The position numbers were made by a program, and so were the translations under genes. DNA of 36,457 nt. Origin: Deltaproteobacteria bacterium. GTDB taxonomy: Bacteria; Desulfobacterota; Desulfobulbia; Desulfobulbales; SURF-16. Below, piece after piece: positions 1-36,457 of the stretch. The notes below the pieces were generated by a model. It made no database searches, was not told the origin of the DNA, and saw nothing but the letters and a program-made list of their open reading frames with translations. Location of the stretch: contig JACRCD010000027.1 in the NCBI GenBank assembly GCA_016219175.1, positions 1 through 36,457 on the forward strand. The letters are read 5' to 3'. The number at the start of each line of letters is the position of its first letter. Position 1 is the first letter of the stretch.

Positions 1-371
1 AGGTTTTATCTGATCAGAAAGTACCACAACTTTAGGCACTTGAAGTATTTTAAGTACTTTAGGCACTTTTTTTGATCTTGTATTTTGGTACCAGCGTTTA
101 ATCTGCCGAGATCAGGTTGTCTGAACTCACGCCCTTCAGGAAGATAGGGGACATTGATTTCCCTCTTTCCCGCCGATTCCGAAGAAAAAACGCCGTTGCC
201 GCAAGGTAACGGCGTTTTTTTATGTGTTGACCGGCGTTAACGGCAAATCCGCTGGAGACGGAGTTTTCCAAAAGACAGTTGAACAGAGCACTTGATCAGG
301 CAGGTATTTGTTGACTTAGCCGTTTTTTGGTGCTAATGGTTAGGTAAGTCCTAACCTTAATGGCGCGTGGA
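1..371. other. Non-coding left flank with short repeats
   Basis: No convincing gene is present. The segment holds a 13-bp direct repeat (ACTTTAGGCACTT at 29-41 and 56-68), a strong hairpin terminator (listed separately), and a small inverted repeat GTTAGG/CCTAAC at 339-355. The remaining C-terminal half of the neighbouring integrase is not found here, so the deletion that truncated it lies at about 372-390. Confidence 0.6.
185..221. terminator. Intrinsic terminator, probably bidirectional
   Basis: CGCCGTTGCC and GGTAACGGCG pair, with one G-U, around a GCAA tetraloop. The stem is flanked by six A on the left and seven T on the right, so it can work on both strands. It would insulate the truncated integrase from the DNA to its left. 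Confidence 0.85.
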
Positions 372-881
372 TCAAGAGGCGGAGTGCCGCTGCTCCAATA
401 GAAAAAGCAGGGCGTTGACTGCCTGGTTCTGGGCCGAGGCCGCGACTTTCCGGTCAAGGGCTATGTGGCCGAGGAAACGTTTGACATCCTGGGGAGCAAT
501 CTCCCCTGGTTTTTTCCCGTTCAGGAAAAGGTAGAAGGAACGCAGCCACTGCAAGTAAGACTTTTCGGTACGGATGGAGAGATGGCGTAGCCGTAAGGCT
601 TCACGCATCTGTCGAGCCAGATGGTGCCAGGCCGATTGGGCATCGAGTGAAACGGCCTCGCCCGTATTTTGCTCATTCTCCTGGGAGAGGAAGAAAAGAA
701 AGATCCGGATGGCCTCTCGGGCCTGCCATTTTTCCTTGGTCTTGGCAAGGGTATTAAGAAAGGCTGCGGTTTGTCCCTCATCGCCCTTTGAAGACCCTGA
801 TTTTTCTGAGAAAGAAAGGAAATTTGAAATCCAGCGGATATAAAATGGCCGCTGCTTTTCAATTTTTTGCAGGGTAATCAT
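372..881 (-). pseudogene. Truncated integron-type tyrosine recombinase (IntI-like), N-terminal half only
   Basis: This 169-aa product has the N-terminal architecture of IntI-like integrases. Residues 1-75 form an extension of the kind seen in many environmental integron integrases (KEKWQAREAIRIFLFFL). A core-binding SAM-like domain follows at about 90-160, with LRLRHLSIRTEKSYLQWLRSF and AASAQNQAVNALLFL, strongly reminiscent of IntI family members. The frame then runs into QRHSAS and a stop. The catalytic domain carrying R-H-R-Y is absent, and I find no continuation in 1-371. The gene diverges from the cassette array, the normal layout in integrons. It cannot catalyse recombination. Assignment to the tyrosine recombinases is firm. 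The IntI subfamily is supported by the neighbouring att sites. Confidence 0.8.
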
Positions 882-1029
882 ATTATTATCTCGCGCTAGA
901 TAATGTTTAAATTTTTATCATTATCTAGCATCGTTCGCGAGATAATATTTAAATTGATGACATTTTAACGCATTGGTTTACAAAAAAGTGCGATTTTTGG
1001 CTGAAAAGCTTGTACGAGATAATAATATA
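882..1029. promoter_or_regulatory. Nested inverted/direct repeats between integrase and cassettes
   Basis: An AT-rich spacer holds a long imperfect palindrome. TATTATCTCGCG (884-895) pairs with CGCGAGATAATA (936-947), and inside it CTAGATAATG (896-905) pairs with CATTATCTAG (919-928). The same CGAGATAATA motif recurs directly at 1015-1024, just before the recombination point. The arrangement fits integrase binding sites (the DR1/DR2-like sites of attI) and/or operators of the integrase and cassette promoters. That function is inferred; the repeats are seen directly. Confidence 0.55.
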
Positions 1030-1036
1030 GTTGGGC
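936..1036 (+). other. Candidate attI / first cassette junction (core GTTGGGC at 1030-1036)
   Basis: GTTGGGC at 1030-1036 matches the integron core consensus GTTRRRY. It lies immediately upstream of the first cassette gene and downstream of the divergent integrase. Cleavage between G1030 and T1031 would make TTGGGC the first bases of cassette 1. These six bases are exactly complementary to GCCCAA at the start of that cassette's attC (2048-2053). The left boundary is a guess based on the CGAGATAATA repeats. Confidence 0.6.
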
Positions 1037-1062
1037 GTGTCCATATAGGAGGCATAAATTAA

Positions 1063-2010
1063 ATGAAAAATGAAATAAATATTTCAGCAAAAGATGAAAT
1101 GGAGGTGGAATATCATGAGAATATATTTCGAAGAACAGAACTTATGGTGTGGTGTATACTTGCGTTTCTGGTATCAGGCCGATTTTGGCTTCAAGTTATT
1201 GCTGAAGGGGGTATTTCGCCTGACGCTCTCCGATTCATGTATCTCGACGTGCTCGCCGGCATTCTTTGCTCTATCTTCCCGATGCTATATCGATTGATTT
1301 TTGGACTACTTCCATTAGAACATCTACGATTGAATCAGCTCACTGCTCCTCAAAAAAAAGAGCGAATAATTTCGGCTCCATCAGAATACAAAACAGAATA
1401 CAAAACAGAATACAAAAATATTTCAGCGCGTATGTCCATATTGGCTGGCCCACGGATACATCATGATTCCAAGCCACAGGAGATTTTAGTCGCTCTGATT
1501 GAATCATCAAAAGGATTATCGGATAGAATTTTTACGCGTGCGGGGGTCTACCTCATCGTGGGCGTACTCATCGCATTCTCCGGTCTTGGATTCTTTTACC
1601 TTCAAACGGTCGGCCTCCGTGATCTCTCATCCTCAGACATTCCGAAAACCGCTGTCTCACTTGCAGCGCATCAATTAGGAAGTCTCGCCCCTCGATTTGG
1701 AATTCTTTTTTTTATAGAGTTCATAGCTTTTTTCTTCCTCCGACAATACAAATCGGCAATGGAGGAATTCCGCTATTTTGAGGCCGTTCAGAGAAAAAGA
1801 GAAGAAAGTTTTGCTCTTGTTCGTTTTATGAAAGAAGAAGATGGCAAGGTGGATATTACTCGATTGTTAGAGGCCGAAAGTTTTTTTTCAAACCCAGGCA
1901 GGCTAGCTCCCGGAGAATCTACAGAGCTGCTTGAGAGTAAGAAACTGACTAAAGACGAAATGGACGTGTTTGTGAAAATAGTCGAAACCGTTTCGCAATC
2001 CAAGAAGTAG
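1063..2010 (+). CDS. Novel integral membrane protein, integron cassette 1
   Basis: The 315-aa protein is not recognised. Hydrophobic segments sit at about residues 27-47, 58-82, 163-185 and 208-226, giving a probable four-helix inner-membrane protein. A charged loop lies between TM2 and TM3, and a long soluble Glu/Lys-rich C-terminus runs from about 227 to 315. The central loop contains an in-frame tandem repeat (EYKTEYKTEYK). The start at 1063 is supported by AGGAGG at 1047-1052. The gene fills one complete integron cassette (1031-2134), so it was acquired as a mobile unit and would be read from a promoter outside the cassette. Many cassette genes are adaptive or defence-related, but nothing in this sequence proves that here. 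Confidence 0.85.
   Translation: MKNEINISAKDEMEVEYHENIFRRTELMVWCILAFLVSGRFWLQVIAEGGISPDALRFMYLDVLAGILCSIFPMLYRLIFGLLPLEHLRLNQLTAPQKKERIISAPSEYKTEYKTEYKNISARMSILAGPRIHHDSKPQEILVALIESSKGLSDRIFTRAGVYLIVGVLIAFSGLGFFYLQTVGLRDLSSSDIPKTAVSLAAHQLGSLAPRFGILFFIEFIAFFFLRQYKSAMEEFRYFEAVQRKREESFALVRFMKEEDGKVDITRLLEAESFFSNPGRLAPGESTELLESKKLTKDEMDVFVKIVETVSQSKK
1384..1417 (+). repeat. 12-bp in-frame tandem repeat inside the cassette 1 gene
   Basis: Two full copies and one partial copy of GAATACAAAACA encode EYKT-EYKT-EYK. The 12-nt period preserves frame, so slipped-strand changes in copy number would alter loop length without breaking the gene. Confidence 0.85.
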
Positions 2011-2047
2011 AACTCATCCTAAAAATTCTATCAATTGATATTGTAAT

Positions 2048-2140
2048 GCCCAACAATTGGGTAAACCAGACGGCGGGGAGCAGCGTTGCGCTAGTCGCGG
2101 CAAGTTCAGTGGTCGCCGCTGGTTACCCTTGGCGTTCGGC
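2048..2140 (+). other. attC recombination site (59-base element)
   Basis: A 93-bp imperfect palindrome with standard attC layout. R'' is GCCCAAC (2048-2054). The left arm AATTGGGTAAACCAG pairs with the right arm CTGGTTACCCTTGG (2119-2132). R' is GTTCGGC (2134-2140), with one departure from GTTRRRY. Arms further in (CCAGACGGCG against CGCCGCTGG) pair with one bulged A, typical of the extrahelical bases that set strand choice in attC. It ends cassette 1. Cassette 2 would start at T2135. Confidence 0.87.
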
Positions 2141-2155
2141 CCAAATAATAAGCGC

Positions 2156-3184
2156 ATGAAATACGACTTCCCTTTGTTAAATAATCCGCAAACATTAATT
2201 CCATTAATGAATCAATTTAATGGACAAACATTCATTCCCAAAGCAACTTGTCTTGACGCGATATTTATTCCGTTTAAAGGCAATAAAAAATATATATCAT
2301 CATTGCTGTTCGACCTCAAGTGGTTCACAGGCAACATATTTTTAATGCCATCATCTTGCTATGATTTTGATAAGTCTGCTTTAAAGCAATATCCAAATGC
2401 CAAAATACTATTTGTTGATGACTCAAGATTTGTTTCTTTATTTAATAATCTAAAAACGTCTGGGCATAAACTTTCTGTGGCAGATTGTTGGTGTTGGGAT
2501 TTGCCAATAAAACGTAACTACGCTATATATTTTTCTTTAAAAGAACGGTTTAGAAAAATATTGTTAATCGATGATGACATGATAGGTATCAACCAAACCA
2601 TCATTGAAACAGGAACACATCTTCTTGAACAATTTGTAGCCGTTGGGAGTTTTGTAGAAAATTTTCCAGACACATCTATTATTGGTCATGTAGAAATTGA
2701 ACAACATGTAAATGTAAAATGTTTCTTAAGTGGAAGCTTCTTATTTGTTTCTCCACAACAGATAAAAAGTTTTTTTCCAAAAATTTATAATGAAGATTGG
2801 TTGTTCATGATTCCAATGATTTTAGATAGCAAAATTTGTACTGCCGGAGATATACATCAAAAATCATATGATCCTTTTCATAAACCAGAAAAAGCGGTTT
2901 TTCAAGAATTTGGCGAAGTTATTGCTGAAGGACTGTTTGCACTATTGTCAAAATCAGCATTTAATCTTCGACATAGCAAAGAAATATGGAATGATGTAAT
3001 TAACAATAGGAAAACATTGTTGATTGAGCTGTTGGGAAACACAAAGAATAAGTTGCAAATGAATATAATAGGTAAAGCTATATCTAAAAATGCTGAATTG
3101 AATCCATCAGATTGCATTGATTATATATATTCGTTAGACCATGATACTGATTCATGGTGTACCTTTTTAAAGGAGATTTCATAA
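2156..3184 (+). CDS. Glycosyltransferase-like protein (GT-A fold suspected)
   Basis: This 342-aa, low-GC gene starts at ATG 2156. A longer frame opening at 2057 lies inside attC and is rejected. Residues 134-142 (RKILLIDDDM) resemble the DxD metal/nucleotide-sugar motif at the end of a GT-A strand. FLSGSFLFV (190-198) followed by NEDW (212-215) resembles the acceptor-site acidic motif of family-2-like enzymes. There are no signal peptide or membrane segments, so it is probably cytoplasmic. It is the first gene after the attC and overlaps the next gene by one base (TAATG), so the four genes are almost certainly cotranslated. The substrate is unknown, and the GT assignment is inferred from motifs only. 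Confidence 0.6.
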   Translation: MKYDFPLLNNPQTLIPLMNQFNGQTFIPKATCLDAIFIPFKGNKKYISSLLFDLKWFTGNIFLMPSSCYDFDKSALKQYPNAKILFVDDSRFVSLFNNLKTSGHKLSVADCWCWDLPIKRNYAIYFSLKERFRKILLIDDDMIGINQTIIETGTHLLEQFVAVGSFVENFPDTSIIGHVEIEQHVNVKCFLSGSFLFVSPQQIKSFFPKIYNEDWLFMIPMILDSKICTAGDIHQKSYDPFHKPEKAVFQEFGEVIAEGLFALLSKSAFNLRHSKEIWNDVINNRKTLLIELLGNTKNKLQMNIIGKAISKNAELNPSDCIDYIYSLDHDTDSWCTFLKEIS

Positions 3185-3984
3185 TGAGCAACCAAGTAAT
3201 TATCAACACCTGTGATGGGTATAATATTTCAGCCGAACACACTATTTCCAACAAAAAGAAAGTCGTTTTGTGGTTACACGGTATAACTGTAGATAAAAAT
3301 GAATATTTAGATTTTTTTAAAGATGGTGCTGAGTTTATCGCAAAAAAAGGTATTGATTCGCTAAGAATTGATTTTAGGGGACATGGCGATAGCTCAGGGA
3401 AATCTAATGATTTTTCAATAATTGGTCAAATCATTGATGCTAAGTCGGCGATTGAATTCATTAAGATAAATTATGAAGCAGATGTAGAAATATATATTTT
3501 AGGCTGCAGTTTTGGTGCTCCGCCAGCACTCTATACATCAATAGAATACCCTGAGATTAAAAAAATATTCCTGATATCACCTGTCTTATCCTACCAGAGG
3601 ACTTTTCTCTCACCTGAAACTGAATGGGCTCGGGAATTATTTAATTCAGAAACAATTTCGCAATTAGATAAAACAGGTCTACTGTTGTTTAATGAAAATT
3701 TTCCTATCGGTATAAGACTTGTCGAAGAAATGAAAGTGATAAGGCCTGAGGCGGATATACATTTGATTAACCAAAAAATAATAATTGTGCATGGCGAAGC
3801 TGACTCAATGGTACCTTTTGGTGTTTCAAAAGAAGTATCAAGCAAATTTCAAAACATACATTTGGTACCGATCAAAGGCATGGATCATGGTTTTATGGAT
3901 GAATTAGATGAAGAAGGGACTGGGATAACGTCACAAAATAATAAGAAATTTATTTATGAATTAATCGTGGAGAATTGTTTATGA
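3184..3984 (+). CDS. Alpha/beta hydrolase (esterase/acyl-hydrolase type)
   Basis: A 266-aa alpha/beta hydrolase with a complete catalytic triad. The nucleophile Ser109 lies in GCSFG, Asp207 in HGEADSMVP, and His235 in GMDHGF. HGI at residues 32-34 supplies the oxyanion-hole region, and RIDFRGHGDSSG (61-72) is typical of lysophospholipase/esterase-like members. No signal peptide is seen. The start at 3184 is preceded by AAGGAG, and a longer frame from 3154 is less likely. It overlaps both neighbours (TAATG upstream, ATGA downstream). The natural substrate is not identifiable. Next to a glycosyltransferase-like protein and an acyltransferase, an ester or thioester substrate in glycan or lipid modification is possible but inferred. 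Confidence 0.85.
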   Translation: MSNQVIINTCDGYNISAEHTISNKKKVVLWLHGITVDKNEYLDFFKDGAEFIAKKGIDSLRIDFRGHGDSSGKSNDFSIIGQIIDAKSAIEFIKINYEADVEIYILGCSFGAPPALYTSIEYPEIKKIFLISPVLSYQRTFLSPETEWARELFNSETISQLDKTGLLLFNENFPIGIRLVEEMKVIRPEADIHLINQKIIIVHGEADSMVPFGVSKEVSSKFQNIHLVPIKGMDHGFMDELDEEGTGITSQNNKKFIYELIVENCL

Positions 3985-4634
3985 ATGTTGGCAACATGCA
4001 ATTTTCTATAATTGGCGACTGTGACATTCATGAAACAGTAGAAATAGGTAGTGGTTCAATTATTGGAAAACCATATAGAAAGTTTTTGGACGGTTCAAAA
4101 GAAGTCCATGAAAGGACTTGTATCGCCTCAAATACATATATTGGTTGTTATTCAATAATCGGAAATGGATGCAAAATATCTGACAATGCAATTATTGATG
4201 ATTTTTGCTTGATCGAATCTCGCGTTCAAATTGGATCACATTCTCTTATTACAAACCGTGCACAAGTATGTAATGATGTTTGTATTGGGAAAAACAACGT
4301 TATCGGTGGTTTCATTGGGGAACGAACGAAAACCGGTGACTATTGCAGAATATTTGGCAAGATTGTGCACTGTCACAATAATCCATATCTTGGCTGGGAT
4401 GATGACGAGGCAATAGAGCCTGCTCCTATTATTGGCAATTACGTTTTTATTGGGTTTAATGCCATTGTAATTGGCGGAATATCAATTGGAGAAAAAGTAT
4501 ATATTTGTGCAGGATCAATTGTAACCAAAGACATACCGCCATTTCACATTGCTTCCGGAACAAATAAATTCACACATTATTCTAATTGGCCAGGCTCCTT
4601 AAAAAAATCTAAATATTTTTGTGAGCGAGTATGA
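3981..4634 (+). CDS. Left-handed beta-helix (hexapeptide repeat) acyltransferase
   Basis: The 217-aa protein is made largely of hexapeptide repeats ([LIV]-G-x4), for example VEIGSGSIIG, TYIGCYSIIGNG, VQIGSHSLI, VCIGKNNVIGG, YVFIGFNAIVIGG and ISIGEKVYICAGSIV. This is the trimeric left-handed beta-helix fold of sugar O-/N-acyltransferases. VTKDIPPFHIASG near the C-terminus matches the usual ending of the helix in such enzymes. A His-rich loop (VHCHNN, about residue 134) is a candidate catalytic site. ATG 3981 overlaps the upstream stop by ATGA. It probably transfers an acyl group to a sugar nucleotide or glycan made by its operon partners; that pathway is an inference. Confidence 0.85.
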   Translation: MNVGNMQFSIIGDCDIHETVEIGSGSIIGKPYRKFLDGSKEVHERTCIASNTYIGCYSIIGNGCKISDNAIIDDFCLIESRVQIGSHSLITNRAQVCNDVCIGKNNVIGGFIGERTKTGDYCRIFGKIVHCHNNPYLGWDDDEAIEPAPIIGNYVFIGFNAIVIGGISIGEKVYICAGSIVTKDIPPFHIASGTNKFTHYSNWPGSLKKSKYFCERV

Positions 4635-5482
4635 TTTTTCCTCAGTTAATTTCTGGCATAACTGTTGATGACCTCGCATTTTCTGTCAAAGTTTATGCTT
4701 TGGTTGTTTCCATAGTTGGCGTTATTTTATCAACAAAAAAATTCACTAGAATTTGGAAAACAAGGCACCTAAGAAAAGTTTGGGGAATAAAAAATGGACA
4801 ATATGTAATCGTTGTTTGTTCTGAACTTGATGATGCATTCGCACGGCAACATATTGAGCCAAAAGAGTTTATTTACAATTTAAAATACGGTGATGTAGAT
4901 GCATATTTTGAAGTAATTATTACTCTATTACGACTTTATCCAAATATCAAATTGCGAGTTATGTCTGCTGGTGAAGTTGAAAGCACAAGAATTGATCTTG
5001 CTCAACATTTGATACTCATCGGCGGTCCTGATTACAATACTCTTACTGAACGAATACTTAAGAAAAATATCACAAGATATGACTATAGAAGTCCATACGT
5101 TTCTATCCAATCAAAAAAATATCCCGGAGAAATTGTCATTTATGATAAAATTATTGATGTAGAATATAGTGAAATTGAAGATGAAAAAGATTATGGATAT
5201 TTAGAAAAGATCACAAATCCTAATAATCCTGAATGTCAAATTTTGCTATTTGGAGGTTGCCATACAATCGGTGTCACTGGTGCAGTAAAAGCTTTTTCTA
5301 TGGCCGAAAGTGAACATGGCGAAATACCCAAAATTGTTTTAAAAAATGCAAAACTTGTCGCTAAAAGCTTAAAAAAATCTAGGGACTTTTCGGTTCTGGT
5401 GTCAACGGAGCGCGTTAGCCAGACAATAAACACTCCAATAGTAGATGAAAAGATGATAACAGTTGGAAATGAAAAGAAATGA
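4631..5482 (+). CDS. Unknown membrane-anchored protein with GGP-type motifs
   Basis: The 283-aa protein is not recognised. One N-terminal hydrophobic helix (about residues 15-36) is followed by a basic stretch and a soluble alpha/beta region. Strand-loop motifs QYVIVVCSELDD (about 57-68), LILIGGPDYN (about 130-139) and CQILLFGGCHTIGV (about 203-216) suggest a nucleotide- or ligand-binding fold. The GGP and GGCHT pair loosely recalls S-layer/SLOG-like Rossmannoid domains, but I cannot assign a family. ATG 4631 overlaps the upstream stop (ATGA), making it the last gene of the four-gene unit. Its function may be sensing or anchoring for the enzymes upstream, which is speculative. Confidence 0.75.
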   Translation: MIFPQLISGITVDDLAFSVKVYALVVSIVGVILSTKKFTRIWKTRHLRKVWGIKNGQYVIVVCSELDDAFARQHIEPKEFIYNLKYGDVDAYFEVIITLLRLYPNIKLRVMSAGEVESTRIDLAQHLILIGGPDYNTLTERILKKNITRYDYRSPYVSIQSKKYPGEIVIYDKIIDVEYSEIEDEKDYGYLEKITNPNNPECQILLFGGCHTIGVTGAVKAFSMAESEHGEIPKIVLKNAKLVAKSLKKSRDFSVLVSTERVSQTINTPIVDEKMITVGNEKK

Positions 5483-5500
5483 ATTAAGGAATTAAAGAAA

Positions 5501-6270
5501 GAATTAAAGGGACAAAGGGACACCATAAATAAAAGAATTAAAGGGACACCATACCTATTTATTGACAGTGTAGCCACAACGAGATAGCGTAATAATTATG
5601 GCACGTATAGCAAGAGTCGTTGTTCCCGGCATTCCTCACCACATAACCCAACGCGGTAATCGCCGGATGGAAACCTTTTTCTCGGAGGCCGATTACCGGG
5701 AGTATCTGTTTCTGATGGCTGAATGGGCCAACCGCTGCAAAGTTCAGGTCTGGGCCTATTGCCTGATGCCCAATCATGTACATCTTGTTGTGGTGCCGGA
5801 ATCAGAAGATGGGTTAGGGCGCGCCATAGGCGAGGCGCATCGCCGCTATACCCGGTATGTCAATTTTCAGAAGGGCTGGAAGGGACACCTCTGGCAGGGA
5901 CGATTCGCATCTTTCCCCATGGACGAACAACATCTGATCGCCGCGGTCCGATACATAGAGTTGAACCCTGTGAAGGCCGGACTCACAAAAAGACCGGAAG
6001 ATTATAGGTGGAGCAGCGCCAAGGCACATCTGCAAGGGGAAGATGATATCCTCGTAAAAGCCGGACCATTACTTTCCATCATCCCTGACTGGAAGGGATT
6101 GCTGTCAAGTGACGTAAGCGAAAAAGAATATGAGACGATCCGGCACCATGAAAGAAGTGGCCGCCCGTTAGGAAATGACGATTTTCTGATGAGGCTTGAA
6201 AAGTTGACCGCGCGCATATTGAGAAAACAGAAACCTGGCCCGAGGAAGAACAGTTAGGTATCATGTCCCC
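5501..6270 (+). mobile_element. RAYT element with inverted flanks and short repeats
   Basis: The transposase gene is bracketed by GGGACACCATACCT (5543-5556) and the inverted AGGTATCATGTCCC (6256-6269), matching at 12 of 14 bases. Upstream, GGGACACCATA occurs twice (5517-5527, 5543-5553) and GAATTAAAGGGAC twice (5501-5513, 5535-5547). These are REP-type sequences of the sort found beside REP-associated tyrosine transposases. The element begins directly after the last gene of the AT-rich operon and may have removed or displaced a downstream attC. Confidence 0.7.
5598..6257 (+). CDS. REP-associated tyrosine transposase (RAYT, Y1 family)
   Basis: The 219-aa Y1/HUH nuclease is complete. The N-terminus MARIARVVVPGIPHHITQRG is the standard family start. 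The HUH motif is MPNHVHLVV, and the catalytic Tyr lies in RYIELNPVKAG. WQGRF and YRWSSAKAHL are also conserved in the family. The C-terminus SGRPLGNDDF with a basic tail is the usual end of RAYT proteins. These enzymes cut single-stranded REP hairpins and are thought to spread them. GC-rich codons contrast sharply with the operon just upstream, marking a composition boundary near 5490-5590. Confidence 0.92.
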   Translation: MARIARVVVPGIPHHITQRGNRRMETFFSEADYREYLFLMAEWANRCKVQVWAYCLMPNHVHLVVVPESEDGLGRAIGEAHRRYTRYVNFQKGWKGHLWQGRFASFPMDEQHLIAAVRYIELNPVKAGLTKRPEDYRWSSAKAHLQGEDDILVKAGPLLSIIPDWKGLLSSDVSEKEYETIRHHERSGRPLGNDDFLMRLEKLTARILRKQKPGPRKNS

Positions 6271-6319
6271 ACAATTGTGCATGTTAAAATGATGAGAAAA
6301 TGAGGAAAGGAGGTTGTAT

Positions 6320-7342
6320 ATGGGACTGGAAAGTTATTTCAAAAACATGGATCCTGTTGATTTCATGAAACAGTATCCGTTGCGGGTTGAAATCGTCACC
6401 AAGGCGCAGGTTCTCGGCAAGAACCTGATGGAGGCAAAGGGCGGGGTGCAAGAGCGCAAGGAAAAGGCCCGCATTGTCTACGGACTGATCACCCCGGCTG
6501 ACAGCGCCTATAAAAATCCCCTTCTGTACGGTCCGCTACAGGGATACAAGTATATCGCCGAGGCGAGGTTTAACAGCAAATTCGGCTTCAAGCAGCTTCA
6601 TCTCTGCAAGATTTATGCGGAAAAATCCGGCGGCCAGCGAAGTTTTCCCATCTTTTACATGGACTGGGAGATGAACAAGACGTATAAAACCGTGCTTGAG
6701 TCAGCAAAGGATTCGGCCAATTTCTTTCTCACCGCGGAAATTTCCGGCTGTTCTATTTTCATTGAAGGCGACGAGGACAAACCCGTCATTTATCACTCGA
6801 ACGCCAATAAGGAGCAACTCCAAGGCGTGAATCTCAAGAAGATGAAAGAGGATGAAATCACCGAGGCGAAATTTGATCTGAAGGCCGGCAAGATGCTGGA
6901 GGAAGTCAAGCAGGCGAAACCGCGGACCGTTCACTTTGGCAAACCGCCTGTTTCCGGCAAATTCATCAAGGGAACGGACTATCTTGATAATGTCGGCCAG
7001 GAAAAGAAACTTGTTGAAAAGGATTTTGACGTCCAGGCAAAACAGGCACATGGGGTGGATCCGAAGTTTGCCCGCAAAAAAAAATATCAGCGGCTGGGTA
7101 CGGAAGGGACGGTGTTCGGCGTCAGGGATACGAAAACATTTAAATGGAAATTCTATGTGCAGAAGCGGGTATTCGGCATCATCGAGTTCAAGTATCCGGG
7201 CATGGTCCGCGGCGTGCTGGCGGGAATAAAAGGAGAACCCTGGGTAAAGGCGCAGGAGGAACTTTACTTTTACGAATATCCGACCACCGTGGCGGAGATC
7301 TGGCCTGGAGGTAGTCTGGCCCACGCCTATATCCATGTGTGA
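6320..7342 (+). CDS. Unrecognised 340-aa protein
   Basis: I do not recognise this protein. The start at 6320 is chosen because AAAGGAGG (6306-6313) lies six bases upstream; a TTG two codons earlier is less likely. It has no signal peptide and no membrane helix. The N-terminal half contains FFLTAEISGCSIFIEGDED (about residues 134-152) and then VIYHSNAN (about 155-162). A Cys and a His-x-Asn so close could form a thiol active site, as in some deamidase or protease-like effectors, but this is a guess. A lysine-rich middle (about 165-260) is followed by an aromatic C-terminal region. It stands alone between a RAYT element and transposase debris, so it may be an accessory gene. Confidence 0.75.
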   Translation: MGLESYFKNMDPVDFMKQYPLRVEIVTKAQVLGKNLMEAKGGVQERKEKARIVYGLITPADSAYKNPLLYGPLQGYKYIAEARFNSKFGFKQLHLCKIYAEKSGGQRSFPIFYMDWEMNKTYKTVLESAKDSANFFLTAEISGCSIFIEGDEDKPVIYHSNANKEQLQGVNLKKMKEDEITEAKFDLKAGKMLEEVKQAKPRTVHFGKPPVSGKFIKGTDYLDNVGQEKKLVEKDFDVQAKQAHGVDPKFARKKKYQRLGTEGTVFGVRDTKTFKWKFYVQKRVFGIIEFKYPGMVRGVLAGIKGEPWVKAQEELYFYEYPTTVAEIWPGGSLAHAYIHV

Positions 7343-7673
7343 GAAATGCCGGATGGTGAATCGGGGCGCGGACCACGCCAACGACTTGATATTTTGGGTC
7401 GAAGTGCCCTGGAACCAGCGGATTTTAGGGCTATGATGGGTTTTTTGACGGGACAATGCGCACTGTATGGGGGCGATTGACATGGCAAGAAGAGCCAATT
7501 GTCATTGTCTTCCTGGTTATGTTGCGCATTTTGAGGGTGAAGCTGAACGATGTAAGGCGGATAAAGCCGTTTTCCTGAACAATTTTCTGAAATATTGAAG
7601 GGATTTACTTGGTCCAGCCTCGGACTCTCCTCCAGCCCGGCCCTTGCGGCCGTGGCCGGAGGAAACCGAGGCC
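7343..7673. other. Gene-poor spacer containing a transposase scrap
   Basis: Apart from the 38-codon transposase-like remnant at 7482-7598 I see no gene. The right part (about 7620-7670) is GC-rich and lies just past the stop of the OsmC-family gene. No clear T-tailed terminator is present. Confidence 0.5.
7482..7598 (+). pseudogene. N-terminal remnant of a second Y1/RAYT-like transposase
   Basis: The 38-codon frame begins MARRANCHCLPGYVAHF, very close to the conserved start of another RAYT branch (MAR+R...LPGY..H). It drifts and stops within 21 codons, and no HUH motif or catalytic Tyr follows. It is a dead fragment from a different subfamily than the intact copy at 5598. Confidence 0.45.
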
Positions 7674-8255
7674 TTACCCTTTGTCAAGTTCGACAGTGAC
7701 AGAGGTTTTACCGGCAAAGAGCGTATTGTAGACAGGTGAATACTTCTTGCCCATCTCGATCAACAGTTCCTTTTCTTTTTCTGGAGCCTCGGCATCGATC
7801 TTAAAAGTGATTCTGATGTTCTGGTACCCAACCGGAACCTCGTTGGAAACCCCCAGGAAGCCTCGCAGGTCGAGGTCTCCTTCAAGTCTTGAATCGACAC
7901 CCCGGATTTCAATCCCTCTCGCTGCCGCATGGTAGACGATGGTGCTCGTCACACATGCCGCCAGGGCGTTCAGGAGATGTTCCACAGGGTTCGCCCCCTG
8001 GTCTTGGCCGAGAAGCAGGGCCGGTTCATCCGCCTCAAGCACAAATGGAGTTTCATGGGCATGTGTTTTATTGGCCCCATAGAAATCCTTCACGGTGGTG
8101 CGGTTATGTCCACCGTTGACCCATCTGTTGGTAATACGGAAATTAAACCTCGCGATTTCAGGATCCTCCTTCACCGCATCGATTGTTGAATACAGCTTGT
8201 CAACCGCAACCCCATTCACCATTCTTTCGAGTTTTTCAGCCAGTTGTGCTGTCAT
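7674..8255 (-). CDS. OsmC-family protein with one conserved Cys
   Basis: This 193-aa OsmC/Ohr-fold protein starts at 8255, where GGAGGTGA is suitably spaced; a TTG start five codons earlier would place the ribosome site inside the gene. The signature ANPVEHLLNALAACVTSTI (about 88-106) carries Cys101, equivalent to the peroxidatic Cys. The second reactive Cys, normally in a CPV/CPY motif, is replaced: residues 171-177 read KYSPVYN, with Ser173. Classic Ohr/OsmC enzymes reduce organic hydroperoxides with a Cys pair, so this member may use a different mechanism or have another role. It is transcribed alone, converging on the transposase remnant. Confidence 0.9.
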   Translation of the reverse strand: MTAQLAEKLERMVNGVAVDKLYSTIDAVKEDPEIARFNFRITNRWVNGGHNRTTVKDFYGANKTHAHETPFVLEADEPALLLGQDQGANPVEHLLNALAACVTSTIVYHAAARGIEIRGVDSRLEGDLDLRGFLGVSNEVPVGYQNIRITFKIDAEAPEKEKELLIEMGKKYSPVYNTLFAGKTSVTVELDKG

Positions 8256-8471
8256 ATCAATCACCTCCAAAAAAAGAATAATTATTATTAATCCTGCTCT
8301 GGAAATAATATAAACATTGAGCGATCAATAGCCAGTCCAGGTTGGGCATTTAAATTGCCAGGCAGTGCACCTGTCGGAATCCAGCCGGAAAAGGCCTATG
8401 AATTCCAGGGACATCCTGGTAAGTATCGTTTGCTCGAAGGCAGACTGTAAAAAGTCAAGGGGGACGGGGAC
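8256..8471. other. Intergenic region with possible decayed reading frame
   Basis: The AT-rich part (8271-8310) likely contains the promoter of the OsmC-family gene. On the plus strand a start-less open frame ends at 8450 (reading ...AYEFQGHPGKYRLLEGRL), which could be the tail of a lost gene. I do not recognise it. Confidence 0.3.
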
Positions 8472-8672
8472 ATGGAGATCCATAAAATGAGCGACACGGA
8501 TGAACAGGGGCCGCGCGGGATGGCAAGAGCGGTTTGCGGGACTGCGGGGGGAGCGGCAACTCTGGTCAGGCTGTCAGCAGGCATTGCCGTTGTTGCCTGT
8601 CTGTGCTGGTTCGTGAAAGATTTGGTAGGGATAAGGAAAAAAAGAAAAAAGACAAGGAGCGGGAGGCTTTAG
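8472..8672 (+). CDS. Possible small membrane protein
   Basis: A 66-aa frame with a purine-rich sequence upstream, one hydrophobic segment (about residues 30-50) and a very basic tail (RKKRKKTRSGR). It reads like a small single-pass protein, but the composition could also arise by chance in GC-rich DNA. No family is recognised. Confidence 0.3.
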   Translation: MEIHKMSDTDEQGPRGMARAVCGTAGGAATLVRLSAGIAVVACLCWFVKDLVGIRKKRKKTRSGRL

Positions 8673-8713
8673 AGACCAGCCGCATCCTCAAGCCGCCACT
8701 GAATGTCTTTTAT

Positions 8714-8765
8714 ATGAAAGTCGACGGTGCTCGAAACTGCCCATGCCGGAGCGTCGGACTTTCAT
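8714..8765. repeat. Palindromic repeat (REP-like hairpin)
   Basis: ATGAAAGTCGACG (8714-8726) pairs with CGTCGGACTTTCAT (8752-8765) with one bulged base. The 25-nt loop is itself partly complementary. It looks like a dispersed hairpin repeat rather than a terminator, because no T-run follows. Confidence 0.55.
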
Positions 8766-8804
8766 GGTTCGTTGTGTCTGGCCAGCCTGGTCCAGCCATG
8801 CTGG

Positions 8805-9047
8805 TTAGCAGATCACCTTTAGCCCAAGCTTTTTATAGTCAGCAAGGGCCCTGTCCTGGATAATGAGAGTCAATTTGCGGGAAATGGACTGCCAAATAAT
8901 CAGGCGGCCAAAATGGTCTTTGTGTTTCGAGCGGGGAAGGCGGTGGCAGCTAGCCGCTTCGAAGCCGGCAAGTTGAAGGATGGAAAGGCCCGACTGACGG
9001 ACGGCATCCGGAAAGTCATCGGGCCTCACGTTAATAAAAATGCCCAC
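8805..9047 (-). pseudogene. C-terminal fragment of a VapC-like PIN-domain toxin
   Basis: The 80-aa frame matches the last two thirds of a PIN domain. KHKDHFGRLIIWQSI corresponds to the usual HxDPFDRxLIAQA, and LTLIIQDRALADYKKLGLKVI to the usual strand-Asp-x-x-F-x-Y-x-x-x-V-L ending. The N-terminal part with the first catalytic Asp is missing, and DPFDR has become DHFGR. No antitoxin gene is next to it. It is almost certainly inactive, a relic of a type II toxin-antitoxin pair. Confidence 0.65.
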
Positions 9048-9175
9048 ATGTAGCTGATATGCGGAGTTTATTTTCTCTGCTCCCTGTCCCCGGACCAGAT
9101 GTCTAATTTTTCAAGATACCCTAATGATGATGAAATCAAAGAAATGAATAAAGATTTTTGCTTCGGGATTTCAGG

Positions 9176-9412
9176 TTAAAACATGGGAGTAATAGCGGAT
9201 AGCCAGCTCTGAAACAGGTTCACGCTTCCATCGCTCATCATAACGGCGCCAACAAAACAGGCGGCAACCCAGACGCCGACAAGAAGCGGAGCAAACGCAG
9301 CAAGAACTATGATATTTCCGGAAACTTCCTGCTCGATTTCAGCAGTATGGTCATTTTGGGCAGCACTCTTGGATTGGATTTTGATTTGAATATTATTTGG
9401 GATTGTTTTCAT
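9176..9412 (-). CDS. Small membrane protein of unknown function
   Basis: The 78-aa protein has a good ribosome site (AAGGAG nine bases before ATG). A polar N-terminus (residues 1-31) is followed by a strong hydrophobic helix (about 32-60) and a short amphipathic C-terminus. No family is recognised. It lies alone between the VapC relic and the signalling genes. Confidence 0.6.
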   Translation of the reverse strand: MKTIPNNIQIKIQSKSAAQNDHTAEIEQEVSGNIIVLAAFAPLLVGVWVAACFVGAVMMSDGSVNLFQSWLSAITPMF

Positions 9413-9753
9413 GTTACGACTCCTTGTGTTAGCGGATTATTCGGCCGACGTGTTACAATGTGGCATAGCTATTTTTGTGCCAAGCAGGCATAACGTAACA
9501 AAAATATGAGTAAATGATTGATTTGTCAGCGAAAAAATAGAAGTTATCCAGGCGGCGCAAGTTGTCTGTGAAGACAGAAAGTGTGAAATTCCCCAGTAAT
9601 ATTTCTCGGCTGGGTCAAATAACCACTTTGTGGCATGGTCGAGCTGGGGTGTAGTATCACGTGACGGCAAATCGGTCTTATAGGATTTGGCGCGAGCCCC
9701 GGGCGGATTCGATTGTCTTGTAGCCGTCACAAAGGCGGAACTCGTAACGCCTC
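9413..9753. other. Intergenic region between small membrane gene and HD-GYP gene
   Basis: No supportable gene. The only notable structure is an 8-bp inverted repeat GTGACGGC (9661-9668) / GCCGTCAC (9723-9730) around a GC-rich centre, just beyond the stop of the HD-GYP gene. It lacks a T-run. Confidence 0.4.
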
Positions 9754-11331
9754 TTACGGCAAACTGCCCCTGAAGACCTTTTTGATATGGATGAAATGAT
9801 CGATGTTTGCCAGGAAGATGTCCACCAGGGCGGGGTCGAAATGACTGCCTTTTTCCTGGTTGAAATAGGCCAGGATTTCAGGCATATCATAGGCCTTTCG
9901 ATAGACCCGGTCATTGCACAGGGCGTCAAAGACATCGGCGATGGCGGTAATTCTGGCGAAGATATGGATATCCTCACCCCGCAGCCCCTGGGGATAGCCG
10001 CTGCCGTCGAATCTTTCGTGGTGCTGCACGGCGATGATGGCCGCCGCCTTCATGATCTCCCTGCTTGACGCGACCAGCATGTCGCGGCCGATGGCGGCAT
10101 GATTTTTCATGGTTGAGAATTCGTCTTCCGAAAGCGGTCCCGGATTGTTCAAAATAGTGTCGGGAATGGCGACCTTGCCCACATCATGCATGGGAGCCGC
10201 CAAACGCAGAATTTCAACCTTGGCCGGGTTGAGGCCGCATTTTTCGCCGAGCAGCCTGCTGTATTCGGACACCCTCTTGACGTGAAAACCGGTTTCCTGG
10301 GAACGGGCCTCGGCAATCTCGCCCAGGGTGTAAATGATTTCCTTTTGGGTGTCTTCAATCTCCATGTTGAGATGGGTGTTTTCAAAGGCGATATGCACGT
10401 TGGTGCAGAAGATTTCGATGAGTGATTTGTTGAGCTCGCTCAATTCATTCCAGCCTTCGCAGTAGATGACGGTTTCAGCGCCCACCTCGCTGCTGAAGTA
10501 GCCGATGTATCTGTCGGCAAAGTAAAGGCATTTTTTTTGGGAAATAGCCTCATTCAGGTCTTGCAGAACGTTTGCCGGCAGCTGATCGCCGTTGTTTATC
10601 TCCGTCAACCCCTCGAATTTGCCGGTGGCGGCGAGAATATCGAATTTTTTTGCCGATTTGGTTGCGGCAAACCCCGAGGTCTCAAAAACAATGGCATCGG
10701 CATCCATATGCAGGATGGAGACCAGCTGGGTCAGGACGCCGGAGGCGAGTTGTTTGAGTGACCGTAATTCAAACAGATTTGCCGAGGCGTCGATAATTCT
10801 TCTCAGTCCTTTCCTGTTTGCTTCAATGATGAGCATGTCCCTGTAAGTTCGTAATGAGGAAACCATGACGGTGAAGAGTTTTTGCGAGGAAAGCTCGGTC
10901 TTTTCCTTGTAGTCATTGATGTCATACTCGACGATGACCTTTTCTTCAGGGGCCTGGCCGGGCTGGCCTGTTCTGAGGATGATGCGGACAAAGGGGTTGT
11001 TCCGTGCCTTGCGGACATATTCGACAAACGCCAGTCCCGCGTTCTGGGTTTCCATGACCACGTCGAGCAGGATGACCGCCGTGTCCGGGTGCTGGCCGAT
11101 CATGTCTCGTGCTTCGCTGCCGCTGTAGGCATGAAGAAAATGCAGACTCCTGTTGTCATAGCGGAAATTTTTCAGCACCAGGGTGGTGATGCTGTGGACT
11201 TCCTGGTCGTCATCAACAATCAGGATTTTCCAGCATTTAGCCGGGAGTTGCCGGGGAGCGGAGCTTTGGCTCCCGTCAGGCAGGGAGTTTTCCTGTTCGT
11301 CAAAGAAAATCAGCTCATCATTGCTCGTCAT
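9754..11331 (-). CDS. Response regulator with DUF3369 and HD-GYP phosphodiesterase output
   Basis: The 525-aa protein has three parts. A receiver domain (about 35-155) has acidic Asp40-42, phospho-acceptor Asp90 in VILLDVVM, Thr121 and Lys142/144. A DUF3369 sensor-like domain follows (about 170-325). An HD-GYP domain (about 330-510) has His382-Asp383 in PMHDVGK, His437-His438, GSGYP (443-447) and Asp466. HD-GYP enzymes degrade cyclic di-GMP, and all visible metal ligands and the GYP loop are kept, so it should be active. AAGGAG lies seven bases before ATG. It sits 86 bases downstream of a histidine kinase on the same strand, its likely phosphodonor. Confidence 0.93.
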   Translation of the reverse strand: MTSNDELIFFDEQENSLPDGSQSSAPRQLPAKCWKILIVDDDQEVHSITTLVLKNFRYDNRSLHFLHAYSGSEARDMIGQHPDTAVILLDVVMETQNAGLAFVEYVRKARNNPFVRIILRTGQPGQAPEEKVIVEYDINDYKEKTELSSQKLFTVMVSSLRTYRDMLIIEANRKGLRRIIDASANLFELRSLKQLASGVLTQLVSILHMDADAIVFETSGFAATKSAKKFDILAATGKFEGLTEINNGDQLPANVLQDLNEAISQKKCLYFADRYIGYFSSEVGAETVIYCEGWNELSELNKSLIEIFCTNVHIAFENTHLNMEIEDTQKEIIYTLGEIAEARSQETGFHVKRVSEYSRLLGEKCGLNPAKVEILRLAAPMHDVGKVAIPDTILNNPGPLSEDEFSTMKNHAAIGRDMLVASSREIMKAAAIIAVQHHERFDGSGYPQGLRGEDIHIFARITAIADVFDALCNDRVYRKAYDMPEILAYFNQEKGSHFDPALVDIFLANIDHFIHIKKVFRGSLP

Positions 11332-11417
11332 GTATCCGCTCCTTAAATATCCGGCGCCGTGTGCTACGGGCTAACGGGGTTGTGCGATGAATTTCCGGGG
11401 CGCTTATTCGGGGCCCC

Positions 11418-13295
11418 TCATGTCAGAGGAATGCTGACGGCGAATGTTGTTCCCTTGCCCGGTTCACTCTGGCAGGTGATGCCGCCGTTCAGTTTCTGGG
11501 TAATAATATTATAGATGATGTGCAAGCCCAGGCCGCTGCCGCCATTTCTCCTGTTTGTGGTAAAAAAAGGTTCAAAGATATGAGCGCGGTCATTGGCGGA
11601 GATTCCCCTGCCATTATCACGGAACTGGAAATGGAGAAAATTTTCCGCCCGGGAAAAGTCAAGACAGATCACGCCTGACTCCCACTCTTCATAGGCATGA
11701 TTCAGCGCATTGGTGAAGAGATTGGTCAGTATCTGGGAGAAGGCGCCGGGATAGCTGTGCAACTGGATTTCCGTATCACAGTTGACCTTGATGGCATGGC
11801 TGGTTTTTTTCAGCACGGGCCGGAGGCTCAACATTACCTCATCGATGTACTGGCGCAGGTTGAAGGTCCGTTTCGCTTCCCCTGACTGGTCAATGGCAAC
11901 CTGTTTGAAGCCGCGGATCAGCTCCCCGGCCCGGTTCAGGTTGGACTGGAGCAGGGTGCTTGATTCCTGGCACACGGTGAGATACTCCTCGAAATCGCGG
12001 CGTTTCATTTTGCCGCCCTGGTACAGCTTGACCATCTGTTCTGTTTCCTTGTCAAGATGGGTGGCGGCGGTATAGGCTATGCCGACGGGGGTATTGATTT
12101 CATGGGCAATCCCGGCCACCAGGGCGCCCAGGGAGGCCATTTTTTCCGACTGCACCAGCTGGGCCTGGGTTTTCTGCAGCTGATCCAGGGTATTTAGCAG
12201 ATCTTCGTTGGCGGCATTGAGCTGGGCCGTGCGTTTCCGCACCCGTTCATCCAGAGTGGCCGTCAATTCGCGTAATTTCTGTTCCGCCTTTTTCTTTTCA
12301 TTCTGGATTCGCAGTTCATCGGTGATATCCTTGAACAGCACCACAGCGCCGATAACCGTTTTATCCTCGATGATCGGCGCGCTGACCAGACGAACGGGAA
12401 AGCTTGCGCCATCCTCTTTCGCGAAAACTTCATGCCGGCTCTTATGAGATTTTCCGTCTTTAAAAGAGGCGAAGATCGGGCATCGGGAGGATTCAAACCG
12501 GGAACCGTCTTCCCTGGTCGGACGGAAAAAAAGGCGGTAGGGGATGCCGAACACATCTTTTTCGCGGTAGCCGGTCAATTTTTCCGCCGTGGCATTGAGA
12601 AAGGTGATGCTGCCTTCGACATCCACGCCGAAGATGCCCTCGGCCACCGAATTGAGGATCAATTCGTTCTGCCGGTTTACTATGGCCAGTTCAATCTCCG
12701 TGGCCTTCTGTTCCCGGATCTGTTTTTCCAGGGTTTCAGTCAGGGTGCGGAAGTCCTTTTCGACCTGCTTTCTTTCGCTGATGTCTTGTTTGATGAAGGC
12801 AATCCAGGAGAAGGCGCCGTTTGCGTCAGTAATCGGCAGGACGGAAACCTGCTCAAAAAAAGGATCGCCGGTTTTTTTGTAACTGGTGATTTCCCCCTGC
12901 CAGACATCGCCGCCGCTGATTGATGCCAGAGAAAATCCCGGCATGCTACCCTGGTCGTGCAGGGCTAATTCATCCAGGTTGTGACCGACCGCCTCTTCAT
13001 ATTGGTACCCTGAGGTGGAGGTGAAAACCGTATTGATGTACTCGATCCTGCCCTTGGTGTCGGTGATGATCAGGGTGTTGGGGCTGTATTGCACGAGATA
13101 GGCGAGACGCCGCATCAACTTCTGCGGCGGTTGGATCTGCTGTTCACTTGTGCGGGTTGTTTCGCGTTCAGTCATGGCCGGATTGAGTGCGTGGGTGGCA
13201 GAAAAATATTTCAGAATCTTTTTATACATGTATTTCCAGCGGCTATCACATGTTTTTTTAAAAAAAAGCAATAATAACTGCTTCATGGCGTCCAT
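11418..13295 (-). CDS. PAS-domain sensor histidine kinase
   Basis: The start is uncertain. The frame is open to an ATG at 13418, but I prefer 13295 (MDAMKQ), because the earlier start leaves almost no room for promoters shared with divergent corA. Numbering here is from 13418. There are two PAS domains (about 103-215 and 247-370), with PAC-type endings KQDISERK and FKDITDELR. A coiled coil (about 370-425) is followed by HisKA with His439 in GIAHEINTPVG, then HATPase_c with Asn570 (NLFTNALNHAYEE), DNGRG (601-605) and GSGLGLH (627-633). No transmembrane segment is obvious, so it probably senses an intracellular or redox/ligand signal. It should phosphorylate the HD-GYP regulator encoded next. 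Confidence 0.9.
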   Translation of the reverse strand: MDAMKQLLLLFFKKTCDSRWKYMYKKILKYFSATHALNPAMTERETTRTSEQQIQPPQKLMRRLAYLVQYSPNTLIITDTKGRIEYINTVFTSTSGYQYEEAVGHNLDELALHDQGSMPGFSLASISGGDVWQGEITSYKKTGDPFFEQVSVLPITDANGAFSWIAFIKQDISERKQVEKDFRTLTETLEKQIREQKATEIELAIVNRQNELILNSVAEGIFGVDVEGSITFLNATAEKLTGYREKDVFGIPYRLFFRPTREDGSRFESSRCPIFASFKDGKSHKSRHEVFAKEDGASFPVRLVSAPIIEDKTVIGAVVLFKDITDELRIQNEKKKAEQKLRELTATLDERVRKRTAQLNAANEDLLNTLDQLQKTQAQLVQSEKMASLGALVAGIAHEINTPVGIAYTAATHLDKETEQMVKLYQGGKMKRRDFEEYLTVCQESSTLLQSNLNRAGELIRGFKQVAIDQSGEAKRTFNLRQYIDEVMLSLRPVLKKTSHAIKVNCDTEIQLHSYPGAFSQILTNLFTNALNHAYEEWESGVICLDFSRAENFLHFQFRDNGRGISANDRAHIFEPFFTTNRRNGGSGLGLHIIYNIITQKLNGGITCQSEPGKGTTFAVSIPLT

Positions 13296-13466
13296 TTCGG
13301 GCTCGTTATATTCTGCATTGACAATTTCAGGCGTTAGTAGGCAAGCTATAATGTAACGATCGGAACTGCTCAAGCGTTGCGACTGACGGCGGAAGGCACA
13401 GGTACGGGATTCCGGCATATATTCTTATGTCACTGTGGCGCCGTTCATTGTGCCGGGGGGAAGAAG

Positions 13467-14531
13467 ATGATTGACAGAATTTTTCAGCAGTTTTCCCGAA
13501 AAGCGGGATTGCCTCCCGGTTCCGTTGTCCACGTGGGCGAAGAAAGAGAACAGCGGAGCAGGATATACTTTGTCCGGTATTCGGAAAGCGAGTGCCGGGA
13601 ACAGGAATATCTGAATATTCAGGATCTTCCGGACGACGCCAGCGAAGGGACGGTCACCTGGGTCCATGTCAACGGCATTCATCAGGCCCGGATGATTGAA
13701 GAGCTGGGCCGGAAATTTGATTTCCACTTCCTGGTGCTGGAAGACATTGCCGATACCGGCCATCGGCCGAAAATCGATGACTGGGAGGACTATTTTTTTC
13801 TGATTCTGAAATCCCTGGTCTACGACGAGGAGGCGCAGTTTGTCCTGCCGGATCATGTCAGCATCATCTGCGCCGCCAATATGGTTTTTTCCTTCCAGGA
13901 ATCCGGCCCCGATCTCTTCAGGTCGGTCAGGGAAAGAATTAATGACGGCAAGGGGAGAATCCGCAAAAAAGGCGCGGATTATTTGGTTTATGCCCTGCTG
14001 GATACGGTTGTTGACGGTTATTTCTCGGCCCTGGAAAAAATCGGGGACAGGATCGAAATTCTGGAGGAAGCCATTCTGGAAAACAGCAATCGCGGCGCTT
14101 TTCACCGCATTCACGCCTTGAAACGGGAAATGACCGTCATCCGCAAATCAATCTGGCCGCTCCGGGATATTATCACCCGGCTTGAAATGAATGAACGGCT
14201 GATTGTTGACAACACCAGATATTATCTGCGGGATGTCCATGACCATGTTGTCCAGGCCATAGACATAGTGGAGACATTCCGCGACATGCTCGCCAATCTG
14301 CATGAGGTCACCCTTTCCCTCAACAGCAATAAGATGAACGAGATCATGAAGGTGCTGACCATCATCGCCACCATATTTATTCCCTTGACTTTTATTGCCG
14401 GGGTCTATGGAATGAATTTTAAATACATGCCTGAACTTGAGTGGCGCTGGGGGTATTTTGGTGTGCTCGCCTTTATGCTCATGGTTGGCTCAATTATGGG
14501 CTACTATTTCAAGATAAAGAAATGGCTGTAG
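13467..14531 (+). CDS. corA: CorA-family magnesium/cobalt transporter
   Basis: A 354-aa CorA/MIT-family channel. The start at 13467 follows GGGGGGAAG; the frame open from 13377 has no family-like sequence before this ATG. The long cytoplasmic N-terminal domain ends in an extended helix. Two C-terminal membrane helices follow, TM1 (VLTIIATIFIPLTFIAG) ending in the signature YGMNF, and TM2 (GVLAFMLMVGSIMGYYF), then a basic KIKKWL tail. GMN is the selectivity-filter motif for Mg2+/Co2+. It lies 25 bases before pta and may be cotranscribed with the carbon-metabolism genes. Confidence 0.93.
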   Translation: MIDRIFQQFSRKAGLPPGSVVHVGEEREQRSRIYFVRYSESECREQEYLNIQDLPDDASEGTVTWVHVNGIHQARMIEELGRKFDFHFLVLEDIADTGHRPKIDDWEDYFFLILKSLVYDEEAQFVLPDHVSIICAANMVFSFQESGPDLFRSVRERINDGKGRIRKKGADYLVYALLDTVVDGYFSALEKIGDRIEILEEAILENSNRGAFHRIHALKREMTVIRKSIWPLRDIITRLEMNERLIVDNTRYYLRDVHDHVVQAIDIVETFRDMLANLHEVTLSLNSNKMNEIMKVLTIIATIFIPLTFIAGVYGMNFKYMPELEWRWGYFGVLAFMLMVGSIMGYYFKIKKWL

Positions 14532-14556
14532 ACAGCCTTTCCGCGGGAAAGAACAG

Positions 14557-16650
14557 ATGTCCCAGAAAATTTACATAGCCAGTGGTGAGTCAGGCAGCGG
14601 CAAGTCCCTTGTGGTGCTGGGCATGATGGATCTCTTTGCCCGCAGCGGCCAGAAAATCGCCTGCTTTAAACCGCTTATCGCCTCGGGCGACCAGATTGAT
14701 CCGGACCTGCGCTTCATTATTGAGCGTTACAAGCCCGATCTGCCTTATGAAGCGATGTATGGCTGTACATCAGCCAGCGCCAGGGAGTTGATCAACTCCG
14801 GCAAATATAATGAACTTCTCAAGGCCATTCTGGAAAAATTCAAGGCCCTTGAAAGCAGGTGCGCCCAGGTTCTCAGCATAGGCACCGACTTCAGAAATAT
14901 CTCACCGGCCCTGGAGTTTGATTTCAACACGGATATCGCCAACAATCTCGGCTGCCCCGTGCTTTTTGTCATCAGCGGTCAGCACGCCACGGTGCAGGAG
15001 GTCATTGACCGGGTTACCACCATCATCGATTCTCTTACTGATCGAAACTGCGATATCCTGGCCATTGTCGTTAACCGTGTTCCATCCTATATGATCGGCG
15101 AGGTGACCAAGGGCCTTGATGAGGTCCTGGACGGCAATGTGCTGTTTTATGTGGTGCCGGAGAGCTCCATTCTGGCCAAGCCCACGGTGGGCAATATCGC
15201 CGACTCCCTTGGCGCGGTGTGTTTCAATGCGGAAGAGGAATGGCTGCACCGCCAGATCAGCAATTACAAGGTGGCGGCCATGGAGTTGCCGAATTTCCTC
15301 GGCTACATTGAACAGGGCAGCCTGATCATCGTGCCCGGCGACCGCTCCGACATCATTCTCGGCAGTCTGCTCTCCTACCCCTCGAAAAACTACCCGCAGA
15401 TCGCCGCCCTGCTCCTCACCGGCGGATTAAAGCCTGCCCCCCAGGTCAGCAAACTCATTGAAGGTCTTGACCGCTTCCCGGTGCCCATTCTCGGGGTGGA
15501 AACCGACACCTTCACCACGGCCATGAATGTCAATGCCTTGAGCGGGACTTTTGTCGCGGCCGATCAGCGGAAAATCGCCGCGGCGCTCGGGCTCATGGAG
15601 GCGGCCGTTGATCTGGTCTCCCTGGAAAGACGGTTGTCCATGTCCCGGTCCACCAAGGTTACGCCCTTGATGTTTGAGCATGACCTGCTGCAGAGAGCCA
15701 GGGAGAAACAGTGTTGTATCGTGCTGCCCGAGGGCAACGATGAGCGCATTCTGCAGGCGGCTGAAATCATCCGTCTGCGCGGGGTGGCTGAACTGACCCT
15801 GCTGGGAAACGTGACGGAAGTGCGAAACAAAATCAACGCCCTTGGCCTGCGTCTTGATGATGTGCGGATCATTGATCCCGCGACCTCCGAGATGCGGGAA
15901 AAATTCGCCGGCATCTACCATGAACTGCGGCAGCATAAGGGCATTTCCCCGCAGATGGCCCATGACACCGTGACCGACGTGAGCTATTTCGGCACCATGA
16001 TGGTCCATTGCGGCGATGCCGGCGGCATGGTTTCCTGGGCCGCGCACACGACCCAGCATACCATCCGTCCCGCCTTTGAAATTATCCGCACCAAGCCGGA
16101 CTGTTCCATTGTCTCAAGCGTTTTTCTCATGTGTCTTGCCGACCGGGTCCTGGTCTTCGGAGACTGTGCGGTTAATCCTGACCCCAATTCCCAGCAGCTT
16201 GCCGACATTGCCATCAGTTCGGCGGAAACCGCCGTCATGTTCGGCATCGAGCCGCGCATCGCCATGCTCTCCTACTCAACCGGGGAATCGGGCAAGGGCA
16301 AGGATGTGGACAAGGTGCGCGAGGCGGCGGCGATTGCCAGAAAACAAAGGCCCGACCTCAAGCTTGAAGGTCCCATTCAGTATGACGCCGCCATCGATCC
16401 GGGAGTGGCCAAGGCAAAGATGCCAGGCAGCGAGGTCGCGGGCCAGGCCACGGTTTTTATTTTTCCGGATCTCAACACCGGCAACAATACCTACAAGGCC
16501 GTGCAGCGCTCAGCAAACGTCGTGGCCATCGGTCCCCTGCTGCAGGGGCTCAATAAACCGGTCAATGATCTCAGCCGGGGCTGCACGGTGGCTGATATCG
16601 TCAACACCATCGCCATCACGGCCATTCAGGCCCGGTCAGGAGGCGCGTGA
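14557..16650 (+). CDS. pta: Phosphate acetyltransferase
   Basis: A 697-aa, full-length long-type Pta (E. coli enzyme about 714 aa). The N-terminal BioD-like P-loop domain has GESGSGKS at residues 10-17. A DRTGG domain occupies about 215-330, and the PTA_PTB catalytic domain about 375-695 (LPEGNDERILQAAEI, SYFGTMMVH, AMLSYSTGESGKG, and a C-terminal region with FPDLNTGNNTYKAVQR). It interconverts acetyl-CoA and acetyl phosphate. It overlaps or abuts ackA, so the two steps to acetate are coupled. Confidence 0.96.
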   Translation: MSQKIYIASGESGSGKSLVVLGMMDLFARSGQKIACFKPLIASGDQIDPDLRFIIERYKPDLPYEAMYGCTSASARELINSGKYNELLKAILEKFKALESRCAQVLSIGTDFRNISPALEFDFNTDIANNLGCPVLFVISGQHATVQEVIDRVTTIIDSLTDRNCDILAIVVNRVPSYMIGEVTKGLDEVLDGNVLFYVVPESSILAKPTVGNIADSLGAVCFNAEEEWLHRQISNYKVAAMELPNFLGYIEQGSLIIVPGDRSDIILGSLLSYPSKNYPQIAALLLTGGLKPAPQVSKLIEGLDRFPVPILGVETDTFTTAMNVNALSGTFVAADQRKIAAALGLMEAAVDLVSLERRLSMSRSTKVTPLMFEHDLLQRAREKQCCIVLPEGNDERILQAAEIIRLRGVAELTLLGNVTEVRNKINALGLRLDDVRIIDPATSEMREKFAGIYHELRQHKGISPQMAHDTVTDVSYFGTMMVHCGDAGGMVSWAAHTTQHTIRPAFEIIRTKPDCSIVSSVFLMCLADRVLVFGDCAVNPDPNSQQLADIAISSAETAVMFGIEPRIAMLSYSTGESGKGKDVDKVREAAAIARKQRPDLKLEGPIQYDAAIDPGVAKAKMPGSEVAGQATVFIFPDLNTGNNTYKAVQRSANVVAIGPLLQGLNKPVNDLSRGCTVADIVNTIAITAIQARSGGA

Positions 16651-16652
16651 TC

Positions 16653-17879
16653 TTGAAGGTTCTGGTGCTGAACTCCGGCAGTTCTTCCATTAAATATCAG
16701 CTTTTCGACATGAATGATCTGGCCGTTCTGGCCGCCGGCATGATTGAGCGGATCGGCGAAGCCATGGGCCACATCAAGCACCGGGTCATGGCGGCCGGGG
16801 ACAGGGCGGGCGAAACCATAAGCCGCGCCGTGCCCGTTGTTGACCATCGCCGCGGTTTTGAGCTGCTGGGGCAGATACTTGCGGAAACAGGGGCGATCAG
16901 CACCACGGATGACCTGGCCGGCATAGGGCACCGGGTGGTGCATGGCGGCGAGACATTCCGCGAACCGGTTATCATCACGGCAGAGGTCGTTGAGACGATC
17001 CGCAAGTTGTCCCCCCTGGCCCCTCTGCACAATCCGGCTAACCTGACAGGCATCGAGGTCGCCATGGCTTATGCCCCGGCGGTGCGGCAGGTGGCCGTCT
17101 TTGATACCGCCTTCCATCAGACCATGCCCGAGCATGCCTTTCTCTATGCCCTGCCGCGCACTCTCTATGAAAAACTGCATGTGCGGCGCTACGGCTTTCA
17201 CGGCACCTCTCATTATTTTGTGGCCAAGGAGGCTGCCGCGCATCTGGAAAGGCCTTTGGCGGAAATGAATCTCATCACCCTGCATCTGGGTAATGGGGCC
17301 AGCATGGCCGCGATCCGGGGCGGCAGGTGTGTGGATACCTCCATGGGCATGACCCCGCTTGAGGGTTTGATCATGGGCACGAGATGCGGCGATGTCGATC
17401 CCGCCATCATCTTTTATCTGGCCCGGGAAACCGGCATGGGGCTGCGGGAACTCGATATCCTGCTGAACCAGGAGAGCGGCCTGAAAGGGATCTGCGGGGT
17501 CAACGACATGCGAGTGGTTGCGGAGCGGGCGGGGCAGGGCGACAGCCAGGCGGGACTTGCCCTTGACATGTTCTGTTACCGCATCAAAAAATACCTCGGC
17601 GCTTATCTGGCGGTGCTGGGCCGGGTTGATGCCCTTGTTTTTACGGGCGGCATCGGCGAAAATGCCGCCATTGTCAGGGAGAAGGTCTGCGCCGGACTGG
17701 AAGGGCTGGGAATTGATCTTGACCCCGGCAAAAACCTTCTGGCAACGCAAGGTCCGCGGGAGTTGCAGCGTGACGGGCGGAAGATGAAAATTATGGTGAT
17801 ACCCACCAACGAAGAGCTTGAAATCGCCAGGCAGACCGTTGCTGTTTTGACAAGCCGGGCGGCGGCAAACAGAAAATGA
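16653..17879 (+). CDS. ackA: Acetate kinase
   Basis: A 408-aa acetate kinase of the ASKHA fold that makes ATP and acetate from acetyl phosphate. VLNSGSSSIKYQLFD forms the N-terminal phosphate-binding loop. GHRVVHGG, FHQTMPEHAFLYALP, RRYGFHGTSH, HLGNGASMAA and FTGGIGENAAIVR are all canonical. Start choice: a GTG at 16647 overlaps the pta stop but is only three bases from AGGAGG (16638-16643). TTG at 16653 is nine bases away and gives the typical N-terminus MKVLVLNSG, so I prefer it. Tight linkage to pta indicates translational coupling. Confidence 0.95.
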   Translation: MKVLVLNSGSSSIKYQLFDMNDLAVLAAGMIERIGEAMGHIKHRVMAAGDRAGETISRAVPVVDHRRGFELLGQILAETGAISTTDDLAGIGHRVVHGGETFREPVIITAEVVETIRKLSPLAPLHNPANLTGIEVAMAYAPAVRQVAVFDTAFHQTMPEHAFLYALPRTLYEKLHVRRYGFHGTSHYFVAKEAAAHLERPLAEMNLITLHLGNGASMAAIRGGRCVDTSMGMTPLEGLIMGTRCGDVDPAIIFYLARETGMGLRELDILLNQESGLKGICGVNDMRVVAERAGQGDSQAGLALDMFCYRIKKYLGAYLAVLGRVDALVFTGGIGENAAIVREKVCAGLEGLGIDLDPGKNLLATQGPRELQRDGRKMKIMVIPTNEELEIARQTVAVLTSRAAANRK

Positions 17880-17927
17880 GAGCCGGTCTGGTAACGGGCG
17901 GCTCTGACTATCAGGGAGATAGAGTAC

Positions 17928-19394
17928 ATGGAAAAAAAGAAGAGTAAGGCGTGTGATTTTGTCATATTCGGCGCCTTGGGGGATCTGTGCCGGCGCAAGC
18001 TCATCACCTCTCTGTATCATCTGGAGAGGGTGGGGCTGATTGAAGCGGAAACGAAAATTATCGGCGTCGCCCGGCGGGATGAAACCACGGAGTCCTTTGT
18101 CGGCAAGATGAAAGACAGTCTGGATCAGTTTCTCAAATGGGATTTTGAGCAGTCCGTGTGGGCGCGGCTGTCCGCCAGGCTGGCCTATGTCCATATTGAT
18201 ATGGCAAAGCCCGAGGAATACGTAAAACTTTGCGGGCTTGTTGATCAGCAGTCCAGGGTGATGACCAACTACTTTGCCGTGCCCCCGTCCATCTATGGGG
18301 ACATCTGCCTGGGGCTGAAAACCGCGGGGCTGGTTAATGGGGAGACCAGGGTAGTGCTGGAAAAGCCCATCGGCCATGATTTTGACTCCTCCCAGGCCAT
18401 CAATGACGAGGTGGCCAAGGCCTTTTCCGAAAAACAGATTTACCGCATCGATCACTATCTCGGCAAGGAAACGGTGCTGAATCTGCTGGCCCTGCGGTTT
18501 GCCAACTCGATATTCACCACGAACTGGGACCATAATACCATTGATCATGTACAGATCACCGTGGCGGAAGAGGTGGGAATCGAGGGGCGCTGGGGCTATT
18601 TTGACCAGGCGGGCCAGCTGCGCGACATGGTGCAGAACCACCTGCTGCAGATTCTGACCCTGATCGCCATGGAGCCGCCGGTCAATCTGGAAAGCGACAG
18701 CATCCGCAACGAAAAACTGAAGGTGCTCAAGGCCCTGCGTCCCATCACCATTGACAATGTCGATGAAAAGACGGTACGCGGCCAGTATAGCGCGGGTTTC
18801 CTGAAAGGCGGGGCGGTGCCCGGCTACAATGAGGAAGATGACGCCCATACCTCAAGCCGCACCGAGACCTTTGTGGCCATCCGGGTTGATATTGACAACT
18901 GGCGCTGGGCCGATGTGCCCTTTTATCTGCGGACCGGCAAACGGATGCCCACCAAGATCTCCGAGGTGGTGATCAACTTCAAGCGGCTTCCCCATAATAT
19001 CTTCCGGGAGAGTTACAAAAAGCTGCCGCCCAATAAATTGATCATCCGTCTGCAGCCCCATGAAGGGGTGGAGATCATGATGCTGAACAAGCTGCCCGGC
19101 ATTGATGAATCGCTGAAATTGCAGCAGACCAGACTGGATTTGAGTTTTTCCGAGGCCTTCAAGATTGACCGGGTGGCGGATGCCTATGAGCGGCTGCTGC
19201 TTGAAGCCATGCGCGGCAATCAGGCCCTGTTCATCCGCCGTGATGAGGTGGAGCAGGCCTGGTCCTGGATTGATTCCATTCAGGACGCCTGGGCCGGGCT
19301 CAATGAACCCCCCAAGTCCTACCCCGCTGGCACCTGGGGACCGGTGGCCTCCGTCGCCCTGCTGGCCAAGGACGCCAGGGCCTGGGAGGAATAG
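17928..19394 (+). CDS. zwf: Glucose-6-phosphate 1-dehydrogenase
   Basis: A 488-aa Zwf of usual length. The NADP-binding loop is IFGALGDLCRRKL (13-25), similar to the enterobacterial GAKGDLARRKL. The substrate site is RIDHYLGKE (173-181) with EKPIGHD (145-151). The catalytic His region WGYFDQAGQLRDMVQNHLLQ has His238. It oxidises glucose-6-phosphate to 6-phosphogluconolactone. It begins 48 bases after ackA and is 9 bases from pgl, starting the Entner-Doudoroff block. A small hairpin (17879-17905) lies between ackA and zwf without a T-run. Confidence 0.96.
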   Translation: MEKKKSKACDFVIFGALGDLCRRKLITSLYHLERVGLIEAETKIIGVARRDETTESFVGKMKDSLDQFLKWDFEQSVWARLSARLAYVHIDMAKPEEYVKLCGLVDQQSRVMTNYFAVPPSIYGDICLGLKTAGLVNGETRVVLEKPIGHDFDSSQAINDEVAKAFSEKQIYRIDHYLGKETVLNLLALRFANSIFTTNWDHNTIDHVQITVAEEVGIEGRWGYFDQAGQLRDMVQNHLLQILTLIAMEPPVNLESDSIRNEKLKVLKALRPITIDNVDEKTVRGQYSAGFLKGGAVPGYNEEDDAHTSSRTETFVAIRVDIDNWRWADVPFYLRTGKRMPTKISEVVINFKRLPHNIFRESYKKLPPNKLIIRLQPHEGVEIMMLNKLPGIDESLKLQQTRLDLSFSEAFKIDRVADAYERLLLEAMRGNQALFIRRDEVEQAWSWIDSIQDAWAGLNEPPKSYPAGTWGPVASVALLAKDARAWEE

Positions 19395-19403
19395 ACCTGA
19401 ATT

Positions 19404-20126
19404 ATGGAAGATTACAAGGTTCTTTTCCGGGGCTTTCATGATGGCGGTAATCAGGCCGTGGCCCTGGCCAGCTTTATTGCCGGGCTTCTCCAGGCAGCCG
19501 TGGCAAAAAGAGGCTATGCCAGCATGGTGGTCTCCGGCGGTTCAACGCCCGTGTCTTTTTTTAAGGCATTGTCTTTCGAAGATATTCCCTGGCGGCAGGT
19601 AATCGTCACCCTGGCCGATGAGCGCTGGGTTGATCCCTCGGACAGCGCGAGCAATGAAGGGCTGGTGCGGATGCATCTGCTGCGGAACAGGGCTGCCGCC
19701 GCAAAATTTATCGGGCTCAGGACGGAAGAGAATACCGCCCTGGCGGGTGAGCCTTCCTGCGAAAAAAGAGTCAGCTCCATTCCCCGCCCGTTTGACGTGG
19801 TGGTGCTCGGCATGGGTGGAGACGGACATACGGCCTCGTTTTTCCCCGGCGCCGTCAATCTGCCCATGGCCACGGACATGAATTCAGGCAGACTGTGTCT
19901 GGCCGTCACCCCCGCCGCCGCACCCCATGACCGTATGACGCTTACCCTGCCGGCCCTGCTTGACTGCCGGGAGATGATTTTGCATATAACAGGCAAGGAT
20001 AAGCTGCATGTCTTTGAAAAGGCCCTGGCTGTCCAGCCGGTTTCCGAGGAAGTATTAAACGAGATGCCCATCAGGCATGTTCTGGCCAAGGCCAGGGAGT
20101 CTGTTACGGTTTTCTGGGCGCCGTGA
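19404..20126 (+). CDS. pgl: 6-phosphogluconolactonase
   Basis: A 240-aa SugarP-isomerase-fold lactonase of the DevB/Pgl type. VVSGGSTPVSFFKAL (42-56), LADERWVDPSDSASNEG, and LGMGGDGHTASFFPGA (about 135-150) are the diagnostic phosphate- and substrate-binding motifs. It hydrolyses the Zwf product to 6-phosphogluconate. It lies between zwf and edd with very short gaps, so it is an operon member. Confidence 0.95.
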   Translation: MEDYKVLFRGFHDGGNQAVALASFIAGLLQAAVAKRGYASMVVSGGSTPVSFFKALSFEDIPWRQVIVTLADERWVDPSDSASNEGLVRMHLLRNRAAAAKFIGLRTEENTALAGEPSCEKRVSSIPRPFDVVVLGMGGDGHTASFFPGAVNLPMATDMNSGRLCLAVTPAAAPHDRMTLTLPALLDCREMILHITGKDKLHVFEKALAVQPVSEEVLNEMPIRHVLAKARESVTVFWAP

Positions 20127-20142
20127 TAAGGGGATGAAAAAT

Positions 20143-21996
20143 ATGAATCGCATTGTCCTGGAAGTAACTGATCGAATACGCAGTCGAAGCCGCGCAAGCC
20201 GTGAAGGTTATCTGCAGCGTATCACCGAGGCGAAAAGGAACAGGCCGGCCCGCCATTTTCTGCCCTGCAGCAATCTGGCCCATGGTCTGGCCGTCTGCGG
20301 TCCAAAAGAAAATCAAGCCATGCGGCACGGGAGCGGCCCGAACATCGCCATTATTACCTCCTATAATGATATGCTTTCCGCCCATAAGCCCTATGAAACC
20401 TATCCGCGGGTCCTGAAGGATAGCGTGGCCCGGGCCGGCGGTACAGCCCAGGTGGCCGGCGCGGTGCCGGCCATGTGCGATGGCATTACCCAGGGTGAGG
20501 CGGGCATGGATCTGAGCCTGATCAGCCGGGATGTCATCGCCATGTCCGTGGTTATCGCCCTTTCCCATAATCTTTTTGATGGGGGTTTGCTGCTCGGCAT
20601 CTGCGACAAAATCATGCCGGGTCTGCTGATGGGCGCCTTGCAGTTTGGCCATCTGCCCATGATTCTGGTGCCGGCGGGCCCCATGCCCACCGGTATTGGC
20701 AACCGGGAGAAGGCCAGGGCCCGGGAACGTTTCACCCAGGGCGAAATCAGCCGGGATGACATGCTTGAGGTGGAATGCCGCTCGTATCACTGCGCCGGCA
20801 CCTGCACCTTTTACGGCACGGCCAACAGCAATCAGCTGCTGGCCGAGGTCATGGGGCTCCATCTGCCCGGCGCCTCCTTTGTCAATCCGGGGACCCCCTG
20901 GCGCGAGGCCTTCAACCGGGAGGCGGCCAGGCAGGTGGTGGGGCAGACCAGCCTCGGCCCCAACTACACGCCCCTTGGCCATGTGGTCAGCGAAAAAGCC
21001 CTTGTCAACGGGATTGTCGCCCTGCTGGCCACGGGAGGGTCCACCAACCAGACCATGCATCTGGTCGCCATTGCCCGGGCTGCCGGCATCAGGATCAACT
21101 GGGATGATTTTTCCGATCTTTCCGAGGTTGTGCCCCTGATCGCCCGGATTTATCCGAACGGCCCCGAGGACATCAATGGCTTTCAGCAGGCCGGCGGGAT
21201 GGCGGTGCTGATCGGCGAGCTCCTTTCCGGCGGCTATCTGCATGAGGATGTGCAGACCGTGGCCGGGAAAGGACTGGAACGCTACACCCGGAGCCCGGAA
21301 TTGCATGGCGATGCCATCTCTTATCGTGACGAACCCGCGAGATCATTAAATCGCGAGGTGATCGCGGCGATTACCACCCCTTTTGAAACAAGCGGCGGCC
21401 TGAAAGTTGTTGCCGGCAATCTTGGCCGCGCCGTGATCAAGACGGCGCCTCTCGCCGATGGGGCGCGAACCGTGGTGGAAGCGGAGGCCATGGTTTTTGA
21501 CGATCAGGCGGAACTGGAAAAGGCCTTTCATGCGGGGGAACTCGACAGGGATGTGGTGGCGGTGGTCCGTTTCCAGGGACCCCAGGCCATCGGCATGCCT
21601 GAGCTGCATAAACTGATAACCCCCCTTGGCATCCTGATGAACCGTGGTTTCAAGGTGGCGCTTGTCACCGACGGCAGGTTGTCCGGGGCCTCGGGCAAGG
21701 TGCCGGCCGCCATTCATGTCACACCCGAAGCCTTTTGCGGAGGTTTGCTGGCCAAAGTGCGCAACGGGGATATGATCCGCATTGATGCGGGGAAATCCAT
21801 CCTGGAGCTGAAGGTGAGCAAGGAAGAACTGGATAAACGTGAATATGCCGAGGCCTCTCTCAGGCCCCACCGGAGCGGACTGGGGCGCCAGATATTTGCC
21901 GCCTTGCGCCGCGATATGATGGGGGCGGAAGAGGGGGCCAGTTCTCTTTTTACCTACGTGCAGGAAAGATGTCATGTCTCTTTTGACCGGGAGTGA
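20143..21996 (+). CDS. edd: Phosphogluconate dehydratase
   Basis: A 617-aa IlvD/Edd-family dehydratase, close to the 603 aa of E. coli. The start at 20143 is preferred because AAGGGG lies nine bases upstream; the ATG at 20134 touches that site. [63 protein letters not shown] and [20 protein letters not shown] are typical. Three Cys in the first, second and third conserved blocks suit a 4Fe-4S cluster. It dehydrates 6-phosphogluconate to KDPG, the committed Entner-Doudoroff step. Confidence 0.96.
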
Positions 21997-22062
21997 ACAG
22001 GAAAAATTTATCTTAGGGATTCGGCAATTGTTAATATCCCGTTTATCAAGTCTCAAAACGTC

Positions 22063-22138
22063 CGTCATTCCGGCATGTTTTAAGCCGGAATCCAGGTTCT
22101 CCAATGTGGATGCCAGCTAGAAGCATGCTGGCATGACG
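22063..22138. repeat. Palindromic intergenic repeat between edd and eda
   Basis: CGTCATTCCGGCATG at the left end and CATGCTGGCATGACG at the right are imperfect inverted repeats. Internal parts (AAGCCGGAATCCAG, GGATGCCAGCTAG) are also partly complementary. It resembles the widespread GTCATTCCGGC-type palindromic elements. It separates edd from eda and could affect readthrough or mRNA stability. Confidence 0.65.
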
Positions 22139-22211
22139 ACACAGATAAACGGTACTTTTGTAATTTCTAAGCCCCTTGCAAACAGCACCCTGAAAGGAAA
22201 CCATATCGCCT

Positions 22212-22856
22212 ATGAGAAAATGGAAAAAGGGACCTGCCGAGATTCTGCGGATAAGCCCGGTGGTGCCGGTGATGGTGATAGAAAAGCTTGCCGATGCGGT
22301 TCCCCTGGCCAGGGCCCTGGTGCGTGGGGGCATCAGGGTGCTGGAAATCACCCTGCGCACCCCCGTGGCTCTTGATGCCATCAGGGCTGTTGCCCGGGAG
22401 GTTCCGGAAGCGGTGGTCGGCGCGGGTACCGTGGTGACACCCCGGGATCTTCTTGATGTGGAGGAGGCGGGGGCAGTCTTTGCCATCAGTCCGGGCTTGA
22501 CCCCCGAGCTGCTTGAGGCTGCCAACCGGGGTTCTATCGCCCTGATCCCCGGCATTGCCACTATCTCGGAACTCATGACCGGCATGGGCCGGGGTTTTGA
22601 TCATTTCAAATTTTTCCCGGCCGAGGCGGCGGGAGGGGTAAAATATCTCACCTCCATTGCCGGCCCCTTCCCGCGCATCACCTTTTGTCCGACAGGGGGC
22701 ATAACCCTGGAGAACTATCAAAAATATCTTGCCTTAAAAAACGTGGCCTGCGTCGGCGGATCGTGGGTTGCCCCCAATGAGACCATTGAGCAGGGTGACT
22801 GGCCGCGTATCACTGCTCTGGCGGCCGAGGCGCTGGAAATGAGTCAGAAGCGCTGA
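22212..22856 (+). CDS. eda: KDPG aldolase (2-dehydro-3-deoxy-phosphogluconate aldolase)
   Basis: A 214-aa class I aldolase. Glu45 in VLEITLRT and Schiff-base Lys133 in HFKFFPAE fall at exactly the positions known for E. coli Eda. GAGTV (70-74), SPGLTPEL and PTGGI (160-164, phosphate site) complete the barrel. It splits KDPG to pyruvate and glyceraldehyde-3-phosphate, closing the pathway opened by zwf-pgl-edd. It is 215 bases downstream of edd, and AAAGGAAA precedes ATG. Confidence 0.96.
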
Positions 22857-22966
22857 AGCTCCGGCGGCTCACATCCATCCTTCGGGACACGTGCCGGGAA
22901 AAATTATTGCAAACGGATATTCCCCTTTTGCGTTTCGCATGGTATAGATAAAAAAGTCAATGTTTT

Positions 22967-22988
22967 CAAATACTTTATATAGTATTTG
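22967..22988. promoter_or_regulatory. Operator-like inverted repeat upstream of yedF
   Basis: CAAATACT (22967-22974) and AGTATTTG (22981-22988) form a perfect 8-bp inverted repeat around TTATAT, in the AT-rich spacer 55 bases before yedF. Position and symmetry suit a dimeric regulator site or a promoter -10 region. The regulator is unknown. Confidence 0.4.
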
Positions 22989-23041
22989 CCGATTTATAAA
23001 AAATTTGCATAGACTTATTCTATGGGAAAAATGGTGAGTCA

Positions 23042-23662
23042 ATGAGTCAGCGAATCACAATTGACTGCCGGGGGCTGAAGTGTCCCCAGCCGGTACTGCG
23101 GGTAAAAGACGCGCTCGAGCGGATGGTTGCCGGAGAGATCGAGATCACGGTCGATAATGAGGCATCCAGAAGCAATATTGAGCGATTTGCCAAAAGTCAG
23201 GGTTGTCCGGCGCTGGTCAGTCAGGAGGGTGAAAATTTTCGCATCATCATCAGCAAGACGGGCGATTCCCGGCCGGAACCAGGCGCGGCTGATGCCTCGC
23301 AATTTACCTGCCGGCCCGGGCAGGGTGAGATCGTCCATGTCATTTCCGCCGAGACCATGGGCCGCGGCAGCGAGGAGCTGGGCAAGGTATTGATGCGGGC
23401 CTATGTCAAGACCATCAAGGATGTCACCCCCTTGCCGCGCAAGATCCTGTTTTACAACAGCGGCGTGCGGATTACGGCAACCGAGTCGGATCTGATCGCC
23501 CCCCTCCGGGAACTTGAGTCCAAGGGGGTGGAAATTTTTTCCTGCGGCACCTGTCTGGATTTTTTTGATTTGAAGGAGAAACTCATGGTCGGCAAGCCAA
23601 CCAATATGTACGAGATCATGCAGTCCATGTCCAGCGCGGCTCACGTCGTCAGCCCTTATTAA
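23042..23662 (+). CDS. yedF: YedF-type TusA/DsrE-fold fusion, selenium-metabolism associated
   Basis: The 206-aa protein has two parts. A TusA/SirA-like domain (1-75) has DCRGLKCPQPVLR and Cys14 of the CPxP motif. A DsrE-like domain (about 95-200) ends in a FSCGTCLDFFDL motif that supplies two further Cys. This is the architecture known as selenium metabolism protein YedF, a likely sulfur or selenium carrier. It is nine bases upstream of a cysteine desulfurase and starts a three-gene unit. ATG at 23042 follows GGTGAG. Confidence 0.9.
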   Translation: MSQRITIDCRGLKCPQPVLRVKDALERMVAGEIEITVDNEASRSNIERFAKSQGCPALVSQEGENFRIIISKTGDSRPEPGAADASQFTCRPGQGEIVHVISAETMGRGSEELGKVLMRAYVKTIKDVTPLPRKILFYNSGVRITATESDLIAPLRELESKGVEIFSCGTCLDFFDLKEKLMVGKPTNMYEIMQSMSSAAHVVSPY

Positions 23663-23671
23663 TACAAAGCG

Positions 23672-24838
23672 ATGGACAGCAAACCCGCACCCATTTATGT
23701 TGACAATGCCGCCACCTCCTTTCCCAAGCCGCGGGAGGTGATTGACACCATTTCCTCGCTGCTCGGCGGCATGTCCCTCAGTCCGGGTCGCTCCGCCCAC
23801 CGCTATTCCCTGGAATGCAGCAGGATCATCTTCGAGGCGCGGGAGACCCTGGCCTCGTTTTTCAACTGTCCCGACTCAAGCCGCATCGCCTTTGCCTGTA
23901 ATGTAACGGAGGCGCTCAATGCGGGAATCCTCGGTCTTTTCGGCACCGCCTTGCATCCTGGTGATCATGTCATCACCACCCCGTTTGAACACAACTCGGT
24001 CATGCGGCCCCTGCGGTATCTGGAAAAAAACGCGGGCCTCACCCTGTCCATCCTGCCGCTTTCAGATGAAGGTGAAGTCATGGTGAGCGAGCTGCCGCGT
24101 CTGATGCGGGACAATACCCGGCTGATCGTGGTCAACCATGTCTCCAATGTCACCGGTTCGGTTGTTGATCTTGAGGAAATCGGCCGGCTGAAGGGTGAGT
24201 GCCTGCTGATGGTCGATGCGGCCCAGTCCGCAGGTGTTTTTTCCATTGATGTCAAAAAGATGCATATCGATATGCTGGCCTTTACCGGCCATAAGTCATT
24301 ATTCGGTCCGACCGGCAGCGGCGGCTTCTATCTGCGTGAGGGTCTGGCCTTGCAACCGTTGAAGATGGGGGGGACGGGCAGCAACTCCGAAACGGAAGTC
24401 CAGCCTGACTTCATGCCGGACATCTATGAGGCGGGTACGCCAAACACCCTTGGCATTGCCGGGCTCGGCAGCGGGGTCGAATTTATCGTCAAGACAGGCC
24501 TTGCCGCCATCCGCGGTCATGAACAGAGATTATGCGCTCTTTTCCTGGACGGGTTACGGCAACTGAAGAATGTCACGGTTTTCGGACCGGGAGCGGGCAG
24601 GCAAAGGGCTGCGGTCGTCTCGCTGCGAGTCAAGGGCAAGAGTGAGTCCGAGGTGGCGTTTCGCCTTGACCGGGAGTTTGGCGTCATGGTGCGGGCCGGT
24701 CTGCATTGCGCCCCGGCGGCGCACCGGGCCATAGGCACCTTTCCCGCGGGCACGGTGCGCTTTTCCTTCGGTTATTTCAACACGGAAAAAGATGTCGCAA
24801 CATGTCTGCGGGGACTGGACATGATAGCGGCGAGATAA
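23672..24838 (+). CDS. Class-V PLP cysteine desulfurase / selenocysteine lyase-like
   Basis: A 388-aa aminotransferase class V enzyme. YVDNAATSFPKP (9-20), FEHNSV with His107, VDAAQSAGVF with Asp182 and Gln185, and Schiff-base Lys208 in TGHKSLFGPTGSGG make the PLP site. Cys346 in RAGLHCAPAAHRAIGT is the persulfide Cys. The family is the CsdA/SufS-like desulfurase group often encoded with yedF and DUF3343. It would mobilise S or Se from (seleno)cysteine onto the YedF carrier. Which element it handles cannot be read from the sequence. Confidence 0.92.
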   Translation: MDSKPAPIYVDNAATSFPKPREVIDTISSLLGGMSLSPGRSAHRYSLECSRIIFEARETLASFFNCPDSSRIAFACNVTEALNAGILGLFGTALHPGDHVITTPFEHNSVMRPLRYLEKNAGLTLSILPLSDEGEVMVSELPRLMRDNTRLIVVNHVSNVTGSVVDLEEIGRLKGECLLMVDAAQSAGVFSIDVKKMHIDMLAFTGHKSLFGPTGSGGFYLREGLALQPLKMGGTGSNSETEVQPDFMPDIYEAGTPNTLGIAGLGSGVEFIVKTGLAAIRGHEQRLCALFLDGLRQLKNVTVFGPGAGRQRAAVVSLRVKGKSESEVAFRLDREFGVMVRAGLHCAPAAHRAIGTFPAGTVRFSFGYFNTEKDVATCLRGLDMIAAR

Positions 24839-24845
24839 GTCGATC

Positions 24846-25121
24846 ATGTGGCCCCCTCAACACCACTCCCCAACCTGCGTTGTCATCCTCTTTTCCATCC
24901 ATTTTGTCCTCAAGGCGGAAAAACTTTTCAAGAAACAGGGCATCAGCCACGACGTTATTCCCGTGCCGCGGGAAATCAGTTCCGACTGCGGCATGGCTGT
25001 CGAATTTCCTTGCCGGGAAATTGAAAAGGTTTCCGAGCTGCTTGCTTCTGCTGATATCCGCATCGCCGGCCTCTATCGCCGGGACGGCAGAGACTCCTTC
25101 CAGGTCATCTCCCGCAGCTGA
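24846..25121 (+). CDS. DUF3343 protein
   Basis: A 91-aa protein with the DUF3343 pattern: hydrophobic strand VVILFSIHFVLKAEKLFKKQG, then VIPVPREISSDCGMAVEF with Cys48. This small family has a putative electron- or chalcogen-transfer role and frequently sits beside yedF and a cysteine desulfurase. It is seven bases after the desulfurase gene. The N-terminal ten residues (MWPPQHHSPT) are unlike the family, so initiation could be slightly later. Confidence 0.85.
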   Translation: MWPPQHHSPTCVVILFSIHFVLKAEKLFKKQGISHDVIPVPREISSDCGMAVEFPCREIEKVSELLASADIRIAGLYRRDGRDSFQVISRS

Positions 25122-25242
25122 GTTCGTTTTAGCCGCTCCCGGGCTAAGGTCCGGGGCATGGCGCCATGAATCAGCCGCCCAAAGACCCCGCCGGGTATGA
25201 AAAAATAGTTAGACGGGAAATTGCTTATTCTGCTAATGTTGT

Positions 25243-25433
25243 AATATTGATGAACTCGTAAAAAGTCGGCGACAAAGCCCAGATGGCTAAGTAACAAAAT
25301 TCGATATACAAGGCGTAGTGTATTTTTGAGAGTGAGGCTATACATGTGGTATGCCGAACGAACAAAAATGCACTACAACGCAGTAGATCGGATTTATGCC
25401 CTTCAGGGTATTTTTTACGACGCCATCAATATT
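25243..25433. repeat. MITE-like palindromic element (about 190 bp)
   Basis: Outer ends AATATTGATG...TCGTAAAAA (25243-25265) and TTTTTACGA...CATCAATATT (25412-25433) are inverted repeats. An inner pair GTAGTGTATTTTTG / CAAAAATGCACTAC flanks the core. There is no coding potential. I recall related ATGAACTCGTAAAAAGTC-type palindromes as multi-copy elements in deltaproteobacterial genomes; copy number here cannot be tested. Confidence 0.75.
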
Positions 25434-25575
25434 AGCGGGATATGGGTTTGTCAGCCTGCTCGTTTTGTTTGTGCCGGTGTCTGTCAGGAGCTTTATCGGT
25501 ATTCAGGCATGAGGCCGTAGGCTGAAGGACAGGCGTCGCAGTGGCTAGTATAAGTCAGTATTTACAGTCCTCCTA

Positions 25576-25708
25576 GAGGCTCTTGCAAAATGAACTTGTG
25601 TGTCATTCCGAACGCAGTGAGGAATCTTTAATTGCCTTGATTTTATGAGATTTCTCCCTTCGGTCGAAATGACAGGAGGCACGCTTTTGCTTATTTTGCA
25701 AGAGCCTC
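25576..25708. repeat. MITE-like element with perfect terminal inverted repeats
   Basis: Terminal repeats GAGGCTCTTGCAAAAT (25576-25591) and ATTTTGCAAGAGCCTC (25693-25708) are perfect. Both ends are flanked by CTA, a possible 3-bp target duplication. Inside is a second inverted pair of the widespread GTCATTCCGAA...GGAATC type. It lies 56 bases before yeaD, so yeaD transcription must start within or near it. Confidence 0.82.
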
Positions 25709-25764
25709 CTATAGCCTTCAGTCTTCTGCCAAAGCATCTAAACGAGTTACCATTCGACAATTTT

Positions 25765-26682
25765 ATGACATCATCTCATCTTGGCGTCCAGGAACTAAAC
25801 AGCCGATACGGCATTGAAGGAAAGGTGCACTTTGCCGCGGGGAAAGGCGGACTCGTTTCCGTCCTGGTAAAAAATAGATATGCATCCGCCTGTATTTTTT
25901 TGCAGGGCGCCCATGTTACCCATTTTCAGCCCGAGGGGCAGCAACCCGTTCTCTGGCTGAGCAACAGGAGCGCCTATCAGGAGGGAAAAGCCATACGCGG
26001 CGGCATTCCTCTCTGTTGGCCCTGGTTTGGCGACCATCCGGACGATCCGACGAAACCGGCCCACGGTTTTGTCCGCACATCTTTATGGGAAGTTCTTGAA
26101 ACCTGGGAGACGGCTGATGGCGTGACCCTTGTCCGGCTGCGCCTGGAGGATGATGAGGCAAGCCGGAGAATCTGGCCCAACTCCTTTCAGCTCGAACTGC
26201 GAGTCCTTGTCGGCAGAAGTCTGGTGGTGGCGCTGGTCGCCCGCAATACCGGTAAGACGCCATTTCCGTGCGGCGGGGCGCTGCACAGTTATTTCCTGGT
26301 TGGGGCTGTCGAGTCAATTGAAATTTTCGGTCTGGACGGCTGCGACTATCTTGACAAAATCGATCATTTCAGCCGCGGACGCCAAGGCGGAACAGTGCGG
26401 CTGGCAGGCGAGACAGACCGCATCTATGTCAATACCGCTGATGTCTGCACCATTAAAGATCCGGTGCTGTCAAGGTATGTCACCGTTGCCAAAAAAGGCA
26501 GCAACAGCACCGTCATCTGGAATCCCGGACCGCGCAAGTCAGCAACAATGCCGGACATGGACAGAAACGGCTACCGGCAGATGGTTTGTGTGGAAACGGC
26601 CAATGCCGCGGATGACACGATACTGTTGCCGCCGGGTGGAATGCATATCCTCCAGGCCGAGATCAGCCCTTACCCAAAGTGA
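25765..26682 (+). CDS. yeaD: Glucose-6-phosphate 1-epimerase (D-hexose-6-phosphate mutarotase)
   Basis: A 305-aa galactose-mutarotase-fold protein. GAHVTHFQPEGQQPVLWLS, AIRGGIPLCWPWFGDH, HGFVRTSLWEV and GALHSYFLVG are typical of the YeaD group. It interconverts the anomers of glucose-6-phosphate, feeding Zwf and Pgm. ATG 25765 is chosen because the 40 upstream codons of the open frame come from the adjacent MITE. The ribosome site is weak, so initiation is less certain. Confidence 0.9.
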   Translation: MTSSHLGVQELNSRYGIEGKVHFAAGKGGLVSVLVKNRYASACIFLQGAHVTHFQPEGQQPVLWLSNRSAYQEGKAIRGGIPLCWPWFGDHPDDPTKPAHGFVRTSLWEVLETWETADGVTLVRLRLEDDEASRRIWPNSFQLELRVLVGRSLVVALVARNTGKTPFPCGGALHSYFLVGAVESIEIFGLDGCDYLDKIDHFSRGRQGGTVRLAGETDRIYVNTADVCTIKDPVLSRYVTVAKKGSNSTVIWNPGPRKSATMPDMDRNGYRQMVCVETANAADDTILLPPGGMHILQAEISPYPK

Positions 26683-26910
26683 CAAGGGATGAGTTTGGTG
26701 GGCACGGCTTTATCGTGCCCACGCCGAAATACCATATAACCTCTCAATCTCCACCGCCCCGCGTGCCGCAAACGATACGGCTGTTTGCGGCACCCTACCG
26801 GGTTGGCCAGCGAGAAGCTGTTTGCCCCGGAATAATCCTTGATGATAAACGGCACCGGATTTTTGGCGTGGGCCCCATTCTTTCCCGTTCACAGACAGTC
26901 GGACAGGATT
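26673..26910 (-). pseudogene. Decayed copy of the gpmI 3' end, interrupted by a REP unit
   Basis: Bases 26821-26874 match 30568-30621 inside intact gpmI at 52 of 54 positions, encoding VPFIIKDYSGAN. The match continues weakly and gapped to about 26905. At the other side, 26673-26692 resembles the gpmI terminus (SLVTL then a short tail and stop). About 30 codons between them are replaced by the REP-like unit 26693-26805. It overlaps the end of yeaD and is not functional. Confidence 0.75.
26693..26805. repeat. REP-like unit, copy A
   Basis: GTGGGCACG, a short TTTA-containing spacer and CGTGCCCAC form the first hairpin. A second one is built on GCAAAC...GTTTGC followed by GCACCCTACC. The same layout recurs twice near 30143-30401. 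Confidence 0.75.
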
Positions 26911-27224
26911 TCCACTAAGGCAAATTCCATATTCCAGGAAAGTTTCCGCTTTTTCGGATTTTTTGCCGCGTTTTTGTTCGTGGCAACTGTTCGGATTTGT
27001 TGACAATCCCAACGGAAAACCCTTGCAGCTCAATCCCTGCTGTTTTTTTTATGGCCTGTCTGGTGGTTGGCTTAACTATTGCTTGCAATCAAACAGGCAG
27101 TCAGTAATAAAAATTCATAACTTGGCAGTTGAGCTTTATGCAAAATGATGCTAATGATCGTTTCGTCACATTGCCAACAGCCTCATGTTTTAGTTTTTTT
27201 GCAAAATTTCAGGAGAGCACCAAA

Positions 27225-30080
27225 ATGATGAAAACCCGGCTGAAACATCTCTTTACATTCCTTATTCTGTTCGTCTTGCTTCCGGCCTCGCATCTGGCGG
27301 CCGCGCCCGCGCCGGACACGGGCCAGACGAAGTGCTACGACAATGACGTGGAAATAACCTGCCCGCAGCCGGGGGAGCCGTTTTACGGCCAGGACGCCCA
27401 GTATGCCGGCCCGGCCAGATCCTACACCAAATTGGGGGCCTACGATGTGGAACTGCCGGATACGGCCACCTACGCCGACGGTTGGCTTGCCACCCGGGAC
27501 AACGTCACCGGTCTGATCTGGGAGATGAAGACCGATGACAACACCATCCACGACAAGGATAACAAGTATACCTGGTGCGACACCAACCCGGCCACCAACG
27601 GCGGTTATGCTGGCACCTGCGGCAACGGCACCGACACCGAGGATTTCATAAACGTCATCAATGGCGGGAATTTCGGCGGCCATGATGATTGGCGTCTGCC
27701 GTCGGTCAAGGAACTGTCGTCTTTGCTGAACGCCAGCATTCCCATGCCTGGCCCGACTATTGACACCTCCTACTTCCCGGACACTGTGTCTTCCGACTAT
27801 TGGTCGTCTACTACTAGCGTCAACTATACGTACAACGCGTGGCGCGTGCATTTCACCAGTGGTTACGTCGCCAGCCTCAATAAGTCTAACAGTTACTATG
27901 CTCGCGCGGTGCGAGCCGGACAGGCTGGGGCATTGGGTGATTTGGTCATTAACGGCGACGGCACGGTGACGGACACCGCCACGGGGCTGATGTGGCAGCA
28001 GTGCAGCCTGGGTCAGACCTGGAATCCGGCCACGCAAGGCTGCGACGGCACGGCAACCCCTGTTGACTGGCAGGATGCCCTAGAGCAGAGTGAAAATCTC
28101 AACATGGCCGGTTACAGTGACTGGCGATTACCCAACCGCAACGAACTTCAGAGCCTGGTGGATTATTCTCGTTATTCTCCGTCTATCGACACCACCTCTT
28201 TTCCTGGCACTAAGCCGTCCTACTACTGGTCGTCTACTACCAGCGCCAATTATACGAACTACGCGTGGTACGTGCATTTCAACTATGGTCACGTCGGCTA
28301 CGACTATAAGTCCTTTAGTTACTATGCTCGCGCGGTTCGAGCCGGACAGAGTGGGGCATTGGGTGATTTGGTTATTTCAGGCCTGACCCCCGCAAGCGGC
28401 CCTGTGACGGGTGGCACCACGGTAACCGTCACAGGGGAGAATTTCGGTTCCGAACAGGGCGCGGGTTTCGTGACTTTCGATGGGGTAGAAGCAACAATCA
28501 CCTCCTGGAACGATACGGAAATTGTCTGTGTCACCCCTTCCCGGCCTGCGGGTGCTGTTGAGCTGGCCGTGACCCGGAATGACGGCGCCTTCGCCATCCG
28601 CGCCGCGTCCTTTACATTTTTTCTGCCGGGTTATGGCTTCAATCAGCGGCCGGACACGGGCCAGACGAAGTGCTACGACAACAGTGTGGAAATAACCTGC
28701 CCTCAGCCGGGGGAACCGTTTTACGGCCAGGACGCCCAGTATGCCGGCCCGGCCAGATCCTACACCAAGCTGGGCTATGGCGATGTGGAGCTGCCGGATA
28801 CGGCCACCTACGCCGACGGCTGGCTTGCCACCCGGGACAATGTCACCGGGCTGATCTGGGAGATGAAGAGTGATGACGGGTCCATCCACGACAAGGATAA
28901 CAAGTATACCTGGTGCGACACCAACCCGGCCACCAACGGCGGCGATCCCGGCATCTGCGGCAATGGCACCGACACCGAGGATTTCATAAATGCCATCAAT
29001 GACGGGAATTTCGGCGGCCATGATGATTGGCGGCTGCCCACGGTCGAGGAGCTGTCTGCTTTGGTGAACAGCTCTATTCCTGATCCTGGCCCGGTTGTTG
29101 CCCTCGCTTATTTCCCCGGTACAGTGTCGTCCGGCTACTGGTCGTCTACTTCCGGCGCCTATAACACGTACAACGCGTGGTACGTGAGTTTCCTCAAAGG
29201 TAACGTCTACAACGGCAATAAGTCCTACAGTTACTATGTGCGCGCGGTGCGAGCCGGAGAGGCTGGGTCATTGGGTGATTTGGTCACTAACGGCGACGGC
29301 ACGGTGACGGACACCGCCACGGGGCTGATGTGGCAGCAGTGCAGCCTGGGTCAGACCTGGAATCCGGCCACGCAAGGCTGCGACGGCACGGCAATTTCTG
29401 TTAACTGGCAGGATGCCCTAGAGCAGAGTGAAAATCTCACCCTGGCCGGTTACAGTGACTGGCGGCTACCCAACCGCAACGAACTTCAGAGTCTGGTGGA
29501 TTATTCTCGTTCTTATCCGTCTATAGACACCACCTCTTTTCCAGGCACTAAGCCGTCCAACTACTGGTCGTCTACTACCTACGCCGGTAGTACGTACTAC
29601 GCGTGGTACGTAAGTTTCCACTATGGTTACGTCAACTACGACATTAAGTTTAGTTTCTATGTGCGCGCGGTGCGAGCCGGACAGGGTGGGGCATTGGGTG
29701 ATTTGGTTATTTCAGGCCTGACCCCCGCAAGCGGCCCTGTGACGGGCGGGACAACGGTAACCGTCACCGGCCAGAACTTTGGATCTGAGCAGGGCGCGGG
29801 TTTCGTGACTTTCGATGGGGTAGAGGCAACAATCACCTCCTGGAACAATACGGAAATCGTCTGTGTCACCCCTTCCCGGCCCGCGGGTGCTGTTGAGCTG
29901 GCCGTGACCCGGGATGATGGCGGCAGCGTTACCATGGCCTCCGCCTTTACATTTTTCGACCCGGTTGACATGGATTTCGATGGGGATGTGGACGGCCTTG
30001 ATGCGGTGCTTTACATCCAGGCGCTTCAGGAAGGAACAGACCTGACTCTGGTTGATTTTGCCGGGAGTTTCGGGCGGTGA
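27225..30080 (+). CDS. Secreted tandem DUF1566/IPT-TIG protein with DGR-like variable regions
   Basis: A 951-aa protein. ATG 27225 is eight bases after AGGAGA. A signal peptide (LFTFLILFVLLPASHLAAA) ends near residue 28. Unit 1 starts at about 30 and unit 2 at about 476, offset 446 residues. Each holds two DUF1566 domains (C-type-lectin-like/FGE-like, with WRLP...EL and YWSST...RAVRAG motifs) and one IPT/TIG immunoglobulin-like domain (about 382-466, 827-912). Residues 913-951 (DMDFDGDVDGLDAV) resemble a dockerin or EF-hand calcium loop. The ends of the four DUF1566 domains vary by the codon pattern typical of DGR targets. It is probably exported and displayed or bound at the surface for ligand recognition, with selectable binding faces. 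No reverse transcriptase gene is adjacent. Confidence 0.9.
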   Translation: MMKTRLKHLFTFLILFVLLPASHLAAAPAPDTGQTKCYDNDVEITCPQPGEPFYGQDAQYAGPARSYTKLGAYDVELPDTATYADGWLATRDNVTGLIWEMKTDDNTIHDKDNKYTWCDTNPATNGGYAGTCGNGTDTEDFINVINGGNFGGHDDWRLPSVKELSSLLNASIPMPGPTIDTSYFPDTVSSDYWSSTTSVNYTYNAWRVHFTSGYVASLNKSNSYYARAVRAGQAGALGDLVINGDGTVTDTATGLMWQQCSLGQTWNPATQGCDGTATPVDWQDALEQSENLNMAGYSDWRLPNRNELQSLVDYSRYSPSIDTTSFPGTKPSYYWSSTTSANYTNYAWYVHFNYGHVGYDYKSFSYYARAVRAGQSGALGDLVISGLTPASGPVTGGTTVTVTGENFGSEQGAGFVTFDGVEATITSWNDTEIVCVTPSRPAGAVELAVTRNDGAFAIRAASFTFFLPGYGFNQRPDTGQTKCYDNSVEITCPQPGEPFYGQDAQYAGPARSYTKLGYGDVELPDTATYADGWLATRDNVTGLIWEMKSDDGSIHDKDNKYTWCDTNPATNGGDPGICGNGTDTEDFINAINDGNFGGHDDWRLPTVEELSALVNSSIPDPGPVVALAYFPGTVSSGYWSSTSGAYNTYNAWYVSFLKGNVYNGNKSYSYYVRAVRAGEAGSLGDLVTNGDGTVTDTATGLMWQQCSLGQTWNPATQGCDGTAISVNWQDALEQSENLTLAGYSDWRLPNRNELQSLVDYSRSYPSIDTTSFPGTKPSNYWSSTTYAGSTYYAWYVSFHYGYVNYDIKFSFYVRAVRAGQGGALGDLVISGLTPASGPVTGGTTVTVTGQNFGSEQGAGFVTFDGVEATITSWNNTEIVCVTPSRPAGAVELAVTRDDGGSVTMASAFTFFDPVDMDFDGDVDGLDAVLYIQALQEGTDLTLVDFAGSFGR
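27798..27920 (+). other. DGR-like variable region 1
   Basis: End of the first DUF1566 domain (residues about 192-232), from TAT TGG to the GC-rich tail GCGCGGTGCGAGCCGG. Variable codons include CGC after GCG TGG, ACC AGT after TTC, and GCC AGC CTC AAT after GTC. A template carrying AAC or AAT at each of these is consistent. Confidence 0.65.
28221..28345 (+). other. DGR-like variable region 2
   Basis: End of the second DUF1566 domain (residues about 333-374). Variable codons: TAC after GCG TGG, AAC TAT after TTC, and GGC TAC GAC TAT after GTC. The flanks are closely similar to those of region 4, while the variable codons differ. Confidence 0.65.
29136..29258 (+). other. DGR-like variable region 3
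   Basis: End of the third DUF1566 domain (residues about 638-678). Variable codons: TAC after GCG TGG, CTC AAA after TTC, and TAC AAC GGC AAT after GTC. AAA is an exception to the constant third base. Confidence 0.65.
29559..29680 (+). other. DGR-like variable region 4
   Basis: End of the fourth DUF1566 domain (residues about 779-819). Variable codons: TAC after GCG TGG, CAC TAT after TTC, and AAC TAC GAC ATT after GTC. Compared with the others it has lost one codon after AAG, in frame. Confidence 0.65.
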
Positions 30081-30107
30081 TGGGGCGTAGGTATGCAGCA
30101 GTTATGT

Positions 30108-30129
30108 CGGGAAAGGTTTCCCGGCCTGC
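30108..30129. repeat. 22-bp palindromic repeat, also at 34273-34294
   Basis: CGGGAAAGG...CCCGGCCTGC is identical at both sites. The core GGGAAA/TTTCCC is self-complementary. The two copies flank the gpmI-glgX pair. Confidence 0.7.
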
Positions 30130-30142
30130 AATGAGCGTCGGT

Positions 30143-30401
30143 GGTTTGGTTGGGTGGGCACGGGGTTAACGTGCTCACCGTGACGATTGCGGTGTTGTCG
30201 TTTTATCCGCGTGCGCAACAAACGGCCGTTGCGCACCCTACCCGGCTCCGGGCGGTGAGGTGGCAGACAAGGAGAAAACCATAATCGGTTTGGTAGGGTG
30301 GGCACGGGTTTATCGTGCCCACGCGGGATTGTCGTGATCGTTCAATTTCTACCTTCCCGCGTGCGCAAACGATACGGCTGTTTGCAGCACCCCACCCGGC
30401 T
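30143..30401. repeat. Tandem REP-like units, copies B (30143-30247) and C (30287-30401)
   Basis: Two units repeat with a period of 144 bases. Each starts GGTTTGGT, has a GTGGGCACG/CGTGCCCAC-type hairpin (in C, 30298-30306 with 30314-30322), then a second hairpin and CACCC(T/C)ACCCGGCT. They fill the space between the DUF1566 gene and gpmI, and may act as a bidirectional terminator or mRNA stabiliser. Confidence 0.75.
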
Positions 30402-30440
30402 GCGGGCGGTGAGGGTGGAGAGACAAGGGTAAAAACGTGA

Positions 30441-32072
30441 TCAAGGTTTGTCTAAAGTGACGAGCGACGGGTCATAGTCGCCCGGCGCCTCAAAGCCCAG
30501 AAGGTTGCACAGGGTGGCCGCGATGTTGCTTAAGCCTTGATTTGTCACTGTAGCTAAACGAAAGTTGTTTGCCCCGGAATAATCCTTGATGATAAACGGC
30601 ACCGGATTCTTGGTGTGGGCCACCATGGGGGAGCGCACCCCTTTCTTCTCCGTCCACATGCAATCGGCGTTGCCGTGATCCGCCGTGATGACCGCTACCC
30701 CCTGCGCTTTTCTGACGGCCTTCAACAGCCTGGCCAAACACATATCCACGGTCTCCACCGCGATACGAATGGCGATGGGAATGCCGGTGTGGCCCACCAT
30801 GTCGCCATTGGCGTAATTGAGGCGAATGAACTTGTATCTGCCGCTCACTATGGCTTTGATCACCTCATCGGTGATTTCGGAGGCCTTCATCCAGGGGCGC
30901 AGGTCAAAGGCGATTTTGTCTGACAGGATTTCCACGTATTTTTCCAGCTTGTCGTCAATGTAGCCCGAGTTGTTGCCGTTCCAGAAGTAAGTGACATGGC
31001 CGAATTTCTGGGTCTCGGAAATGGCAAAGGAGCTGATGCCGGCAGCGCACAGATACTCACCGATGGTGCGGTCAATGGCCGGAGGTTCGACCAGGTAGTG
31101 GCGGGGGATAGCCGCGTCGCCGTCGTACTGCATCATGCCGGCGAAGAAAACATCCGGCACGCGCTGGCGGTCAAACTCGGTGAAATCCGCCTCGTCAAAG
31201 GCCCGGGACAGTTCGATGGCCCGGTCGCCCCTGAAGTTAAACAGCACAACGGCGTCCCCGTCTTCGATGGTTCCCACCGGTTTGCCATTCTCCACCACGA
31301 CAAAACTTTCCATATACTGATCGGTGATGTCGGGATTTTCCGCATAGTAGGTGCGAATCGCCTCGGTTGCCGAGGAGAAGGGGCGGCCCTTGCCCAGCAC
31401 ATGGGCGTTCCAGCCGTTTTCCACCACCCGCCAGTCCGCGTGGTAGCGGTCCATGGTGGTCACCATCCTGCCGCCGCCGGAGGCCAGGCGATAGTCCCGG
31501 CCGGTGGTTGAAAGTTCAGCCAGTTTTTTCTCCAGGGGTTCAAAATAGCTGAGCCCGCTTTTTTCCCCCACATCCCTGCCGTCCAGCAGGCCATGCACCC
31601 GCAGACGCGCAAATCCTGCCGCGGCGGCATGCTCGATCAGGGAATAAAGATGATCGATGTGGCTGTGCACGTTGCCGTCGGATACCATGCCGATCAGATG
31701 CAGGGCGCCGCCCTGGGAAGCCCGTTTGCTGATTTCCCGCCAGGCCGCGCCATTAAAAATGTGGCCGGAGCTGATGGCCTCGCTGACGAGTTTTGCCCCC
31801 TGGAAAAAGATTCTGCCCGCCCCCAAGGCATTGTGGCCAACCTCCGAATTGCCCATGTCATCGTCGGACGGCATGCCCACCGCCAGGCCGTGGGCCTTGA
31901 GCCGGGTGTATAACGGCTCGGCGGCGAGGGCGTCAAGCTGCGGGGTATAGGCCACATGGATGCCGTTACTGTCGTTGTCCGGGCCTAACCCCATGCCGTC
32001 CATGATCACCATGACAAGCGGACCGGGAAATTCGCTGTATCCTTCATATTTTTTCAGCTTCATATTGCTCAT
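30441..32072 (-). CDS. gpmI: 2,3-bisphosphoglycerate-independent phosphoglycerate mutase
   Basis: A 543-aa alkaline-phosphatase-fold mutase. Metal ligand Asp25 lies in VIMDGMGLG, and catalytic Ser76 in DDMGNSEVGHNALGAG. LLDGRDVGEKSG, NFRGDRAIELSRAF, NYANGDMVGHTG and ITADHGNADCMW provide the remaining metal and substrate residues. It interconverts 3- and 2-phosphoglycerate in lower glycolysis, processing the glyceraldehyde-3-phosphate branch of the Entner-Doudoroff route. AAGGAA precedes ATG. It lies 71 bases after glgX on the same strand and is probably cotranscribed. Confidence 0.96.
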   Translation of the reverse strand: MSNMKLKKYEGYSEFPGPLVMVIMDGMGLGPDNDSNGIHVAYTPQLDALAAEPLYTRLKAHGLAVGMPSDDDMGNSEVGHNALGAGRIFFQGAKLVSEAISSGHIFNGAAWREISKRASQGGALHLIGMVSDGNVHSHIDHLYSLIEHAAAAGFARLRVHGLLDGRDVGEKSGLSYFEPLEKKLAELSTTGRDYRLASGGGRMVTTMDRYHADWRVVENGWNAHVLGKGRPFSSATEAIRTYYAENPDITDQYMESFVVVENGKPVGTIEDGDAVVLFNFRGDRAIELSRAFDEADFTEFDRQRVPDVFFAGMMQYDGDAAIPRHYLVEPPAIDRTIGEYLCAAGISSFAISETQKFGHVTYFWNGNNSGYIDDKLEKYVEILSDKIAFDLRPWMKASEITDEVIKAIVSGRYKFIRLNYANGDMVGHTGIPIAIRIAVETVDMCLARLLKAVRKAQGVAVITADHGNADCMWTEKKGVRSPMVAHTKNPVPFIIKDYSGANNFRLATVTNQGLSNIAATLCNLLGFEAPGDYDPSLVTLDKP

Positions 32073-32143
32073 AAGGTTTTCCTTGGTGGTTTTCAGGTGG
32101 ATATAGGCTACAGTCTAAACACCTAACAGTCTTGTCTTGCACA

Positions 32144-34225
32144 TTACGGCCGGCATTCCAGTACAACCACACTGCGAGGTGCGGTTTTGCAGAATTTTTT
32201 GTCGAGCCGAGTCTGGCTGTCCGGCAGCAGAATATCATCCGGCCAGGATGCCGCGGTGTTTATGGCCATGTGCCATGTCCTGCCGCTAACAGCCGGGAGG
32301 GCAAAGGTAATCGGCCGCTCGGACATGTTAAACATGACATGCAGATCTTCCTCCTCGTCTGTTCCGCCAAGGGTGAAGGCCAGCAGATTTTTTCCCTGAT
32401 CATCCCAGGGAGGCTGGCGCAGCTTTCTGCCGTGCCAGGTGATGTCGGGCAAACGATCATGCTCTTCTTGGGTTCCGGTAACATAGCGGCGCCGCATCAG
32501 GCTGGTGTGGCGCTTGCGGAAGGCGATCATCTCCTTGACAAAGCGGAACATCTCCCTGTTTTTTTCGACCAGGTCCCAGTTAAACCAGCTGAGTTCGTTG
32601 TCCTGGCAATAGCAGTTGTTGTTGCCCTGCTGGGTGCGCAGGACTTCATCACCCGAGAGAATCATGGGCACCCCGTGGCTGAGCAGCAGGATGGCCATGA
32701 AATTCTTGGCCTGCCTGCGTCTGAGGGCGAGGATGCGTCCGTCCGCCGTTTCCCCCTCACGGCCGCAATTCCAACTTATATTATGGCTGCAGCCGTCCCT
32801 GTTGCCCTCGCCATTTGCCTCATTGTGTTTTTCGTTATAGCTGACAAGATCCCATAGGGAAAAGCCATCATGGCAGGTGACGAAATTGATGCTGTTGATG
32901 GGCAGCCGGCCGGAAGGCTGATACAGGTCGCTGCTGCCGCAGAGACGGGTCGCCATTTCTCCCGCCAGTCCCTTGTCCCCTTTGACAAACTGGCGGATGA
33001 CGTCACGGTACCTGCCGTTCCACTCCGCCCAGCGGAAACCCGGAAATCCGCCAACCTGATACAATCCTCCCGCGTCCCAGGCCTCGGCAATGAGTCCGGT
33101 GCGGGCCAGGACCCCTGAAAATTCAATGCTCCAGACCACGGGGGCATAGTGATCCGGTTTGCCGTCCCTGCCCCTGACCAGCACGCTGGCCAGATCAAAG
33201 CGGAAGGCGTCGATATGCATCTCCCGCACCCAGTACTCCAGGCAGTCGACGATGAAATGGGCAACCAGGGGATGATTGCAGTTGACCGTATTGCCGCAGC
33301 CGGTATAGTCACGGTACAGACTGAGATCGTGGGATTCAAGGTGATAGAAACTGCTGTTGGCCAGGCCCTTGAAGTTGATCAGCGGCCCGCCGCCGCCGCC
33401 TTCCGCGGTGTGATTGAACACAACATCCAGGATAACGGCGATATCCGCCTTGTGCAGGGCCTTGATCATGTCGCGGAATTCGCGGATATGGGTGCCGGCC
33501 AGGGGGGTGGTGCAGTAATGGGGGTGGGGGCTGTAAAAACTGTGGGTGCTGTAGCCCCAGAAATTTTTCAATCCCAGCCGCCGGGAGTTTTCCGGCAGAT
33601 CCTGTTCGTCAAAGGCCATGATTGGCAGGAGTTCGACGGCGGTAATGCCGAGCTCTTTCAAGTAGGGTATTTTTTCTATGACGGCGGAGAAGGTGCCTGG
33701 ATGCGCTACCATTGATGAGGGATGCTTGGTGAAACCACCGACATGGAACTCGTAGATGATGGTCTTTGCCGGGGCATGATTGAGAACCGCGTCACCCTCC
33801 CAGTCATAATCATCATCCTTGACCACCATGGCGCGCATGCTTTTACCCTCGCTGGGATCCGGCCCGCATGCCGTCTGTCTGTCCCAGAGGTTGTCTACCA
33901 CCGCTTTGGCCCAGGGGTCGAGCAGCTCTTTTTCCCTGTTGAACCGGCAGCCGGAAGCAGCGGTGTTGCCTGGTCCGTCGGCGCGCCATGTGTAACAGGC
34001 GCCCGCCGGCAGGTCTTCGACAAAAACATGCCAGAAGAAGAAGGTGCGGTTTTCGTGGGGATCGAGGCTGATAATCTGGAATGGTTCGGCGCTTTCCGGT
34101 CCGCTGTAGAGGAGAAGCTCCATGGCGGTGGCTTGCCGGGAGAAGATGCAGAAATTGGTGCCCCTGGTCTGAAACGATGCGCCAGGTGGGTATCTGCGGC
34201 CTGGTCTGGTCCGGTATCTGTTCAT
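32144..34225 (-). CDS. glgX: Glycogen debranching enzyme (GH13, GlgX/isoamylase type)
   Basis: A 693-aa enzyme. The N-terminal CBM48-like domain (about 12-110) has the motif RGTNFCIFSRQATAMELLLY. The GH13 barrel has DVVFNHTAEGG (267-277), catalytic nucleophile Asp344 in FRFDLAS, acid/base Glu381 in LIAEAWD, and transition-state His452-Asp453 in VTCHDGFS. A C-terminal beta domain follows. It hydrolyses alpha-1,6 branches of glycogen, releasing maltodextrins that enter glucose-1-phosphate and then Pgm. No strong ribosome site is seen at ATG 34225. It is divergent from pgm. Confidence 0.95.
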   Translation of the reverse strand: MNRYRTRPGRRYPPGASFQTRGTNFCIFSRQATAMELLLYSGPESAEPFQIISLDPHENRTFFFWHVFVEDLPAGACYTWRADGPGNTAASGCRFNREKELLDPWAKAVVDNLWDRQTACGPDPSEGKSMRAMVVKDDDYDWEGDAVLNHAPAKTIIYEFHVGGFTKHPSSMVAHPGTFSAVIEKIPYLKELGITAVELLPIMAFDEQDLPENSRRLGLKNFWGYSTHSFYSPHPHYCTTPLAGTHIREFRDMIKALHKADIAVILDVVFNHTAEGGGGGPLINFKGLANSSFYHLESHDLSLYRDYTGCGNTVNCNHPLVAHFIVDCLEYWVREMHIDAFRFDLASVLVRGRDGKPDHYAPVVWSIEFSGVLARTGLIAEAWDAGGLYQVGGFPGFRWAEWNGRYRDVIRQFVKGDKGLAGEMATRLCGSSDLYQPSGRLPINSINFVTCHDGFSLWDLVSYNEKHNEANGEGNRDGCSHNISWNCGREGETADGRILALRRRQAKNFMAILLLSHGVPMILSGDEVLRTQQGNNNCYCQDNELSWFNWDLVEKNREMFRFVKEMIAFRKRHTSLMRRRYVTGTQEEHDRLPDITWHGRKLRQPPWDDQGKNLLAFTLGGTDEEEDLHVMFNMSERPITFALPAVSGRTWHMAINTAASWPDDILLPDSQTRLDKKFCKTAPRSVVVLECRP

Positions 34226-34496
34226 TGCGGTGGGTTTCCAGTCTCTCTCTTCGTTTGCCGGCGCAGCCCGGACGGGAAAGGTTTCCCGGCCTGCCGTCCA
34301 GTCCCGTGGGCCGGCGTAACTCTGCCGGCCACACTCACGTATTCAAACAGGATAAGCCAACGCTGTCAACTACCTTTTTCATTGACATTTATTAAGAGGT
34401 ATATCAGGCTGGAAAAATGACAACCTTTTAGAATTGCAGATGAAAATGCTTTTTTTCTCTCATCGGAATCTTATCCTTAAATGCTGGAGGTAAGGT

Positions 34497-36149
34497 ATGG
34501 CGCTTCATCCCCAGGCAGGGAAACCTGCTGCCCTGGAAAATCTGGTAAATATCCCCAGGCTGACAGCCGCCTATTATCAATACAGGCCGGATGTGGCCAT
34601 CGACGGGCAGAAGGTCAGCTTCGGCACCTCGGGGCATCGCGGCAGCTCAATAAAGTCAAGTTTTAATGAGGACCATATCATGGCCGTATCCCAGGCCATT
34701 GTCGAGTATCGCGCCGGTCAGGGCATCACCGGGCCTCTTTTTGTCGGCATGGACACCCATGCCCTCTCCGAGCCGGCCTTTGCCACGGCCTTGCAGGTTT
34801 TTGTAGCCAGCGGCCTGGAGGTGCGCTACCAGGAGGGCAGGGGCTACACGCCTACCCCCGTCGTTTCCCACGCCATCCTCCGCTGGAACCGGAAGCATCC
34901 CGAAAATCAGGCTGACGGGGTGGTGATTACCCCTTCCCATAATCCGCCGGAAGACGGCGGGTTCAAGTACAATCCGCCCCATGGCGGTCCGGCTGACAGC
35001 GACGCCACGAAGGTCATCGAAAAACGGGCCAACGAGCTGCTGGCCTCTGGCCTGAAAGGCGTGCAGGCTGTTCCCCTGGCCCAGGCCTTTGCCTCCCGCC
35101 TGGCGGCGCCCCATGATTTTGTCCGCCCCTATGTGGATGATCTGCAAAATGTGCTTGATATGGACGCCATCAGAAAGGCCAAGATCCGCATCGGCGTCGA
35201 TCCCCTGGGCGGGTCGGGTATCGCTTACTGGCCGGTCATCGCCGAAACCTACGGACTTGATATCGAGGTGGTCAACCAGCGGGTCGATCCGACTTTTTCC
35301 TTCATGACCCTTGATAAGGACGGCAAGATCCGCATGGATTGCTCCTCACCCTACGCCATGGCTTCTCTCATATCGCTTAAGGACCGTTTCGACATCGCGG
35401 TGAGCAATGATCCTGATTATGACCGGCACGGCATTGTCACCCGTGAATTCGGGCTGCTCAATCCCAATCATTACCTGGCGGTGGCCATCAATTATCTTTT
35501 CACCCATCGTCCCGGCTGGAGCGCTGAGCTGGCCGTTGGCAAAACCCTGGTTTCCAGTTCCATGATTGACCGGGTTGCGCAAGGAATGGGCAGGAAGTTA
35601 AAGGAGGTGCCGGTGGGTTTCAAGTGGTTCGTGCCGGGGCTCTTTAATGGCGAGTGCGGCTTCGGCGGGGAGGAGAGCGCGGGGGCCACTTTTCTGCGCA
35701 AGGACGGCAGCGTTTGGACCACGGACAAGGACGGCATTATCATGGCCCTGCTGGCCGCCGAGATCACCGCCGTGACCAAAAAAGATCCCGGCCAGCATTA
35801 CCGTGAGCTTGAACAGAAGTTCGGTTCGCCCCTTTATGAACGAATCGAGGCCCCCGCCTCACCGGCCCAAAAAAAGGTGCTGAGCACCCTTTCCCCCGAT
35901 GATGTCGAGGCCACGACCCTGGCCGGAGAAGCCGTGCTGGCCAGGCTCACCCACGCCCCCGGCAACCAGGCGCCCATCGGCGGGCTGAAGGTGGTCACTG
36001 AAAACGGCTGGTTTGCCGCCCGGCCGTCCGGCACGGAGGATGTTTACAAGATTTACACGGAAAGCTTCCTGGGCAAGGACCACCTCAAGCTCATCCAGAA
36101 GGAGGCCAGGGAGATCGTGGCGGCTTCCTTTGCCAGGGCGGGGTTATAA
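34497..36149 (+). CDS. pgm: Phosphoglucomutase, alpha-D-glucose phosphate-specific
   Basis: A 550-aa alpha-D-phosphohexomutase. Phosphoserine Ser147 lies in [11 protein letters not shown]. The Mg loop DPDYDR (305-310), sugar loop GEESAG (391-396) and phosphate loop RPSGTED (about 517-523) are all intact. The FGTSGHRG start region is at 42-49. It interconverts glucose-1- and glucose-6-phosphate, linking glgX to zwf. GGAGGTAAGGT lies directly before ATG 34497. Confidence 0.96.
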
Positions 36150-36341
36150 GCGAAATTGAGAATTATGAATTGCGCGTGGTTGCCGATGGCGGCAAGGTAT
36201 GAAGGCTCGAAGGTGTTTCACCATTGACGCAACCTGTCTCCCGGCTTAGAATAGGTAAAGGTGCGATTATGGATGAAATAAGATGGTGCTGATAGATAAC
36301 TCGACCGGCATTCGTCATTAGTCCCAAATAAGGTTTAAACC

Positions 36342-36457
36342 CCCGCCTTTAGGCGGGTAGATTTATCACTCACAATGAATGGTGTATAATGGCTCCCAAC
36401 AAGGGGGTTCTTATGGAATATAGGTATGGGAGTCATACAGTTTTCAATATTGAATAT
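36342..36457 (+). mobile_element. Left end of an IS200/IS605-family element (cut by window edge)
   Basis: A perfect hairpin CCCGCC-TTTA-GGCGGG (36342-36357) precedes the transposase gene, as in IS200/IS605 left ends. TATAAT at 36385-36390, with a weak TTTATC 17 bases upstream, could be the transposase promoter. AAGGGGG precedes the start codon. Confidence 0.8.
36413..36457 (+). CDS. tnpA: IS200/IS605 TnpA transposase, N-terminal 15 codons
   Basis: MEYRYGSHTVFNIEY matches the conserved N-terminus of IS200-type Y1 transposases (YRYGSHTV...YH). The gene continues beyond the window. Confidence 0.82.
   Translation, partial: MEYRYGSHTVFNIEY

Follow-up and report, generated by a model that had tools for sequence, protein, structure and literature searches.

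Judged from the sequence, one gene of the window (the whole stretch of 36,457 nucleotides analysed here) carries four variable regions (VRs) of the kind made by diversity-generating retroelements (DGRs), and these VRs are probably orphans. A DGR would have written them, the retroelement would then have been lost, and the VRs would now persist as frozen variants. The gene and the units within it are as follows.

27225..30080, + strand: gene of the four-VR protein, 951 aa counted from the ATG at 27225
27311..28613, + strand: A-B-TIG unit, copy 1 of an internal duplication, from repeat comparison
27492..27914, + strand: Lcl_C domain 1, type A (E 1.2e-30)
27960..28340, + strand: Lcl_C domain 2, type B (E 1.9e-42); AlphaFold model of 27948-28355, pLDDT 95.8
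28371..28619, + strand: TIG/IPT domain 1, placed by the repeat register, 1335 bases ahead of copy two
28649..29948, + strand: A-B-TIG unit, copy 2 of the internal duplication, from repeat comparison
28830..29252, + strand: Lcl_C domain 3, type A (E 1.2e-29)
29298..29675, + strand: Lcl_C domain 4, type B (E 1.4e-38)
29706..29954, + strand: TIG/IPT domain 2, from Pfam, residues 827-909

Pfam PF07603 (Lcl_C / DUF1566) matched four stretches of the protein above the cut-off (457.7 bits, E 1.7e-139). This result bears out the initial annotation, which had described four DUF1566 domains with variable ends, and the VR positions given below fit the span in which it had placed them. The architecture is (Lcl_C-Lcl_C-TIG) x 2, and the two A-B-TIG copies differ at 27/300, 12/248 and 29/257 sites in the three stretches compared. 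The hydrophobic N-terminus reads by eye as a probable signal peptide. The neighbouring ORFs, also read by eye, resemble metabolic genes.

Each of the four Lcl_C domains terminates in a DGR-type VR of about 126 bp, corresponding to roughly its last 42 codons.

27798..27923, + strand: VR1, with the 3' end GGACAG, as in the VRs of intact Lcl_C DGRs
28224..28349, + strand: VR2, placed by alignment to the relatives' VRs and templates
29136..29261, + strand: VR3, with the 3' end GGAGAG, the sole deviation from GGACAG within the gene
29562..29684, + strand: VR4, shorter by one codon

The six codon columns that had been described as varying at positions 1 and 2 are present in the sequence, as are the exceptions to that pattern (AGT/AAA, GTG/GTA and GCT/GTG). 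Template adenines are reported to be converted during retrotransposition from template repeat (TR) to VR (PMC3240598), and DUF1566 is reported to be one of the domains most often targeted by DGRs (PMC4159848, PMC6642488).

Five other genomes of the order (G018, locus L077; G011, L078; G033, L079; G049, L080; G231, L197) have intact DGRs whose VRs lie in Lcl_C genes. RVT_1 matches adjoin Lcl_C homologues in the first four of these, the reverse transcriptases (RTs) of the relatives' Lcl_C DGRs bear IGNLTSQ and YVDD, and one copy of each repeat pair is located inside the Lcl_C gene and the other immediately ahead of the RT. The ORF between the two repeats of G018 matches bAvd (PF22296, E 4.6e-11). 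Mismatches between TR and VR fell at template adenines in 16/16 cases in G018, 23/24, 19/19 and 10/13 in G011, 18/18 and 24/24 in G033, 11/12 and 20/21 in G049, and 23/23 and 25/26 in G231, for repeats listed only when at least 70% of the mismatches were at A (at least 75% in the G231 search); four of the 13 RT loci (L136, L137, L138 and L140) gave no repeat that passed the 70% filter. A codon-wise alignment with the window VRs places the AAC or AAT of the relatives' templates on the variable codons, with which the template translation NVNFNNGNVNNNNK coincides. Opposite.AW.V.F..G.V....K of the window copies, the template of G018 has NAWNVNFNNGNVNNNNK, so that the variable codons of the window are the AAC/AAT codons of the template. 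The DGR-type reading of the initial annotation is thus supported, since the relatives' Lcl_C VRs adjoin a DGR-class RT and a template with asparagine codons on the window's variable codons. Its derivation of the variable codons from AAC or AAT also stands, but its statement that the invariant codons contain few adenines does not hold throughout, as AAG, despite its two adenines, is unchanged across the window's four copies and the relatives' templates.

VR-like DNA in the host genome is confined to three contigs: C90, which holds the four VRs of the window gene, and C55 and C68, with two VR-like regions each. The distribution of variable sites was compared over 39 codons, using adenine-site labels borrowed from the templates of other genomes; a site was called TR-A when at least two of three templates (G018, G011 and G033) had A, the more distant G049 template being excluded. 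Among the four window VRs, 29/41 TR-A sites were variable vs 12/76 other sites (Fisher p 4e-9); the remaining 12 TR-A sites were invariant, and 10 of the 12 variable non-TR-A sites were third codon positions. The counts were 32/41 vs 16/76 with C55 added, and 35/41 vs 23/76 for all eight copies.

The third codon positions behaved in the same direction. Where positions 1/2 differed between copies, position 3 also differed in 12/74 cases in template-asparagine columns vs 40/98 upstream in the same domains (p 7e-4, from non-independent pairs). Six VRs (window and C55) together showed 40 third-base differences vs 153 +/- 10 under a codon-usage null, and 0/5000 draws were as low; this null takes no account of shared ancestry, a point covered by the upstream control. 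Codons ending in C or T (NNY) made up 59/60 of the template-asparagine codons in the window VRs, 89/90 in window and C55 together and 26/30 in C68, counted over 15 of the 18 such columns with the three close to the 3' end excluded, while they account for 64% of codons across the whole four-VR gene. C68 fits less well, given that 4/30 of its template-asparagine codons are not NNY and that it differs from the other copies at 9-17 non-A sites.

The backbone of the VRs is equalised across two domain types that are otherwise distinct. Upstream of the VR, type A (domains 1 and 3) and type B (domains 2 and 4) differ at 44-49 of 102 sites, whereas the non-A differences within the VR were 7/76 for VR1-VR2, 6/76 for VR2-VR3, 8/75 for VR1-VR4 and 4/75 for VR3-VR4. 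Third-base agreement between A and B, measured in 12-codon windows, was 30-60% where the start lay at columns 0-18 and 75-100% where it lay at columns 36-60. Past the VR, in the linker codons, it was still 91-100% in all six window pairs, which indicates that duplication, conversion or recombination of the domain end also contributed. A read-through of an old 3' flank as the origin of this linker is not claimed, as it rests on a short AT-rich similarity. Between VR2 and VR4, which occupy matching places in the duplicated unit, the differences number 16/39 at TR-A, 4/75 at other VR and 68/805 at flank sites; the non-A divergence of the two VRs is indistinguishable from that of the flanks (p 0.5), and the timing is therefore loosely constrained.

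Such a pattern could also be proposed to arise with no DGR at all, from positive selection or drift acting on exposed loops of the lectin together with gene conversion among copies. The 12/76 variable non-A sites and the continuation of the equalisation into the linker would agree with this, as would a tandem Lcl_C ORF of G018, in which the domain ends show a conversion-like equalisation. In that ORF, 5-15 of 41 third bases and 3-8 of 41 codons (at positions 1/2) differ, that is, its VR-like part is equalised but hardly diversified, which shows that conversion on its own would even out TR-A and other sites alike, the variable residues included. Ordinary tandem Lcl_C proteins of the host genome, on contigs C60 and C22, lack an equalised end: in their VR-like part the third base differs in 27-33 of 45-46 codons. 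Selection, for its part, leaves unexplained both the rise in third-base agreement from the upstream part to the VR and the match of the variable sites to the adenines of real templates. Taken together, the agreement profile, the site test, the divergence counts and the controls already disfavour an origin by selection, drift and conversion, and we give it very little credence.

Domain 2 was modelled with AlphaFold (27948-28355) from a 90-sequence alignment at a mean pLDDT of 95.8; a 14-sequence alignment gave a pLDDT of 42.6. The model predicts a C-type-lectin fold like that of Legionella Lcl, with the VR at the end of the domain and the template-asparagine residues within residues 99-125, in the final strands and loops. 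The best solved match was the C-terminal domain of Legionella pneumophila Lcl (PDB 8q4e; Foldseek E 1.2e-4; Z 12.7, 109 aligned, rmsd 2.3), followed by Bdellovibrio Bd2740 (Z 11.3) and then many C-type lectins. L. pneumophila Lcl is not known as a DGR target. Mtd of phage BPP-1 (1yu0-1yu4) and TvpA (2y3c), both DGR variable proteins, have a C-type-lectin fold like that of the window domain, with 10-20% identity in the alignment. The model matched Mtd at Z 9.5-9.9 and TvpA at Z 9.1, but ordinary C-type lectins scored equal or higher, so the structural match shows the fold only. A sequence search of the PDB was weak (best E 0.0046, capsid proteins; Lcl, 8q4e, 0.19). The four-VR protein is probably a multivalent binding protein, and probably secreted, as far as ligand binding and export can be predicted from its sequence; it may display several different binding surfaces simultaneously.

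The initial annotation had proposed a genome-wide search for an RT and a template. Neither was found in this genome, although both are present in the same-order relatives described above. The host assembly (97 contigs, 98.4% complete) had no RVT_1 match and no match to a four-sequence DGR RT profile at E<=1. Searches of it with VR1 and with the G018 template recovered no template, only coding Lcl_C VRs and short chance matches; no bAvd match exceeded the cut-off (PF22296, best E 0.78), and no remnant of a retroelement was found. Two PF05635 proteins are encoded in the assembly, on contigs C43 and C67. Outside the host, a degenerate pattern of the VR backbone had 0 exact matches in viral contigs, and VR2 had no match at E 0.01 in plasmid and phage collections. 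The assembly gives no support for a working DGR in this genome. An assembly of this completeness could lack an RT locus of a few kb, yet the absence of RT and template, from which loss is deduced, most likely reflects loss rather than non-assembly.

Divergence at non-adenine sites bears on this point. The eight VRs of the genome differ pairwise at 4-17 of 75-76 non-A sites, and the four window VRs at 4-9 (5-12%), so that at most one of the four could fully match a single template and no one template matches all eight. The Lcl_C TR-VR alignments of the relatives have 0 or 1 non-A mismatch in nine of the ten listed and three in the tenth (a G011 piece, 3/13), and the divergence among the window VRs exceeds that of most intact VR-template pairs, suggesting that writing has stopped. 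A DGR of another type in a genome of the same genus (G003) has 3/32 and 5/31 non-A mismatches to its own template, which counts against that deduction.

It is unlikely, in our estimate, that a DGR persists in unassembled or unbinned DNA and diversifies the window VRs in trans as remote targets. Trans-acting DGRs and a three-VR target (PMC10907252) and remote perfect VRs (PMC3521204) have been reported, and the host assembly is fragmented into its 97 contigs. However, trans-served VRs are described as matching the template at all non-adenine sites (PMC10907252), which the eight VRs here do not do, the assembly is nearly complete, and G002, the other VR-bearing member of the genus (88% complete), also had no match to the DGR RT profile.

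G002 encodes a one-VR homologue that ends GGACAG-TGA, and its VR differs from the window copies at 5-8 of 75-76 non-A and 14-22 of 39-41 TR-A sites. An ORF beside this target reads like a four-helix IVP protein and was not taken as Avd. The lineage could also never have owned the retroelement and have taken up its target genes, diversified beforehand, from a relative with a DGR, but this we regard as improbable. Other genera of the family do have Lcl_C DGRs (G011, G018), VR-like DNA was found at E<=0.001 only in the host genome and G002 among six genomes of the genus, and the same alternative has been raised for one remote target of Treponema denticola (PMC4891356). Against it, there are eight VR-like regions in three genes, and VR2 and VR4 differ mainly at TR-A sites within a duplicated unit, which would place the duplication in the donor already; the four-VR gene, moreover, sits among what appear by eye to be metabolic genes. 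The G003 DGR (L135) was dropped as a candidate donor, as no G003 DNA matched VR2 at E 0.001 and its target reads differently.

Loss of a resident DGR thus remains the reading that we favour, and its course can be outlined. An adenine-mutating RT would have copied an A-rich template with AAC/AAT codons, and we infer a single template for all VR copies. Retrohoming would have pasted the mutated copies over the four window VRs and probably also over those of the C55 and C68 genes. Such rewriting would have made the backbones alike while scrambling the asparagine codons, and part of it would have taken place after the gene was duplicated internally, or while that was under way. The RT and template would most likely then have been lost, and the VRs would have drifted at non-adenine sites since. 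More tentatively, the eight VRs in three genes might serve as a fixed fossil library that has outlived its mutator and that duplication and recombination maintain and perhaps shuffle, and such a fate may recur in the order.

A DNA search of the order found VR-like DNA in 16 of 257 genomes at E<=1e-6, with at most three candidates scored per genome; G049, which has an Lcl_C DGR, was not among the 16. Four of them (G011, G018, G033 and G231) had an RT at E below 1e-200 to the profile, which was built partly from G011, G018 and G033 and applied at cut-offs of 1 and 1e-20, and 12 had no close RT. The profile matches of G048 (8.6e-12) and G051 (9.0e-18) were weak, and no VR start motif was found in the VR-like stretch of G127. 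These 12 are a lead only: several of the assemblies are 83-95% complete, and some matches may be ordinary Lcl_C ends.

DGR targets overlooked by surveys that start from the RT were exposed here by a codon pattern in raw sequence. One survey states that it cannot detect remote targets (PMC8144416), and targets on RT-less contigs may escape another (PMC4159848). With orphan VRs and intact relatives side by side, one can ask what becomes of a hypervariable binding surface that has lost its mutator: whether it decays, has its useful variants fixed or is shuffled.

Mutagenic retrohoming is established DGR biology, and both orphan VRs and multi-VR genes are known; what is particular here is that a single ORF has four internal VRs and that no retroelement was found. 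Several VRs per target, as here, are reported for a 3366-bp ORF of Marichromatium purpuratum with three VRs (PMC3521204), for 31 multi-VR DGRs with the VRs in one ORF (PMC6642488) and for DGR 4 of Thiohalocapsa PB-PSB1 with three VRs (PMC10907252), although by these accounts an RT is present there in the DGR or genome. Isolates of T. denticola that lack the core DGR are reported to keep orphan targets whose VRs differ mostly at adenines, with no RT or TR (PMC4891356). The window gene is like these targets in its adenine-biased VRs and in a genome with neither component found; the organism is a different one, the likeness is by description, and the passages compared do not mention four VRs per ORF (PMC4891356). 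The Lcl_C DGRs of the order have an RT and TR beside the target (and, in G018, a bAvd match), unlike the window's assembly, in which none was found, and most of their VRs are C-terminal, before the stop codon, whereas those of the window gene are internal. The two nevertheless share the domain family, a homologous VR backbone, the variable codons and the GGACAG end of the VR.

Two features lie at and beyond the 3' end of the gene encoding the four variable regions (VRs; window 27225-30080, + strand):
29969-30077, within the gene: C-terminal tail with the acidic motif D-x-DGDVDGLD
30143-30421, gap 3' of the gene: two pairs of GC-rich repeats of 35-36 bp

The tail presumably resembles a dockerin/EF-hand-type tail; a Pfam search of the four-VR protein returned no match at 29969-30077. 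The acidic D-x-DGDVDGLD motif recurs at the ends of the protein encoded on C55, another contig of the same genome, and of one protein of genome G007. On a further contig, C68, the gene at L081:178-2220 encodes two VR-like Lcl_C (DUF1566) domains followed by DWDGDGVDDIGVFRP-type repeats. In the downstream gap, the repeat copies are 86-89% alike within pairs.

Among same-order genomes with Lcl_C-targeting diversity-generating retroelements (DGRs), a MutS domain I (PF01624) is present at the C-terminus of the DGR reverse transcriptases of G018 (L077:5800-7299) and G011 (L078:3709-5250), with Pfam E-values of 4.7e-14 and 3.5e-7, respectively. No account of such a fusion was found in those portions of the literature searched for MutS that were examined. 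The G018 DGR adjoins an ORF of 1575 aa (L077:7266-11993) containing tandem Lcl_C domains, the VR-like ends of which are equalised, yet scarcely diversified. The alignment of the G011 DGR revealed an insertion of approximately 60-70 bases within the second VR (L078, near 2960-3240). In G231, one Lcl_C DGR and a second reverse transcriptase near the DGR profile are located on separate contigs (C52 and C16).

Within the same genus, a DGR with a different target type is present in G003 (contig C142, L135), and 29/32 and 26/31 of the mismatches in its two repeat alignments fall at template adenines.
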